Origin: Erythrobacteraceae bacterium E2-1 Yellow Sea
Lineage (GTDB): Bacteria; Pseudomonadota; Alphaproteobacteria; Sphingomonadales; Sphingomonadaceae
Direction: 5' to 3'
Assembly: GCA_014983025.1 (NCBI GenBank)
Contig: JADCLP010000001.1
Location: 62,001 to 126,000, forward strand
Length of the DNA stretch: 64,000 bases
The notes under the pieces were generated by a model. The model was not told the origin of the DNA, ran no database searches, and saw nothing but the letters and a program-made list of their open reading frames with translations. A program made the translations under genes and the position numbers. The first letter of the stretch is position 1, and the number at the start of each line of letters is the position of its first letter. This document shows, in pieces, positions 1 through 64,000 of the stretch.

Positions 1-635
1 TAAAATATGGGCCGTTCTGCCTTGGCCAGCAAATCAACCGCATCGGCAATCTGTTCGATCGCACCCACCATTTGCGGTGCATATCGATGTGCGGCGGCGC
101 CATTTCCTTCGCGTTGGAAGGATGGGACGGCGATCTGTACGTCTTTCGGGATGTCGATCAGAACCGGGCCGGGGCGGCCCGTTGTGGCAATGCGGAAAGC
201 TTCTTGCAGCACGGGCTTCAGATCGGCCGGTTCCTTCACCAGATAATTATGCTTGGTGCAGTGGCGCGTAATGCCCACGGTATCAGCTTCCTGAAAGGCA
301 TCGGTGCCGATCAGCGCACTAGGGACCTGACCTGTGATGATCACCATCGGGATCGAGTCCATGAAAGCATCAGCAATACCGGTAACGGCGTTGGTTGCGC
401 CGGGGCCGGATGTGACCAGAACCACGCCCGGCTTGCCAGTAGAGCGGGCATAACCTTCTGCTGCATGGGCAGCGCCAGCTTCATGCCGCACCAGAATATG
501 ACGCAAACGCTTGTCAGCAAATAGCTCGTCGTAAATGGGCAGAACTGCGCCGCCGGGATAGCCGAAGACATATTCGACCCCCTGTTCGACCAGGCAATCA
601 ACCAGGATGGCGGCTCCGCTGCGCTCCTGTGCCAC
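1..635 (-). CDS. ilvB: Acetolactate synthase large subunit, N-terminal part (cut by window edge)
   Basis: First enzyme of branched-chain amino acid synthesis: it joins two pyruvates, or pyruvate and 2-ketobutyrate, using thiamine diphosphate. About 211 N-terminal codons are present. Visible are the [13 protein letters not shown] stretch, the catalytic glutamate near residue 52 in [15 protein letters not shown], and SGPGATN, all typical of the TPP-binding N-domain. I place the start at a GTG at 633-635: there is an in-frame TGA two codons upstream, and AAGGAAGGA lies at a suitable distance. The rest of the gene, and probably the small subunit ilvN, lie to the left of the window. Identification is firm; only the GTG start is inferred. 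Confidence 0.95.
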
Positions 636-681
636 TATTCACGTCCTTCCTTTTGCCAACGCGGTTTGCGCGCAGGGCTCT

Positions 682-724
682 CTAAACAAAAAATGCGGCC
701 CGGTACACGCATGTGCGCCGGGCC
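682..724 (-). terminator. Hairpin plus T-tract between miaA and ilvB (terminator or ilvB attenuator)
   Basis: On the minus strand a stem GGCCCGG/CCGGGCC (arms 718-724 and 697-703), extended by an inner CAC/GTG pairing, is followed by ATTTTTTGTTTAG. This is a good intrinsic terminator. It lies 43 bases past the miaA stop and about 50 bases before the ilvB start. It may simply end miaA transcription, or act as an attenuator in the ilvB leader. I see no convincing leader peptide rich in Leu, Val or Ile codons, so the first reading is preferred. Confidence 0.7.
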
Positions 725-767
725 AATGTCGACGCTCGCTAAGGGTTCAAATATAACGTGTCAACAC

Positions 768-1715
768 CTAATGTTGTAATAATGATGCGAAATTATCTTG
801 AATATTGCAATTATGAGACTCAATTCGTTGCCAATGTGCTGGGGGTTGGCGTCGGAACCAGGTAAATTGTCGCTTGGCGTAATTTCGTGTCGCCTGACTG
901 CCTGAGATAATAATATCCTCTTTCGTAACATCACCTCGCAGATAAGCAGAGATCTCGGGTACTCCGATGGCGCGCATCACAGGCATATCCGGTGAAAGTT
1001 CGCGGGCCAGAAGTTGTTTTACCTCTTCAATCGCTCCACGTTCCAGCATCAGACCAAAACGTCGGTCGCACCTTTCATACAACCAATCGCGACCTGGCAG
1101 CAGGATCAGCGGGTGCAGGGTGATGGTATCCCCAATCCCGCCCGATTTTTCATACTGCCATTGGATCAGGCTTTTGCCGGTGGACCTGACCACTTCCAGC
1201 GATCGCGCCACGCGTTGGCTATCGCCCGCATTCAACTGTGCCGCACGCAAAGGGTCTTCAATCTGCAAGGCTGCATAGGTGGCTTCAACCGGCATTTGCC
1301 GCACTTCGTCACGAATATCAGGATCAATGGCTGGGATAGGGGCGATCCCTTCCAGCAATGTCCGCAGGTAAAGGCCGGTGCCACCGACCAGGATTGGCAC
1401 GGCACCCTCACTGTGCAATTGAGTGATCTCGTTCCTCGCAGCCTCTGCCCAGTCCGCAGATGAACAAGTTTGCGCCCCATCCCATGCACCAAACAGGCGA
1501 TGTTCTACCCCGCGCATATCTTCTTCGCTGGGCCGCGCGCTTAATACTTGCAAATCAGCATAGACCTGCGCGCTGTCTGCATTCAGCACAACCCCACGCA
1601 TTCCGCGCTTTTCCAATGCCAATGCCAGTTCTACTGCCAGATCGCTCTTGCCGCTGGCCGTTGGCCCTGCAATGAGCGCCACCGGTTGCGCCACAGGAGA
1701 TTCTCGCTTGCTCAT
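768..1715 (-). CDS. miaA: tRNA dimethylallyltransferase
   Basis: Transfers the dimethylallyl group to N6 of adenosine 37 in tRNAs that read UNN codons. The 315-residue protein has the P-loop GPTASGKS at residues 17-24, NADSAQVY at 45-52 and GGTGLY further on, as expected for MiaA. A longer open frame runs to 1862, but the family begins just before the P-loop, so I start at the ATG at 1715 (MSKRESPV). An AGGCGGG upstream is a weak ribosome site. The start overlaps the start of the divergent serB gene by eight bases. A terminator-like hairpin follows the stop. Confidence 0.95.
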   Translation of the reverse strand: MSKRESPVAQPVALIAGPTASGKSDLAVELALALEKRGMRGVVLNADSAQVYADLQVLSARPSEEDMRGVEHRLFGAWDGAQTCSSADWAEAARNEITQLHSEGAVPILVGGTGLYLRTLLEGIAPIPAIDPDIRDEVRQMPVEATYAALQIEDPLRAAQLNAGDSQRVARSLEVVRSTGKSLIQWQYEKSGGIGDTITLHPLILLPGRDWLYERCDRRFGLMLERGAIEEVKQLLARELSPDMPVMRAIGVPEISAYLRGDVTKEDIIISGSQATRNYAKRQFTWFRRQPPAHWQRIESHNCNIQDNFASLLQH

Positions 1716-2592
1716 TGCCCGCCTGATAGCAGACCCGGCCGATCTGTTGACCCGTATTGAAGCGGTGAAGGCAGAATTGGAGCCTGAAGCCATGCCGATA
1801 GAGGCATCTGCAACATCTCTGGGTGACAAGGTGCTGGTGGAAATCAGCGCACTTGATGGCAATCAGGCGCTGTTTCGTCATGTGCTTGACGAAATTTTTG
1901 CACCTGCTGACATGCTGATCGCCAAGGATGCGGTGCGTGTGCCTGCATTGTTTGTCTCAGATATGGATTCTACCATGATCGGGCAGGAATGCATTGACGA
2001 ACTGGCTGATTTTGCAGGGATCAAGCCGCAGATCGCCGAAATTACCGAACGTGCCATGCAGGGGGAACTGGATTTCAATGCAGCCCTGATTGAACGGGTC
2101 AATCTGCTCGCAGGGCTGGATGAAGGCGCGATCCAGCAATGTCTGGATGAACGCATTCGTCCCAATCCCGGTGCACGTGTGCTGGTGGAAACATTGAAAG
2201 CGGGCGGATGCCGCACGGTGTTGGTGACGGGGGGCTTCCATCATTTTGCTGATCCTGTGGCGCAGCAAATCGGTTTTGAACATGTCGTTGGCAACCGGCT
2301 TGAAGTGACAGCGGGCAAATTGACCGGCAGCCTGATTGGTGAAATCTGCAATTCCACGACCAAGAAAAAGGTCCATGATGATGAACTGGGCGCTCTTCCG
2401 GCAGGCTCTGCCAGTATGGCGGCGGGCGATGGCGCCAATGATGTCCCCATGCTGCAGGCGGCGACATATGGCATAGCCTATTATGCCAAGCCCAAGGCGC
2501 GAGCGGCGGCCAATGGTGTGGTGGAGGCAGGCGACCTGACTTCTTTGCTATCCCTGCTGGGCATTCCGAAGAGCGATTGGGTTACTGGCTAA
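1708..2592 (+). CDS. serB: Phosphoserine phosphatase
   Basis: Last step of serine synthesis: dephosphorylates phosphoserine. This is a HAD-family protein of 294 residues with the nucleophile motif DMDST (Asp85, Asp87) and the Mg-binding GDGAND at about 240-245, preceded by a short N-terminal domain. I choose the TTG at 1708 as start because AGGAGA at 1695-1700 is ideally spaced from it. The next upstream ATG (1648) would add residues that are only the antisense of miaA. The ribosome site therefore lies inside miaA codons, and the two genes overlap head to head by eight bases. The stop overlaps the convergent gene by four bases. Confidence 0.93.
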   Translation: MLIARLIADPADLLTRIEAVKAELEPEAMPIEASATSLGDKVLVEISALDGNQALFRHVLDEIFAPADMLIAKDAVRVPALFVSDMDSTMIGQECIDELADFAGIKPQIAEITERAMQGELDFNAALIERVNLLAGLDEGAIQQCLDERIRPNPGARVLVETLKAGGCRTVLVTGGFHHFADPVAQQIGFEHVVGNRLEVTAGKLTGSLIGEICNSTTKKKVHDDELGALPAGSASMAAGDGANDVPMLQAATYGIAYYAKPKARAAANGVVEAGDLTSLLSLLGIPKSDWVTG

Positions 2593-3215
2593 CCGCAGCT
2601 TCTGGTGGAATTGCCCGGTACCCGGCGACGGCTTGGCCGCGCCCATGCGCGAAAACGGATGGCTGCAGCGATCAGCGCGATAGGGAAAAAGATCAGCCCA
2701 ATGATCTGGCGATCCGGATCGGGATCGGCCAGCCGCCCCAGATAGGAAAAAGCGAATACAAGCCACAACAAGTGAATGCCGAAGCGGTGCAATTTTTTCC
2801 AACTTTTGCCCAGCATACGCATTGCCGCCGCATTGGAGGTGAAGGCCATTAAATAAAGCGTGACATAGGCCACACCACCCACCAGCAATACGCCGGTTTC
2901 AGGGCGATCATCCGACACGCGGAAATAGGTAATCAGGCAATAGAGATGCACTGTGTGGCTCATCGCAAATCCAAGGCCGATCCAGCGTCGTCGTGCCAAT
3001 AACGGGTTGGCCCAGGGATATTTGCGCAGTTCCACCAGTGGACGCGCGACATATGCCAGGATCAATAATGGGAAGCCCACACGCGCCGTGTATCGCGCCG
3101 CCAATTGCCACTGTTCCGAAGTATCGTTGCCCCAGGCATGGCCGATCGCCATGGCAACAAGGCCCAAAACCAGCCCCAGCCACATGATCCACTGTCCGCG
3201 TATGTTTGCGCGCAT
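2589..3215 (-). CDS. Ferric-reductase-like transmembrane protein (MsrQ-like)
   Basis: Integral membrane protein of 208 residues with about five or six hydrophobic segments. Histidines in MSHTVHLY and HRFGIHLLW could hold haem b, as in MsrQ/YedZ and other ferric-reductase-like transmembrane proteins. MsrQ passes electrons from the quinone pool to the periplasmic methionine sulfoxide reductase MsrP. No msrP gene is next to it here, so the electron acceptor is unknown. The tail after the last helix is rich in arginine, as expected for the cytoplasmic side. The stop codon overlaps that of serB (convergent). The family call is good; the specific role is inference. Confidence 0.75.
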   Translation of the reverse strand: MRANIRGQWIMWLGLVLGLVAMAIGHAWGNDTSEQWQLAARYTARVGFPLLILAYVARPLVELRKYPWANPLLARRRWIGLGFAMSHTVHLYCLITYFRVSDDRPETGVLLVGGVAYVTLYLMAFTSNAAAMRMLGKSWKKLHRFGIHLLWLVFAFSYLGRLADPDPDRQIIGLIFFPIALIAAAIRFRAWARPSRRRVPGNSTRSCG

Positions 3216-3238
3216 TGTTTCACTCCTCTGGCAAGAGG

Positions 3239-3910
3239 TTAGAGCCAGCTGGCAATCTGTTCCAGAGGCTTCTTTTGCATGGCATGTTCAGGCACGGTTG
3301 CTCCTTCAGCTGGGTGCCCTGCCACCACGATCATAAGCGGTTTTTCATGTTCAGGTCGTTCGCAAATCCTGCGCAGAAAACCCATGGGGCTGGGTGTATG
3401 CGTCAGCGTGGCCAGCCCCGCCTCATGCAGAGTGGAGATCAACATGCCGCACGCAATGCCTACGCTTTCATTGACGTAATAATTCTGCGTGATCCCATCT
3501 TCTGCAATACCACCCTTGCGCTGGGCAAAGACAACGATCAACCAAGGGGCCGTTTCAAGGAAGGGTTTGTTTGCATCGGTGCCGAGCGGTTCCAACGCGT
3601 CAAGCCACTCCCCACCGGCCTTGCCAGCATAAAAGGCGCGTTCCTCTGCTTCTGCCGCTTCGCGTATGGCGCGCTTTTTATCTGGTGATGACACCGCGGC
3701 AAAATGCCAAGGCTGATGATTGGCGCCGTTGGGGGCGGTTCCGGCGGCACGGATCGCATATTCAATCACTTCACGTGGGACAGCTTGATTTGAAAAGGCG
3801 CGACAGGAGCGGCGATTGCGAAGGCTCTCGAATGCAATGCGAGCGCGTGATATTTGTTCACCGTCAGTAAGATCCGGCAAAGCAGGGTAAGGGAGCATGG
3901 TTTCAGTCAT
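3239..3910 (-). CDS. Nitroreductase family flavoprotein
   Basis: Predicted FMN-dependent NAD(P)H oxidoreductase of 223 residues. NRRSCRAFSNQAVP near residue 32 is the usual FMN-phosphate-binding start of the nitroreductase fold. NGANHQPWHFAAV, also FMN-contacting, follows, and a C-terminal MIVVAGHPAEGA matches the family. Related enzymes reduce nitroaromatics, quinones or enones; the substrate cannot be told from the sequence. It sits between two genes of the same strand with short gaps (8 bases to the next), so it may share a transcript with them. Confidence 0.88.
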   Translation of the reverse strand: MTETMLPYPALPDLTDGEQISRARIAFESLRNRRSCRAFSNQAVPREVIEYAIRAAGTAPNGANHQPWHFAAVSSPDKKRAIREAAEAEERAFYAGKAGGEWLDALEPLGTDANKPFLETAPWLIVVFAQRKGGIAEDGITQNYYVNESVGIACGMLISTLHEAGLATLTHTPSPMGFLRRICERPEHEKPLMIVVAGHPAEGATVPEHAMQKKPLEQIASWL

Positions 3911-3918
3911 GCTGCTTT

Positions 3919-4269
<351 letters not shown>

Positions 4270-6504
4270 TCAGGCTTCCATCCAGTCGCGGAAGAAGCTC
4301 TCGCTAGCTTCGCGCAGGTCGGAGAGAGAAACACCCAGCACGCTATCGCCTGACACCACGCCCAAGCGGCGGAAACCGCTGGCGGCGGTATCGGCATCGC
4401 GCGTGCCCTTGGCCAATTGCTGCTGGAATGCCTCAACATCTGGAACAGTCACGATATAGCGGCCCTGATCCTCGCCAAACCACCAGCGGCCAGCCGGGTA
4501 ATCAGGGTCTGGCTGCACATCTGCACCCAGACCGCCGGCCAGCGCCATTTCAGCCAGCGCCACTGCAATGCCACCGTCAGATACGTCATGCACGGCATTG
4601 ACGAGCCCTGCGTCGATCAGTTCGCGCACAAATTCGCCCGAATGCTTTTCCAGCGTCAGGTCGACATGCGGCGCCCGCCCTTCTTCACGCCCGTGAATTT
4701 CCTTCAGCCACAACGAACGTCCAACCAGGCTGCGATTGGGGTTGGCCGTGGCCCAGACTTCGGGTGCGAGCAGATAGATCGCATCGCCTTCCGCCTTGAA
4801 GTTCATCGTCATCATCTTGGCATAATCATCGATGATGCCAACGCCGCCAATGGCCGGGGTGGGCAGGATGGCTGAGCCACCACCAGTCGCCTTGCTTTCA
4901 TTATACAGGCTGACATTGCCCGACACGATCGGGAAATCCAACAGGCGGCAGGCGCGGCCCATACCATCCAGCGCATGGACGAATTGCGCCATGATTTCTG
5001 GTCGTTGCGGATTGGCAAAGTTCAGGCAATTGGTCACAGCCAGCGGGCGGGCGCCCACGGCGCAAAGGTTGCGATAGGCTTCTGCAATCGCCTGCTTTCC
5101 GCCTTCATAAGGATCAGCATAGACATAGCGCGGCGTGCAATCGGTGGTGATGGCCAGCGCCTTTTTCGTGCCATGCACGCGCACCACGCCTGCATCGGCA
5201 CCTGTTTGCAGCGTGTCACCCATCACCTGACTATCATACTGCTCATATATCCAGCGGCGGCTGGCAAGAGCAGGGCTTCCCATCAGCTTGAGCAGATCGG
5301 CACCGACATCCGTGCTTTCCGGGATGTTTTCCAGCGGCTTTACATCCGCCCATGCGCGATATTCTTCTTTGGAAAGATAAGGACGGTCATATTCGGGTGC
5401 ATCTGCCGCCAGTGGGCCAAGCGGGATATCGCACACAACCTCGCCATTGAATTCCAGCACCATATGCCGCGTGTCGGTGACCTCACCGATGACAGCGAAG
5501 TCCAGTTCCCATTTCTTGAAGATCGCTTTCGCCATGGCTTCCTTGCCTGGCTTCAGCACCATCAGCATCCGTTCCTGGCTTTCGGACAGCATCATTTCAT
5601 AAGGGGTCATCCCCTCTTCACGACAGGGCACCTTGTTCATGTCCAACCGGATGCCGGCCTTGCCATTGGTGGCCATTTCCACGCTGGAACTGGTCAGGCC
5701 AGCTGCGCCCATATCCTGGATAGCCACGATCGCATCAGTGGCCATCAGTTCTAGACACGCCTCGATCAGCAGTTTTTCGGTGAAGGGGTCACCCACCTGC
5801 ACTGTGGGGCGTTTTTCTTCTGAATCCTCGCCAAAATCGGCGCTGGCCATAGTGGCACCATGAATGCCGTCACGCCCGGTCTTGGACCCAACGTAAACGA
5901 TGGGGTTGCCCACGCCGGTTGCCGCAGAATAGAAAATCTTGTCGCTATCTGCCACGCCCACGGTCATCGCGTTGACCAGGATATTGCCGTCATAGGCAGG
6001 GTGGAAATTGGTCTCGCCCGCAACGGTCGGTACGCCTACGCAATTGCCATATCCACCGATGCCAGCGACCACACCTTTCACCAGATGCTGCATCTTGGGG
6101 TGTTCAGGGCGGCCGAAGCGCAGCGTATTGGCATTGGCCACTGGCCGCGCACCCATGGTGAAGACATCGCGCAATATGCCGCCAACACCCGTTGCTGCGC
6201 CCTGATAGGGTTCGATATAGCTGGGGTGGTTGTGGCTCTCCATCTTGAAGATCGCAGCCTGTCCATCGCCGATATCGATCACCCCGGCATTCTCACCCGG
6301 TCCGCAAATCACCCATGGTGCCTCAGTCGGCAGTTTTTTCAGATGCAGGCGGCTCGACTTGTAAGAGCAATGCTCGCTCCACATGACTGAGAAAATTCCC
6401 AGCTCCACCAGATTGGGTTCGCGACCCAGCGCATGCAGGACGCGATCATATTCATCCGTGCTGAGGCCATGCGATTCGACGATTTCGGGCGTGATGTCTG
6501 ACAT
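4270..6504 (-). CDS. purL: Phosphoribosylformylglycinamidine synthase subunit PurL
   Basis: Fourth step of purine synthesis: ATP-dependent conversion of FGAR to FGAM, working with PurQ (glutaminase) and PurS. This is the small form of PurL, 744 residues, with the [11 protein letters not shown] start region, [23 protein letters not shown] substrate/ATP segment and two repeated AIRS-type halves. The open frame extends to 6663, but the family begins at [13 protein letters not shown], so I start at 6504. purQ and purS are not in the window. The length is normal for the small type and no irregularity was seen. Confidence 0.97.
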
Positions 6505-6538
6505 GGCATGCGCCCTTAGCGTCGGGCGCGCATGATCG

Positions 6539-7195
6539 CTAGCCCCTGCTGCGTTTGTGCCACCGGGTTGTCCCCACCCAGCGCGCAAAAATTGTTGCAA
6601 CGGCGAAGGCCGCCATTGCACTGAGATAGAGCGCCAGACCCGCGACCTGCGGTGCAGGTCCAAACCAGTTCACTGCCTGCATCACCAACAATAAGACCAG
6701 CAGGATCAAAGCAGGCCCCACCGGCCCGCGCGTGCGGCGCATATACCAATAAAACGCAAGGAGAGTGATGCCCAGCTCCAGCGGAATTTCCAACCATGGA
6801 TAATTCCATAAGCCCAACCCAAGTTTTGGCGGGGAACCAGCCAGTGTCAGGTCTGGTCGGTGAACAAGAAAATCGAGCAGCCAGTGCGATATCACCACCA
6901 TGCCTGCCAGAATGGCCGCCGCGCCATCTCGCAACCAGGAAAGAACAATCAGGCCGAAAATAATTGCAGCAACTGCAGTGCCCAGCAGGCTGTGGGTATA
7001 GGGCATATGGTAGAGATCAAATGGGACCATCACCGTAATGCCTGGAACCAGGCGCATTTTCTCTATCCCGATAATCGCCAAGGTAAAGAAGGCCCAATCG
7101 ACCAGTTGGGCAGCCACGAACAACGTGCCAAGTTTAGGTGCGCGGGGGCTGATCGCAGCAGCAGCTAATGCCGGGGCGAAATGTCCGATAAACAT
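6539..7195 (-). CDS. YdjM-like membrane protein (putative metal-dependent hydrolase)
   Basis: Integral membrane protein of 218 residues with about six hydrophobic segments. It begins [14 protein letters not shown] and contains [14 protein letters not shown] and [14 protein letters not shown]. Such His/Asp pairs at membrane boundaries are typical of proteins annotated as membrane-bound metal-dependent hydrolases of the YdjM type. No substrate is known. It is transcribed leftwards towards purL (34-base gap) and is divergent from xseB. The end of the protein overlaps, on the same strand, a longer non-coding open frame that runs into purL, which I disregard. Confidence 0.7.
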
Positions 7196-7266
7196 GTTTC
7201 AACTCGTATTGGCGATTGTCCGTAGGGTGAAGCTGGGGCTTGGTGGCCCGCAATTGCATTGGTAAC

Positions 7267-7292
7267 TTGACCGTCTGCGCTGCGCCGGTCAA
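7267..7292. promoter_or_regulatory. Inverted repeat in the divergent xseB intergenic region
   Basis: TTGACCG and CGGTCAA form a perfect seven-base inverted repeat separated by twelve bases. It lies in the 127-base gap between the leftward membrane protein gene and xseB. The left arm could also serve as a -35 element for xseB, but no good -10 follows. It could be an operator or a small hairpin; the protein that might bind it is unknown. Confidence 0.35.
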
Positions 7293-7322
7293 TGCTCAAA
7301 CTCAATCGAAAGGAACGCTGCC

Positions 7323-7571
7323 ATCTCTGAGAATACTGACATTTCGCAGATGAGTTTCGAACAGGCGCTGGGCGCGCTGGAAGAAATTGTCCAGCAACTG
7401 GAAAGCGGCAGTGTGCCGCTGGACCAGTCAATTGCGCTTTATGAAAAGGGTGAGGCACTGCGCAAGCACTGTCAGGGCCGGCTCGATTCAGCGCAGCAAA
7501 GGATTGAAAAGATCGTGCAGGACCCCACTGGCGCAGTCACAGCTACGCGTCCGCTGGATGCGGATGGTTGA
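7323..7571 (+). CDS. xseB: Exodeoxyribonuclease VII small subunit
   Basis: Small subunit of exonuclease VII, which degrades single-stranded DNA with XseA. The core MSFEQALGALEEIVQQLES and the leucine/charged two-helix hairpin are diagnostic. An ATG at 7350 would give 73 residues but has no ribosome site. In the same frame, 27 bases upstream, is an ATC codon (7323) eight bases after AAAGGAA, giving an extra SENTDISQ. Since relatives often carry a short extension before the core, the ATC may be a rare start as in infC. I use the longer form; the shorter remains possible. It starts a rightward gene series; xseA is not here. Confidence 0.85.
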   Translation: MSENTDISQMSFEQALGALEEIVQQLESGSVPLDQSIALYEKGEALRKHCQGRLDSAQQRIEKIVQDPTGAVTATRPLDADG

Positions 7572-7574
7572 TCG

Positions 7575-8483
7575 GTGGAGTTGATGCTGGATTCCGATGA
7601 TTTTCTGAAAGCCGGGCTGGTGCGCATACAGCGCGAAGTCGATTCGGTTTTTCATGCCGAACTGGCCCCCACTTCTGATTCGCGTAATCGCCTGATCGAA
7701 GCAATGCGTTATGCAGTTATCGGTGGTGGCAAACGCATTCGCCCCCTTCTGCTGGTCAGTACGGCAGAAATGTATGGTGTGGGGCGTGATGCAGCTCTGC
7801 GAGCTGGTTGTGCGGTGGAGGCCATTCATTCCTATTCACTGATCCATGATGATCTGCCTTGCATGGATGATGATGATTTGCGGCATGGCAAACCCACAAC
7901 CCATAAGGCATTTGATGAAGCTACGGCCGTACTGGCCGGCGATGCACTTCATGCCCTGGCGTTTGAATTGTTGGCGCATGATGAAACCAGTCATGACCCT
8001 TTCATCAGATCAGAATTGGTGACCACGCTGGCCAGTGCCAGCGGCATGGGCGGCATGGCCGGTGGCCAGATGATGGACATGATGGCTGAGAGTGAAGATT
8101 ACGATCTGCACACCATTACCCGTCTGCAACAGCTGAAAACCGGGGCATTACTGGGTGCAGCGGTGGAGATGGGCGCAATCCTGGGTCGTGTATCGCCAGA
8201 AGGGCGCGGGCATTTGCGTAATTATGCCCGCGACATTGGTCTGGCTTTCCAGATTGTGGATGATCTGCTGGATCATGAAGGGGATGAGGAAAAGGCGGGC
8301 AAGGCACTGCGCAAGGATGCTGGGCAGGGCAAGGCCACTTTTGTCAGCCTGATGGGCGTTGATCATGCGCGAGAGCAGGCCCATGCACTGGTCGAACAGG
8401 CGATTGGGCACCTTATTACTCATGGCGAAGAGGCAAATATGCTGCGCGCTGTGGCAAGGTTTATTGTGGAGAGGGACAGATGA
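7575..8483 (+). CDS. ispA: Farnesyl diphosphate synthase (polyprenyl synthase)
   Basis: Condenses dimethylallyl or geranyl diphosphate with isopentenyl diphosphate to make farnesyl diphosphate, the precursor of quinones, undecaprenyl carriers and carotenoids. Of 302 residues, it has the first aspartate-rich motif DDLPCMDDDD, the second motif DDLLDHEGD, and GGGKRIRPLL. It starts at a GTG (7575) three bases after xseB; an ATG at 7584 is an alternative. It overlaps coaD by four bases (ATGA). The xseB-ispA pairing is very common in bacteria; dxs, which often follows, is absent. Confidence 0.95.
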   Translation: MELMLDSDDFLKAGLVRIQREVDSVFHAELAPTSDSRNRLIEAMRYAVIGGGKRIRPLLLVSTAEMYGVGRDAALRAGCAVEAIHSYSLIHDDLPCMDDDDLRHGKPTTHKAFDEATAVLAGDALHALAFELLAHDETSHDPFIRSELVTTLASASGMGGMAGGQMMDMMAESEDYDLHTITRLQQLKTGALLGAAVEMGAILGRVSPEGRGHLRNYARDIGLAFQIVDDLLDHEGDEEKAGKALRKDAGQGKATFVSLMGVDHAREQAHALVEQAIGHLITHGEEANMLRAVARFIVERDR

Positions 8484-9004
8484 GCGTTTCAGGGGGCGAG
8501 CGTGTAGGGATTTACCCCGGCACATTTGATCCGATCACTTTGGGGCATGCCGATATTATCCGGCGGGGCAGCAAGCTGGTGGATAAGCTGATCATTGGCG
8601 TCACAACCAATCCATCCAAGAACCCTATGTTCTCAAATGAAGAACGGTTGGCGATGGTGGAGCGCGAAGTCGCCGCACTGGGGATCAGTAATGTTGAAGT
8701 GGTAGGCTTCAACGCGCTGCTGGTAAAATTCGCTCGTAAGCAGGGCGCGAATGTCCTCATACGCGGTCTGCGCGCCGTGGCTGATTTCGAATATGAATAT
8801 CAGATGGCAGGGATGAACCAGAAACTGGATGACGAAATCGAAACGGTTTTCCTGATGGCGGATGTTTCGCTTCAGCCAATCGCCTCCAAACTGGTGAAGG
8901 AAATTGCCATCTTCGGCGGTGACATAACACCCTTTGTCAGCAAGCAGGTGTGCCAAGATGTGATTGCCCGCGTGGAAAAGAATGGCCGGTTGGGCGATTA
9001 TTAA
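8480..9004 (+). CDS. coaD: Phosphopantetheine adenylyltransferase
   Basis: Penultimate step of coenzyme A synthesis: adds AMP from ATP to 4'-phosphopantetheine. It has 174 residues, with GIYPGTFDPITLGHADII near the N-terminus (the TFDP and T/HxGH nucleotidyl-transfer motif), LIRGLRAVADFEYE and the C-terminal SKLVKEIA. The length is slightly above the usual 160 because of a short N-terminal MSVSGGER. It overlaps the end of ispA by four bases, so it is probably translationally coupled. Confidence 0.96.
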   Translation: MSVSGGERVGIYPGTFDPITLGHADIIRRGSKLVDKLIIGVTTNPSKNPMFSNEERLAMVEREVAALGISNVEVVGFNALLVKFARKQGANVLIRGLRAVADFEYEYQMAGMNQKLDDEIETVFLMADVSLQPIASKLVKEIAIFGGDITPFVSKQVCQDVIARVEKNGRLGDY

Positions 9005-9121
9005 TCGGACAAGGCGACGCAGAATAGCTGTGCAGGGTGAAGCGATCATTCATTGCAGTGTCAGACTGCTGCCGCTAGACCGCAGGCCAATCTCAGGAAC
9101 TCCCGCGTTTTCGTGAAGGTT

Positions 9122-9799
9122 ATGATGTTCAAACCCATTCTTGCTGTGGCGGCTTCTTTTTCACTGCTGGTCGCGCCCCAATTGGCATTTGCCAAGGACG
9201 AGACTCCGCAAACCCCGCCCAAGGTTTATCCCCCGGTTGACTTCAATATGGCGGATGACCCGGAAAACATCTGGGTCCTGGACCTGTCAAATGGTGAACG
9301 CGTGGCAATTCGCCTGATGCCGGAATGGGCGCCGGAACATGTCGCTCGTATCAAGCAATTGACCCGCCAGGGGTTCTATGATGGTGTAATTTTCCATCGT
9401 GTGATTGAAGGTTTCATGGCTCAGGGTGGCGATCCTACCGGTACCGGACAGGGCGGATCGGAGCTTCCCGATTTGGTGGCTGAATTCAACCCCATGCCAC
9501 ATGTGCGCGGATCTGTAGCAATGGCTCGTGCGGCGAGTGAGGATAGCGCCAATAGCCAGTTCTTTATCGTGTTCTATCCGCGTTTCAGCCTGGATAAGCG
9601 CTACACCAATTTTGGCCGCGTGATTTACAACATGGCAGGTGCGGACGCGATCAACCGGGGCGAACCGCCAGCAAATCCCACACGGATTGTGCAGGCATCA
9701 ATTGCTTCGGATGCTAAACCGGTGCCAGTCATTGCACCGCCGGCTGCGCCAACGCAAATCACTGCTGACGCACTCAGCGCACCACTCGGTACTGAGTAA
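9122..9799 (+). CDS. Secreted cyclophilin-type peptidyl-prolyl isomerase
   Basis: Predicted periplasmic folding helper that isomerises X-Pro bonds. It starts at 9122 (MMFKPIL), giving a signal peptide with a hydrophobic core ending at LAFA-KDE, then a single cyclophilin domain: FYDGVIFHRVIEGFMAQGGDPTGTGQGG and NSQFFIVFY carry the catalytic arginine and binding residues. The C-terminus is a low-complexity proline/alanine tail. Of 225 residues in all, it is typical of the shorter bacterial cyclophilins. The open frame extends upstream to 9053, but that part lacks signal-peptide character. It may be co-transcribed with coaD and queA. Confidence 0.93.
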   Translation: MMFKPILAVAASFSLLVAPQLAFAKDETPQTPPKVYPPVDFNMADDPENIWVLDLSNGERVAIRLMPEWAPEHVARIKQLTRQGFYDGVIFHRVIEGFMAQGGDPTGTGQGGSELPDLVAEFNPMPHVRGSVAMARAASEDSANSQFFIVFYPRFSLDKRYTNFGRVIYNMAGADAINRGEPPANPTRIVQASIASDAKPVPVIAPPAAPTQITADALSAPLGTE

Positions 9800-9810
9800 C
9801 GGGGCTTTTC

Positions 9811-9827
9811 AGGCGCGCTACGCGCCT
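9811..9827. repeat. Short perfect hairpin before queA
   Basis: AGGCGCG-CTA-CGCGCCT forms a seven-base-pair stem with a three-base loop in the 44-base gap between the cyclophilin gene and queA. No T-run follows on either strand, so it is not a standard terminator. It may stabilise or separate the transcript. Confidence 0.4.
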
Positions 9828-9843
9828 ATAGGGCGCGGCCATT

Positions 9844-10872
9844 ATGCGCGTTGATCTGTTTGATTTTGACCTCCCGCCAGAGCGAATTGCCCTGCGCCCT
9901 GTGCGCCCGCGCGATGCTGCGCGTATGTTACTGGTTCAGGGGGAAAAGCCATTTCAGGATCGCAAAGTTTCCGACCTGCCGCAATTGCTGCGAGCAGGTG
10001 ATGTGCTGGTGTTCAATGATACCCGCGTGATCCCGGCGCAATTGGAAGGGCGCCGTGGAGAGGCAAAGATCGGTGTCACGCTGCATAAGCGGATCGATCT
10101 GCGACGTTGGCAGGCGTTTATACGCAACGCCAAACGCGTGCGGGAGGGGGATGAACTGACCTTTGGAGGTGGGGTGACCGGCATTGCGGAGACACGCCAT
10201 GATGATGGCAGCTTCACGATCAATTTTCCGGGTGATGAGCCGGTTGAGATTTTGCTGGAACGGGCAGGCACAATGCCCCTGCCACCCTATATTGCGGGAA
10301 AGCGGCCCACAGATGCGCAGGACCGCGAAGATTATCAAACCATGTTTGCAACGCGCGATGGCGCAGTCGCGGCACCTACAGCATCACTGCATTTCACACC
10401 CGAACTCGTCGCAGCTATCGATACGGCCGGTATCGCACGCGAAATGCTGACACTGCATGTGGGCGCGGGCACTTTCCTGCCGGTAAAGGCCGAAGAGACG
10501 CAGGATCACCGCATGCATGCCGAATGGGGGCGGATTGATGGCGGCGTGGCGGATAGGCTGAACGCAGCGCGTAAAGCTGGTGGGCGGATTATTGCGGTCG
10601 GCACAACGTCACTGCGCCTGCTGGAAAGCGCTGCACGCGATGATGGTGTGATTGAGCCATTTGAAGGCGATACATCGATTTTCATCACACCAAGTTATCG
10701 CTTTAAGGCAGTGGATGGGTTGATGACCAATTTTCATCTCCCCAAATCGACACTGTTTATGCTGGTCAGCGCATTGATGGGTCTGGATCGCATGCAGGCC
10801 GCTTACGCCCATGCAATCGAAAATGAATATCGCTTCTATTCCTATGGTGACTCATCACTGCTCCTGCCTTAA
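9844..10872 (+). CDS. queA: S-adenosylmethionine:tRNA ribosyltransferase-isomerase
   Basis: Builds epoxyqueuosine in tRNA by moving the ribosyl part of SAM to 7-aminomethyl-7-deazaguanine. The 342 residues match QueA from end to end: [40 protein letters not shown], and [19 protein letters not shown] near the C-terminus. It lies on the same strand as tgt, which performs the preceding base exchange in the queuosine pathway, but an ABC exporter and a DUF481 gene sit between them. Confidence 0.97.
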
Positions 10873-10881
10873 TCAGTTGCA

Positions 10882-11826
10882 ATGAACGAACCTATTCTTG
10901 AGCTTTCTGGCCTGACCAAGGTCTATTCCGGCGGCCTGAAGGCACTCGACAATGTTGATCTGGAAATACGCAGGGGTGAAATTTTTGCCCTGCTTGGCCC
11001 CAATGGCGCGGGCAAAACCACTCTGATCGGTTCCGTCTGCGGCCTGGTGCGGCCGACAGGTGGTTCAATCAATGCATTTGGGGCAGGGCTAGACACGACT
11101 TGGCGCAGTGCACGGGCACGCATCGGTCTGGTGCCGCAGGAAATGGCGACCGACATGTTCGAGACTGTGTGGCGCGCCGTAAGCTATTCGCGCGGTCTGT
11201 TCGGGCTTGCACCAAACAAGGCAAGGATAGAGGAAATCCTGCGATCGCTGAGCCTGTGGGACAAACGTGATGCGCAAATCCGTGAATTGTCAGGCGGTAT
11301 GAAACGGCGTGTGTTGATTGCAAAGGCGATGGCACATGAACCAGAGCTGCTGTTCCTCGACGAACCTACTGCAGGTGTCGATGTGGAATTGCGCAAGGAT
11401 ATGTGGCGCCAGATTGACGAGATGCGTGCGCGCGGCGTCACCATCATCCTCACCACCCATTATATCGAAGAGGCCGAGGAAATGGCCGACCGTGTCGGTA
11501 TCATCAGCAAGGGGCGGCTTCTGATGGTTGACGAAAAGGCCGCGATGATGACCAAGCTCGGTCTGACTGAGGCGCATTTTGCCTTGGCGGCGCCGCTTGC
11601 ACAGCTGCCCCATGAACTTTCACGATTTTCGGTCGAACTTGAAAAAGGGGGCACATCGCTGCGTTATCGTGGCGGTGATGGAACTGGCAGAGGCAAGGCA
11701 GAGGTGGCCGAACTGGCCAAGGCGCTGGTGAATGCAGGGATAGATTTTACCGGTATCGACACGCGTGAGAGCAGCCTGGAGGATATCTTCGTTTCACTCT
11801 TGGGCGAAGAGGAGGTCCCGGCATGA
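10882..11826 (+). CDS. ABC-2 type transporter, ATP-binding protein
   Basis: Energises an exporter with the permease that follows. It has 314 residues, with Walker A GPNGAGKT at 39-46, the signature LSGGMKRR, Walker B LLFLDEPTAGVD and the switch histidine in LTTHYIEEAEE. The C-terminal ~90 residues form the extra domain seen in ABC-2 exporters (drug, lipid or polysaccharide export). The substrate is not evident. The stop overlaps the permease start by four bases (ATGA), so the two proteins are made together. Confidence 0.93.
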   Translation: MNEPILELSGLTKVYSGGLKALDNVDLEIRRGEIFALLGPNGAGKTTLIGSVCGLVRPTGGSINAFGAGLDTTWRSARARIGLVPQEMATDMFETVWRAVSYSRGLFGLAPNKARIEEILRSLSLWDKRDAQIRELSGGMKRRVLIAKAMAHEPELLFLDEPTAGVDVELRKDMWRQIDEMRARGVTIILTTHYIEEAEEMADRVGIISKGRLLMVDEKAAMMTKLGLTEAHFALAAPLAQLPHELSRFSVELEKGGTSLRYRGGDGTGRGKAEVAELAKALVNAGIDFTGIDTRESSLEDIFVSLLGEEEVPA

Positions 11827-12587
11827 TCGCGTGGCGTTCCACTTGGTCGATCTACAAGCGCGAACTGGTGCGGTTCATGCGCACAGCCTTCCAGTCGGTG
11901 CTTGCACCGGTGCTGACAACTTCGCTCTACATCCTGGTATTTGGCGGGGCAATCGGCGGTCGCATGCCGGACATGGGTACTGTCGATTTTGGCGCTTTCA
12001 TCATACCTGGTCTGCTGATGTTGACCCTGTTGGGTGAAACCACCAGCAATTCCAGCTTCGGCATATACATGCCGCGCTTCACCGGAACGATCTATAAGTT
12101 GCTCAGCGCGCCAGTCGGGTTTGGCGAAACCTTGCTGGGATTTGTCGGCGCTGCTGCAACCAAAAGCCTGATCCTGGCCGCGATCATCCTGCTGACCGCG
12201 CGGATATTTGTCGATTATACAATTGCCCATCCGTTTCTGGCACTGCTCTATATCATGCTGGTCGCCGCAGCCTTCAGCCTGTTTGGCTTCATTATGGGCA
12301 TCTGGGCAGACAATTTTGAAAAGCTCGGCATTATTCCGATGTTGGTTCTGACGCCGCTGACTTTTCTGGGCGGCACATTCTATTCCATCGATATGCTGCC
12401 CGATCCGTGGGACAAGATCGCCCTGGCCAATCCGATCGTCTATCTGGTCAGTGGGCTGCGCTGGACATTCTATGGTTCGTCCGATGTTTCGATTGCCTTG
12501 TCCTTGGGCATAACGTTGGGCTTTCTGGTGCTGTGCGTGGGCGTGGTTGCGGTCATTTTCAAGACAGGTTGGCGGCTGAGGGACTAG
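11823..12587 (+). CDS. ABC-2 type transporter, permease
   Basis: Membrane half of the exporter, 254 residues with about six transmembrane segments. The N-terminal amphipathic WSIYKRELVRFMRT, the PGLLMLTLL segment and the TPLTFLGGTFYSIDMLP segment are typical of the ABC-2 permease family. It overlaps the ATPase gene by four bases. A long open frame on the other strand (11664-12680) is a shadow with no protein-like character. Confidence 0.92.
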   Translation: MIAWRSTWSIYKRELVRFMRTAFQSVLAPVLTTSLYILVFGGAIGGRMPDMGTVDFGAFIIPGLLMLTLLGETTSNSSFGIYMPRFTGTIYKLLSAPVGFGETLLGFVGAAATKSLILAAIILLTARIFVDYTIAHPFLALLYIMLVAAAFSLFGFIMGIWADNFEKLGIIPMLVLTPLTFLGGTFYSIDMLPDPWDKIALANPIVYLVSGLRWTFYGSSDVSIALSLGITLGFLVLCVGVVAVIFKTGWRLRD

Positions 12588-12623
12588 TGTAGCTGTGGCG
12601 AAGCAGCTAGGGGCATCGCCGTC

Positions 12624-13568
12624 ATGAAAAATGCCCTTTCCATCTCCTTCATTGCTGCCCTTTCTTCTACCCCGGTTCATGCAGAATTACCGCAACCCGT
12701 TCGCGCTATGCTCGATGCAGCTATTGCAACAGGTGACGCACAGAAAGTTGCGACAATCGCGGAAATCGCACGACAGACCAACCCGGATGACGGGGATGAA
12801 ATTGATCAGCTGCTGGCTGAATTTGCAGAGACAAAGCGGGCTGCGGAAAAGCTTGCTGCCAAGGAAGCAGAACGCCAAATTCGCAGCGCTGGATTGTTTG
12901 AAAATTGGTCGGGGGAAGGCCAGATTGGCGCATCCCATTCCAGTGGAAATACCGATAATGTTGGCGTGAATGCTGCCTTGAAGGTGAAGCGCGAGGGTGT
13001 TGACTGGAGCCATCGCCTGCGGTTTGCGGCTGATTACCAACGCACCAATGGCAGTACCAGCCGTGAACAATATCTGGCGGTCTACGAACCACGCTTTCAG
13101 GTAAATGATGGCCTGTTTACTTATGGGCTGGCGCAATATGATCGCGACCGTCTTCAGGGGTTTTCCAACCGCTATTCCTTTTCAGGCGGTCTGGGATACA
13201 CTGTGTTTAACAGAGAGACACTCAATCTCTCGGTCAAGGCGGGGCCATCTTACCGTCGGACCAATTTTGTCGATGGGTCACATGAAAACAGTTTTGGGGC
13301 CTTGTTCGGCCTAGATTTCGATTGGCAGATCATTGATGGTCTGAAATTGACTCATGATGCCAATCTGGTGACGGAAGGTGGAAGCAGCGCAACTCTCATT
13401 GTTGATTCTTCGAATACGACCATCAATCTTTTGACGGGACTTCAGGCGAAAGTGAGCGACCGGTTGAGTACGCGCTTTTCCTATCAAATCGAATATGACA
13501 GCAATCCACCCGTGGGGGCAGTTTCAACAGACACCACATCACGGTTTTCATTGGTTTATGGTTTCTGA
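12624..13568 (+). CDS. DUF481 family outer-membrane protein
   Basis: Predicted secreted protein of 314 residues. A signal peptide (MKNALSISFIAALSSTPVHA) is followed by a charged helical region (about 30-90) and then a DUF481-like domain: alternating strands such as WSGEGQIGASHSSGNTDNVG, YEPRFQVNDGLFTYG, and a final aromatic residue (LVYGF), the usual end of an outer-membrane beta-barrel recognised by BAM. The function of DUF481 proteins is unknown. It lies 6 bases before tgt, so it may be transcribed with it. Confidence 0.85.
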   Translation: MKNALSISFIAALSSTPVHAELPQPVRAMLDAAIATGDAQKVATIAEIARQTNPDDGDEIDQLLAEFAETKRAAEKLAAKEAERQIRSAGLFENWSGEGQIGASHSSGNTDNVGVNAALKVKREGVDWSHRLRFAADYQRTNGSTSREQYLAVYEPRFQVNDGLFTYGLAQYDRDRLQGFSNRYSFSGGLGYTVFNRETLNLSVKAGPSYRRTNFVDGSHENSFGALFGLDFDWQIIDGLKLTHDANLVTEGGSSATLIVDSSNTTINLLTGLQAKVSDRLSTRFSYQIEYDSNPPVGAVSTDTTSRFSLVYGF

Positions 13569-14699
<1,131 letters not shown>

Positions 14700-14719
14700 T
14701 CGCGCTTAATACCGAATGT

Positions 14720-14744
14720 CCGCTAACGACCCAATTGCGGACGT
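14720..14744. repeat. Degenerate 25-base repeat, left copy
   Basis: CCGCTAACGACCCAATTGCG followed by GACGT matches 18 of 25 bases of the segment at 15108-15132. The two copies are in direct orientation and flank the frameshifted small membrane gene. Its own GTCCGC/GCGGAC ends could form a six-base-pair stem. It may be a decayed dispersed repeat; similarity was judged by eye. Confidence 0.35.
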
Positions 14745-14797
14745 TGGCGGGTCGGGGTTCAGAGTCTGTCAACTGTTGAATGTCGAGATGTCACCGC

Positions 14798-15045
14798 ATG
14801 AGTTATTCCGATCAGCTGACACAGCCACTTACGGCAAGGTCGAAGTCTTACATAACCAACTTGGGGCTTGCAGCTTCTGTTTTGGCGGCATTCGCAGTGT
14901 TCGGATTTGATTCAACGGTTGATTGGATTGGCCTCAGCAAGGGGGCAGCTTCTTTTGGGCGGGAATGCTCATCCTGTTGAACGCGATATTGTTTGTGGGC
15001 TTCGTAGTTGATCTAGCAGTTTATTTCATCTTGAAGTACTTTTGA
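14798..15045 (+). pseudogene. Frameshifted small two-helix membrane protein
   Basis: The frame from the ATG at 14798 encodes MSYSDQLTQPL, a hydrophobic segment (LGLAASVLAAFAVFGF) and then DWIGLSKGA before it breaks up. From the GGGGG run at 14941-14945 a different frame continues SFFWAGMLILLNAILFVGFV, a second membrane segment, to a stop at 15043-15045. One extra G in the run would join the halves into a protein of about 83 residues. This is either a real frameshift mutation, a slip-prone site, or a sequence error. I do not recognise the family. Base composition is richer in A+T than the neighbours. Confidence 0.6.
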
Positions 15046-15107
15046 AACAGCAGCTAGGTGTGAGAATGGAGTGGCAATTCTCGTCATGGAACTGCCAATG
15101 TTCATGA

Positions 15108-15132
15108 CCGCTTTCTACCCAATATCAGACAT
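15108..15132. repeat. Degenerate 25-base repeat, right copy
   Basis: CCGCTTTCTACCCAATATCA followed by GACAT resembles the segment at 14720-14744 (18 of 25 bases, same orientation). Together they bracket the frameshifted gene. The stretch between 15046 and 15150 otherwise shows no gene. Confidence 0.35.
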
Positions 15133-15151
15133 CCTCTAAAGTGGTGATGGC

Positions 15152-15181
15152 AAACAAAAAAGGCGGCCCCGCAGGACCGCC
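15152..15181 (-). terminator. Intrinsic terminator of rpsD
   Basis: On the minus strand GGCGGTCC-TGCG-GGGCCGCC (eight pairs, one G-T) is followed by TTTTTTGTTT. It lies about 95 bases after the rpsD stop, with the palindromic element 15188-15268 between gene and terminator. Confidence 0.85.
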
Positions 15182-15187
15182 CCATGT

Positions 15188-15268
15188 CGTCATTCCTGCG
15201 GAAGCAGGAATCTCTTTCCCGTCTATTGCTCGCTTGCGAACGAGACCCCAGCTTTCGCTGGGTTGACG
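15188..15268. repeat. Two-hairpin palindromic element (same family as in glyS)
   Basis: The 81-base unit starts CGTCA and ends TGACG. It has a left hairpin ATTCCTGC-GGAA-GCAGGAAT and a right hairpin CCCAGC-TTTC-GCTGGG joined by a variable middle. Architecture and length match the two 79-base units inside glyS (52823-52901, 53639-53717). It lies just after the rpsD stop (15275, leftward gene) and before its terminator. It carries no gene and is probably a non-autonomous dispersed repeat. Confidence 0.8.
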
Positions 15269-15274
15269 GCCTAA

Positions 15275-15889
15275 TTAACGCGAATAGAATTCGACAACCA
15301 GGTTCGGTTCCATGGTGACGGGGTAGGGCACCTCGTCCAGCTTGGGAATGCGGGCGAAGGTCACCTTGTCATTGCCATCGGTTGCAACATAATCAGGAAT
15401 GTCACGTTCCGGCAGGCTTTGTGCTTCGATAACCAGCGCCATTTCCTTGGCCTTGCTACCCAGCGAAACAACGTCACCTACCTTGACACGGGCCGATGCG
15501 ATGTTGGTCTTCACACCATTCAGATAGATATGGCCGTGGCTGACGATCTGGCGAGCAGCGAAAATGGTCGGCGCGAACTTGGCGCGGTACACAACCATAT
15601 CCAGGCGCTGTTCCAACAGGCCGATCAGGTTCTGACCGGTATCGCCCTTCATACGCGATGCTTCCTGATAAGTGCGCTTGAACTGCTTTTCGGTCACATC
15701 GCCGTAATAGCCTTTCAGCTTCTGCTTGGCGCGCAGCTGCAGGCCGTAGTCGGACATCTTGCTCTTGCGGCGCTGGCCGTGCTGGCCGGGACCGTAAGAA
15801 CGCTTGTTGACCGGGGAATTCGGGCGGCCCCAGATGTTTTCACCCATCCGGCGGTCGAGTTTGTACTTGGCGCTCTTGCGCTTAGACAT
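15275..15889 (-). CDS. rpsD: 30S ribosomal protein S4
   Basis: Primary 16S rRNA-binding protein of the small subunit. The 204 residues start [21 protein letters not shown] and contain the S4 RNA-binding domain ([29 protein letters not shown]), ending in VVEFYSR. It lacks the zinc-type cysteines of some S4 proteins. The frame is open to 15955, but AAGGAAAG just upstream of 15889 and family length fix the start. It is monocistronic here, with its own terminator and a hairpin in its leader. Confidence 0.97.
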
Positions 15890-15910
15890 AAGTCTTTCCT
15901 TCAATTTGCT

Positions 15911-15930
15911 GGACCACCCCAGTGGTGGCC
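15911..15930 (-). promoter_or_regulatory. Hairpin in the rpsD leader
   Basis: GGCCACC...GGTGGTCC forms seven pairs with one bulged base, about 20 bases upstream of the rpsD start codon and next to its ribosome site. S4 represses its own mRNA in several bacteria through leader structures. A similar role here is only a guess. It falls in the 203-base divergent gap before the chorismate mutase gene, which must also hold both promoters; none was clear to me. Confidence 0.3.
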
Positions 15931-16092
15931 ATTTAACCCGGCATCGCACCGCCAAACCTTATGTTTGACGCGGCCACCGCTTCACCGGGGTGCGGGACCA
16001 ATTCGCGAAGCGCGCGCACTAGCAGGATCGGAGCAGAGGTCAAGCCTTGCTTGCACTCGACAAATCGCGCCATTCGCGCCAATGCGGCAGGC

Positions 16093-16407
16093 ATGACTGA
16101 GTCACTGATTTTTCCCGAAGATTGCCGCACGATGCCCGAAGTGCGTGCCGGGGTTGATGCAACTGATCGTGAATTGATCGCTCTGTTGGATCGTCGCTTT
16201 GCCTTTATGCGCGCGGCAGCGCGGATCAAGGATGATCGGGGTGCCGTGCGTGACGAGACACGTAAGGCCGAAGTGATCGAAAATATTCGGAAAGACGCGC
16301 TTGATCGCAATTTGCCAGCAGAAAAACTGGCGCAAATCTGGGATCTTCTGGTCGAAAGCTCGATTGATTATGAACTGGAAGAATGGGACCGTTTACGGGC
16401 AGACTAA
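16093..16407 (+). CDS. Chorismate mutase (AroQ type)
   Basis: Predicted conversion of chorismate to prephenate for phenylalanine and tyrosine. It is a small, all-helical, stand-alone protein of 104 residues. VDATDRELIALLDRRFAFMRAAARIK and the charged helix VRDETRKAEVIENIRKDA carry the Arg/Lys pattern of AroQ/PchB mutases. I begin at the ATG at 16093 (MTESLIFPED) rather than the farther upstream 15961, because the extra residues are not family-like. It overlaps the convergent small secreted protein gene by four bases. Confidence 0.88.
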   Translation: MTESLIFPEDCRTMPEVRAGVDATDRELIALLDRRFAFMRAAARIKDDRGAVRDETRKAEVIENIRKDALDRNLPAEKLAQIWDLLVESSIDYELEEWDRLRAD

Positions 16408-16742
16408 CGGTTGCTGTTCAGATCGCCACCATGCCGGCGCTCATAATCATTTGAAAAATTACGGGCCGCACGCTTACCGGCTTCAGCCTCTTCCTTTATC
16501 TGGCTTTCCGTCTGGCAAATTTGCTTCTTGATGGTGCTTCCGATCACCTTTTCTCGACGACAGATTACCTTTTCGGGCTCTACAGCATCGCCTGAAACAA
16601 TAATGTCTTCGCCATCCGTTTCAGCAGGCAGATTTTCGTCAGGAATATCTGAGGAGGCTTGTTCCGGGATGCCTGGTACAACAACGCTTGCATCCTGACC
16701 GACTTCGGCCTGTGCCATCAGCAAGAATAGTGCAAATATCAT
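16404..16742 (-). CDS. Small secreted protein with a paired-cysteine C-terminal motif
   Basis: A 112-residue protein with a short signal peptide (MIFALFLLMAQAEVG), an acidic linker, then VICRREKVIGSTIKKQICQT followed by a charged helix. The C-R-x-x...G-S-x...C pattern is one I associate with small periplasmic proteins common in sphingomonads; the two cysteines could form a disulphide. The function is unknown. It lies 57 bases downstream of the RNA methyltransferase gene on the same strand. Confidence 0.65.
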   Translation of the reverse strand: MIFALFLLMAQAEVGQDASVVVPGIPEQASSDIPDENLPAETDGEDIIVSGDAVEPEKVICRREKVIGSTIKKQICQTESQIKEEAEAGKRAARNFSNDYERRHGGDLNSNR

Positions 16743-16799
16743 TACAAATCCTCCAGATACGAACTATCGCATCAAGATAATTCAGTGGCAAGATGCCAT

Positions 16800-17516
16800 T
16801 CAGCGCCGCGCGTCTCTCTGCAAGGAACTGAGTACACCCCGCAGTGTCCGCACCTCCAGATGGTTCCATGCCGGCTTGGTCAAAACCGTGCGTAAAGTCT
16901 TGCGGGTGGCATCGGCGCGGGCTTCAGGCAGAAAATATCCTTTCGGCTCCAGCATCACTTCCAGATGCGCGATCAGTCCGTCCAGTTCCTCTTGCGGGGC
17001 GGGGGGCAGTAACTCTTCCTCGGTCGGTTGGACCAGATCTGCATGTTTTGACCATTCATAGGCGCACAGGATCACCGCCTGCGCCAGATTGAGTGATCCA
17101 AATTCCGGATTGATTGGCACGGTGATGATGGTCCGAGCCAGCGCCACATCCTCTGTTTCCAGCCCCGATGCCTCTCGCCCGAACAATATCGCGCTTTTGC
17201 CTGGTTCGGCGTGGATCTGTCGCCCGGCTTCATCCGGCCCGACCACAGGCTTGGTCACGCCACGTTTGCGCACCGTGGTCGCATAGATATGCGTGCAATC
17301 GGCCACCGCTTCGGCCACGGTACCAAACACTTTCGCCTGATCCAGCACGATGTCAGCCCCGGCAGCCGCTGGCCCGGCACTGGGATTGGGCCACCCATCG
17401 CGCGGGGCGACCAGCCGCATTTCTGTGAGCCCGAAATTGAGCATGGCCCGCGCCGCCTTGCCGATATTTTCGCCTAATTGTGGGCGCACCAATATGATCG
17501 CGGGTTGTTCAGCCAT
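16800..17516 (-). CDS. trmJ: TrmJ-type RNA 2'-O-methyltransferase (SPOUT)
   Basis: Predicted tRNA ribose methyltransferase (TrmJ modifies position 32). It has 238 residues with [21 protein letters not shown] at the start, [14 protein letters not shown] (SAM-binding knot) and [14 protein letters not shown], hallmarks of the TrmJ/TrmH SPOUT family. Start at 17516 ([10 protein letters not shown]). The start lies inside the end of nrdR (eight-base overlap), so the two are likely coupled. The exact tRNA target is inferred from the family. Confidence 0.88.
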
Positions 17517-17970
17517 CCGCCATATCGCGGACATTGCTGGCAAATTCTTCGAAATCCTTGGCTTCGCTGAAATCGCGATAGACGGATGCGAAGCGGATAT
17601 AGGCCACGCTGTCGATCTGGCGTAGCCCGTCCATTACCATTTCACCAATCCGCGCAGAAGGGACTTCGGCATCGCCAGAGGTTTCAACCTGGCGCTGAAT
17701 GCCGGAAACCAACTGATCGATCCGTTCCTGGCTAACGCCGCGCTTGCGACAGGCCAAAGAGACAGATTGTTCCAGCTTGGCCCGATCAAACGCTTCACGC
17801 CTGTCATTGCTTTTCACCACCGTCACTTCGCGTAATTGCACGCGTTCAAAGGTGGTGAAGCGCGCGCCGCAATGGCTGCATTGGCGCCTGCGCCGGATCA
17901 CCGCATTATCCTCTGTCGGGCGGCTGTCCTTTACCTGGCTGTCATCATGGGCGCAAAAGGGACAGCGCAT
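17509..17970 (-). CDS. nrdR: Transcriptional repressor NrdR
   Basis: ATP/dATP-sensing repressor of ribonucleotide reductase genes. Of 153 residues, it has an N-terminal zinc ribbon ([10 protein letters not shown] ... [12 protein letters not shown], with Cys 3, 6, 31 and 34) and an ATP-cone domain starting [16 protein letters not shown]. Its ATG directly follows the stop codon of the small upstream gene (17971). glyA-nrdR-methyltransferase is a usual neighbourhood in alphaproteobacteria. Confidence 0.97.
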
Positions 17971-18198
17971 TCAGGGGCGCACCCGTTTGTAAAGCGCGAT
18001 GCCAGCGCCCGCGACGCCGCCAATGATCGGCCCGACAAAAGGCAACACAATGCCTGCCACCGCACCGATTGCGGCGCCGGTCAGCACCGGCTTGGTGGAA
18101 GGGTGCTTCATCCCCTCCTTAGCAATGGCTTTCAGTTCGGCAGTCGCGTCGGGGATCAGATCATGATCCTGTGATTTAGGGTCTTTTCCAGATGCCAT
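17971..18198 (-). CDS. Small glycine-rich membrane protein
   Basis: A 75-residue protein: a charged N-terminus (MASGKDPKSQDHDLIPDATA), then GAAIGAVAGIVLPFVGPIIG, a glycine-rich hydrophobic segment long enough to cross the membrane, and a basic end. It has no known function. It sits between glyA (10-base gap) and nrdR (0-base gap) on one strand, so it is part of this operon. A ribosome site GGAGG lies just upstream of the chosen ATG. Confidence 0.7.
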   Translation of the reverse strand: MASGKDPKSQDHDLIPDATAELKAIAKEGMKHPSTKPVLTGAAIGAVAGIVLPFVGPIIGGVAGAGIALYKRVRP

Positions 18199-18208
18199 TT
18201 CGGCCTCC

Positions 18209-19519
18209 TTACATTCCCGGATATACGGGGAAATCGGCGCACAGGGCACTGACGCGGCCACGCACGGCTTCTTCCACCTGTGCATCGCCTTCAGGCCCGT
18301 TCTTGGACAGGCCATTGACCACTTCGGCGATCAATTCGCCCACCTTGCGGAATTCTTCTGTGCCGAAACCGCGCGTTGTGCCCGCCGGTGTGCCCAGACG
18401 GATGCCGCTGGTTACAAAGGGGCTGCGCGTATCATATGGGATGCCGTTCTTGTTGCAGGTAAGCCAGGCACGATCGAGGCCCTTTTCCGCATCCTTGCCC
18501 GTCACATCCTTGGCCGTAAGATCAACCAGCATGGAGTGATTGTCCGTCCCGCCGGACACGATCCGCAACCCGTTTTCTTCCAGGCTTGCGGCCAGCGCGC
18601 GGGCATTGGCCACAACATTGGCGGCATAGGTCCTGAATTCTGGGCGTAGCGCCTCGGCAAAGGCAACCGCTTTCGCTGCCACGACATGCATCAGCGGGCC
18701 ACCTTGCAGGCCGGGGAAGACTGCCATGTTCAACGGCTTGGTCAATTCCTCATCATTCCACAGAATCACACCCGAACGCGGCCCGCGCAGGCTTTTATGC
18801 GTGGTGGTGGTCACCACATGGGCATGAGGGAAGGGGCTGGGGTGTTCGCCGCCGGCGACAAGGCCGGAGATGTGGCTCATATCCACCATCAGATAGGCGC
18901 CAACTTCATCGGCAATGCGGCGGAAGCCTTCAAAATCCCACACGCGCGAATAGGCGGTGCCGCCTGCGATAATGATTTTTGGCTTATGTTCGCGGGCGAT
19001 CTTGGCAACCTCGTCCATATCGATGCGCTCATCATCCTTGCGCACGCCATAGGCGACCGGGTTGAACCATTTGCCGCTCATATTAACGGGCGAGCCATGC
19101 GTCAGGTGGCCGCCTGAATTGAGGTCCAGCCCCATGAAGGTATCACCGGGATTGAGCAGGGCCAGGAACACGGCCTGGTTCATCTGCGATCCGCTGTTGG
19201 GCTGTACATTGGCGAAATTGCAGCCAAACAATTGTTTGGCGCGTTCAATGGCCAGCGTTTCGACCACATCGGCGTAATCGCAGCCGCCATAGTAACGCTT
19301 GCCCGGATAGCCTTCGGCATATTTATTTGTGAAGACGCTGCCCGTTGCCTCCAGCACTGCGCGACTGGCGATATTCTCCGAAGCGATCAGTTCGATCTTG
19401 TCTTGCTGCCGCTTCAATTCCTTGCGGATGGCGGCGTAGATTTCAGGATCGGCCTGTTCCAGCGTGTCATTCCAGAAGGCGTTCATCGGCTTGCTTTCGG
19501 TAAGAGTGGCAGTGGTCAT
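18209..19519 (-). CDS. glyA: Serine hydroxymethyltransferase
   Basis: PLP enzyme interconverting serine and glycine while charging tetrahydrofolate. It has 436 residues with ELIASENI (rendered [11 protein letters not shown]), the [14 protein letters not shown] substrate loop, [12 protein letters not shown], and the PLP lysine in [15 protein letters not shown]. The N-terminal ten residues are extra; a start at the internal Met12 is possible. It lies 21 bases after rpiB. Confidence 0.97.
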
Positions 19520-19540
19520 GGGATCTCTTGCGGGCTGAAT

Positions 19541-20005
19541 TTACTGGAGAGGGGTGATGGATGGGCCGTCAACAGGCGGATTGGACAATTTGTCTACCCG
19601 GCGCTGGTGCCGTCCACCGGCAAATTCTGTGTCGAGGAAGGCGGTGATGCAGGCTTTGGCCATGTCGACGCCAGTGAGCCGCGCGCCCATTGCCAGTACA
19701 TTGGCGTCATTATGTTCGCGCGCCAGGCTGGCGGAAAGCGGCTCTGACACCAGTGCGCAGCGTACGGCAGGGTTGCGGTTGACCGAAATCGAAATACCGA
19801 TCCCGCTGCCGCACAGGGCAATGCCACGTTCCGCTGTGCCATCGGCGACAACACCAGCCAGCTTGTAACCGTAATCGGGGTAATCGACGCTCTCGGTCGT
19901 GTCAGGGCCAAGGTCAGCGACTTCATGCCCTTCCTCTATCAGCCACTCACGCAGCTGGGCTTTCAACTCGATGGCGGCATGGTCTGATGATATGGCGATA
20001 CGCAT
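19541..20005 (-). CDS. rpiB: Ribose-5-phosphate isomerase B
   Basis: Interconverts ribose 5-phosphate and ribulose 5-phosphate. It has 154 residues, with MRIAISSDHAAIELK at the start, the catalytic-cysteine stretch GIALCGSGIGISISVN, and NDANVLAMGARL. It is the first clear gene of a leftward group leading into glyA. The gap of 58 bases to the Y-family polymerase gene means that it may have its own promoter or be read through from the polymerase. Confidence 0.95.
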   Translation of the reverse strand: MRIAISSDHAAIELKAQLREWLIEEGHEVADLGPDTTESVDYPDYGYKLAGVVADGTAERGIALCGSGIGISISVNRNPAVRCALVSEPLSASLAREHNDANVLAMGARLTGVDMAKACITAFLDTEFAGGRHQRRVDKLSNPPVDGPSITPLQ

Positions 20006-20063
20006 GGGCGGGCCAATAATGCCCTATGTGCGCGGTGACCAGTCCCAGAGAGCTTTTTCTGCC

Positions 20064-21398
20064 CTATTCGTGGAATTCTTCCAGATCGGGTATACGGGTG
20101 AAGGCGATTTTTGTGCCGGAAAACTCCTTGCCCGATGATGGCAGCATGCCAATCAGCACCGCATCGCGCCCAAAACGCCGGTTGATCCGGTCCATTGCAC
20201 TGGACAGGCGCAAGCGGCGGGCCTGCGTCTGGGGCGCGGTTGTGGGGGCGGTGAGGGCCGCGCCACCAAACAGATCTGGCTGGATGCAATTTTCAGGCTG
20301 CAATCCGTACATGACCACGCTGACTTTCTTTACCTGAACATGTTGCCTGGCGGGGATCAGCCCGTGCCACATATTCAGCAGCAGGATCAGGAAAGTATTA
20401 CTGTCCTGCGCCGGGCAGATATGGCGTTTGGCGGACAGGCGCTCCCCACTCTCCAGCCGGATAGACAGGGCAAACCAGCTGGCAGCATAATTCATCCGGC
20501 GCAGGCGTGATGCCGCCTTCATGGTCAGGCGGCGTGCCACGTCAATTGCCATGGCAGGCGGACGCAGATATGGCGCAAGCACATGGCTGTGGCCAATGCT
20601 GCGCCGCTGCGTCTCCATTTCTGGCAGGTCATAACCGCGTAGCAGATACCACATGCGCTCGCCCCAGATATTGCCCCATGCGTTGCGCAACCGCTTGCGA
20701 TCCAGCGCATATATATCCGCAACGGTGAAAATGCCCTGCTGTCGCAACCGGCGTTCCATGTTGCGCCCTATGCCGGGCAGGTCCATCGGTTCCAATTCGT
20801 TGGTCAGCCGGGATTCGATGTCATCGGGCATCAGAATGGTCAGCCCGTCGGGTTTCTGCAAATCGCCTGCCACCTTGGCCAGATAGCGATTTGGGGCGAT
20901 GCCGATGGAACAGCGCATCCATTCCCCCAAATGCGCCTTCAGCCCGGCCTTGATCGATCGGGCGATTCGTTCCGCAGTTTCGGGCGCGGCTTCATTACGC
21001 ATCAGTTCCACTGCCACCTCGTCAATCGAACAGACTGCCGTTACGGGAACATGCCGTTCGATCTCTGCAATCGCGCGGTGGTGGAATTGAACATACAGAT
21101 CATGCCGGGCCAATACGCAGATGATATCCGGGCACAGCTTGCGCGCTTCCCAGATCGGCGTCCCGGTGGAAACGCCATAGGCCTTTGCCTCATAACTTGC
21201 GGCAATGGCGCAGGTGCTGTCGCTATCGACCGGCACCACCGCCACCGGGCGATTGCGCAAATGCGGTTGCATCTGCTGTTCCACGCTGGCGAAATAGCTG
21301 TTGAAATCGACATAGAGCCATTTGAGCGGGGAGGGCGAGCGGGGCGGAGGCTCAAGTAACAGAGGGGCAAGAGGCGGCGACGCCAGACGCAGTGACAT
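20064..21398 (-). CDS. Y-family (translesion) DNA polymerase
   Basis: Error-prone lesion-bypass polymerase of 444 residues, of the UmuC/DinB superfamily. The palm motif YVDFNSYFASVE holds catalytic Asp31, and SIDEVAVEL holds Asp126-Glu127. YGVSTGTPIWEA, the SIGIAPNRYLAKVA motif and the helix-hairpin-helix MDLPGIGRNMERRLR follow. Because the catalytic acids are intact it is not ImuB, which lacks them. No umuD, imuA or dnaE2 is adjacent. The promoter contains a LexA box (21432-21446), so it is expected to be DNA-damage induced. It is longer than DinB (about 360) owing to an N-terminal extension and a C-terminal tail. Confidence 0.92.
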   Translation of the reverse strand: MSLRLASPPLAPLLLEPPPRSPSPLKWLYVDFNSYFASVEQQMQPHLRNRPVAVVPVDSDSTCAIAASYEAKAYGVSTGTPIWEARKLCPDIICVLARHDLYVQFHHRAIAEIERHVPVTAVCSIDEVAVELMRNEAAPETAERIARSIKAGLKAHLGEWMRCSIGIAPNRYLAKVAGDLQKPDGLTILMPDDIESRLTNELEPMDLPGIGRNMERRLRQQGIFTVADIYALDRKRLRNAWGNIWGERMWYLLRGYDLPEMETQRRSIGHSHVLAPYLRPPAMAIDVARRLTMKAASRLRRMNYAASWFALSIRLESGERLSAKRHICPAQDSNTFLILLLNMWHGLIPARQHVQVKKVSVVMYGLQPENCIQPDLFGGAALTAPTTAPQTQARRLRLSSAMDRINRRFGRDAVLIGMLPSSGKEFSGTKIAFTRIPDLEEFHE

Positions 21399-21424
21399 CT
21401 GATCAGGTTCCAGGTGAAAACCTG

Positions 21425-21453
21425 ACTATATGTTCTTTTTATGTTCTCGTAAA
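21425..21453 (-). promoter_or_regulatory. Promoter of the Y-family polymerase with LexA (SOS) box in the spacer
   Basis: Read on the minus strand: TTTACG (-35, 21448-21453), a 17-base spacer, then TATAGT (-10, 21425-21430), 27 bases before the start codon. The spacer contains GAAC-N7-GAAC (21432-21446), equal to GTTC-N7-GTTC on +, the direct-repeat LexA box of alphaproteobacteria. LexA bound there would cover both core elements. The box is a perfect match; the promoter elements are close to consensus. Confidence 0.85.
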
Positions 21454-21456
21454 GAG

Positions 21457-21481
21457 AAGGGACGGCAAATCGCCGCCCCTT
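21457..21481 (-). terminator. Terminator-like hairpin after rpoD
   Basis: AAGGGGCGGC-GATTT-GCCGTCCCTT forms ten pairs (one G-T) five bases past the rpoD stop, followed by a weak T-tract (CTCTTT). It separates rpoD from the SOS promoter, which begins four bases further on. Confidence 0.65.
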
Positions 21482-21485
21482 ATGC

Positions 21486-23537
21486 TTATTGATCCAGGAA
21501 GCTGCGCATTTTGCGGCTGCGGCTCGGGTGCTTGAGCTTGCGCAGCGCCTTTGCCTCAATCTGACGGATGCGTTCGCGCGTCACGCTGAACTGCTGCCCC
21601 ACTTCTTCCAGCGTGTGATCGGTGTTCATGCCGATGCCGAAACGCATGCGCAGCACGCGTTCCTCACGCGGGGTGAGTGATGCGAGAACGCGGGTGACTG
21701 TTTCCTTTAGGTTCGCCTGAATGGCGGCATCAACCGGGATGATCGCGTTCTTATCCTCGATAAAGTCACCCAGGTGGCTATCTTCCTCGTCACCAATCGG
21801 CGTTTCGAGGCTGATCGGCTCCTTGGCGATTTTCATCACCTTGCGAACCTTCTCCAGCGGCATGGAAAGGCGCGCGGCCATTTCTTCCGGCGTCGGTTCG
21901 CGGCCTTCTTCATGCAGGAATTGGCGTGATGTCCGCACCAGCTTGTTGATCGTTTCGATCATGTGGACCGGAATACGGATCGTGCGCGCCTGATCGGCGA
22001 TGGACCGGGTGATAGCCTGCCTGATCCACCAGGTAGCATAGGTCGAAAACTTGTAACCGCGGCGATACTCAAACTTGTCGACCGCCTTCATCAGGCCGAT
22101 ATTTCCTTCTTGGATCAGGTCCAGGAATTGCAGGCCGCGATTGGTGTATTTCTTGGCGATGGAGATCACCAGGCGCAGATTGGCCTCCACCATTTCCTTC
22201 TTGGCGATACGCGCTTCACGTTCGCCCTTCTGCACCATATTCACGATGCGGCGGAATTCGGGCAGGCTCATGCCCGTCTGGCTTGCGATGTCAGAAATTT
22301 CGGCGCGGATACGCTCAATCGCATCCTCTTCCTTCTCGGCAAAGGCGGCCCATTTCTTGTCCTTCTTCGCCTTCTCCTTCATCCATGCATCGTCCAGCTC
22401 ATTGCCGACGTAGGATTCAAGGAAGTCGAGACGCTTTACCTTGTGCCGTTCGGCCAGGCGCAGCATCTGCCCACCCAGCGCGGTAAGGCGGCGATTAAAG
22501 GCGTAGAGATTGTCGACCAGAAATTCGATCTTGGTCGCGTGGAATTGGACGGATTCAACCTCTGCGGTCAGTTCTTCACGCAGCGATTCATATTTCTTTT
22601 CCTTGGCTGCAGGGAAATCATCGCCTGCACCCAGCGTATCGACACGTTCAGCCTGCAGCTTTTCAAACGTCATGAACAGCTTGGTGATACGTGCAAAGCG
22701 TTCCAGCGCGTCAGGCTTCAGCGCGGCTTCCATCTGGGCGAGGGAGAGGGTGTTGTCTTCCTCGTCATCCTCATCACGACGGCGGGAAGAACCTCCTTCA
22801 CCGTCTTCATCCTCATCACCGTCTGCGTCTTCTTCCTCATCATCATCACGGATGGTGGGGCCGGCGGTTTCTTCGCTGATTTCGCCATCATCATCATCGT
22901 CTTCAGCGTCATCATTCAGCTTGTCTGCTGGCGGTTCCTTGGACAGCATCGCATCAAGATCCAGGATTTCGCGCAGCTGCATTTCTTCGCTGTTCAGCGC
23001 TTCGGACCACTGGATAATAGCGTGGAAGGTGATCGGGCTTTCACAAAGCCCCATGATCATCATGTCGCGACCAGCCTCGATCCGCTTGGCGATGGCGATT
23101 TCACCTTCGCGGCTGAGCAGTTCGACTGCACCCATTTCGCGCAGATACATCCGCACCGGGTCATCAGTGCGTTCGCCAGCGGCCAGTTTGCGTGTGGTGG
23201 TGGCGGGCTTGCGTGCAGTTGACTTGCCGTCATCCTCATCATCATCGTCATCATCATCCGATGAATTGTCCAGCTCATCAACATCGGATTCACCGTCTGC
23301 ATCGGATTCGGCTTCTTCGTCATTCTCGACGATCTGCACACCCATTTCAGAAAGGGCAGTCTGGATATCCTCGATCTGGTCGGGGCTCATCTGGTCAGAA
23401 GGCAGGGCTGCATTGAGCTCGTCATAGGTGACGTAGCCCTTTTTCTTGCCTTTCGAGAGGAGTTTCTTGATCAACGCTTCGTTGAGGTCGATCAGCGGTG
23501 CATCTTCTTTATCGGCGGATTTCGCTTTAGAGGCCAT
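21486..23537 (-). CDS. rpoD: Primary sigma factor RpoD (sigma 70)
   Basis: Directs RNA polymerase to housekeeping promoters. It has 683 residues: an N-terminal sigma1.1-like region ([20 protein letters not shown]), a long non-conserved region with Asp/Glu-rich tracts, region 2 with the -10-binding [13 protein letters not shown], region 3, and region 4.2 with the helix-turn-helix [20 protein letters not shown]. Acidic runs near residues 88-102 and 210-255 are encoded by GAT/GAC-rich stretches (ATC repeats on +). Eight bases separate it from dnaG, completing a macromolecular-synthesis operon. Confidence 0.98.
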
Positions 23538-23545
23538 CTGCTTGG

Positions 23546-25423
23546 TCAGTCCGTTCCCAAATCATTCACTGGCTCATCTGCCGGTGAAGAAAAATTTTCA
23601 ACCGCGGCCGCATTGGCCGCTTTCCTGCGCCCGAAATTCTTCAGACGTTCATCCAATTCACTGAGCCGATCACGCAGCCTGGTCTGTTCAGCGAAGGCCC
23701 CTTCAGGGTCTTGATCAAACCTGGCCCCTGTAGCCGCAAGCGCAGCTTTAAGGGCCGGCCTTTCGACCAGCAACGTAACAGCTTCAGCCAATTCCACGCG
23801 CGCATCACCTGGGTTGGTGCCTTCTCTCAGGAAGGCGTAGCGGTGCTTATCCGGTGGGGCGGGAAGGCCTTGCAGGACGGATATGGCCATGTCTGCGCGC
23901 GAATCAAGCGTTTCTGCAACTTCAAACAGCGATTCGACTAAATTTGTTGTTTTTGGGTCGAATTGGGTCAGCCGGCCCAGCGCATCGCCATGGCGTTGAA
24001 TTTCATGTGGGTGGCGCAGCAATCCGTGAATTACTGCCAGAGTAAGTGCATCGCGCGCGCCGCCCGAAATGGTCTTGCGCAACTGGGCTGCAGCATCGCC
24101 GGACATGCGGGGTGTTACAGTGCGTGGCCCGCCAGACTTCCACTCTCGCTGTGGGCGAGGCGGGAAGGCAAAATCAGAAAACCGTTGCAGCAATTCACGG
24201 CGATAGAGCGCGCGAATATCCTGATCTTCAATCTGGTCAACATGGGCCAACAGGCGTGCTTTCAGACCGGCCTTGTCCTCTGGCGTATTGAGAGGCTGGG
24301 CATCACGTTCGAATTGCCACAGGGCATCAAGCAGTGATTGCGGCGCGGCCAGCAGGCTTTCCATCGCCTGTTTGCCCTGCTGCCTGATCAGATCATCAGG
24401 ATCCAGCCCGGCAGGCAGGCGTACAATGCCCAGCGATCGGGCTGGGCGCAGCATGGGCAGCGCGCGTGATATGGCACGCATGGCGGCGCGTTGGCCCGCC
24501 GCATCGCCATCAAAACACAACACGGGCCGTTCAACCATGCGCCACAGCAATTCCAGCTGCATTTCGGTGAGCGCGGTGCCCAGTGGAGCGACAGCGTCCT
24601 CTATTCCTGCATTGGCGAGCGCAATGACATCCATATAGCCTTCGACAACCACCATCCGCCCGCTCTGGCGGCTGACTGGCCCGGCACGGTGGAGGTTGTA
24701 GAGCGTGCGCCCCTTGTCAAACAGCGGCGTATCCGGGCTGTTGAGATATTTCGCCACGCCATCGCGCGCCTGCAAAATCCGCCCGCCAAAGCCGATCACC
24801 CGCCCGCGTGCATCCTGAATGGGCAGCATCAGCCGATCGCGGAACCGATCATAAGGCGGCTTGTCCTCCACCGAAATCATCATGCCGCTTTCGATCAGCA
24901 GCGCTTCATCAAACTGGCCCAATGCGCACTTCAATGCCACCTTGCTGTCTGGCGCATAGCCAAAGCCGAATTTGCTGGCGATTTGCGGGGAAAAACCGCG
25001 CCCGGCCAGATAATCACGTGCCGCCACCCCGGCGGGACCGTGCAGATTATCGACAAACCATTGCTGCGCAGCCTCTGTCACATCGATCAGCCCGGCGCGC
25101 TGTTCGGCCCGCTTTGCCTCACGCGGGTCGGGGCGGGGCACCTCCATCCCGGCCTGCTCGGCCAGTTCCTTCACCGCATCCATGAATTGCAGGCCGCGCT
25201 GGTCGGTCATCCAGCGGATCACATCGCCATGCGCGCCGCAGCCAAAGCAGTGATAGAAGCCCTTTTCATCATTCACGGTGAAGCTGGGCGACTTCTCGTT
25301 ATGGAATGGGCAGCACGCCTTCCATTCCCGCCCTGCGCGCTGCAGCTTGGTCGTGCGCATGATAACGCTCGAAAGCGTCACACGCGCGCGCAGTTCATCC
25401 AGCCATTGCGGGGATAGGGCCAT
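23546..25423 (-). CDS. dnaG: DNA primase
   Basis: Makes RNA primers at the replication fork. It has 625 residues: an N-terminal CHC2 zinc finger ([15 protein letters not shown] ... [12 protein letters not shown]), the TOPRIM catalytic core ([12 protein letters not shown] and [12 protein letters not shown]) and a C-terminal helicase-binding region that is poorly conserved. It lies 66 bases downstream of yqeY and eight bases upstream of rpoD on the same strand. Confidence 0.97.
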
Positions 25424-25489
25424 AATGTGTCAATGCGTCGCCTTGGCGCTCGATTCAAGCGCCGCCTGTGGATCAGCCTGTGTGCAGTA

Positions 25490-25942
25490 TTAAGAAAGCG
25501 CGGCTTTCACCAGTGCGCTGGCCAATCCCATGTCCAGCTCCGCACCGTGGCGCTTTTTCAGCTCACCCATGACGCGGCCCATATCCTTGATCGATTCGGC
25601 ACCCGTATCGGCCTTCACTGCCTCAATCGCTGCCTTCGTCGCAGCTTCATCCAGCATCTGCGGCAGGAATTCCTCGATAACGGCCAATTCAGCCTTTTCC
25701 TGATCGGCCAGTTCCTGGCGCCCGCCATCTTCATACATGGTGATCGATTCGCGGCGCTGCTTGGCCATTTTCTGCAAAACCTCGGTCACCAGATCATCGT
25801 CATTGTCGGGTGCTTTGCCCGTACGCGCCTCGATGTCGCGGTCCTTGATCTTCGCTCCGATCAGGCGAAGGGCAGCAGTGCGGTCCTTCTCGCCAGCTTT
25901 CATTGATGCGATGGTGGCGGCTTTGATGTCATCACGAAGCAT
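25490..25942 (-). CDS. GatB/YqeY domain protein
   Basis: A 150-residue protein related to the C-terminal tRNA-binding domain of the amidotransferase subunit GatB. MLRDDIKAATIASMKAGEKD, the long helix LVTEVLQKMAKQRRESITMY and IEEFLPQML are typical. Its exact role is unknown, but it is often found beside dnaG/rpoD in place of rpsU. The same frame stays open to 27274; that extension is the antisense of carA and is not coding. It may head the yqeY-dnaG-rpoD transcript. Confidence 0.9.
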   Translation of the reverse strand: MLRDDIKAATIASMKAGEKDRTAALRLIGAKIKDRDIEARTGKAPDNDDDLVTEVLQKMAKQRRESITMYEDGGRQELADQEKAELAVIEEFLPQMLDEAATKAAIEAVKADTGAESIKDMGRVMGELKKRHGAELDMGLASALVKAALS

Positions 25943-26101
25943 TGAATATGTGTCCCTAGAATCGGCTTTCGGGGGGCAAATAGGGTTTCTACCCGAATTA
26001 GTCGAATTTTCCTGTCCACACCGGTTGACGTGCGGGCTGCTGATCTCTAGCGGCAGGGACTTAGCGACATCGCCGGAAAACCTTTTGTAACGGAGCGCCA
26101 C

Positions 26102-27343
26102 ATGGCCGACCCCGCATCCTCTCGCGCGCAACCTAAAGACGCGACGGGAGTCCTCGTCTTGGCTGACGGAACTGTAATCTGGGGCAGGGGATTCGGTGCC
26201 ACGGGCAATGCCGTGGGGGAAGTGTGCTTCAACACCGCGATGACGGGTTATCAGGAAGTGATGACCGATCCCAGCTATGCGGCGCAGATCGTCACCTTCA
26301 CCTTCCCGCATATCGGCAATGTTGGCACCAATGATGAAGACATTGAAAGCCATGTGGATGGCGCGGTGGGCTGCATCACGCGTGAGGAAGTGACCCAGCC
26401 CAGCAATTTCCGCAGTGCCGCAAATTTCATCGATTGGATGACGGCGAACGGCAAGATCGGCCTTGCAGGCGTGGATACGCGCGCGCTGACGCGCTGCATT
26501 CGCCTGTCCGGCGCGCCCAATGCGGTGATTGCGCATGATCCCGCTGGCACATTCGATATTCCCGCCCTGCTGACTAAAGCGCAGCAATGGGGTGGGCTGG
26601 AAGGGCTGGATCTGGCGCAGGTCGTCACCCGCAATGGACAGGAAGAATGGACTGGTGGGCCATGGGGATTGGGTGATGGGTATCAAAGCCCACCGTTCGC
26701 TTCGAGCGAAGTCGAGAAGCAGGCGGGCGATCGTGTCTCGACTGGGCTCGACACGAACGGAGATCGCCCCCACGTCGTGGCCATGGATTTTGGCGCGAAG
26801 GACAATATCTTCCGCAATCTGGTGAAGGCGGGCGCAAAGGTAACCGTGGTCCCTGCCAAGACACCGGTTGAGGATATTCTGGCGCTCAACCCCGATGGCG
26901 TGTTCCTCAGCAACGGGCCGGGCGATCCGGCGGCGACGGGTGAATACGCCGTGCCGGTGATCCGCGCGCTGCTGGAACGCGATATGCCGCTGTTCGGCAT
27001 TTGCCTGGGCCACCAGATGCTTGCGCTGGCCGCAGGGGCCAAGACGGTGAAGATGCACCAGGGCCACCGCGGCGCAAACCACCCGGTTCAGCGCGTGGGC
27101 GGCGAATGGGGTGAAACTGAAACGCTGGTTGAAATCACCAGCATGAACCACGGTTTTGCGGTGGATGGGGGCAGCCTGCCCGCTGGCATGGTGGAAACGC
27201 ACAAAAGCCTGTTTGATGGCAGCAATTGTGGCATTTCGATCACCGGCAAGAAGGCGTTCGGCGTGCAATACCACCCCGAGGCGTCACCCGGCCCGCAGGA
27301 CAGCTTCTACCTGTTCGAGAAATTCGTGGGGATGTTGGGGTGA
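26102..27343 (+). CDS. carA: Carbamoyl-phosphate synthase small subunit, with an in-frame repeat insertion
   Basis: Glutaminase subunit that supplies ammonia for carbamoyl phosphate (pyrimidines, arginine). It has 413 residues. The N-terminal CPSase domain (GYQEVMTDPSYAAQIVTFT) is followed by a class I glutamine amidotransferase domain with catalytic Cys in FGICLGHQML and His/Glu in YHPEASPGP. Between them, at residues of about 198-220, lies SPPFASSEVEKQ...STGLDTNGD, which the family does not have. It is encoded by a 68-base palindromic repeat (26693-26760) without a frameshift. The stop overlaps the next gene (GTGA). Confidence 0.96.
   Translation: MADPASSRAQPKDATGVLVLADGTVIWGRGFGATGNAVGEVCFNTAMTGYQEVMTDPSYAAQIVTFTFPHIGNVGTNDEDIESHVDGAVGCITREEVTQPSNFRSAANFIDWMTANGKIGLAGVDTRALTRCIRLSGAPNAVIAHDPAGTFDIPALLTKAQQWGGLEGLDLAQVVTRNGQEEWTGGPWGLGDGYQSPPFASSEVEKQAGDRVSTGLDTNGDRPHVVAMDFGAKDNIFRNLVKAGAKVTVVPAKTPVEDILALNPDGVFLSNGPGDPAATGEYAVPVIRALLERDMPLFGICLGHQMLALAAGAKTVKMHQGHRGANHPVQRVGGEWGETETLVEITSMNHGFAVDGGSLPAGMVETHKSLFDGSNCGISITGKKAFGVQYHPEASPGPQDSFYLFEKFVGMLG
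26693..26760. repeat. Palindromic element inserted in frame in carA
   Basis: A 68-base inverted repeat: the left arm CCGTTCGCTTCGAGCGAAGT continues CGAGAAGC, and the right arm is its imperfect complement ending ACACGAACGG. It is open in the carA frame and codes for about 23 residues in the linker between the two CarA domains. The sequence family (TTCGAGCGAAGTCGAG...CTCGACTGGGCTCGA) differs from the elements in glyS. Confidence 0.8.
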
Positions 27344-27897
27344 CTAACGCTGAAATAATGGTAGCGGCGGTCTTGCTTGGGCCAATTTTTGCTGTTGCAA
27401 TAACGCTCTGGCACCAAGGTAGGCGCGAAACACGTGAACGAAAGCTCACGCTATTGCGCCATTTGCTTGCGTTCAGACAGCTACCAGCCGACGCGAATTT
27501 CTCTCATGCCATCAACATGATTCCGTTTGAGTTCGCAGATCATCAGAATGTTGTGACGGCTCACAGCGAATTTATTCAAGCTGCGTATGCAAAAGGCGAG
27601 AACGATGAGGATCAAAATCAGGCTCGTGCGATCAAACAAACTCGCCTGATCTACGAAATGGCCCATGCGCTCGGTTTCAAAATCAGAGAAACAGATTTGC
27701 AGACCGAAGGTTATTTGGCCTCTGGGTTCGTAGAACGCGATCTTCTCGTGCTGGATGGACACAAAGCTTGGCGAGACATTGCCAACATATTGTGGATGCA
27801 AACTCGCTTGGCGGCAGGTGAAGATTGGAATGACATAATTACTCCAAGCGATCCTGAAGTTCCCGAGGCTAAAAGAGTCGAGAAAAAGAAGAAATAA
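27340..27897 (+). CDS. Uncharacterised protein inserted between carA and carB (DUF6680-like)
   Basis: A 185-residue protein with an N-terminal membrane anchor ([21 protein letters not shown]), a basic [24 protein letters not shown] segment, and a helical soluble part with [14 protein letters not shown], ending in a lysine-rich tail. The pattern resembles the DUF6680 family as I remember it; function unknown. I start at the GTG overlapping the carA stop; an ATG at 27358 is the alternative. The stop shares one base with the carB ATG. Codon use is visibly richer in A+T than carA or carB, suggesting acquisition by transfer. Confidence 0.75.
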
Positions 27898-30800
27898 TGC
27901 CCAAACGCACTGACATCTCCTCGATCCTCGTCATTGGCGCCGGCCCGATCATTATCGGCCAGGCCTGCGAGTTCGATTATTCCGGCACACAGGCGATCAA
28001 GGCGCTGAAGGAAGAGGGTTACCGGGTCATCCTGGTCAATTCCAACCCGGCCACGATCATGACCGATCCCGAATTTGCCGATGCGACCTATATCGAACCG
28101 ATCACGCCCGAAGTGGTCGCCAAGATTATCGAGAAGGAACGGCCCGATGCCGTGCTGCCCACAATGGGCGGGCAGACCGCGCTCAATTGCGCGCTGGACC
28201 TCGCCAATCAGGGCGTGCTCGAAAAATTCGGCGTGACCATGATCGGCGCCAATGCCGATGCCATCGACAAGGCGGAAAACCGCCAGCGCTTCCGCGATGC
28301 GATGGACAAGATTGGCCTTGAAAGCGCGCGCAGCGGCGTGGCCAATACAGTGGAGCAAGCCTTTTCCGTGCTGGAACATACCGGCCTGCCATCCATCATC
28401 CGCCCCAGCTTTACCCTGGGTGGCACGGGTGGCGGCATTGCCTATAACAAGGCCGAGTTTGAAAAGATCGTGCGCGAAGGGCTCGATGCCAGCCCCACCA
28501 CAGAGGTTCTGATCGAGGAATCTCTGCTGGGCTGGAAAGAATATGAGATGGAAGTCGTCCGGGACCGGAAAGACAATGCCATCATCATCTGTTCGATCGA
28601 AAATGTTGATCCGATGGGCGTCCATACGGGCGATTCCATCACTGTCGCGCCAGCATTGACGCTGACGGACAAGGAATATCAGATCATGCGCACCGCCAGC
28701 ATCAATGTGCTGCGCGAGATCGGTGTCGAAACCGGCGGGTCGAATGTGCAATTCGCGGTCAATCCGGCGGATGGCCGCTTGATCGTGATAGAGATGAACC
28801 CGCGCGTTTCACGCTCCTCGGCACTCGCGTCAAAGGCCACTGGTTTCCCCATCGCGCGCGTCGCGGCCAAGCTGGCCGTGGGTTACACGCTGGACGAGAT
28901 TACGAACGAGATCACTGGGGCAACGCCTGCCAGCTTTGAACCGACCATCGATTATGTCGTGACCAAAATCCCGCGCTTTGCCTTTGAAAAGTTCAAAGGT
29001 GCGAAGGCGGAACTGGCCACGGCGATGAAATCGGTCGGTGAAGTCATGGCGATTGGCCGCAATTTCCAGGAATCGCTGCAGAAGGCGCTGCGTGGTCTGG
29101 AAACCGGGCTGGATGGCTTCAACCGCGTGACAGAGCTGGAAGGCGTGGCGAAGGATGTGATCACCGCCGCCATCAGCAAACGTACCCCTGATCGCCTGTT
29201 GCAAGTGGGGCAGGCATTCCGTGAAGGGCTGAGCGTGGAGGAAATCCATGCCGTCACCTCCTATGACCCGTGGTTCCTGCGCCAGATTGAGGCGATCATC
29301 ATTGCCGAGAAAGATATCTCTGCCAATGGCTTGCCGGGCGATGCTGCGGGATTGCGTAAACTGAAAGCCATGGGCTTTTCCGACAAGCGGCTCGCCACCC
29401 TAGCAGTGCGTTCCGTTGGTGTGGCCGGTGGCCTTGCCGAAACGCAGGCGCGCCGTTCTGGCCTGCTGCATGATGCGCTGAAGGTGATGGCTGGTGCCAC
29501 CAGTGAATCCGAGGTGCGCGAACTGCGCCACAAGCTTGGCGTATTCCCGGTCTTCAAACGGATCGACAGCTGCGCGGCTGAGTTTGAGGCGATCACGCCC
29601 TATATGTATTCGACCTATGAAGCGCCGACTTTTGGCGAGCCGGAATGCGAAGCGGCCCCGTCCGACCGTAAGAAAGTGGTTATTCTGGGCGGCGGGCCAA
29701 ACCGGATCGGGCAGGGGATCGAGTTCGATTATTGCTGCGTCCATGCCTGTTTTGCGCTGGAGGAGGCGGGCTATGAAACCATCATGGTCAACTGCAATCC
29801 GGAAACGGTCAGCACTGATTATGACACGTCAGACCGCCTGTATTTTGAACCACTGACAGCAGAAGATGTGCTGGAAATCCTGCGTGTCGAACAGTCGAAG
29901 GGTGAACTGGCAGGCGTGATCGTGCAGTTTGGTGGGCAGACCCCGCTGAAACTGGCGCAGCCACTGGAAGATGCAGGTATTCCCATTTTGGGTACTTCGC
30001 CCGACGCGATTGACCTTGCCGAAGATCGTGAACGTTTTGCCAAGCTGGTGAACCAGCTGAATCTTAAGCAGCCCGACAATGGCATTGCCTATAGCCGGGA
30101 TGAAGCGGCAGCGGTTGCAGCGCGCATCGGTTATCCCGTGCTGCTGCGCCCATCCTATGTTCTGGGTGGCCGCGCGATGGAAATCGTCGATAGTGAGGCG
30201 CAGCTGGATGATTACATCAAGACGGCGGTGAATGTGTCGGGCGATAGCCCGGTACTGGTCGACCAATATCTGCGCGACGCAATTGAATGCGATGTCGATG
30301 CGCTGTGCGATGGGGATGAAGTCCGCGTTGCTGGCGTGATGCAGCATATTGAGGAAGCCGGCGTCCATTCGGGCGACAGTGCCTGCACACTGCCGCCTTA
30401 CTCGCTGCCCGCAGAAATCGTGGCCGAAATGGAGCGGCAAGCCGAATTGCTTGCGCATGGCTTGAAAGTACGCGGCCTGATGAATGTGCAGTTCGCGGTG
30501 AAAGATGGCGAGGTTTATCTGATTGAGGTCAACCCACGCGCCAGCCGCACCGTGCCCTTCGTTGCCAAGGCAATCGGGCAGCCGGTGGCGAAGATCGCCG
30601 CACGGGTGATGGCGGGCGAAAAGCTGGCCAATTTCCCGCCTTTCAAGCGGGAACTGAACTATATCGCGGTTAAGGAAGCCGTGTTCCCATTTGCGCGGTT
30701 CCCTGGTTCCGACCCGGCTCTGTCACCCGAAATGAAATCAACCGGCGAAGTGATGGGGATCGACACATCATTCCCGGCAGCCTGGCTGAAATCGCAGCTG

Positions 30801-31220
30801 GGGGCAGGCATGGTCCCGCCAACCGAAGGCACCGTCTTCGTTTCGGTCAAGAATTCGGACAAGCCGCATATTCTGGAAGCGGTGCAGCTGCTGGTCGATC
30901 AGGGGTTCAAGATTATCGCCACGGGCGGCACGCAGACCTTCCTGGCGGAAAATGGCGTACCGGTGGAACGTGTGAACAAAGTGGCGGAAGGTCAGCCGCA
31001 TATCGTGGACAAGATTATCGACCATGAAGTGGCGATGATCTTCAACACCACGGAAGGCTGGCAGAGCCTGAAGGACAGCCAATCGATCCGTGCATCGGCG
31101 GTTGAAACTAAGACCTCCATCTACACCACGGCGGCGGCAGCACTGGCGACAGCCAAGGCGCTGGCCGCCGTAAATGCACGCGATCTTGAAGTTCGCTCAT
31201 TGCAAGACTATTATAGCTGA
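27897..31220 (+). CDS. carB: Carbamoyl-phosphate synthase large subunit
   Basis: Synthetic subunit of carbamoyl-phosphate synthase. The 1107 residues comprise two homologous ATP-grasp halves (each beginning with an [12 protein letters not shown]...FDY signature: [20 protein letters not shown] and [19 protein letters not shown]), and a C-terminal allosteric MGS-like domain ([20 protein letters not shown]). Length is normal. Its ATG overlaps the stop of the inserted gene by one base (TAATG), so translation of carB is probably coupled to that gene. Confidence 0.98.
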
Positions 31221-31338
31221 ACAGACAGGCGTTCCTCCCCTTCAAACTTTGGCATTGGCTGGCCGTTCTTCATGGCGCGGCTCCTGTCGAAATGACCCTG
31301 ATGAAACGGGGTGGGCGCAAAGAAGAACAGGGATTGCT

Positions 31339-31809
31339 ATGATGGAAAAGGTTCCAATGCTTGCAGAAGGCTATGAGCGGCTGACAGCCGATCTCAAGGC
31401 GCTGCGTGCGGAACGGCCGAAGATTGTCGACGCGATTGAAGAAGCGCGCGCACATGGCGATTTGTCGGAAAATGCGGAATATCACGCGGCCAAGGAACGC
31501 CAGGGCCAGGTGGAAGCACAGATCGCTGATCTGGAAGACAAGGTCAGCCGCGCGCAGATTATCGATCCCACCACGCTTTCGGGTGACAAGATCATCTTTG
31601 GCGCGACCGTGACCCTGCTGGATGAAAATGACAAGCCGGTGAAATACCAGATCGTCGGCCAGACCGAGGCGGACGTGGGTAGGGGGCGCATTTCCTATAA
31701 CTCGCCTATCGCCCGCGCATTGATCGGCAAGCAGGTGGATGACGAGATTGAGGTGACCGTGCCAGCAGGCGAGAAGTTTTATGTGGTCGAGAAGATCGAA
31801 TTCATCTGA
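31339..31809 (+). CDS. greA: Transcription elongation factor GreA
   Basis: Rescues backtracked RNA polymerase by stimulating transcript cleavage. It has 156 residues, with an N-terminal coiled coil ([31 protein letters not shown] reduced here to its ends) carrying the acidic tip residues of [13 protein letters not shown], and a C-terminal FKBP-like domain ([14 protein letters not shown]). The start is the first of two adjacent ATGs at 31339. A strong terminator follows. Confidence 0.96.
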
Positions 31810-31835
31810 TTGATCACTTTTTGAGCAATAAAAAA

Positions 31836-31865
31836 AGCCGCTGGGATTGTTCCCGGCGGCTTTTT
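31836..31865. terminator. Bidirectional terminator between greA and the DUF4170 gene
   Basis: AGCCGCTGGGATTGTTCCCG followed by GCGGCT pairs its ends AGCCGC/GCGGCT with an inner GGGA/TCCC. It has a T-run on the right and an A-run (AAAAAAA) on the left, so it can end transcription of both convergent genes. Confidence 0.85.
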
Positions 31866-31887
31866 ACGTAGGTGAGCTATTTTTTGC

Positions 31888-32115
31888 TTATTCCGGCGTC
31901 AGCAACCGGTGCAAATGGACCACCACATATTTCATTTCAGCATCGTCAACCGTGCGTTGGGCATTGGCCTTCCATGCATCCATAGCTGAATCATAATTGC
32001 TGAACACACCCACCACATGGATGCTTTCAGGGTCGGTAAATTCCAGCGAGCGCGGATCCTTTACGCGGCCACCCATCACCATGTGCAGACGCTGTGGGCT
32101 TTCTTCTTCGGGCAT
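31888..32115 (-). CDS. DUF4170 family protein
   Basis: A small soluble protein of 75 residues starting MPEEESPQRLHMVMGGRVKD and ending VVHLHRLLTPE. The central VGVFSNYDSAMDAWKANAQRTVDDAE matches the DUF4170 pattern known from alphaproteobacteria. Function unknown. The open frame continues upstream to 32208, but the ATG at 32115 fits the family. It converges on greA. Confidence 0.82.
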   Translation of the reverse strand: MPEEESPQRLHMVMGGRVKDPRSLEFTDPESIHVVGVFSNYDSAMDAWKANAQRTVDDAEMKYVVVHLHRLLTPE

Positions 32116-32237
32116 GGCAATCCTGTCTTTTCTCTTGGGGGGAGTTATATTGCCGACATAAACGAAGCGGCGTGCCGCGCAAGAGCGCTGCACTGCAACA
32201 TTAGCCAAATTGATGAGAGTTCGGCGTTAATATGAAG

Positions 32238-32651
32238 TCAGTGCACGATGCGATCACGCAGATTGCGCACTGCATCACCAGCCTTGCGCCTGGTATCGCG
32301 CGCTTTGTCACTCATCACTTCGCCAAGTTCGCCGATCCGTTCCTGCCCGGTACGCGCAGCATCGCCGGCCTGGTCGACCATTTTCATACCATATGCGATG
32401 GCAGCGTCGGTCAGCATGGCGGCAAATACGCCACCGCGTTTACCCAGCCTGCGCCCTGGCTTGGTCATGGCTCCAATAGCCAGACCCACTACAATAGCAC
32501 CGCCAATAGTTGCCAACGGATGTCTCTTGACGAATTGAGCGGCATTTTCGCCTGCTTCGCGTGCAGTTGAAGCCAATGATCGCTGGGCAAGACGTTCCTC
32601 GCCCATGGCAATTTTCTGCTTCAGTTCCTCACGCTTGTCGTCAGCTGTCAT
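32238..32651 (-). CDS. Membrane-anchored helical protein, last gene of yqjDE-like cluster
   Basis: A 137-residue protein with a charged helical N-terminus (KREELKQKIAMGEERLAQRS), a glycine-rich membrane segment (ATIGGAIVVGLAIGAM) and a second short hydrophobic stretch, ending in a basic amphipathic helix. The general layout resembles ElaB/YqjD/DUF883 proteins, but the match is by pattern only. The start overlaps the end of the gene at 32641-32937 by eleven bases. Confidence 0.6.
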   Translation of the reverse strand: MTADDKREELKQKIAMGEERLAQRSLASTAREAGENAAQFVKRHPLATIGGAIVVGLAIGAMTKPGRRLGKRGGVFAAMLTDAAIAYGMKMVDQAGDAARTGQERIGELGEVMSDKARDTRRKAGDAVRNLRDRIVH

Positions 32652-32937
32652 TATCGCTTCCAAATTTATCATCAAACAATGCCATCAGAGGATGGCGTGC
32701 AAACCACAGGACCACTGCACCCAGCAAAAGGGCGATGGTCCCGCGATTATTTTCTGCCGTGTCAGCTGCCTGTTCCAGTACATCCTTGGCCCCATCGCCC
32801 ACACGGCCAAGCACCCGTTGCGGCAGGCTTTTGGTGTTAAGCTGATTTCGCACATGCGCGATATCGGCTGTGAACAATGCCCGTGCGGCATCGCGCAGGG
32901 CACGGTCTTCAAGCATGCGTTGTTCAGGATCGCTCAT
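32641..32937 (-). CDS. Small membrane protein, DUF3618-like
   Basis: A 98-residue protein: a helical charged region RDAARALFTADIAHVRNQLN..., then KSLPQRVLGRVGDGAKD, and one membrane segment (GTIALLLGAVVLWFA) before a short polar tail. The KSLPxR helix recalls DUF3618 proteins, which often sit beside holin-like genes in alphaproteobacteria. It overlaps the holin-like gene by four bases and the next gene by eleven, so the cluster is translationally coupled. Confidence 0.55.
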   Translation of the reverse strand: MSDPEQRMLEDRALRDAARALFTADIAHVRNQLNTKSLPQRVLGRVGDGAKDVLEQAADTAENNRGTIALLLGAVVLWFARHPLMALFDDKFGSDNDS

Positions 32938-33359
32938 TCCTTGCCCACTTTAAAGGCGTTACTTACCTCACGCGCTTTGCCCCGAGCCAAGACAAGAAGA
33001 ACTATGGCGCCAGCCAGCAGCAATCCCACTATCAGTGCCGTGGCTCCCCATGGGCCCAGCAGCGGGGCAAGGGCGAACAGCGCACCCACTACCAAAGCAA
33101 TCAAGGCCAGGTGCACGAAACCAAGCGCAAACAGCCCATATAGTGCAGCTGACTTGCCGCGATCGGCAGCAAATGCAGCGCGTGACTTTTGATAGGCCAG
33201 CTCTGCTTCGGCATAGGTGCGCGTGTCATTTATCAACGCCTGGACATCCTCAATCAAAGACATCTCTTCAGGTGACACGTCATCACCGCCGCCGCGCAGG
33301 GCAGCGTCAAATTCATCTTCCAGATCCTGCCGGTTTCCCGGCAGGTCATCATCTCGCAT
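32934..33359 (-). CDS. Phage-holin-like membrane protein (YqjE-like)
   Basis: A 141-residue protein with an acidic N-terminus, a helix (LINDTRTYAEAELAYQKSRA) and two adjacent membrane segments (LFALGFVHLALIALVVGALFA and LIVGLLLAGAIVLLVLA) with a short loop. This is the layout of the holin superfamily III / YqjE family. In enterobacteria YqjE is encoded with the ribosome-binding membrane protein YqjD. It is chromosomal and not in a prophage. Confidence 0.75.
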   Translation of the reverse strand: MRDDDLPGNRQDLEDEFDAALRGGGDDVSPEEMSLIEDVQALINDTRTYAEAELAYQKSRAAFAADRGKSAALYGLFALGFVHLALIALVVGALFALAPLLGPWGATALIVGLLLAGAIVLLVLARGKAREVSNAFKVGKE

Positions 33360-33399
33360 TAGCTACCCCCAATATCAGGCAAGGCCCTTGCTGGATTGA

Positions 33400-33960
33400 T
33401 CAATCGCGTCCGCCGCGGAACATCCGTGCCAGCATGAAACCGGCAATTGCTGCGATACCCACTGCCATGCCCGGGCTCTTGCGAACAAATTCGCGCGCAT
33501 CTTCGCCAAGATCCTCAACACTTTTCGCGTCCAGCTTGGCCGATGCTTCCTGCAAGTTACGCGATGCAGTGCGCGCATAATCACCATATTGTTCGCCAAA
33601 TTTTTCGTCGATCTGGGTGGCGGTGTCGCCCATGACCTTGCCCAGAGATGAAAGCCCATCGCTAAAGCGGTTCTTGCCTTCGGTGGCCAGTTCGCCAGCC
33701 TTCACCTTGGCTTCTGTGCCATAATTCTTGGCGTCAGCCATCAATTCGCTGCTGCGGCTCTTGGCTTGCTCACGATAGGAACCGGCTCGCTCACCCGCTT
33801 CGGCGCGCAGCGCGGCGGCGCCAGCTTTCGCTTCATCAAGGGCGGCATTGAAACGGGATTTTGCTTCTTCCTTATTGGTCACAGGGGTGCTCGCTTTCTT
33901 TGCAGAGGGTTTCCTGACGGGGGATTTCGCTTTTTTAGCGGGGGTTTTGGCTTCTGCCAT
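33400..33960 (-). CDS. YqjD/DUF883-like membrane-anchored stress protein
   Basis: A 186-residue protein. The N-terminus is rich in Lys, Ala and Pro (KTPAKKAKSPVRKPSAKK), followed by a long helical coiled region typical of late-embryogenesis-like or DUF883 proteins. It ends in a C-terminal membrane anchor (SPGMAVGIAAIAGFMLARMF) and the GGRD tail. E. coli YqjD has the same plan and tethers inactive ribosomes to the membrane in stationary phase. It is first in a four-gene leftward cluster. I start at 33960, not 34023, because of its AAGGACG ribosome site. Confidence 0.7.
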   Translation of the reverse strand: MAEAKTPAKKAKSPVRKPSAKKASTPVTNKEEAKSRFNAALDEAKAGAAALRAEAGERAGSYREQAKSRSSELMADAKNYGTEAKVKAGELATEGKNRFSDGLSSLGKVMGDTATQIDEKFGEQYGDYARTASRNLQEASAKLDAKSVEDLGEDAREFVRKSPGMAVGIAAIAGFMLARMFRGGRD

Positions 33961-34119
33961 GGTCTTCGTCCTTTTTGCCCAGATTGGCTCTCTGTTTATA
34001 CCGTAAAACGCCCTCAAAGGCACCTATTTATACAAGGCAACTTGCACCAGTCTGCTCCGGCGCATACAGGGCGCGCACCACATGATATGGTGGTGTCTTA
34101 TGAGTTTACAACACCCTAG

Positions 34120-35412
<1,293 letters not shown>

Positions 35413-35438
35413 TCTAGCCGCATTCACCCGCCAGCAGG

Positions 35439-35942
35439 CTATGAATCTGGTGGTGCCGGTGTATCCGGTGCCCCGATTCCGCCGATTCTTCGAAGGTAAT
35501 CCTGCATGCGGTTAAGGCCGTCCGGGGATAGGCGAACCAGAATGCGGCGCTGGTCCTGCGGGTCATGTTCACGCAGGACCAAGCCTTCATGCTGTAAGAC
35601 ACCCAACCACCGCAGGCCGGTGGTTGGCGGAGCAGCCGATCCTATGCAGGCGCTGGAGACAGATATTGACCGGCCTTCTGCATGCGCAACATACAAATCC
35701 AGCAAGATATCCCAGGCTGGCTCTCCAAAAATGTCCGGGTTGGTAAAGGCCAATTGTCGGCGCCTGCGATCAGCATATAGCTGGCGCGCCAGCTGCGCAT
35801 ATTGGGTGGGCGTATGCGGTTCAAAATTATAGGCATTTTTGCTCGCGCGGGAATTACCGCGCAGCCGCATGGCCAAACCTTCAAGCTGGCTGGCGATAAG
35901 GCATAAATCCTCACCCAGCAGCATTGGAGACTGTGACGTCAC
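35439..35942 (-). CDS. MarR family transcriptional regulator
   Basis: A 167-residue winged-helix protein. The centre FGEPAWDILLDLYVAHAEGRSISVSSAC is the helix-turn-helix region, and LRWLGVLQHEGLVLREHDPQDQRRILVRLS forms the recognition helix and wing with the DxRRxxVxL motif of MarR. Ligand and targets are unknown. Inverted-repeat candidates for its operator lie near 36076-36095 and 36316-36346, next to the small gene at 36090-36314. It converges on eno. Confidence 0.82.
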   Translation of the reverse strand: MTSQSPMLLGEDLCLIASQLEGLAMRLRGNSRASKNAYNFEPHTPTQYAQLARQLYADRRRRQLAFTNPDIFGEPAWDILLDLYVAHAEGRSISVSSACIGSAAPPTTGLRWLGVLQHEGLVLREHDPQDQRRILVRLSPDGLNRMQDYLRRIGGIGAPDTPAPPDS

Positions 35943-36089
35943 GCCGCCGATCCTGAACGATCACGTTCAAAGACACGGTGGTTCAGATTCAATCCCATCA
36001 GTTCCCCGCAAACGTCGGCGGTTAAATGGAATTGCCGCCTGCCTGATCAACAAAATAGGGCAGGTGGGGCTGAATGAAATTAAGGAAAA

Positions 36090-36314
36090 CTACCTAGCCG
36101 GTCGTAGTTCCGGTGAAAGGGGTATTGCCCTTCCCAAGCGGTCCAGATGCAATTGGCTGATCGCAGCATCCAGATGGGCAGCTGCAATATGCGCCCCCAT
36201 TGCATCCAGCTGGTTCAACTGTTCTTCCAGTGCCGACATGATCGGAGTGTACCGTTCAGTGGCTTCGATGCCCTCTCTCTTCAACGCTATGCCTCGCTTT
36301 GCGACTGTTATCAT
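36090..36314 (-). CDS. Small uncharacterised protein
   Basis: A 74-residue protein with a helical core: ALEEQLNQLDAMGAHIAAAH LDAAI (broken here for length) and then LHLDRLGRAIPLS. The segment LDxxGAHIAAAHLDxAI looks like a pattern I have seen in short sphingomonad proteins, but I cannot name a family. No clear ribosome site precedes the ATG, and the transcript may be leaderless. An inverted repeat lies 15 bases upstream. Confidence 0.5.
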   Translation of the reverse strand: MITVAKRGIALKREGIEATERYTPIMSALEEQLNQLDAMGAHIAAAHLDAAISQLHLDRLGRAIPLSPELRPAR

Positions 36315-36315
36315 T

Positions 36316-36346
36316 GGTTAGGGAAAATCAGTTAGGTAAACTAACG
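36316..36346. promoter_or_regulatory. Candidate operator: GTTAG repeats upstream of the 36090 gene
   Basis: GGTTAGGGAAAATCAGTTAG then GTAAACTAACG contains the inverted repeat GTTAG-GTAAA-CTAAC (36331-36345) and an additional direct GTTAGG copy. A related TTAAGGAAAACTACC lies near 36078 at the other end of the same gene, towards the MarR gene. MarR proteins bind such palindromes; the link is inference. Confidence 0.4.
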
Positions 36347-36664
36347 TAGCCCATGCGATGGATACAGCGCATTTTGCACCATAATCAAGTGATCATTGCT
36401 CGGTCTGGGATCACACGTCTGCAGTCGCTAAAAAGCATAATAAAGCAATATGTTAAAAGGGTTTTCGCGCTTCAACCTGTAAATTTCAGGTGTTATTTGT
36501 GCATAAAACTTACGCTGTTTTGCATAATTTCTGATCCGAAGTGGCGCGAAAAATGCGCACAGAATCATGTCACGTTAGCCGCGTAAGCTTGCTGCACGTG
36601 ATATCGCGTTTGCATCGGCGGATGTGCCACAGACGCTTTTGGCAATTACCGGCGACGTGAATGC
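36347..36664. other. AT-rich intergenic region with hairpins, no gene seen
   Basis: These 318 bases, richer in A+T than the surroundings, lie between the small gene and ribH, whose stop is at 36665. They contain ACCTG-TAAATTT-CAGGT (about 36475-36491) and a TGCATAAAAC...GTTTTGCA pairing (about 36500-36526). Short open frames here look non-coding. No riboswitch motif was recognised. Confidence 0.5.
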
Positions 36665-37084
36665 TTAGCTGTATTTTTCGCGCAAATTCAGCAGAGCCAT
36701 GGCAGCTTCTGCCGCGCCTGCGCCTTTATTGGCTTGGGATGGGTCTGCACGGTAGATTGCCTGCGCTTCGTTTTCCGTGGTCAATATGCCGTTGCCGATG
36801 GCAATGCCGTCCATAGTCAACGCCATAATGGCGCGCGCACTTTCACCTGCCACAATTTCAAAATGATAGGTTTCACCGCGGATCACCACGCCAATGGCTA
36901 CAAAGCCATCATATAGATCGCTTTCATCAGCCAGCGCGATTGCGCCTGGCACCTCTAGCGCGCCTGGAACGGTCAATACATCAACCTCATGCCCCTTAGC
37001 TTCCAGCGCCGCGCGCGCACCCTCGATCAGCATATCGTTTAGATGTTCGTAGAAGCGTGCTTCGACGATCAGAAATTTGGCCAT
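36665..37084 (-). CDS. ribH: 6,7-dimethyl-8-ribityllumazine synthase
   Basis: Penultimate step of riboflavin synthesis. It has 139 residues beginning [17 protein letters not shown], with [14 protein letters not shown], the catalytic region [14 protein letters not shown], and a C-terminal helical [16 protein letters not shown]. The frame is open to 37168, but family length and an upstream GGAGCAACCC support 37084. It stands alone here: no ribB, ribD, ribE or nusB is in the window. Confidence 0.96.
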
Positions 37085-37309
37085 TGGGTTGCTCCGAGAT
37101 GTGTTTGGCCCGCAAGTACGGGATAGCGGTGGGCCATAGGCGACAAATGGCGAGGCGAAAACAGTCAAGTGGAGGCCTGCTGGGCCGCTTTTTGCTCATT
37201 GCGAAGTTATATGGCGTCGCAAACCTCAAAATCTGCACAAATGCAGGCAAATTCAGTTTTCCATCAGCAATATCTTGCATTGCAGCACACAAAGAACGAT
37301 TATGATGCA

Positions 37310-37630
37310 ATGCAGCAATTTGATGCCCATGAAGCCGCAGCTGCGGCAGTCCTGACCCAGGCGATTACCGGCAAGTTCCAGGTCCGCGTTATGTATAATG
37401 GCGTGCAGATGGAACTGGAGCCTTACCTGATATTCGAACGCCATGACGCGTTATATGTCAGTGCCTTCAATCCGCATAAAAACCGCCCGAATGACAAGCC
37501 CAGGGAACTGGGCCATTTCCGTGTTGCCGGATTAAAGGATATTCAGCTGGCCGACCCATTCACACCGATGGCAGAACTGGATCGCACTATGCCGCGTGCT
37601 GAAGACAAGCTGCTGTTAGCAATTGACTGA
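37310..37630 (+). CDS. Small WYL-like domain protein
   Basis: A protein of 106 residues if started at 37310 (MQQFDAHEAAA); ATGs at 37211 and 37241 are alternatives. FQVRVMYNGVQMELEPYLIF, ALYVSAFNPHKNRP, and LGHFRVAGLKDIQLADPFTP follow the order of the WYL fold (Y/P-x-L...W/LYVxA...FRxxRI), but without a DNA-binding domain. WYL domains bind nucleic acid or nucleotides. The function here is unknown. It lies just upstream of the convergent tRNA-Lys. Confidence 0.6.
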   Translation: MQQFDAHEAAAAAVLTQAITGKFQVRVMYNGVQMELEPYLIFERHDALYVSAFNPHKNRPNDKPRELGHFRVAGLKDIQLADPFTPMAELDRTMPRAEDKLLLAID

Positions 37631-37668
37631 TCACACGGAACTGATCAGCTCTTCTGATTGGCGGAAAA

Positions 37669-37744
<76 letters not shown>

Positions 37745-37843
37745 ACATGCCTTGGATTTCGGCAACTCCCGAATCAGGCGAGGCGCTGCATATAGCGAGG
37801 TTGAAAGCAAAGGGAAGGGGGCAGCGACCCACTGTCGAAAATT

Positions 37844-38959
37844 CTATTCGAAACGCGCGCGCGGGGCCTCTCTGTTCCAGCGATTGACCATCAACAGGCT
37901 GCCAATGCAGATCATATTGGTCATCATGGATGAACCGCCATGGCTCATAAAAGGCAGTGGGATTCCCACAACCGGGGCAAAGCCCATCACCATCAGAAGG
38001 TTGATTGCGACAAAGAAAAACATGGTCAGCGTCATGCCCGCAGCCAGAAGGCGGGCAAAACGATCCTGCGATGCCCTGGCAACACCCATGCCCCAGCGCA
38101 GGATCAGGAAGAACATGGCGAGCACGAACATGCCGCCAATGAAACCCCATTCCTCTGCCATGGTTGCAAAGACAAAGTCAGTATGTGGTTCAGGCAGGTA
38201 ATTCAGGTGGCTTTGGGATCCTTCATTAAATCCCTTGCCGCTGAAGCCACCGGAACCGATTGCAATCTTGGACTGGGTGATATGGTACCCCGCGCCCAAT
38301 GGATCACTTTCTGGATCCATAAAGGTGGTAACACGGCGTTGCTGATATTCCTTCAGCCCGAAAAAGAATGCCAGCGGTGCGGCAACCACACCGATTGCGC
38401 CCGCCGCTACGAACCAGCGCATGGGGAGCCCCGCCAGCAACATCACAACTGCCCCGCCAAAGGCAATAGCCAGAGCCGTGCCCAGATCGGGCTGCATAAG
38501 TACCAGCGCCATTGGCAGAGCTATCAAGCCCCCAGCGGGCAATAATGCCCGCCAGCTGGTGATCATTCCATGAGGAAGAGAATCATAAAAGCGGGCGAGT
38601 GCCAGCACGATTGCCGGTTTCATCAATTCAGATGGTTGCAATACGATGGGCCCCAGCGGCAACCAGCGCTGGCTACCGCCGCCCATGGCCCCAATCGCCT
38701 CCACAGCCACCAGCAACAGCAGAACGGCAACATATATGGGATAGGCCAGCATTATCACCCATTCGCGCCGCATCATCGCCATTAGAGATGCAGCGCCAAG
38801 GAACATTGCAAACCGGATCAGGTGCGATGTGGCAAATGGCTGCATAGATCCGCCCGCAGCCGAAAACAGAACCGTGGCGCCGAACGCGACAAGCGCGAAA
38901 AGTGGGATCAGCATTTGCCAGGGCTGGCGAGCGACCGGTTCGGGGATCACATGCCTCAT
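37844..38959 (-). CDS. rodA: Rod-shape SEDS glycosyltransferase RodA
   Basis: Polymerises peptidoglycan glycan strands with PBP2 in the elongasome. The 371-residue SEDS protein has about ten membrane segments. LPLGPIVLQPSELMKPAIVLALA, LMQPDLGTALAI (catalytic Asp region) and PEPHTDFVFATMAEEWG, GIPLPFMSHGGSSM are typical. The start overlaps the end of mrdA by four bases. It is the last gene of the mreB-mreC-mreD-mrdA-rodA operon. Confidence 0.96.
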   Translation of the reverse strand: MRHVIPEPVARQPWQMLIPLFALVAFGATVLFSAAGGSMQPFATSHLIRFAMFLGAASLMAMMRREWVIMLAYPIYVAVLLLLVAVEAIGAMGGGSQRWLPLGPIVLQPSELMKPAIVLALARFYDSLPHGMITSWRALLPAGGLIALPMALVLMQPDLGTALAIAFGGAVVMLLAGLPMRWFVAAGAIGVVAAPLAFFFGLKEYQQRRVTTFMDPESDPLGAGYHITQSKIAIGSGGFSGKGFNEGSQSHLNYLPEPHTDFVFATMAEEWGFIGGMFVLAMFFLILRWGMGVARASQDRFARLLAAGMTLTMFFFVAINLLMVMGFAPVVGIPLPFMSHGGSSMMTNMICIGSLLMVNRWNREAPRARFE

Positions 38960-41094
38960 TGCGTTGTACCTGCAGTTGCGGGCTGTGATGCAAAAGGCGC
39001 TGATGGCTGTGCAGGTGTGACAGGTTCTCCACTTGCTGTGGGCACGAGCTGGGGTTCGCGCGGGGTGCCAGAGGTAAAGGGGTCAGGTCGAGGTGCGATT
39101 GCATCATTGGCGATTTCCTCGCTCTGCGTCGCAGCGGCCCGTGCTTCTGCTTCAACCTGGTCGAAGATATCCTCATCCCGGCGGGGCGGAGGGGCAATTT
39201 TTTCTCCAGCTGCTGCGGCATAGACAGCATATTTGGCCTCCAACCTCTGCTGGGCGGTGCCGCCCCACTGTTTTTCAAACGCGTGAAGCTGTTCCAAACC
39301 CTTTTGCGGGTCGAACATGAAAGTCATCACATCGCGCGCGATTGGATAGGCTGCGCCTGATCCACCACCATGTTCGATCACCACGGCGCCTGCATAACGC
39401 GGCTTGTCGAAAGGGGCGAAAAAGATGAACAGCCCGTGGTCGCGATATTTCCACGGCCCGCTTTTACCGTTCGATTTTGAAAGGCTGACGACCTGAGCGG
39501 TTCCTGTCTTGCCAGCAATCAAAACATCAGAGATGGGCAGCCGCGCGCGGCCCGCCGTACCGGGGCCGTTGACCACATCACTCATCGCATGGCGTACATA
39601 ATCGACATGGTCAAAAGGGATATCGACTTCGCTAAAACCGCGCGGTTTTGTGTCCAGGGTCAGGCGCGGTTCCACGTGCTTGCCCGTGGCCAGGCGTGAA
39701 GCCATCACTGCCAATTGCAGTGGGTTGGCCAGCATATAGCCCTGGCCAATAGTGGCGTTGACCGTGTCGAAAGTTTGCCATTCGCGGCCATATTTCTTCA
39801 GCTTCCAGGCGGGATCAGGAACAGTGCCGTAAAACTGGCTAAGAACGGGCAGTTCAAATGCCTGACCCATGCCGCATCGCCGCGCCATATTGGCAATGGG
39901 GTCCATACCAACGCGCTGTGCCATGGCGTAAAAATAGACGTCACAGCTTTGATAAATGCCCTTGGCCATATCCACTGTGCCATGACCACGGCGGTTCCAG
40001 CAACCGAACACGCGGTTGCCCACGCGCAGGCCCCCACCGCAATGCACTGTTTCATGCCGATCGATGCCCTGTTCCATCAAAGCCATGGAAACCATGGGTT
40101 TTACGGTTGATCCGGGGGGGTATAGCCCTTTCAACACCTTGTTGCGCAGCGGTACGCGTTCATCTTCGCGCAGCATCTTGTATTCGACAGAACCGATCCC
40201 ATCAGAAAAGCTGTTGGGATCGAAGCTGGGCATGGAAGCCATGCACAATACATCACCGGTCAGGCAGTCCATCACCACAACCGATCCGCTCTCCAGGCCG
40301 ATCCTTCGTGCGGCATAATCCTGCAGTGGGCCATCAATAGTCAGGCGGATCGGGTTGCCCTGTACATCCTCGCGCGTTTCCAGATCACGCACGATCCGGC
40401 CCGATGCCGTCACTTCGACACGGCGGGCGCCGGGTATACCCCTTAATTTCTGTTCAAACTGCTTTTCAAGCCCGTCCTTCCCGATCTTGAAACCAGGAGT
40501 AATGAGCAGAGGATTGCGTTCCGCTTCGTAATCTTCCGCAGAGGCGGGGCCAACAAACCCGATCAGATGCCCCACGGCGGGGCCAGTGGGGTAAAAACGG
40601 GAAAAACCGCGCTGTGTCACAACGCCCTGCAATTCGGGCAGGCGAACGCTGATGGAAGCGAACTGTTCGTAATCCAGCCCGCTGGCGACTTCTACAGGTG
40701 CAAAACCACGCGTCTGTTCAATCTTCTGTTTTAACTCGGCAATTCGGCCAGGCTCAAAATTGAGCAATTCACCCAGCTGGTCGATTGTCCTGTCTGCATT
40801 GGCGAGCCGTTCAGGGATGATATCAACACGAAAATCTGCCCGGTTAGAGGCAAGCGGCGCCCCATCACGATCGAGAATCCAGCCACGGCGCGGCGGAATC
40901 AGCGACAAATTGACACGATTGCTTTCAGATTCGGTGCGATATTTTTCATTCTCAGCAATGGCGAGATAGGCCATGCGTGAGGCAAGCAATATTCCAACCC
41001 CACCCTGGATCGCCCCAATCACGAAACTGCGACGGTCAAAGGCATTTTTTAAGGTGGAGGCAGTGATGAGCTGGCGTTTCGACCCGTCCAGCAT
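38956..41094 (-). CDS. mrdA: Penicillin-binding protein 2
   Basis: Transpeptidase of lateral wall synthesis, partner of RodA. It has 712 residues: one N-terminal membrane anchor (SFVIGAIQGGVGILLASRMAYLA), a dimerisation/pedestal domain, and the penicillin-binding domain with the STVK active-site serine, SCDVYFYA (SxN-like region) and KTGTAQ. A proline- and alanine-rich tail of about 80 residues is not part of the core. It shares one base with the mreD stop and overlaps rodA by four bases. Confidence 0.96.
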   Translation of the reverse strand: MLDGSKRQLITASTLKNAFDRRSFVIGAIQGGVGILLASRMAYLAIAENEKYRTESESNRVNLSLIPPRRGWILDRDGAPLASNRADFRVDIIPERLANADRTIDQLGELLNFEPGRIAELKQKIEQTRGFAPVEVASGLDYEQFASISVRLPELQGVVTQRGFSRFYPTGPAVGHLIGFVGPASAEDYEAERNPLLITPGFKIGKDGLEKQFEQKLRGIPGARRVEVTASGRIVRDLETREDVQGNPIRLTIDGPLQDYAARRIGLESGSVVVMDCLTGDVLCMASMPSFDPNSFSDGIGSVEYKMLREDERVPLRNKVLKGLYPPGSTVKPMVSMALMEQGIDRHETVHCGGGLRVGNRVFGCWNRRGHGTVDMAKGIYQSCDVYFYAMAQRVGMDPIANMARRCGMGQAFELPVLSQFYGTVPDPAWKLKKYGREWQTFDTVNATIGQGYMLANPLQLAVMASRLATGKHVEPRLTLDTKPRGFSEVDIPFDHVDYVRHAMSDVVNGPGTAGRARLPISDVLIAGKTGTAQVVSLSKSNGKSGPWKYRDHGLFIFFAPFDKPRYAGAVVIEHGGGSGAAYPIARDVMTFMFDPQKGLEQLHAFEKQWGGTAQQRLEAKYAVYAAAAGEKIAPPPRRDEDIFDQVEAEARAAATQSEEIANDAIAPRPDPFTSGTPREPQLVPTASGEPVTPAQPSAPFASQPATAGTTQ

Positions 41095-41651
41095 CAGTCA
41101 ACCACCTTCACACGGGTCAATCTGATACGGTCAAGCCAGTCAATCATGCGCGCAATAATGGGGTAGAGCAGGGCCGACAGCAAGATTTGCGGCAAAGCGG
41201 CGATCAGATGGTGAATGTTGGGTGTGGCACCTGACAATGTGATTGCCAGCAGGATATAGGCCGTAGTGGCAAATGCCGCTGCCAGCCAATCGTGCATAAA
41301 GCTGCGCCAGGGAAACCGCATTTCCAGCAATTCGAACCCGATCATGGTGACGGACCACAGCAGAATTCCGCTGCCAAAAGGTTGCCCGCTGAACAAATCA
41401 TCAAACGCGCCCAGTGGCATCCCTGCCCACATAGGCAATAAACCGGGGCGCATCACGCGCCAGCCAAGGAAGATCATGTAACCGAGCGGAGGCAATAATG
41501 GCAGCGTTCCAGATACTGGCAGCACTGCCAGTAAAGACCCCAGAATGATGGTGGCATAGGGAAGGGCAGTTGAAAGGACAGGGGAATGGTCGCGGTTTAT
41601 CCGTCGGCCATATTGATCTGAACGTGATTTGGGATTGATCCGGTCAATCAT
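41094..41651 (-). CDS. mreD: Rod-shape-determining protein MreD
   Basis: Small integral membrane protein of the elongasome, 185 residues. It starts with a polar cytoplasmic segment (about 35 residues) and has five or six hydrophobic segments with WRVMRPGLLPMWAGMPLGAFDDLFSGQPFG reduced here to FDDLFSGQPFG, a conserved MreD loop. MreD sequences diverge strongly; position between mreC and mrdA supports the call. It overlaps mreC by four bases. Confidence 0.92.
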   Translation of the reverse strand: MIDRINPKSRSDQYGRRINRDHSPVLSTALPYATIILGSLLAVLPVSGTLPLLPPLGYMIFLGWRVMRPGLLPMWAGMPLGAFDDLFSGQPFGSGILLWSVTMIGFELLEMRFPWRSFMHDWLAAAFATTAYILLAITLSGATPNIHHLIAALPQILLSALLYPIIARMIDWLDRIRLTRVKVVD

Positions 41652-42553
41652 TCAGATGCTTCCCGTTGCTCGAAATTCTCCTCTGGCGGGATTTGCGCAT
41701 TGGCCACCGCCTGTGGTTGCCACACGGGTTCAATCGAGACAAAATCCGTCGCCAGCGGATCAGCAATCATGCGCGCCACGCCGCCATCCGGGGTCACTTG
41801 ATTGAGCACAGCCACGGCTACGCCTGGACGGTAATATCCACCAGCACCACTGGTGACGAAAACATCGCCCGGCTTCAACGGGTTCAACCCCAAATTTATC
41901 AGGCGAATGCGCAGCAATCCGTCGCCCCGCCCTTCGGCAAAGGCCACTACCTCGTCATGCGCGCGGCGAACGGGTAATACACTTTCACTATCGGACAGAA
42001 GCAGGATGCGCGAACTGCTGTTTCCAGCCTCAAGAACCCGGCCCACAACACCATGCGGTGACCGCACTGACATGCCTGGCAGCACACCTTTGCTGCGTCC
42101 GGCATTGACATAGGCAAAGCGGCGCACGCTCGATGAAGTTGATCCGATCAGCCGGGTCACGGCCACAGGCTCAACCTCCAGTTCTTTCAGGTCGAGCAGG
42201 GATTTGAGGCGAATATTCTCTTGTTCAACGGCCTGCGCTTCTTTCAATCGTATACGCGCCAGTTCCACCTCTTCGCGCAATTGCGCATTCTGGTTGGCGG
42301 CATGAAAATAGGCGCGAATGCCAGCAAACATGCCTGCGCTTCCGGTACGCGCCTGTGCCCCGGCTTCGCCGATAGGGCGGACTGTATCATTTGCACTGCC
42401 GCGCAGGCCCCCGAATGCAGTAGGGTTCCAAAGCGAAACGCCCAACAGGATCGAGCCGATCAGGGCACCGATTGCCGCGAGGACATAGCCTGTAAAGACC
42501 GAATATTGCGCCTTGCGCGAATGACCCGATCGCCGGGATGAAGGCGGTGCCAT
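41648..42553 (-). CDS. mreC: Rod-shape-determining protein MreC
   Basis: Periplasmic scaffold linking MreB to PBP2. It has 301 residues: one N-terminal membrane segment (VLAAIGALIGSILLGVSLW), a coiled coil (about 85-115, NAQLREEVELARIRLKEAQ), and the two-barrel MreC domain (SSSVRRFAYVNAGRSKGV, SPHGVVGRV). A start at 42553 fits with 26 bases between it and mreB. Confidence 0.94.
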   Translation of the reverse strand: MAPPSSRRSGHSRKAQYSVFTGYVLAAIGALIGSILLGVSLWNPTAFGGLRGSANDTVRPIGEAGAQARTGSAGMFAGIRAYFHAANQNAQLREEVELARIRLKEAQAVEQENIRLKSLLDLKELEVEPVAVTRLIGSTSSSVRRFAYVNAGRSKGVLPGMSVRSPHGVVGRVLEAGNSSSRILLLSDSESVLPVRRAHDEVVAFAEGRGDGLLRIRLINLGLNPLKPGDVFVTSGAGGYYRPGVAVAVLNQVTPDGGVARMIADPLATDFVSIEPVWQPQAVANAQIPPEENFEQREASE

Positions 42554-42579
42554 GCCCCCGGTCTCCTCTCTCCTTGCTC

Positions 42580-43713
<1,134 letters not shown>

Positions 43714-43816
43714 CTAACGAAAGCGTCGGCAAAAGGCCAAAATAATTGTTTAAAGCACGGGCAATTTTCCACCATCGGCCTCGAATTTGGGCCAACCTGC
43801 CGCTACCGTCTCTCAA

Positions 43817-45658
43817 ATGCCGCAAATTCGTCGCCTTCCCGAACATCTGGTCAACCGCATCGCCGCCGGTGAAGTGGTGGAACGGCCTGCCGCCGCGCTG
43901 AAGGAACTGGTCGAAAATGCGATTGATGCCGGATCGCGCCGGATTGATGTAAAACTGGGCGAAGGCGGGCTGGCACGGATAGAGGTGGCGGATGATGGGT
44001 GCGGCATGTCTGCAGCCGATATGGAACTGGCGCTGGAACGCCATGCCACATCCAAACTGCCCGATGAAGCAATAGAGCAGGTGATGACGCTGGGTTTCCG
44101 TGGTGAGGCACTGCCATCCATCGCCAGCGTGGCAAAATTGACGCTGGAAAGCCGCCAGCGCGATAGCGATTCCGGCTGGAAACGCGTGATCGACCATGGC
44201 GCTGTGGTGGAAGAAGGGCCAGCCGCCCTGCCACCCGGTACGCGGGTGCGGGTGGAAAACCTGTTTCACAAAGTGCCCGCGCGTCGCAAGTTCCTGCGCA
44301 CATCGCGCAGCGAATATGCCGCCTGTCTGGATGTGGTCCGCCGACTTGCAATGACGCGGCCCGATATCGCCTTTTCATTGGAGCATGATGGACGGCGTAT
44401 ATTCGCCACGCAGGCGGACGAGCCGCTGGGCGATCGTGTCGCCGGGATCGTCGCGCGCGAATTGCGCGACAACAGTGTTGCCATCGATCTGGTGCGCGGG
44501 GGTATGCGGTTGAGCGGTGTGGCGGGCCTGCCCACCTACAACCGCGGCGTGGCCGACCACCAATATCTCTTCGTCAATGGTCGCCCGGTAAAGGATCGCC
44601 TGCTCGTGGGCGCGGTGCGCGGTGCCTATGCCGATATGCTGGCGCGGGATCGCCACGCAGTGCTGGCGCTGTTCCTGGATCTGCCGGCAGAGGATGTGGA
44701 TGTGAATGTTCACCCGGCCAAGACAGAGGTGCGCTTCCGTGATGCGGCGGGTGTGCGTGGCTTCATCGTATCGGGCCTAAGGCAAGCCTTGGCTAGTGGC
44801 GACCGGCGCAGTGCGCAGGGACCAGACAGGGCTGCGATGGAACGGTGGCGAGTCGAGCCGGAACACCCGGCCTCAAGCAGCGAAGCGGTAGGCCAACAAA
44901 TGCGTTCGATCTTTGAGGGAAGGGATTGGTCTGCTCAGCGCCCTCATATCGCGCCGCGTGTTTCCGAAGCGGGGCAGGCATGGCGCGCTTACGAGGGAGA
45001 GGTGATGGCGCGCGATGACTACGCGCCGCAAGGCCGCGCTGAGGAGGCAGAGCCGCAGCAGGGTGATGCCACGCAATATCCACTGGGTGTGGCGCGCGGG
45101 CAGGTCGCCAATACCTATATCGTGGCAGAAGCGGCAGACGGGCTGGTGCTGGTGGATCAGCATGCCGCGCATGAACGGCTGGTGCTGGAACGGTTGCGTG
45201 CCTCCGGAGCGGGGGATGCTGTGGCGCGATCTCAGGCCTTGCTGGTGCCTGATGTTGTTGAACTGGACGAGGTTGATTGTGACCGTCTGGAAGAGGCGGC
45301 AGAGGGGCTGGCGACATTTGGCCTATCCATCGAACGGTTTGGTCCTGCCGCCATGCTGGTGCGCGCCATGCCCCATTCGCTGGGCAAGGCAGATCCGGCA
45401 AAGTTGTTGCGCGATCTGGCGGACGATATTGCCAAAAACGGGCAGGCCTTGCTGCTGGAAGAACGCATAGAGCATGTTCTGGCCACGATGGCCTGCCACG
45501 GGTCGGTCAGGGCAGGGCGGGCTCTGTCGGTTGCCGAAATGAACGCCCTGCTGCGTGAGATGGAACGGACTCCGCGATCCGGCCAATGCAACCATGGCCG
45601 CCCCACTTGGGTTAAACTGAGCATGGATGACGTCGAGAAACTGTTCGGGCGGCACTAA
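43817..45658 (+). CDS. mutL: DNA mismatch repair protein MutL
   Basis: Links mismatch recognition by MutS to strand removal. It has 613 residues: a GHKL ATPase domain (ELVENAIDAGS, VADDGCGM, GFRGEALPSI) and a C-terminal dimerisation domain. The latter holds DQHAAHERLVLE, which fits the metal-binding endonuclease motif DQHA-x2-E-x4-E, and CNHGRPT near the end. So this MutL is predicted to nick DNA itself, as expected without MutH. The start is the ATG at 43817 (MPQIRRLPE). Confidence 0.97.
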   Translation: MPQIRRLPEHLVNRIAAGEVVERPAAALKELVENAIDAGSRRIDVKLGEGGLARIEVADDGCGMSAADMELALERHATSKLPDEAIEQVMTLGFRGEALPSIASVAKLTLESRQRDSDSGWKRVIDHGAVVEEGPAALPPGTRVRVENLFHKVPARRKFLRTSRSEYAACLDVVRRLAMTRPDIAFSLEHDGRRIFATQADEPLGDRVAGIVARELRDNSVAIDLVRGGMRLSGVAGLPTYNRGVADHQYLFVNGRPVKDRLLVGAVRGAYADMLARDRHAVLALFLDLPAEDVDVNVHPAKTEVRFRDAAGVRGFIVSGLRQALASGDRRSAQGPDRAAMERWRVEPEHPASSSEAVGQQMRSIFEGRDWSAQRPHIAPRVSEAGQAWRAYEGEVMARDDYAPQGRAEEAEPQQGDATQYPLGVARGQVANTYIVAEAADGLVLVDQHAAHERLVLERLRASGAGDAVARSQALLVPDVVELDEVDCDRLEEAAEGLATFGLSIERFGPAAMLVRAMPHSLGKADPAKLLRDLADDIAKNGQALLLEERIEHVLATMACHGSVRAGRALSVAEMNALLREMERTPRSGQCNHGRPTWVKLSMDDVEKLFGRH

Positions 45659-45665
45659 GCGCCTG

Positions 45666-46133
45666 TCATTCCTCAATTGGGGCTGACTGATCGCGCACCG
45701 ACACCATCGCGTTGGATGTCATTTCCATCACCACCTCGTCATTCTGGTTGAAGGTGTTCATATGGGTCTTGATCAGCCCCATTTCAGGTCGTGACTTGCT
45801 GCGGCGTTTTTCGATCAGTTCAGATTCCACCCGCAGCGTGTCACCCGGATAAACCGGCTTTATCCAGCGTAAATTGTCGACACCGGGTGATCCCAGCCCA
45901 GCATGCTTGCGGCTTTTCATGTTCTCGACCAGCATCGCCATGGTCATGGCGCAAGTGTGCCATCCGCTGGCAGACAGACGGCCAAAATGCGTTTTTGCCG
46001 CCTCTGCATCATCCAGATGGAATGCTTGCGGATCATATTTGGAAGCAAAGTCGATCACTTCCTCTCGCGTTACGGCATAGCTGCCAAAGCTATGACGCGT
46101 GCCGACAACCATATCCTCAAAATATTCCATCAC
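45666..46133 (-). CDS. MaoC-like dehydratase
   Basis: A hot-dog-fold protein of 155 residues with MEYFEDMVVGTRHSFGSYAV and, later, FHLDDAEAAKTHFGRLSASGWHT, where Asp and His of the R-hydratase motif are seen. It probably hydrates an enoyl-CoA; the substrate is unknown. It overlaps ychF by four bases and is the last of rplY-pth-ychF-maoC. Confidence 0.88.
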   Translation of the reverse strand: MMEYFEDMVVGTRHSFGSYAVTREEVIDFASKYDPQAFHLDDAEAAKTHFGRLSASGWHTCAMTMAMLVENMKSRKHAGLGSPGVDNLRWIKPVYPGDTLRVESELIEKRRSKSRPEMGLIKTHMNTFNQNDEVVMEMTSNAMVSVRDQSAPIEE

Positions 46134-47230
46134 ACGTTGAACTTGAAATGCAGGATGTCGCCATCCTTGACGAGATATTCCTTGCCTTCCTGGCGCAGCT
46201 TGCCAGCTTCTTTCGCACCATTCTCGCCGCCCAATGCCACGTAATCATCATATGCAATTGTTTCTGAACGGATAAATCCACGTTCGAAATCAGTGTGGAT
46301 TTCGCCGGCGGCCTGCGGTGCCTTGGCCCCTTTGTGGAAAGTCCAGGCGCGCGCTTCTTTGGGGCCAACGGTAAAAAAGGTCTGCAATTCCAGCAGATCA
46401 TATCCTGCGCGTATCACACGGGCGAGGCCGGTTTCTTCCAGTCCCAATGATTCCAGATATTCCTGCCGGTCTTCCATGGGCATTCCGACAAGCTCTGCCT
46501 CGATAGCAGCGGAAACGACCACGGCCTGCGCACCTTCCGCAGCTGCCTTGGCGAAAACCTGCGCGGATAATTCATTGCCTTCTGCGGCATCTTCCTCTGC
46601 GACATTGCAGACATAGAGTACCGGTTTCGCAGTCAGCAGCTGCGCCTGTGAAAAGATGCGGGCTTCTTCGTCATCCTTGGGTTCTGTCAGACGGGCGGGC
46701 TTGCCTTCGCGCAACAGGGCCAGTGCCTGGCCCAGCACGCTGGCAGTCAGCTTGGCTTCCTTGTCACCTGCCGTGGCCCGTTTTTCCGCCGCAGGAACGC
46801 GTTTTTCCAGACTTTCAAGGTCCGACAGCATCAGTTCGGTTTCGACGACTTCGGCATCGGCCAGCGGGTCGACCTTGTTGGCAACATGCTGGATGTCGTC
46901 ATCTTCGAAGCAGCGTAGCACATGGACCACGGCGTCTACTTCGCGGATATTGCCCAGGAACTGGTTGCCCAGACCTTCACCCTTGCTCGCACCTTTGACG
47001 AGACCAGCAATATCAACAAATGCGAGCTGCGTAGGGATGATCTTGGCCGAATTTGCGATAGCGGCGATCTTGTCCAGGCGCGGATCGGGTACGGCGACCT
47101 GGCCCACATTGGGCTCAATCGTGCAAAAGGGATAATTGGCAGCCTGCGCCGCCTGTGTTTCTGTCAAAGCATTGAACAGGGTGGACTTGCCTACGTTAGG
47201 CAGGCCGACGATCCCACAGCGGAAACCCAT
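46130..47230 (-). CDS. ychF: Ribosome-binding ATPase YchF
   Basis: Obg-family P-loop protein that binds ribosomes and prefers ATP. The 366 residues include GLPNVGKSTLFNALT (P-loop), FVDIAGLVKGASKGEGLGN, a helical insertion and a C-terminal TGS domain (GPKEARAWTFHKG, DGDILHFKFNV). It lies 66 bases after pth, the usual neighbour. Confidence 0.97.
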   Translation of the reverse strand: MGFRCGIVGLPNVGKSTLFNALTETQAAQAANYPFCTIEPNVGQVAVPDPRLDKIAAIANSAKIIPTQLAFVDIAGLVKGASKGEGLGNQFLGNIREVDAVVHVLRCFEDDDIQHVANKVDPLADAEVVETELMLSDLESLEKRVPAAEKRATAGDKEAKLTASVLGQALALLREGKPARLTEPKDDEEARIFSQAQLLTAKPVLYVCNVAEEDAAEGNELSAQVFAKAAAEGAQAVVVSAAIEAELVGMPMEDRQEYLESLGLEETGLARVIRAGYDLLELQTFFTVGPKEARAWTFHKGAKAPQAAGEIHTDFERGFIRSETIAYDDYVALGGENGAKEAGKLRQEGKEYLVKDGDILHFKFNV

Positions 47231-47296
47231 CGAAAACTCCGGAATTAAAGTGTTGGCGCGGCCCTTAGCGCCGCAGCGGTGTGAATGCCAGTGCGA

Positions 47297-47866
47297 TCAA
47301 TCCTGCATGCGCAGGGCCAGATCGGTAGTGAAGCGCGCATCATCATCACGTGCCAGCCATTCGCAAGTCGCGCCGATGGCACCCAGCATATGGATCAGGT
47401 CATCCTGTTCCGCCTTGGCGAAATTGCCCAGAACATAGCCTGTTACGCGGTCCTTGTGCCCTGGATGGCCAATGCCGATACGAACGCGACGAAAATCCTC
47501 ACCAATATGCTGGATGGTGGAACGGATGCCATTATGGCCCGCTGCACCGCCGCCGCGTTTTACCTTTACCTTGAAAGGTTCAAGATCCAGCTCGTCATAA
47601 AATACGGTCACATCCTGCGGTTCAAGCTTGTAATACCGCATCGCTTCGCCAATCGACTGGCCTGATTTGTTCATGAAGGTGGCAGGTTTAAGCAACAGTA
47701 TCTTTTCCGGGCCCACGCGTCCTTCCTGCAGCCAGCCCGAAAACTTCTTCTGCACCGCGCCGAAGCCATGCATTTCGCCGATAACATCAGCTGCCATAAA
47801 GCCGACATTATGCCGGTGCATCGCATATTGCGGACCGGGATTTCCAAGACCTACCCAAAGCTGCAT
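47297..47866 (-). CDS. pth: Peptidyl-tRNA hydrolase
   Basis: Frees tRNA from dropped-off peptidyl-tRNA. It has 189 residues with LWVGLGNPGPQYAMHRHNVGFM (catalytic His in HRHNVG), PATFMNKSGQS and GGGAAGHNGIRS. Start at 47866; 118 bases downstream of rplY, whose terminator lies in that gap. Confidence 0.97.
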   Translation of the reverse strand: MQLWVGLGNPGPQYAMHRHNVGFMAADVIGEMHGFGAVQKKFSGWLQEGRVGPEKILLLKPATFMNKSGQSIGEAMRYYKLEPQDVTVFYDELDLEPFKVKVKRGGGAAGHNGIRSTIQHIGEDFRRVRIGIGHPGHKDRVTGYVLGNFAKAEQDDLIHMLGAIGATCEWLARDDDARFTTDLALRMQD

Positions 47867-47920
47867 TTTTGTTCCTTAGCAGGCTTTGCGTCCCCCTCAA
47901 GCGAAGTGAACGGAGGCAAA

Positions 47921-47954
47921 ATAAAAACGCCGGAGTTCGTGATGAACCCCGGCG
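47921..47954 (-). terminator. Intrinsic terminator after rplY
   Basis: On the minus strand CGCCGGGGTTC-ATCAC-GAACTCCGGCG forms eleven pairs (one G-T) followed by TTTTTATTTT, 30 bases after the rplY stop and 54 before the pth start. Transcription of pth may need read-through or its own promoter. Confidence 0.9.
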
Positions 47955-47984
47955 CCTTGGTGATTTTTTGAGAGAGACAGCGAC

Positions 47985-48650
47985 TTATTCGTCGCCGCCT
48001 TCTTCTTCTTCGTCATCACTGCTTTGTTCACTTGCGGGCACGTCAGCAGCTTCAGTTGTCGTGTCGCCTTCGGCTTTCTTGAGCGCAGAAGGAGCAACCA
48101 GTGTGGCGATGGTAAAGTCACGATCGGTGATGGCGCTTTCGCTACCGGCAGGCAGCGAAACTTCGCTGATGTGGATCGAATCGCCTACATCCTTGCCAGT
48201 TACATCGATGACGATTTCCGAGGGAATCTTGTCGTTGTCACAAATCAGGTCCAGCTCGTGACGGACCACGTTCAGAACGCCGCCCTTTTTCAAGCCAGGC
48301 GATGCTTCTTCATTGGCGAAGACCACCGGCACGTTGACTTCGACCTTTGCGCCTTTGGTCATGCGCAGGAAATCGACATGTTCAGGCCGGTCATTGACCG
48401 GGTGCACGGCAACGTCCTTGGGCAGGGCGCGGATAGTTTTTCCGCCCAGCTCGATTTCAACGATCGAGTTCATGAAATGGCCGGTGCCCAGCTGGCGGAC
48501 CAGTTCCTTTGCCTCGACGTGAATCATCAAGGGTTCTTCCTTACCGCCATAAATCACAGCGGGTACACGGCCTTCACGACGCAGTTGACGGGAGGCTCCC
48601 TTGCCAGCCCGTTCGCGCGCCTCGGCCGGCAGGGTCAGAGCGTCGCTCAT
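47985..48650 (-). CDS. rplY: 50S ribosomal protein L25 (CTC/TL5 type)
   Basis: 5S rRNA-binding protein in its long form, with 221 residues: an N-terminal L25 domain ([21 protein letters not shown]), a C-terminal CTC domain, and a Glu/Asp-rich tail ([14 protein letters not shown]). It often functions in stress adaptation as well as 5S rRNA binding. Start at 48650 ([14 protein letters not shown]). Confidence 0.95.
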
Positions 48651-48779
48651 GTCACATACCTTTCGAATTGCATTGAGTTACATTTCGCGCGCCACGCCTC
48701 CAGGGATGACCATGACGCCGAAGCGCGGGCCTTTAGTGTGATGATGGGCAAATGGCAACCCCAAGCGGGCATAGCGCGC

Positions 48780-49661
48780 TTATTGCAGGCGCTTCACACT
48801 ATATCCGCGCGCTTCCAGCATGGCTGCAAGGCCATCAGGGCCGATCAGATGGGCTGTGCCAACTGCCACAAGCGGGCGGTCGCCTGCTTCAAGCATCGGC
48901 AGCAATTGCTGCAACCAGTCAGTATTGCGCCCGATCAAAAGTGCCGCGCGCAGTTCAGGGTCTGCCAGCAGGCCCTTCTGCGTTGCATCCTCTAACACTT
49001 CTGCATCACCGGCCAGCCAGGCGTGGCGCAGTTTTTCAGTGTCTTTGTTATGCTGGTCCGCCTCTTCCACAACAGCCATAAGCATATCACGCTGTTCACC
49101 CTCTGGCAGTGTGTCGAAAATACCCAGCTGTTTTTCAGCCCCTTCAAATTCGCGAACCTGACGATTGGCAAAATCGCGTAGCAGGGCGCGGTCCGCACCA
49201 TTGGCTGCGCCACCATCATCATCGACCTGTGCCAATATCAATGCGGCGGCCCATGTTTCGGTCGCGCCAAAATCGCTTGCAGAGAGGCCAGACTTTTCGA
49301 TCAGGTTGAACAGGGCAGGGCGGCTTGATGATGGAACACGCATCCCGATGTCAGGCTGGGCAGGTGTTGTCGCAAGGTCAGAAAAGGTTTGGCGAAGTGC
49401 TGCCTGATCATCCAGCGCGGCAATTTCCACCACCAGTACGCCAGCCCTTTCCATGACATGTTCCAGCGCAGGCGTGCGCCATTGCGTGCCTGCAGGCAGA
49501 GAGTGGATGGTGCCGAACATCCACCCGACCGGCTGCCCCTCTGTATCCGCTATTTCATAGAGCATTGGGGAAGGGCGCGCGCCATCGCCCCCCGGTGCAT
49601 CGCTACATGCCGTGGCTGACAGCGCCAGGCCCATGCCCAGCATAAGGCGCTTCAGCCACAT
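48780..49661 (-). CDS. TraB/GumN-like lipoprotein
   Basis: A 293-residue protein with a lipoprotein-type signal (MWLKRLMLGMGLALSATACSD, lipobox-like TAC). The TraB/GumN domain begins LYEIADTEGQPVGWMFGTIHSLP with the conserved GTxH, and ends ALVAVGTAHLIGPDGL (here PLVAVGTAHLIG), with GTAHL again. These are the paired histidine motifs of TraB-like proteins. The frame runs on to 49799, but Met at 49661 begins the signal. It shares one base with the stop of the neighbouring homologue. Confidence 0.85.
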   Translation of the reverse strand: MWLKRLMLGMGLALSATACSDAPGGDGARPSPMLYEIADTEGQPVGWMFGTIHSLPAGTQWRTPALEHVMERAGVLVVEIAALDDQAALRQTFSDLATTPAQPDIGMRVPSSSRPALFNLIEKSGLSASDFGATETWAAALILAQVDDDGGAANGADRALLRDFANRQVREFEGAEKQLGIFDTLPEGEQRDMLMAVVEEADQHNKDTEKLRHAWLAGDAEVLEDATQKGLLADPELRAALLIGRNTDWLQQLLPMLEAGDRPLVAVGTAHLIGPDGLAAMLEARGYSVKRLQ

Positions 49662-50596
49662 CACTGGACGCGTGTAACCTCCAGCCCGTCTTTCGTCAGA
49701 AATTCCTGCACGCTGTTCTGGCCCGCCAGATGGCCTGCACCCACGGCCACAAAAATGGTGCCGGGATGGTCCAGCCGCTGCTGCATCCATGATGCCCAAT
49801 GCTGGTTGCGGTTATATAACAGGCGTTCAGCCAGCACAGGATCGGTCATGCCTTCATTCATCAGCTTGGCCAGATCATCTGCATCACCGACCAGCCATTC
49901 TGCCACCATGGCATCCAGCAGGTTCTTGATCTCATCAATATTCTTGGCTGCATCAATCAGGAAGGCCATTTGTGAATCCTGCGGCAGTGTGTCGAAAACA
50001 GCGATCTGATAATCGACCGTTTCCAGCGCCTGCTGGTTCTTGTCCGTGGCATGGGCCATCAGTACCTTTTCCACCCCGCTCTCAGGTGAATATCCCTGCT
50101 GGATCAGCGGCAGCATGCTCATCATCATTCCCGCATACCAAGGCTCAAACCGGTCAAATGCGTTCACGGGCAGGCCCAGTTTTGTCATGGCCGCATCATA
50201 GCTGGTGCGTTGTTCTTCATCCATCATGCCACGAAGCGGCTGATCGGCAGGCAACAACCCCTTGGCCATAACCAGTTGCTGCATTTCAGCGGCCATGCCC
50301 TCATCCATCTTGATCTCTGTCATGATGGTGTCCGACGCAGCCAGTGCATCTGCAATGTCACCTTTGAACCATTCCACTTCCTTGGGCAGTGCATGGACAG
50401 TGCCGAAAAGGTAGATTGTGGTATCCTCATCCGCCAGCTTCCAGATTGCTGGGCCAGCGGGGGCAGGGGCGGTGTTTTCAGCGACGGGTTCTGCGACTGC
50501 ATCTGCCGCGGTATCATCAGCATAGGCCGCAGAGGCCAGAATCAGATTGGCCGCAGCGGCACCAACGCAAAAACGACGCAAGAATGGGTTTTTCAA
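49661..50596 (-). CDS. TraB/GumN-like secreted protein
   Basis: A 311-residue homologue of the next gene, with a signal peptide (LRRFCVGAAAANLILASAAYA). IYLFGTVHALP and VAVGAGHLAG carry the paired motifs. The frame is open to 50800, but I prefer a TTG start at 50594-50596: AAAGGAAAT lies at a good distance, and this places the signal peptide at the N-terminus. The two homologues touch (TGATG) and probably form a complex or arose by duplication. Function unknown; TraB proteins are often called metalloprotease-like. Confidence 0.85.
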   Translation of the reverse strand: MKNPFLRRFCVGAAAANLILASAAYADDTAADAVAEPVAENTAPAPAGPAIWKLADEDTTIYLFGTVHALPKEVEWFKGDIADALAASDTIMTEIKMDEGMAAEMQQLVMAKGLLPADQPLRGMMDEEQRTSYDAAMTKLGLPVNAFDRFEPWYAGMMMSMLPLIQQGYSPESGVEKVLMAHATDKNQQALETVDYQIAVFDTLPQDSQMAFLIDAAKNIDEIKNLLDAMVAEWLVGDADDLAKLMNEGMTDPVLAERLLYNRNQHWASWMQQRLDHPGTIFVAVGAGHLAGQNSVQEFLTKDGLEVTRVQ

Positions 50597-50686
50597 CGAT
50601 ATTTCCTTTCCGTTCTGCCTGCCTGTCCTAGCCTGCGTGAATGGGGAATGAAACGGTTTTAACCTGCGCTGGTTGGCGAAAGGTTT

Positions 50687-50785
50687 ATGGAAAAAACCGC
50701 TGGCAACAGTGCACCAAAAACGGCGGATTTGCTGCGTTGCGGCATTGACGCTCTGCCGCGCTTCCTCCATGGGCGCTGCCCATGA
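50687..50785 (+). CDS. Possible 32-residue leader ORF overlapping the glyQ start
   Basis: AAAGG precedes an ATG at 50687. The frame reads [19 protein letters not shown] and ends in FLHGRCP at a TGA that overlaps the glyQ ATG (ATGA). glyQ itself has no good ribosome site, so it may be translated by coupling to this ORF. The peptide has no recognisable domain. It could instead be untranslated leader. Confidence 0.4.
50768..50784 (+). promoter_or_regulatory. Hairpin enclosing the glyQ start codon
   Basis: CATGGGC-GCT-GCCCATG is a perfect seven-pair stem with a three-base loop; the glyQ ATG (50782-50784) forms the end of the right arm. In the mRNA this would hide the start codon until unwound, for example by ribosomes translating the overlapping leader ORF. 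Confidence 0.6.
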
Positions 50786-51696
50786 GTTTCGAGCCACCAA
50801 AGCGCGACCCCAAGGCGTCTTTTCAGGACATGATCCTTGCTCTCCATGATTTCTGGAGTGCCAAGGGATGCGTCATTCTGCAACCTTACGATATGCGTAT
50901 GGGGGCAGGCACGTTTCACCCTGCCACCACACTGCGCGCACTGGGGCCGGAACCGTGGAATGCGGCCTTTGTCCAGCCATGCCGTCGCCCGACCGATGGC
51001 CGCTATGGTGAAAACCCCAATCGGTTGCAGCATTATTACCAGTATCAGGTGATCCTGAAGCCCAGCCCGCCTGATATTCAGGAATGGTATCTGGAAAGCC
51101 TGCGCGTGATCGGCATCGATCCACTGAAGCATGATATCCGCTTTGTGGAAGATGACTGGGAATCACCCACGCTGGGCGCATGGGGCCTGGGCTGGGAGGT
51201 CTGGTGTGACGGGATGGAAGTGACCCAGTTCACCTATTTCCAGCAGATGGGCGGGTTTGATTGCAAGCCTGTGGCTGGCGAACTCACCTACGGCCTGGAA
51301 CGGCTCGCCATGTATATTCAGGGCGTCGACAATGTGTACGATCTTGCGTTCAACACTCGGGGCGTGAGTTACGGCGACGTGTTTCTGGAAAACGAGCGGC
51401 AGATGTCGAAATGGAATTTCGAAGTTGCCGAAACCGATGCTCTGTTTGACCTGTTCAACAAGGCCGAGGCGGAATGCCGCAACTGCCTCGCCAATGATGT
51501 GCCCATCGCCGCCTATGAGCAGGCGATTGAGGCGAGCCATGTCTTCAACCTGTTGCAGGCGCGCGGCGTGATCAGTGTGCAGGAACGCGCCAGCTATATG
51601 GGCCGGGTGCGTGATCTGGCCCGCGGGTCTTGCGAGGCGCATATGGCCAAGGAAGCCGAGCGTTGGGCGACGGAATATGAGGGGTGGTCGATATGA
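50782..51696 (+). CDS. glyQ: Glycyl-tRNA synthetase alpha subunit
   Basis: Catalytic subunit of the tetrameric alpha2-beta2 glycyl-tRNA synthetase. It has 304 residues with [46 protein letters not shown] and [24 protein letters not shown] (class II motif 3 region). Length normal. It overlaps glyS by four bases (ATGA). See the hairpin and leader ORF at its start. Confidence 0.98.
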
Positions 51697-53993
51697 GCGG
51701 CTCCGACTTCCTCCTAGAACTCCTTTCGGAAGAAATTCCCGCACGCATGCAGGCGGGTGCCCGCGCCGAACTGGAAAAGCTGTTCCGGCGGGAGATGGAA
51801 GCCGCAGGCATTTCGCTGGGTAAGATCACCGTATGGTCCACGCCGCGCCGCCTTGCGCTGATTGCGCGCGATCTGCCAGAAGCGACTGAAGCAGTGAGCG
51901 AAGAAGCCAAGGGCCCGCCAGAGGGGGCACCGGATCAGGCGATTGATGGTTTTTGCCGCAAGAACGGCGTGACGCGTGACCAGCTGACCTTGCGCGATGT
52001 GAAGGGCCGCAACACCTGGTTCGCAGTGATCGAAAAGCCCGGCCAGGCGACGAAAGACCTGCTGGCAACGGCGATCCCCGCCATCATCCGCGACTTTAGC
52101 TGGCCCAAGAGCCAGCGTTGGGGTGCGGCATCGATCAGCACGGAAAGCCTGCGCTGGGTGCGCCCGCTGCAGGGTATTGTTGCCATTCTGGGTGATGATC
52201 TGGTCGAATGCGAAGTGGGCGGCATCCGTTCCGGTTTCGCCACAATGGGCCACCGGTTCCACCATGATGGGCCGATCACCATTGGGAACGCAGCGGATTA
52301 TGCGGAGAAGCTGCGCGCGTGCCATGTGATTGTCGACCACAAAGAACGGCAGGATCTGATCCGCACCAAGGCGCGCGATGCCGCTGAAGCAGCCGGGCTG
52401 ACACTGGTCGAGGATGAAGGTCTGGTGATCGAGAATGCCGGCCTGACCGAATGGCCGGTGCCGCTGCTGGGCCGATTTGATGAGGAATATCTGGACGTCC
52501 CACCAGAGGTTGTCCAGCTGACGGCGCGTGTGAACCAGAAGTACTTCGTGTGCGAGGATTCGGACGGAAAACTGGCAAACGCCTTCATCTGCACCGCCAA
52601 TATCAGCGCCGATGATCCCGCCGTGGTGGTGGATGGAAACCGCAAGGTGCTCGCCGCGCGACTTTCCGATGCACGGTTCTTCTGGGAACTCGACCAGAAA
52701 ACCACGCTGGCTGACCATGCCAAGAAACTGGAACGGATTACCTTCCATGAAAAGCTGGGCACGGTGGCCGACAAGGTCGATCGCGTAGCCAAGCTGGCGC
52801 GATGGTTGGTGGAATCAGATATCGTCACCCCAGCGAAAGCTGGGGTCGCTAACAACCAAGGCGCTTCCTCGACACAGATCCCAGCTTCCGCTGGGATGAC
52901 GAAAGAGGAGCTGGCCGATCTCGCCGAGCAGGCCGCGCGGCTGTGCAAGGCCGATCTGGTCACTGAAATGGTCGGCGAGTTTCCCGAATTGCAGGGCCTG
53001 ATGGGCGGATATTACGCCGAGAAGGAAGGGCTGGACCCTGCTGTTTCCGCCGCGATCCGCGACCATTACAAGCCGGTGGGGCAGGGCGATGACGTGCCTA
53101 CGGCACCTGTTACGGTGGCGGTGAGCTTGGCGGACAAGCTGGATACGCTTCTCGCATTTTTCGTAATCAATCAGCCTCCTTCAGGATCTAAAGATCCGTT
53201 TGCTCTCCGTAGGGCTTCTTTGGCTGCTATCCGACAAATCGATACCGTGGGTCTTCGAGTTTCGCTGTGTCGCCTGTTTGAGAATCATTACGAAGCCGTC
53301 TTCGAGGATTACAAAAAGGCAGATTTCGAACGCAAAAAGCGCGAAAGTGGTGGCGGAGCAATAGTGCAGGGGTTTGCCCACGTTGGGCCGAAGCCACCGA
53401 ACGTTACGAAAGCAAAGGAACTCCTCGATTTCTTCGCGGACCGCTTGAAGGTCCAGCAGAAGGAAGCAGGCGTTCGCCATGATCTGATCGACGCGGTATT
53501 TGCACTCGGCGGAGAGGACGATCTCGTCCGCCTGCTTGCGCGCGTCCATGCGTTGCAAAGCTTCATGGAAACCGAAGACGGTGCCAATCTGCTCTCCGGA
53601 TACAAGCGCGCGGCCAATATCCTGAAGAAGGAAAACTACGTCACCCCAGCGCAAGCTGGGGTCGCTGACGGGGAAGAGCCAGGCCAGAACCAGATCCCAG
53701 CTTCCGCTGGGATGACGGGTATGGCGCTTTCCTACTCCCCCGAACCTGCGGAAAAGGCGCTGATGGATGCGCTCGACAATGCAGAACCGCAGGCGGAAAG
53801 CGCCGTGGCGGCAGAAGATTTTGCCACAGCCATGTCCGCGCTCGCCAGTCTGCGTGCACCCATCGACCGCTTCTTCGATGAAGTTACGGTAAATGCAGAT
53901 GAAGAAATGAAACGTGCAAATCGTCTTGATCTGCTTGCACGTTTTCGTGCTGCAGTGCACAAAGTGGCGGATTTCTCACGAATTGAGGGGTGA
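51693..53993 (+). CDS. glyS: Glycyl-tRNA synthetase beta subunit, with two repeat-encoded insertions
   Basis: tRNA-binding subunit of glycyl-tRNA synthetase. It has 766 residues against about 690-700 for the family. It starts [20 protein letters not shown], contains [13 protein letters not shown] and [13 protein letters not shown] (DALR-type end region follows). Two segments, about residues 377-403 and 649-675, read VTPAKAGV...[10 protein letters not shown] and VTPAQAGV...[10 protein letters not shown]. Each is encoded by a 79-base palindromic element without loss of frame. The rest looks intact, so the protein is probably functional. Confidence 0.97.
52823..52901. repeat. Palindromic element, in-frame copy 1 in glyS
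   Basis: A 79-base unit with ends CGTCA/TGACG, a left hairpin CCCCAGC-GAAA-GCTGGGG and a right hairpin ATCCCAGC-TTCC-GCTGGGAT joined by about 28 variable bases. It codes for [20 protein letters not shown] followed by ASAGMT. The same architecture occurs at 53639-53717 and, outside genes, at 15188-15268. Confidence 0.88.
53639..53717. repeat. Palindromic element, in-frame copy 2 in glyS
   Basis: A 79-base unit with ends CGTCA/TGACG, hairpins CCCCAGC-GCAA-GCTGGGG and ATCCCAGC-TTCC-GCTGGGAT and a variable middle. It has the same length, orientation and frame as copy 1; the right half is identical to it. It codes for [20 protein letters not shown] followed by ASAGMT. Confidence 0.88.
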
Positions 53994-54047
53994 GGAATTT
54001 GCGTAAGAACACTGTTCCATGTGTTCCATCGAGTAGGAAATAATACA

Positions 54048-56708
54048 ATGACATCGGTCTATACATTCGGGGGAAATGCGGACCATTCGGACCCGCGGCA
54101 GAAGGATAAAACCATCACCGGCGGCAAGGGTGCAAACCTGGCCGAAATGGCCGGGATTGGCCTGCCGGTACCCCCGGGTTTCACCATCACCACCGAAGAA
54201 TGCGTGCGTTACCTGCAGGAAGGCGCTGATTTTTCCGATGATCTGCGCGCGCAGGTGCGGCAGGCACTGGCGCATATCGAAACGACTGTTGGCAAGACAT
54301 TTGGTAATGCGGCCGATCCGCTGCTGGTTTCCGTGCGTTCGGGCGCGCGGGTTTCCATGCCCGGCATGATGGACACGGTGCTGAACCTGGGCCTGAATGA
54401 TGAAACGGTTCAAGGCCTTGCCACGACATCGGGCGATACGCGTTTTGCCTGGGACAGCTATCGCCGGTTCATCCAGATGTATTCTGACGTGGTGCTGGGC
54501 GTGGATCACGGACTGTTTGAAGAAGCATTGGAAGTGGCCAAGGAAGACAAGGGCTATTTCGCCGACACCGAAATGGAATTTGAAGACTGGCAGGCGCTGG
54601 TTGCCGAATACAAGAGCATCGTCAGCCAGGAACTGGGCCATGATTTCCCGCAGGATGTTGATCAACAGCTGTGGGGTGCGATCCGCGCCGTGTTTAACAG
54701 CTGGGAAAGTGACCGTGCGAAGGTGTACCGCCGGTTGAACGATATCCCTGCCGAATGGGGCACGGCTGTGAATGTGCAGGCCATGGTGTTCGGCAATATG
54801 GGCGATACCAGCGCCACCGGCGTTGCCTTCACCCGCGACCCGGCGACAGGCGAGCGCGCCTATTATGGCGAGTACCTGATCAATGCGCAGGGTGAAGACG
54901 TTGTGGCGGGCATCCGCACGCCGCAATATCTGACTAAAAAGGCGCGTGAGGCCGCCAATGCCAAGCCGCTTTCCATGGAAGAGGCGATGCCGGATGCTTA
55001 TGGCGAGCTGGCGCGCGTATTCGACCTGCTGGAAACGCATTATCGCGATATGCAGGACATTGAATTTACCGTGCAGCAGGGCAAATTGTGGATGCTGCAA
55101 ACCCGTTCGGGCAAGCGTACCGCAAAGGCTGCACTGAAAATGGCGGTCGATATGGCAGGCGAGGGCCTGATTGACGAGAAGACCGCGATCCTGCGCGTCG
55201 ATCCGATGGCACTGGATCAGCTACTGCACCCCACGCTGGACCCGGATGCGGAACGCGATGTATTGACCAGCGGCCTGCCTGCATCACCAGGTGCGGCCAG
55301 CGGCAAGATCGTGCTGGATGCCGATACGGCAGAGGCATTGGCCGGACGAGGTGAGAAAGTCATTCTTGTGCGTGTGGAAACTTCGCCAGAAGACATTCAC
55401 GGCATGCATGCAGCTCAGGGAATTTTGACCGCGCGCGGCGGGATGACCAGCCACGCCGCCGTGGTGGCACGCGGCATGGGCCGCCCTTGCGTTTCAGGTG
55501 CCTCGGCAGTTTCGATTGACCGCGCTGGCAAGACTTTGCGCATTGGCGATCGGGAACTGAAAGAAGGTGACACGATCACCATCGATGGCGCCAATGGCCA
55601 GGTCATGGCGGGCGAAGTCGCCACAGTGGAACCGGAACTCGCGGGGGATTTTGGTGTTCTGATGGAATGGGCGGACAAGTACCGCCGCATGGGTGTACGC
55701 ACCAATGCCGAAACCCCGGCGGATTGCCGCATGGCCCGGCAATTCGGTGCTGAAGGCATCGGCCTTTGCCGCACTGAACACATGTTCTTTGATGCCAACC
55801 GCATCAGCGCGGTGCGCGAAATGATCCTGGCCGATAGTGAAGCTGGCCGGGTGAAGGCGCTGGCCAAGCTGCTCCCCGAACAGCGGGCAGACTTCAAGGA
55901 AATCTTTGAAGTCATGGCAGGGCTTCCCTGCACGATCCGCCTGCTTGACCCGCCACTGCATGAATTCCTGCCGCATGGCGATGCCGAATTTGAAGATCTG
56001 GCCGATGCCACTGGGCTTGGCGTGGATCATCTCAAGCGGCGCGCGGATGAATTGCATGAATTCAACCCCATGTTGGGCCATCGCGGCTGCCGTTTGGGCA
56101 TCACTTTCCCTGAAATCTATGAAATGCAGGCGCGTGCTATCTTTGAGGCAGCGTGTGAGGTGGCCAAGCAATCGGGTGAGGCACCGGTTCCGGAAATAAT
56201 GGTGCCACTGGTCGCCACCAAGCGAGAGCTGCAATTGCTCAAGGCTTTGATCGACGGCACGGCGGCCAAGGTATTTGAAGAAACCGGCAGCACGGTGGAA
56301 TATCTGGTCGGCACCATGATCGAACTGCCGCGCGCAGCGTTGATGGCGGGTGAGATTGCGGAAGAAGGGGCCTTTTTCTCCTTCGGCACCAACGATCTGA
56401 CGCAGACGACACTTGGCGTCAGTCGTGACGATTCGGCCCGTTTCCTGGCACCCTATGTCGAAAAGGGTATCTTCCCGCGTGATCCCTTTGTCAGCCTGGA
56501 CATTGAAGGTGTTGGCCAGCTGGTGGAACTGGCGGCTGAACGTGGCCGCGCGACACGCCCTGATATCAAGCTGGGCATTTGTGGCGAGCATGGCGGCGAT
56601 CCGGCTTCCATCGCTTTTTGTGAAAAGGTCGGGCTGAATTATGTCAGCGCATCACCTTACCGCGTGCCAATCGCTCGCCTGGCGGCTGCGCAGGCGGCAT
56701 TGGGCTGA
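54048..56708 (+). CDS. ppdK: Pyruvate, phosphate dikinase
   Basis: Reversible conversion of pyruvate, ATP and phosphate to PEP, AMP and diphosphate. It has 886 residues: an N-terminal nucleotide-binding domain (GGKGANLAEMAGIGLPVPPGF), a central phosphohistidine domain (GGMTSHAAVVARGMGRPCVSG) and a C-terminal PEP/pyruvate barrel with the catalytic Cys in LGICGEHGGDP. Start at 54048 (MTSVYTFGG). It follows glyS by 54 bases, a pairing that is common in alphaproteobacteria. Confidence 0.98.
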   Translation: MTSVYTFGGNADHSDPRQKDKTITGGKGANLAEMAGIGLPVPPGFTITTEECVRYLQEGADFSDDLRAQVRQALAHIETTVGKTFGNAADPLLVSVRSGARVSMPGMMDTVLNLGLNDETVQGLATTSGDTRFAWDSYRRFIQMYSDVVLGVDHGLFEEALEVAKEDKGYFADTEMEFEDWQALVAEYKSIVSQELGHDFPQDVDQQLWGAIRAVFNSWESDRAKVYRRLNDIPAEWGTAVNVQAMVFGNMGDTSATGVAFTRDPATGERAYYGEYLINAQGEDVVAGIRTPQYLTKKAREAANAKPLSMEEAMPDAYGELARVFDLLETHYRDMQDIEFTVQQGKLWMLQTRSGKRTAKAALKMAVDMAGEGLIDEKTAILRVDPMALDQLLHPTLDPDAERDVLTSGLPASPGAASGKIVLDADTAEALAGRGEKVILVRVETSPEDIHGMHAAQGILTARGGMTSHAAVVARGMGRPCVSGASAVSIDRAGKTLRIGDRELKEGDTITIDGANGQVMAGEVATVEPELAGDFGVLMEWADKYRRMGVRTNAETPADCRMARQFGAEGIGLCRTEHMFFDANRISAVREMILADSEAGRVKALAKLLPEQRADFKEIFEVMAGLPCTIRLLDPPLHEFLPHGDAEFEDLADATGLGVDHLKRRADELHEFNPMLGHRGCRLGITFPEIYEMQARAIFEAACEVAKQSGEAPVPEIMVPLVATKRELQLLKALIDGTAAKVFEETGSTVEYLVGTMIELPRAALMAGEIAEEGAFFSFGTNDLTQTTLGVSRDDSARFLAPYVEKGIFPRDPFVSLDIEGVGQLVELAAERGRATRPDIKLGICGEHGGDPASIAFCEKVGLNYVSASPYRVPIARLAAAQAALG

Positions 56709-56735
56709 TAATATCTGGATGCAGGCCGGTTGGTG

Positions 56736-57485
56736 TCAGCGCCAACCGGTCAGCGTCAGCAATTCGAATGATTCGCTGACACGGCCATTGCCGTCTTTCA
56801 GCGCCTCAAACGCGTTTTGGGCGCGGGCGAGTGTGGCGCGGGTGAGCGGCGGCGGTGCATCTGACAGCACATTGGTCAGCGCCTGTTCGCGCAAGTCACT
56901 AATCAAGCGATCAAGACTGCGATAGGTTACTTTCAACCTGTGGCTATCAACCACTTGCCGCGCGAAATTTGCCCGCTGCATCAGGGCACTGGCGGCGCGA
57001 TTGTCTATCTGCGGGTGGATGCGCGCAGCTGGGCGATCACCGTCTGCTGACAGCATGATCTGGCGTAAAGTGGACAGGCTGCCCGCGCCCATGATGCTGG
57101 CGATGAACAATCCACCTTCGGCCAGTGCGGCGCGATGATGAAGCAGTGCACCGGGTAAATCATTGACGGTATCGAGGCGCAGCAGGCTGACGATCAGGTC
57201 GCAATCCGTAACGGGCAGGGGCTGTTCTTCATCCAGATGCGTCTGTATCGAGATTTCGCAACCAATCCCATGCAGATAGGATAACAAGATCCCGCTTGCC
57301 GGCCCGATGATAAGGGCCCGCTTTGGCTCTGCCCGCATAAAGCTCAGCCGTTCAATCAGGTCTTGCTCAATCTCCTCCGCCAGCCAGCTGGCAGTTTTGG
57401 AGCGGACAGATAATAAAGCAGCTCGGCCAGCCCGGGCTGCACGCCGTCTCTGTTTAAAAATTAGGGGGACATGGGTGCTTGCCAT
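56736..57485 (-). CDS. SAM-dependent methyltransferase, BioC/NDUFAF5-like
   Basis: A 249-residue protein. It begins with a basic segment (FKQRRRAARAGRAALLSVR), then the methyltransferase-like ALIIGPASGILLSYLHGIG (a degenerate glycine-rich motif I) and CDLIVSLLRLDTVNDLPGAL. The arrangement resembles the sphingomonad proteins annotated as BioC-like or NDUFAF5 homologues. No biotin genes are nearby, so a biotin role is not implied. It converges on ppdK and diverges from comF. Confidence 0.75.
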   Translation of the reverse strand: MASTHVPLIFKQRRRAARAGRAALLSVRSKTASWLAEEIEQDLIERLSFMRAEPKRALIIGPASGILLSYLHGIGCEISIQTHLDEEQPLPVTDCDLIVSLLRLDTVNDLPGALLHHRAALAEGGLFIASIMGAGSLSTLRQIMLSADGDRPAARIHPQIDNRAASALMQRANFARQVVDSHRLKVTYRSLDRLISDLREQALTNVLSDAPPPLTRATLARAQNAFEALKDGNGRVSESFELLTLTGWR

Positions 57486-57540
57486 CTTTTAATCCGTGGC
57501 CTGCTTGCAGACAGAGCGCAAGCGTTACAACTTCTAAAAC

Positions 57541-58326
57541 GTGGGTATCGGGTCAATCATCTCAACAGGTCTCGCGCCGCTGATCGACCTGATATATCCG
57601 CCGCGCTGCCCCCTTTGCGGGGACCAGATCGCTCAACACGGCAATTTGTGCAGTAATTGCTGGGGCGAACTTGTAATACCAGGAGAGCCAGCCTGTTCCA
57701 CTTGTGGGCGGCCATTTCCTGCTGAACAGTTGAAAAGCGAGCATAAACGATGTGCACCCTGCCTGGCGGACCCGCCCCGTCATGCGGGAATATCTGCGGC
57801 AACCTTGTATACCGAAGCATCGCGGAAAATGGTGCTGGCTTTCAAACATGGCGGGAAGATAGGTTTGGCTCCTCTGCTGGCACGGATGATCGCGGCGAGG
57901 CTCCCCGCAGACGAGGGGCACTGGCCGCCACCACTTTTGGTCCCAGTACCATTACATCGCTGGCGCTTGTGGCATCGTGGATACAATCAGGCGGCCCTGC
58001 TGGCAGATGAATTATCAAAATTGGGTAAGGGAGAACTTGCTCCCGATCTACTGTTGCGTCACAAACCCACACCGCCATTGGGTGGCTTGGGGCGCAAAGC
58101 CAGGCGCAAAGCATTGTCCGGCGCGATCAGGATAAACCAAGCGCGGCTGAATAAAGTTCAGGGGCGAGATGTCATTTTAGTCGACGATGTCTTGACGAGT
58201 GGGGCAACCAGCGATGCCTGCGTTACAATGTTGTTGAAGTCAGGGGTGGCCTCTGTGCGTGTCGCCTGCTTTGCGCGTGTATTGGATGAGGCAGTGCCTG
58301 ATGTGGATCGAGTAAGTATGCCTTAA
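57541..58326 (+). CDS. comF: ComF family protein (phosphoribosyltransferase-like)
   Basis: A 261-residue protein with an N-terminal double zinc motif (CPLCGDQIAQHGNLCSNC and CSTCGRPF ... CAPC) and a C-terminal phosphoribosyltransferase fold with the PRPP-binding DVILVDDVLTSGATSDAC. ComF homologues take part in DNA uptake in naturally competent bacteria; in most bacteria the role is not known. Start is a GTG at 57541. It is divergent from the methyltransferase gene. Confidence 0.93.
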   Translation: MGIGSIISTGLAPLIDLIYPPRCPLCGDQIAQHGNLCSNCWGELVIPGEPACSTCGRPFPAEQLKSEHKRCAPCLADPPRHAGISAATLYTEASRKMVLAFKHGGKIGLAPLLARMIAARLPADEGHWPPPLLVPVPLHRWRLWHRGYNQAALLADELSKLGKGELAPDLLLRHKPTPPLGGLGRKARRKALSGAIRINQARLNKVQGRDVILVDDVLTSGATSDACVTMLLKSGVASVRVACFARVLDEAVPDVDRVSMP

Positions 58327-58328
58327 AA

Positions 58329-58560
58329 CATAACGCCCGGGATCAATTAAGACCCCGGGCGCCACGTGACGAAATTTGCCGAACCCGCTCTTTCGAACAT
58401 AGGCGGCCACCCCCTATGGCCACCTGGGCTCTATCCCTCATCGTTTTATCTCTGGAAGCGCCAGCGCCTTTGCGGCAGGCTGCATCCCAGTGACCCCCTG
58501 ACCCTGGCGCTTGTGGCACCGGTATCCGGTTAGCTGACCTATTAGACAGCGAGGGCTATG
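58329..58560 (-). ncRNA. Candidate structured small RNA (unidentified)
   Basis: This gene-free stretch after comF is rich in complementary segments. On the minus strand these are CCCTC(G)...GAGGG, AAGCGCCAG...CTGGCGCTT (nine perfect pairs, closing a 37-base loop with GCC-GCAAA-GGC inside), GGCCA...TGGCC, and a final stem CGCCCGGG...CCCGGGCG followed by TTATGTTTT. The last resembles a terminator for a leftward RNA of about 230 bases. I compared it by eye with SRP, tmRNA, RNase P and 6S RNA. A long hairpin with internal bubbles recalls 6S, but conserved 6S bases could not be confirmed. Confidence 0.42.
58334..58361 (-). terminator. Hairpin with T-rich tail between comF and the candidate ncRNA
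   Basis: CGCCCGGG-12 bases-CCCGGGCG forms eight pairs. On the minus strand it is followed by TTATGTTTTAAGG; on + it has no T-run. It thus better fits a leftward transcript than the end of comF. Confidence 0.55.
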
Positions 58561-58681
58561 TGTCATCCTATGTTTGATTTACAAAGTGGGAACTTCATCT
58601 GCATTGGATTTTGAACGATAGATGTGGTTATCGTGCAACAAATAATCGCATGCTTGCCACTGCCCACTAAAGGAATGCATT
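58561..58681. other. Upstream region of hisI, no gene seen
   Basis: This region is AT-richer than its flanks and probably holds promoters for hisI (rightward) and for the candidate ncRNA (leftward, a weak TAGGAT -10). Neither is convincing. AAAGGAA at about 58669-58675 is the ribosome site of hisI. Confidence 0.4.
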
Positions 58682-59080
58682 TTGAATATGACTGCCAACA
58701 CTGGAACTGAAGATGGTGCAAAAGACCGTGAAACGGGCAGTCAGTTCCAACCGAAATTTGATGCCAACGGCTTGCTGACTGCTGTGGTGACTGATGCTGA
58801 GACACATCGGGTGCTGATGGTTGCCTTTATGAATGATGACGCACTTAAAGCTACATGTGACACTGGTGTTGCCCATTTTTGGTCCCGGTCACGCCAGTCA
58901 TTATGGAAAAAGGGCGAGACTTCAGGGAATGTCCTGCGCGTAATGGAAATACTGGTCGATTGCGATCAAGATGCCCTGGTTATCAGGGCCAATCCAGCAG
59001 GCCCAGCCTGTCATACGGGTGCCACAAGTTGTTTCTATCGCAAGCTCGAAGCTGGTGGTCTCGTTACAACCGATACTTGA
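58682..59080 (+). CDS. hisI: Phosphoribosyl-AMP cyclohydrolase
   Basis: Third step of histidine synthesis: opens the purine ring of PR-AMP. It has 132 residues, with VLMVAFMNDDAL, FWSRSRQSLWKKGETSGN, DCDQDALVIRA (metal-binding aspartates) and CHTGATSCFYR (zinc cysteines). The start may be the TTG at 58682, which is well spaced from AAAGGAA; an ATG at 58688 is the alternative. It stands away from any other his gene. Its stop codon is inside the operator of the next gene. Confidence 0.94.
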   Translation: MNMTANTGTEDGAKDRETGSQFQPKFDANGLLTAVVTDAETHRVLMVAFMNDDALKATCDTGVAHFWSRSRQSLWKKGETSGNVLRVMEILVDCDQDALVIRANPAGPACHTGATSCFYRKLEAGGLVTTDT

Positions 59081-59106
59081 CGCTAACGTAAACGTTAGGC
59101 ATTATA
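59077..59106 (+). promoter_or_regulatory. MerR-type promoter/operator of the MerR regulator
   Basis: TTGACG (-35, 59077-59082), then an 18-base spacer and ATTATA (-10, 59101-59106). The spacer is filled by the inverted repeat CTAACGT-AA-ACGTTAG (59083-59098). MerR proteins bind palindromes in such slightly long spacers. The -35 overlaps the hisI stop codon. The core (T)AACGTAAACGTTA resembles the operator described for LiuR regulators of branched-chain amino acid breakdown. Confidence 0.75.
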
Positions 59107-59112
59107 GGGGGC

Positions 59113-59568
59113 ATGGCTAGTTCACCCCGATCCACCAATATTCATGAGCAAGAACACCGTCATGGCGGTGCGCACGTCGACACACCTGATGCACAGCAAC
59201 GCGAACAATATTCGATTTCGGACCTGACTTCGGAATTCAATTGCACAGCGCGTGCTCTGCGATTTTACGAAGATGAAGGGCTGATTTCTCCATCGCGTAT
59301 GGGGCTGACTCGCGTCTATTCCAAGCGTGATCGCGCACGTCTTGCCTGGATTATGCGCGCCAAGAATGTCGGTTTCAGCCTTACTGAAATCAGGGAGATG
59401 ATCGACCTCTACGATTTGAATGATGGGCGAGTTGAACAGCGCCGCGTTACAATTGAACGTTGCCGGGAGCATGTGGCCAAGTTGAAAAAACAACGAGCTG
59501 ATATCGATGATTCGATCAGGGAATTGAGCCAGTTCATCAAGAATATTGAAGCTCTGGATCTGGGCTGA
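59113..59568 (+). CDS. MerR family transcriptional regulator
   Basis: A 151-residue regulator with an N-terminal polar extension of about 30 residues. It has the MerR helix-turn-helix and wing (YSISDLTSEFNCTARALRFYEDEGLISPSRMG, cut here: ALRFYEDEGL is diagnostic), then a coiled-coil dimerisation helix (EQRRVTIERCREHVAKLKKQRADI trimmed). No cysteines for metal sensing are visible at the end. It lies 45 bases before an acyl-CoA dehydrogenase gene, so it probably regulates it; LiuR-type regulators have the same length and targets. Confidence 0.88.
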   Translation: MASSPRSTNIHEQEHRHGGAHVDTPDAQQREQYSISDLTSEFNCTARALRFYEDEGLISPSRMGLTRVYSKRDRARLAWIMRAKNVGFSLTEIREMIDLYDLNDGRVEQRRVTIERCREHVAKLKKQRADIDDSIRELSQFIKNIEALDLG

Positions 59569-59613
59569 AGCCCGCCCCCGAATCATTGAAGATTATCGAA
59601 GAGAGCGAGAGAG

Positions 59614-61419
59614 ATGCCAATTTATAACGCCCCCACACGCGATGTTCGTTTTATCATAAACGAAATGCTCGACCTGGCGAGTTATGGGAACCTGCCAGGT
59701 TTTGAAATGGCAACGCCAGATGTCATCGATGCAGTTGTGACTGAAGGCGGCAAATTCTGTTCTGAAGTGCTGGCACCGCTGAATCTGATTGGTGACCAGC
59801 AGGGCTGCACCCGACATGAAGACGGCAGTGTGACGACCCCTGATGGCTTCAAAGAAGCATTTGAGAAATTCCGTGAAGCAGGTTGGGGCACATTGTCGCA
59901 TCCTGAACGGTTCGGTGGGCAGGGCATGCCGCATGTCCTGGGCTTCGCGCTTGAGGAATTTATCTCTGCCTCCAACCAATCATTTGGCATGTATCCCGGG
60001 CTGACGAATGGCGCGATTTCAGCACTGCTGGCAAAGGGCAGCCCAGAACAGCAGGAAAAATATGTTCACAAGATGGTGTCTGGAGAATGGACAGGCACCA
60101 TGAATTTGACAGAACCGCATTGCGGCACTGATCTGGGCATGATCCGTACCAGGGCTGAACCGCAGGCTGATGGCAGCTATGCCATTACCGGCACCAAGAT
60201 ATTCATTTCCGCCGGTGAACATGATTTGTCCAAAAACATCATTCACCTGGTGCTGGCCAAGACACCGGGCGCGCCAGAAAGTTCAAAGGGTATTTCACTG
60301 TTTGTGGTGCCCAAGTTTCTGGTCAATGATGATGGTTCGCTGGGTGATCGCAACGGCGTTTCCTGCGGATCAATCGAACACAAGATGGGCATTCATGGAA
60401 ATGCCACATGTGTGCTGAATTATGACGATGCAAAAGGCTGGATGGTTGGCGAGGAGAACAAGGGTCTGGCCGCCATGTTCATCATGATGAATGCTGCACG
60501 TCTTGGCGTTGGGATTCAGGGCTTGGCTATTGCCGAAGCCGCTTATCAGAACGGAGTTGCCTACGCGCTTGACCGGCGCCAGGGCCGTGCCCTGACCGGT
60601 CCGGCAGAGCCTGAGGCCAAAGCTGACCCTATATTCGTCCATCCCGATGTGCGCCGCATGTTGATGGATGCGAAGGCATTTACCGAAGGCATGCGTGCCT
60701 TGGCCCTGTGGGGTGCGCTACTGGTCGATTTGTCGCACAAGGCAGCAACTGAGGAAGAACGCGCCCAGGCCGATGCTCTGATCAGCCTGCTGACCCCTGT
60801 TATCAAAGGGTATGGCACAGATAAGGGCTTTGATGTCGCCGTGAATATGCAACAGGTTTATGGTGGCCATGGATTTATTGAAGAATGGGGGATGAGCCAG
60901 TTCGTGCGCGATGCCCGTATTGCCCAAATTTATGAAGGGACTAACGGAATTCAGGCCATGGATCTGTGCGGACGAAAGCTTGCACAGAACGGCGGCGCAG
61001 CCATTCAGGCATTCTTTGCCATGTGCGATGCGGAAATTGCTGAGGCGAAGGAAAATGACGGCCTGAAAGATCTGGCAGAGGCATTGGATAAGTCGCTGGC
61101 TCAACAGAAACAGGCAACCATGTGGTTCATGCAGAATGCCATGGCCAATCCCAACAATCTTGGCGCTGGCGCACACAACTACATGCATATCATGGGTATT
61201 GTGACGCTGGGCCTGATGTGGCTGCGCATGGCCAAGGTCGCGCAGGCGAAATTGGCGGGCGATCCTGATGCCAAGGCCTTCTACGAAGCCAAGATCGCCA
61301 CCGCGCGCTATTACATGGATCGTTATCTGCCTGACGCAGGCGCATTACGGCGCAAGCTGGAGGCTGGGGCTGGCAGTATGATGGAGCTTGGTGAAGAAGC
61401 GTTTCAAACTGCCGCCTGA
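59614..61419 (+). CDS. Acyl-CoA dehydrogenase with C-terminal extension (DmdC-like)
   Basis: A FAD-dependent acyl-CoA dehydrogenase of 601 residues, about 200 longer than the simple enzymes. The middle (GEWTGTMNLTEPHCGTDLGM, GTKIFISAGEHDLS), FVRDARIAQIYEGTNGIQAMDL, and the C-terminal extension match the large family that includes DmdC (methylmercaptopropionyl-CoA dehydrogenase). The natural substrate is unknown. It follows the MerR gene and is probably part of its regulon. Confidence 0.92.
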   Translation: MPIYNAPTRDVRFIINEMLDLASYGNLPGFEMATPDVIDAVVTEGGKFCSEVLAPLNLIGDQQGCTRHEDGSVTTPDGFKEAFEKFREAGWGTLSHPERFGGQGMPHVLGFALEEFISASNQSFGMYPGLTNGAISALLAKGSPEQQEKYVHKMVSGEWTGTMNLTEPHCGTDLGMIRTRAEPQADGSYAITGTKIFISAGEHDLSKNIIHLVLAKTPGAPESSKGISLFVVPKFLVNDDGSLGDRNGVSCGSIEHKMGIHGNATCVLNYDDAKGWMVGEENKGLAAMFIMMNAARLGVGIQGLAIAEAAYQNGVAYALDRRQGRALTGPAEPEAKADPIFVHPDVRRMLMDAKAFTEGMRALALWGALLVDLSHKAATEEERAQADALISLLTPVIKGYGTDKGFDVAVNMQQVYGGHGFIEEWGMSQFVRDARIAQIYEGTNGIQAMDLCGRKLAQNGGAAIQAFFAMCDAEIAEAKENDGLKDLAEALDKSLAQQKQATMWFMQNAMANPNNLGAGAHNYMHIMGIVTLGLMWLRMAKVAQAKLAGDPDAKAFYEAKIATARYYMDRYLPDAGALRRKLEAGAGSMMELGEEAFQTAA

Positions 61420-61445
61420 TTTTTCAGGACTACGTAATCTACAGG

Positions 61446-61470
61446 GGCCCGGGCATTCGCTGTCCGGGCC
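61446..61470. terminator. Hairpin between convergent acyl-CoA dehydrogenase and hydrolase genes
   Basis: GGCCCGG-11 bases-CCGGGCC forms a seven-pair stem between the two stops. There is no T-run, so termination efficiency is doubtful. Confidence 0.4.
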
Positions 61471-61475
61471 TGTTG

Positions 61476-62174
61476 CTAACCTAAAACCTCGTCAAATAAA
61501 CCCAACATTGCAGCCCAGCTTTGCCGGTCAGCACTGGCATCATAATCGACTGCTGGGCTGTTTGGAGGGGGGTTGGGGTTAGTAAAACCGTGCTTCACAC
61601 CGCTATAGCTGTGAAAATGCCAATTGGCCCCGGCATGATCCATTTCCTGCCAGAAGCTGATTACATGATCGCGCGGAACAATTGGGTCAGCATCTCCATG
61701 GCAAACAAGGATCCTTGCCTTGATGGCACCGATAGCCGCCTTGCGCCCAGTTTCCAAAAGCCCATGAAAGCTGGTCACTGCAAGAACATCTGCGCCATCG
61801 CGTGCCAGTTCCAATGCTGCCTGGCCACCCATGCAAAACCCGATGGCAAACATGGGCAAATCACCCGCATAAGCGCGAAGAGCCTCTAGCCCGGCATGGA
61901 GCCGTTGCCGATAGACACCCGTATCGGCACGAAGATCTGCCGCCCAATCCCTTGATTGCGCAAAATCTGTTGGTGCATTGCCGTAGAAATCACAAATCAG
62001 TGCCAGATAACCTGCATCCGCCAACGCACGGGCTTTTGCCTCGACTGCTGGCGTGGTGTTCATGATGGTAGGGTAAATTGCTACAGCCGCACGCGGAATG
62101 CCATCTGGCCGGACAAGTAAGCCAGACAGCAAACTGTTCCCATCATTGTATCGAACAGGTTCAAATTCGCTCAT
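61476..62174 (-). CDS. Dienelactone hydrolase family protein
   Basis: An alpha/beta-hydrolase of 232 residues. The nucleophile elbow FAIGFCMGGQAA carries Cys in place of Ser, the usual form in dienelactone hydrolases. Asp in GDADPIVPRDHV and His in YSGVKHGFTNP complete the triad. Substrate unknown. It converges on the acyl-CoA dehydrogenase. Confidence 0.9.
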   Translation of the reverse strand: MSEFEPVRYNDGNSLLSGLLVRPDGIPRAAVAIYPTIMNTTPAVEAKARALADAGYLALICDFYGNAPTDFAQSRDWAADLRADTGVYRQRLHAGLEALRAYAGDLPMFAIGFCMGGQAALELARDGADVLAVTSFHGLLETGRKAAIGAIKARILVCHGDADPIVPRDHVISFWQEMDHAGANWHFHSYSGVKHGFTNPNPPPNSPAVDYDASADRQSWAAMLGLFDEVLG

Positions 62175-62197
62175 TCGTGAAGACCTGAAATCATGCG

Positions 62198-63115
62198 TTA
62201 TTCAGGCAGGAAATCAGGCACTGAAAGATAGCGTTCGCCTGTATCGTAATTGAAACCCATAACGCGCGAACCTGGTGCCAGATCAGGAAGTTTCTGGGCG
62301 ATTGCCGCCAGTGTCGCACCACTGGAAATCCCGACGAGAATGCCTTCTTCGCGTGCGGACCGGCGGGCCATTTCCTTGGCATGTTCTGGATCAACCGCAA
62401 TCGCACCATCGATTGACTGGGTGTGCAGATTGGTCGGTATGAAACCGGCACCGATCCCCTGGATCGGGTGAGGCGCGGGTTGGCCACCAGAAATGACTGG
62501 GGAAAGGCTGGGTTCAACGGCATAGGCCTTCATCCCACTCCACTGTGCCTTCAATGCTTCGGCACAGCCGGTAAGATGCCCGCCTGTACCAACGCCTGTA
62601 ATCAGCACATCGATCGGACTATCGGCAAAATCGCTGAGAATTTCCTGCGCGGTGGTGCGGGCATGAACCTTGTAATTGGATTCATTCTCAAACTGGCTGG
62701 GCATCCATGAATTTTCTGTTGCTGCGAGCAATTCATTGGCACGGTCCAGTGCCCCCTTCATACCCAATTCTCTTGGTGTCAGATCAAAGCTGGCACCATA
62801 GGCAAGCATAAGACGCCGGCGTTCAAGAGACATGGATTCAGGCATGACCAGGATCAGCTTGTAGCCCTTGACTGCGGCAGCCATGGCGAGGCCAATGCCA
62901 GTATTGCCACTGGTCGGCTCGATGATTGTATAACCCGGCTTGATAAGGCCAGCGGCCTCTGCATCCTCAATCATGGCTAGGCCAATACGATCCTTGATCG
63001 AACCGCCGGGGTTTGCCCGTTCGGATTTGATCCATACCTCGTGATCAGGGAAAAGGCGCGAAAGCCGGATATGAGGCGTATGCCCAATGGTTTCGAGGAT
63101 GTTTGCAGCTTTCAT
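62198..63115 (-). CDS. cysK: Cysteine synthase
   Basis: PLP enzyme forming cysteine from O-acetylserine and sulphide. It has 305 residues with the PLP lysine in [10 protein letters not shown], the substrate loop [12 protein letters not shown] and the phosphate-binding [10 protein letters not shown]. Length and motifs are normal. It directly follows the MFS gene (one base between stop and start). Confidence 0.96.
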
Positions 63116-63116
63116 G

Positions 63117-64000
63117 TCATGCCTCCTGATTCTTATTCCGTTGCGCTTCTTCTAGCAGTTGTTCAGGCGGATCGAAGGTTTTGGTTGCCCATAAGACCGG
63201 GAACATCCTGCTCCACACAGCGACAGTGATAATCGCCCCCATGCCGCCTGTCACCACGGCTGCCACAGGGCCGAACAAAAAGGCCAGGCTACCGGAAAAG
63301 AAATCGCCAAATTCATTCGATGCGCTGATGGTCATTTGCGACACTGCTGACACGCGGCCGCGCTTGTCATCAGGCGTATGCAGCTGGATCAGAGACTGGC
63401 GGATATAGACGCTGAACATATCCGCCGCGCCGATAATCGCTAACATGGCAAGGCTCAAAGGCATTGATGTAGAAAATCCGAAAATCACTGTAGCTGTTCC
63501 GAACACTACAACTGAGCCCAGCATTTTGGGCCCGACATTGCTTTTGAGTGGTCGAACTGAAAAAACAGCGGCGGTCACTGCTGCACCAACAGCAGGGGCC
63601 ATGGCCAATTGGCCAAGCCCAGCTGAGCCAACCTGCAGAATATCACGCGCGTAGACCGGAAACAGGGCCGTTGCACCGGCCAGAAACACGGCAAACAGGT
63701 CCAGTGTGATCGAACCGAAAACCATCTTGTTGTGCCAGACATACCGCATGCCATCCACTATCTGGCCAATAGGTCGTTGATCCTTGCGAACGGCAGGCTG
63801 TGGAACCTTGCCGATCAGGGCAAATGCAGTGAAGCACACGCAATATAATATCGCGGCTGTGACATAGGGCAGCCAAGGATAAAAACCGTAAAGATATCCG
63901 CCCAATGCCGGCCCAACAATCATGCCCACCTGCCATCCGATGGATGACAATGCGATTGCATTGGGAAGTATTTCACGGGGTACCAGGTTGGGGGCGAGGG
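63117..64000 (-). CDS. MFS transporter, C-terminal part (5' end outside window)
   Basis: A truncated transporter of the EntS-like MFS group. The visible frame starts at the right edge with [20 protein letters not shown] and continues [14 protein letters not shown] (a motif typical of this group), with about eight further membrane segments. The N-terminus lies beyond 64000. The substrate cannot be told. It is upstream of, and almost touching, cysK. Confidence 0.9.

Follow-up and report, generated by a model that had tools for sequence, protein, structure and literature searches.

A palindromic segment of 79 nt lies inside glyS, the gene for the beta subunit of glycyl-tRNA synthetase, in a stretch of 64,000 nt (the window) from Erythrobacteraceae bacterium E2-1 Yellow Sea. 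The reading frame of this essential gene continues through the palindrome. The locus raises the questions of what such a segment is, how it came to lie where it does, and what machinery might have brought it there.

CGTC REPs were defined by Di Nocera et al. 2013 (PMC3733652) by a CGTC tag, a stem, a loop and their occurrence as dimers. Those parts of the paper that bear on the present locus report that stem positions 1 and 2 are 'almost invariably' A-T pairs, that most tails fit CCA, that head-to-head dimers predominate, and that some REPs lie in frame within genes, tRNA synthetases of E. litoralis (spelled lithoralis) and S. alaskensis among them. They also name recB as a gene in which different REPs occupy nearly one place, and equate R. 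conorii RPE-6 with CGTC-1 and RPE-4 with CGTC-4. No associated transposase gene is mentioned in these parts, which leave the CGTC REPs without a mobility gene, and the paper ends by asking what agent moves them.

Here we describe the glyS palindrome, its copies in its own genome and in related genomes, and a family of longer elements that share its hairpins and carry a gene for a GIY-YIG nuclease.

Results

Two palindromic dimers in the frame of glyS

The features of the gene are the following (positions in the window).

51684..53993, + strand: glyS (beta subunit of glycyl-tRNA synthetase), ORF of 769 aa that holds both palindromic inserts in frame
52823..52846, + strand: insert 1, left hairpin, with CGTC tag, 8-bp stem and 4-nt loop GAAA, followed by the tail CGCT
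52847..52877, + strand: insert 1, spacer of 31 nt
52878..52901, - strand: insert 1, right hairpin, an inverted unit of the left kind, loop TTCC on the + strand
53639..53662, + strand: insert 2, left hairpin
53663..53693, + strand: insert 2, spacer of 31 nt
53694..53717, - strand: insert 2, right hairpin

The frame of 769 aa, which stays open across the 79 nt of insert 1, starts with a GTG at 51684, and an ATG three codons downstream may be the true start. Its product matches PF02092 of Pfam (E 3.9e-182) and TIGR00211 of NCBIfam (E 5.6e-214), and an earlier note on this DNA was right to regard the rest of GlyS as normal. The gene gave a single match in its own genome.

Insert 1 (52823-52901) has CGTCA at its start and TGACG at its end and is a head-to-head dimer of two CGTC-tagged, 24-nt hairpins on either side of the spacer, just as the earlier note had described a two-hairpin unit of 79 bases between such ends. 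When the insert was folded as DNA with 5 nt on each side, z was -6.5 and none of 200 shuffles folded as well; the predicted minimum-energy form has both hairpins paired together as one long stem. Insert 2 (53639-53717) is just as long, follows 816 nt further along glyS and is 80% identical (E 5.6e-14). The stems of the glyS hairpins are ACCCCAGC/GCTGGGGT and ATCCCAGC/GCTGGGAT, the loops on the + strand are GAAA, GCAA and TTCC, and the CGTC tag stands at the outer end of both units in both copies. Stem positions 1 and 2 are both A-T in the right units, and A-T then C-G in the left units. The unpaired tail, read inward from the hairpin, is CGC(T) in left-hand units and CTG in right-hand ones. 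A stem of 8 bp with a loop of 4 nt is the CGTC-1 form. By tag, stem, loop and dimer form, the glyS insert is an intragenic CGTC-type REP dimer, and belongs to a kind already described.

The loop TTCC, which encodes Ser in this frame, is found in both glyS right hairpins (52878-52901 and 53694-53717), and TTTC (Phe) is commoner in sampled dimers elsewhere. Either a shared origin of the two copies or selection against an exposed Phe may lie behind this. When the window's inverted repeats with no more than 120 nt between their arms are ranked, the pair at 52822-52902 comes first, followed by glyS copy 2 and one in carA, so that the top three all fall within coding genes. The fourth (48720-48815) has 22-nt arms, 52 nt apart.

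Copies elsewhere in the genome

A search of the genome for the palindrome returned the second glyS copy together with dimers and longer elements at other places. The family is small, consisting of the two glyS dimers and five further members:

C5:9286-9366: short dimer, apparently intergenic (frames inspected)
C11:960388-960468: short dimer, apparently intergenic (frames inspected)
C11:77244: degenerate single unit
C11:884189-884553: longer nuclease element, 365 nt
C11:929500-929864: longer nuclease element, 365 nt

A strict hairpin pattern matched five times on the forward and five times on the reverse strand, and not at all in the backward-read control. The family is thus dispersed and multicopy in its own genome and its units stand head to head, both of which are features of CGTC-1 REPs.

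Position of the insert in the GlyS protein

Insert 1 corresponds to 26 residues of GlyS (381-406). Alignment with relatives gives a clean gap, the distance from anchor to anchor being 28-29 residues in typical empty homologues versus 54 in the window gene, which substantiates the claim that the palindrome adds about 26 residues in frame to an essential gene. The flanks of the insert correspond to residues 378 and 386 of the E. coli GlyS chain in 7YSE, where only about seven residues bridge them. An AlphaFold2 model of GlyS, for which 39 sequences were used, reached a mean pLDDT of 83 and a pTM of 0.65. Both inserts are loops between helices in this model; residues 386-398 have pLDDT values below 50, and the block means of insert 2 (652-678) are 63-74. 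The 26 residues are presumably present in the GlyS protein and neutral or harmless there.

A recurrent insertion site in glyS

Of 100 genomes drawn as a sample of the genus, 96 had a glyS match. We examined 90, in which a contig end cuts three of the genes and one more has a short frame. Site 1, the place of insert 1, holds a repeat in 30 of the 90 and a short loop of 26-38 residues in the remaining 60, and close relatives that keep these residues in the absence of a palindrome were not found among them. At site 2 a repeat is present in 13 of the 90. This count was made to lessen the bias of the best-scoring 80 relatives' loci and of the first 30 genus loci, which favour genes with a query-like insert. 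Across 161 distinct GlyS genes, preselected loci included, a repeat is found at site 1 in 63 and at site 2 in 25. E. sanguineus (L009), a cultured Erythrobacter, is one of the carriers of a GlyS insert.

The repeats are not of one kind. The 30 site-1 inserts comprise CGTC-type REPs (12), SPLP/PSPEGEG (8), RPEPVEG (6), CTTGATC REPs (2) and PPPRAGE (2); these counts are approximate because kinds were assigned by peptide motifs that we wrote ourselves, and in two or three of these CGTC-type inserts (L090, L109, L110) the hairpin lacks an intact tag. As DNA, 27 of the 30 site-1 inserts contain an inverted repeat that beats all 60 shuffles, and the other three were matched by at most 2 of 60. At site 2, eight of the 13 inserts are clearly palindromic and five are not.

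When presence at site 1 was mapped by parsimony on a GlyS core tree of 161 genes, it required 35 gains and 6 losses; the count assumes the core tree to fit the insert and would be too high if glyS had recombined internally. The typed labels of site 1 show 53 changes on this tree, which equals the lowest of 200 shuffles (mean 59.7) and indicates weak clustering. Some site-1 insertions were therefore inherited, and many are necessarily independent. Recombination notwithstanding, five unrelated kinds of repeat at the loop do not go back to one event. The glyS loop is a recurrent insertion site for about five unrelated kinds of repeat.

No start of a CGTC REP was found on either strand of the upstream glyQ, which was matched in all of the best-scoring 80 loci. 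A dimer lies between the glyQ stop and the glyS start in three of these loci (L008, L011, L073). The number of loose-stem CGTC hairpins within glyS was uninformative (67 in the genes versus 42 in codon-shuffled genes), and we relied on dimers and site positions instead.

Junctions and a possible target

CGTC-type inserts with different stems (CCAGC, CCCGC and CGGACTTGATCCG) join glyS at one and the same dinucleotide in several genes. At this shared junction the CGTC of the tag doubles as the end of the host codons ATC GTC (Ile-Val); other CGTC-type inserts begin a few codons further in. ATCGTC is already spelled at the site in 20 of 56 empty glyS homologues, and no duplicated tag was seen at the junction in the filled genes displayed. 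Several filled relatives have the flank ESDIV in common, so some of the insertions were probably inherited. Elements that target a tetranucleotide insert beside a pre-existing copy of it, and the glyS junctions would be consistent with insertion beside a CGTC that was already there. The evidence for CGTC as a target comes from glyS; in carA, the nearest empty homologue does not have it.

Palindromes in carA and other genes

A second gene of the window is affected in the same manner.

26693..26760, + strand: carA, in-frame palindromic pair in the interdomain linker, 25-nt arms, of an RPEPVEG/RVERSRDT-like family that differs from the glyS family

The CarA interdomain linker holds an in-frame palindrome in four of 26 genomes, the window included. 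The insertion of palindromes in frame thus reaches beyond glyS, carA being a second gene with the same phenomenon. Outside glyS and the nuclease elements 20 dimers were sampled, of which 18 were placed and two were off pattern. Eight dimer-spanning frames were compared with Pfam, shorter ones (at most 142 aa) at other loci being left out; there was one clear internal in-frame case (carA, L307), one at the start of pntB (L311), and no match for the other six. At L311:778-1683 the CGTC REP dimer lies at the apparent N-terminus of PntB, and it may be extragenic if the start is later.

GIY-YIG nuclease genes bracketed by cognate hairpins

In the two 365-nt elements of the own genome, the same hairpins stand head to head around a gene for a protein of about 95 aa that matches PF01541, the GIY-YIG domain (E 2.1e-15); in the first of the two the gene occupies C11:884225-884506. 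Elements of this kind are generally about 350-380 nt long. The nuclease query had matches in 48 of 61 genomes of the genus, with up to 13 per genome, fragments included.

Bracketing was scored as inverted arms within 110 nt on both sides with a score of at least 12 in the genus, and with 130-nt flanks in the class and the phylum, which are taken from the named relatives to be Alphaproteobacteria and Pseudomonadota. In the genus, inverted arms bracket the nuclease in 46 of 50 loci versus none of 48 positions up to 500 nt out. In the class, represented by single genomes of different families, the figures are 19/29 versus 0/28 control positions. In the phylum, after six loci already in the class or genus surveys had been left out, they are 17/24 versus 0/22, and 4/9 for loci outside the class of the window. 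Loci below the inverted-repeat threshold numbered 4 of 50, 10 of 29 and 7 of 24 in the genus, class and phylum, respectively. No such arms were found around glyS (0/79), carA (0/25) or neighbouring ORFs (0/47); together with the positions up to 500 nt out, these genes rule out chance bracketing by abundant repeats.

Arm types differ with the lineage of the nuclease and include CGTC-CCAGC, CCGGACTTGATCCGG, CCCGTCCCGGGCTTGACC, CGCCCCGTGCTTGACACGG and others. Among 47 non-redundant loci with an arm score of at least 14, the distance between nucleases tracks the distance between arms (Mantel r 0.56; none of 2000 permutations as high, the best being 0.17), and nuclease and hairpin sequences covary.

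Twenty weak GIY-YIG loci, meant as a control, served instead as extra data and provided no clean negative control: eight were dropped, and among the 12 placed a second GIY-YIG subfamily is bracketed by an RPEPVEG-type palindrome in nine. The other three encode GIY-YIG proteins of another kind and have no such arms. At least three of the repeat types found in the glyS loop thus have GIY-YIG partners. In the second subfamily (L285-L292, L295) some frames are longer, at 147-237 aa.

Each of Y6, Y17, G19, R27, E64 and N83 is conserved in at least 76 of 78 nuclease copies, and we take the Tyr, Tyr, Arg, Glu and Asn positions to be catalytic residues of the GIY-YIG domain. Internal stops occur in four of the 78. 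Values of dN/dS are 0.07-0.18 in nine of 12 pairs and not computable in three, a pattern that points to purifying selection on the nuclease gene.

Relation between dimers and nuclease elements

Short dimers and nuclease elements have tails as well as hairpins in common. Arms ending in T are followed by CGCT and arms ending in C by CTAGGGC or nearly so, a rule with exceptions among both dimers and nuclease elements; the CGCT left tail of the window glyS dimers is also the tail at one end of the nuclease elements in the own genome. One genome (G053) contains a shortened form of 180 nt that keeps nuclease residues 59-93 between the same arms. Because hairpin and tail are shared, the short dimers look like miniature, gene-less derivatives of the nuclease elements, a direction that could also be reversed.

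The hairpin and the nuclease were also compared across 61 genomes, by eye and, for the class of at least 60% identity, with full-length nuclease matches. A full-length nuclease with 60% or more identity to that of the own genome occurs in 18 genomes, and the CCAGC hairpin is present in 17 of these and in 20 of the 43 others. By the same count, three genomes have the hairpin without any nuclease match, and some nuclease match occurs in 14 of the 24 genomes without the hairpin.

Signs of mobility come from several loci. One genome (G054) holds seven nuclease copies, 95-98% identical, in different places and nested in a further shared repeat; given this nesting, the moving unit may be larger than the nuclease element. 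Downstream of nadA the nuclease is present in six of 30 loci and absent from 23, and one locus has only 82 nt of sequence there. In L371 the element starts 9 nt after the nadA stop, and homology with L381 resumes at 396 in the former versus 4 in the latter (88% over 1102 nt), which makes L381 an empty site. In L377 and L391 the nuclease at this site is inverted, and the one locus thus shows empty, filled and inverted states. A REP-like remnant downstream of nadA was seen by eye in L379. In the flanks of L126, L153-L158, L124, L127 and L118/L119, nuclease elements often lie beside or inside another repeat with motifs such as GCTATCGACCCC, GCGGACAT and CCACCCA, which may be a preferred target or a larger moving unit.

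The RAYT-type transposase domain Y1_Tnp (PF01797) was not found in the own genome. It is present in four of the 61 genus genomes (three of the 37 with the hairpin) and in five of 14 control genomes. Mobilisation by a RAYT in the own genome was set aside on this basis.

The palindrome had been taken in the earlier note for a mobile or self-copying element. The data uphold the first description, that of a palindrome of mobile type in the frame of an otherwise normal GlyS; as for self-copying, the longer, nuclease-bearing relative is a likelier driver than the short dimer itself.

Discussion

The glyS insert is probably best explained as a CGTC REP dimer in a tolerant loop of GlyS and as the miniature of an element whose GIY-YIG nuclease likely spreads both. 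The dimer would have entered a loop with room for additional residues, the point of entry probably being a CGTC that was present beforehand in the codons ATC GTC (Ile-Val), and translation would turn it into 26 harmless residues. It would be a gene-less relative of the element of about 350-380 nt in which the hairpins bracket the nuclease of about 95 aa. The nuclease would most likely spread both forms, cutting at or beside the tagged hairpins or the target. That the nuclease does the moving, and that CGTC is the target, is what we infer from the patterns of sequence described above. We also lean, with less assurance, towards a broader statement: stand-alone GIY-YIG nucleases may be the mobility partners of CGTC-type REPs and of other palindromes in Pseudomonadota, with lineage-specific recognition of hairpin plus tag, insertion beside a CGTC-type target, and repeated colonisation of permissive loops in essential proteins.

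We consider another account unlikely. In it the REP is an ordinary intragenic one whose mobiliser is unrelated or has died out (a RAYT located elsewhere is one example), and the nuclease is a passenger that homes into REP dimers. Homing nucleases of the GIY-YIG superfamily do insert genes into fixed sites, and such a passenger would fit the three genomes in which CCAGC hairpins occur without a nuclease match. It fits less well with the tails beyond the hairpin that dimers and nuclease elements have in common, with cognate hairpins that differ by nuclease lineage, and with the near absence of Y1 transposases from the genus sample, although all of these remain compatible with a nuclease that invaded the spacer of an older dimer.

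It is rather improbable that the inserts are selected for, with the peptide or an mRNA hairpin regulating GlyS or being useful in some other way: the kinds that fill the site have no peptide motif in common, their lengths vary, 60 of the 90 genomes do without a repeat there, and the carA linker behaves likewise. What selection would account for is the recurrence at sites 1 and 2 (30 and 13 of the 90), the strong folding of the insert 1 segment, and the Ser-encoding TTCC loop of both window copies versus the mostly Phe-encoding TTTC of dimers elsewhere. Hardly credible is the reading that the insert belongs to the normal GlyS fold and is ancestral in this clade. The ESDIV flank of several filled relatives, with some insertions probably inherited, is in keeping with it, but the segment is missing from those same 60 genomes and from E. 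coli GlyS, its DNA matches repeats elsewhere in the same genome, and the AlphaFold2 model has no confident structure there.

Insertion of a CGTC REP dimer, with a nuclease element as the probable mover, can be set beside several known systems. CGTC-1 REPs have the same CGTC tag, 8-bp stem, 4-nt loop, head-to-head dimers and intragenic in-frame cases; the tail here is CGC(T) or CTAGGGC versus the commonest CCA, and neither a transposase gene nor a glyS site appears in the parts of the description cited above, in contrast to the nuclease partner and the recurrent glyS site found here (PMC3733652). The Rickettsia palindromic elements RPE-4 and RPE-6 are likewise in-frame palindromes in a conserved coding gene that are absent from homologues. 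A resemblance to them had been proposed in the earlier note, and it holds through the equation of RPE-6 and RPE-4 with CGTC-1 and CGTC-4 made in the same parts of PMC3733652, on which the likeness to these families rests; the genome context differs.

In the REPIN/RAYT system (REPtrons), hairpin dimers derive from an element around a transposase gene. The architecture is the same, the tagged hairpin dimers here being read as gene-less derivatives of an element whose hairpins flank a DNA-processing gene, with matched types of hairpin and enzyme. The enzyme differs, being a GIY-YIG nuclease here and an HUH tyrosine transposase there, and Y1_Tnp was not found in the own genome, for which reason we do not class the glyS dimer as a REPIN/RAYT element. 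GIY-YIG homing endonucleases have in common with the present nuclease the catalytic domain family, the active-site residues and a likely selfish spread. Theirs is a place in an intron or a fixed coding site, whereas the present protein, known from sequence, is a single domain of about 95 aa between hairpin repeats. The part of PMC1564403 that concerns the superfamily reports that no GIY-YIG homing endonucleases were found in Alphaproteobacteria. Among the matches listed in the open-licence literature, we found no paper linking GIY-YIG to REPs.

Three things go beyond the described CGTC REPs: the recurrent glyS site, the GIY-YIG partner bracketed by cognate hairpins, and dimers that have both hairpin and tail in common with its elements. 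With such a partner, a single small protein and a single oligonucleotide substrate suffice for a direct test of what moves CGTC REPs. If the proposal is true, these elements would form a REP class parallel to REPIN/RAYT with an unrelated enzyme.

The loops of glyS and carA, repeatedly filled by unrelated palindromes, are a natural experiment in the making of new protein segments from mobile DNA in essential genes. Elsewhere in glyS, the segment 53160-53420 (about residues 493-579) is also variable in length, 48 of 81 genes having 13-71 extra residues of a non-repeat nature near core position 511, and its G+C content dips to 0.515-0.54 versus about 0.6 in most of the gene.
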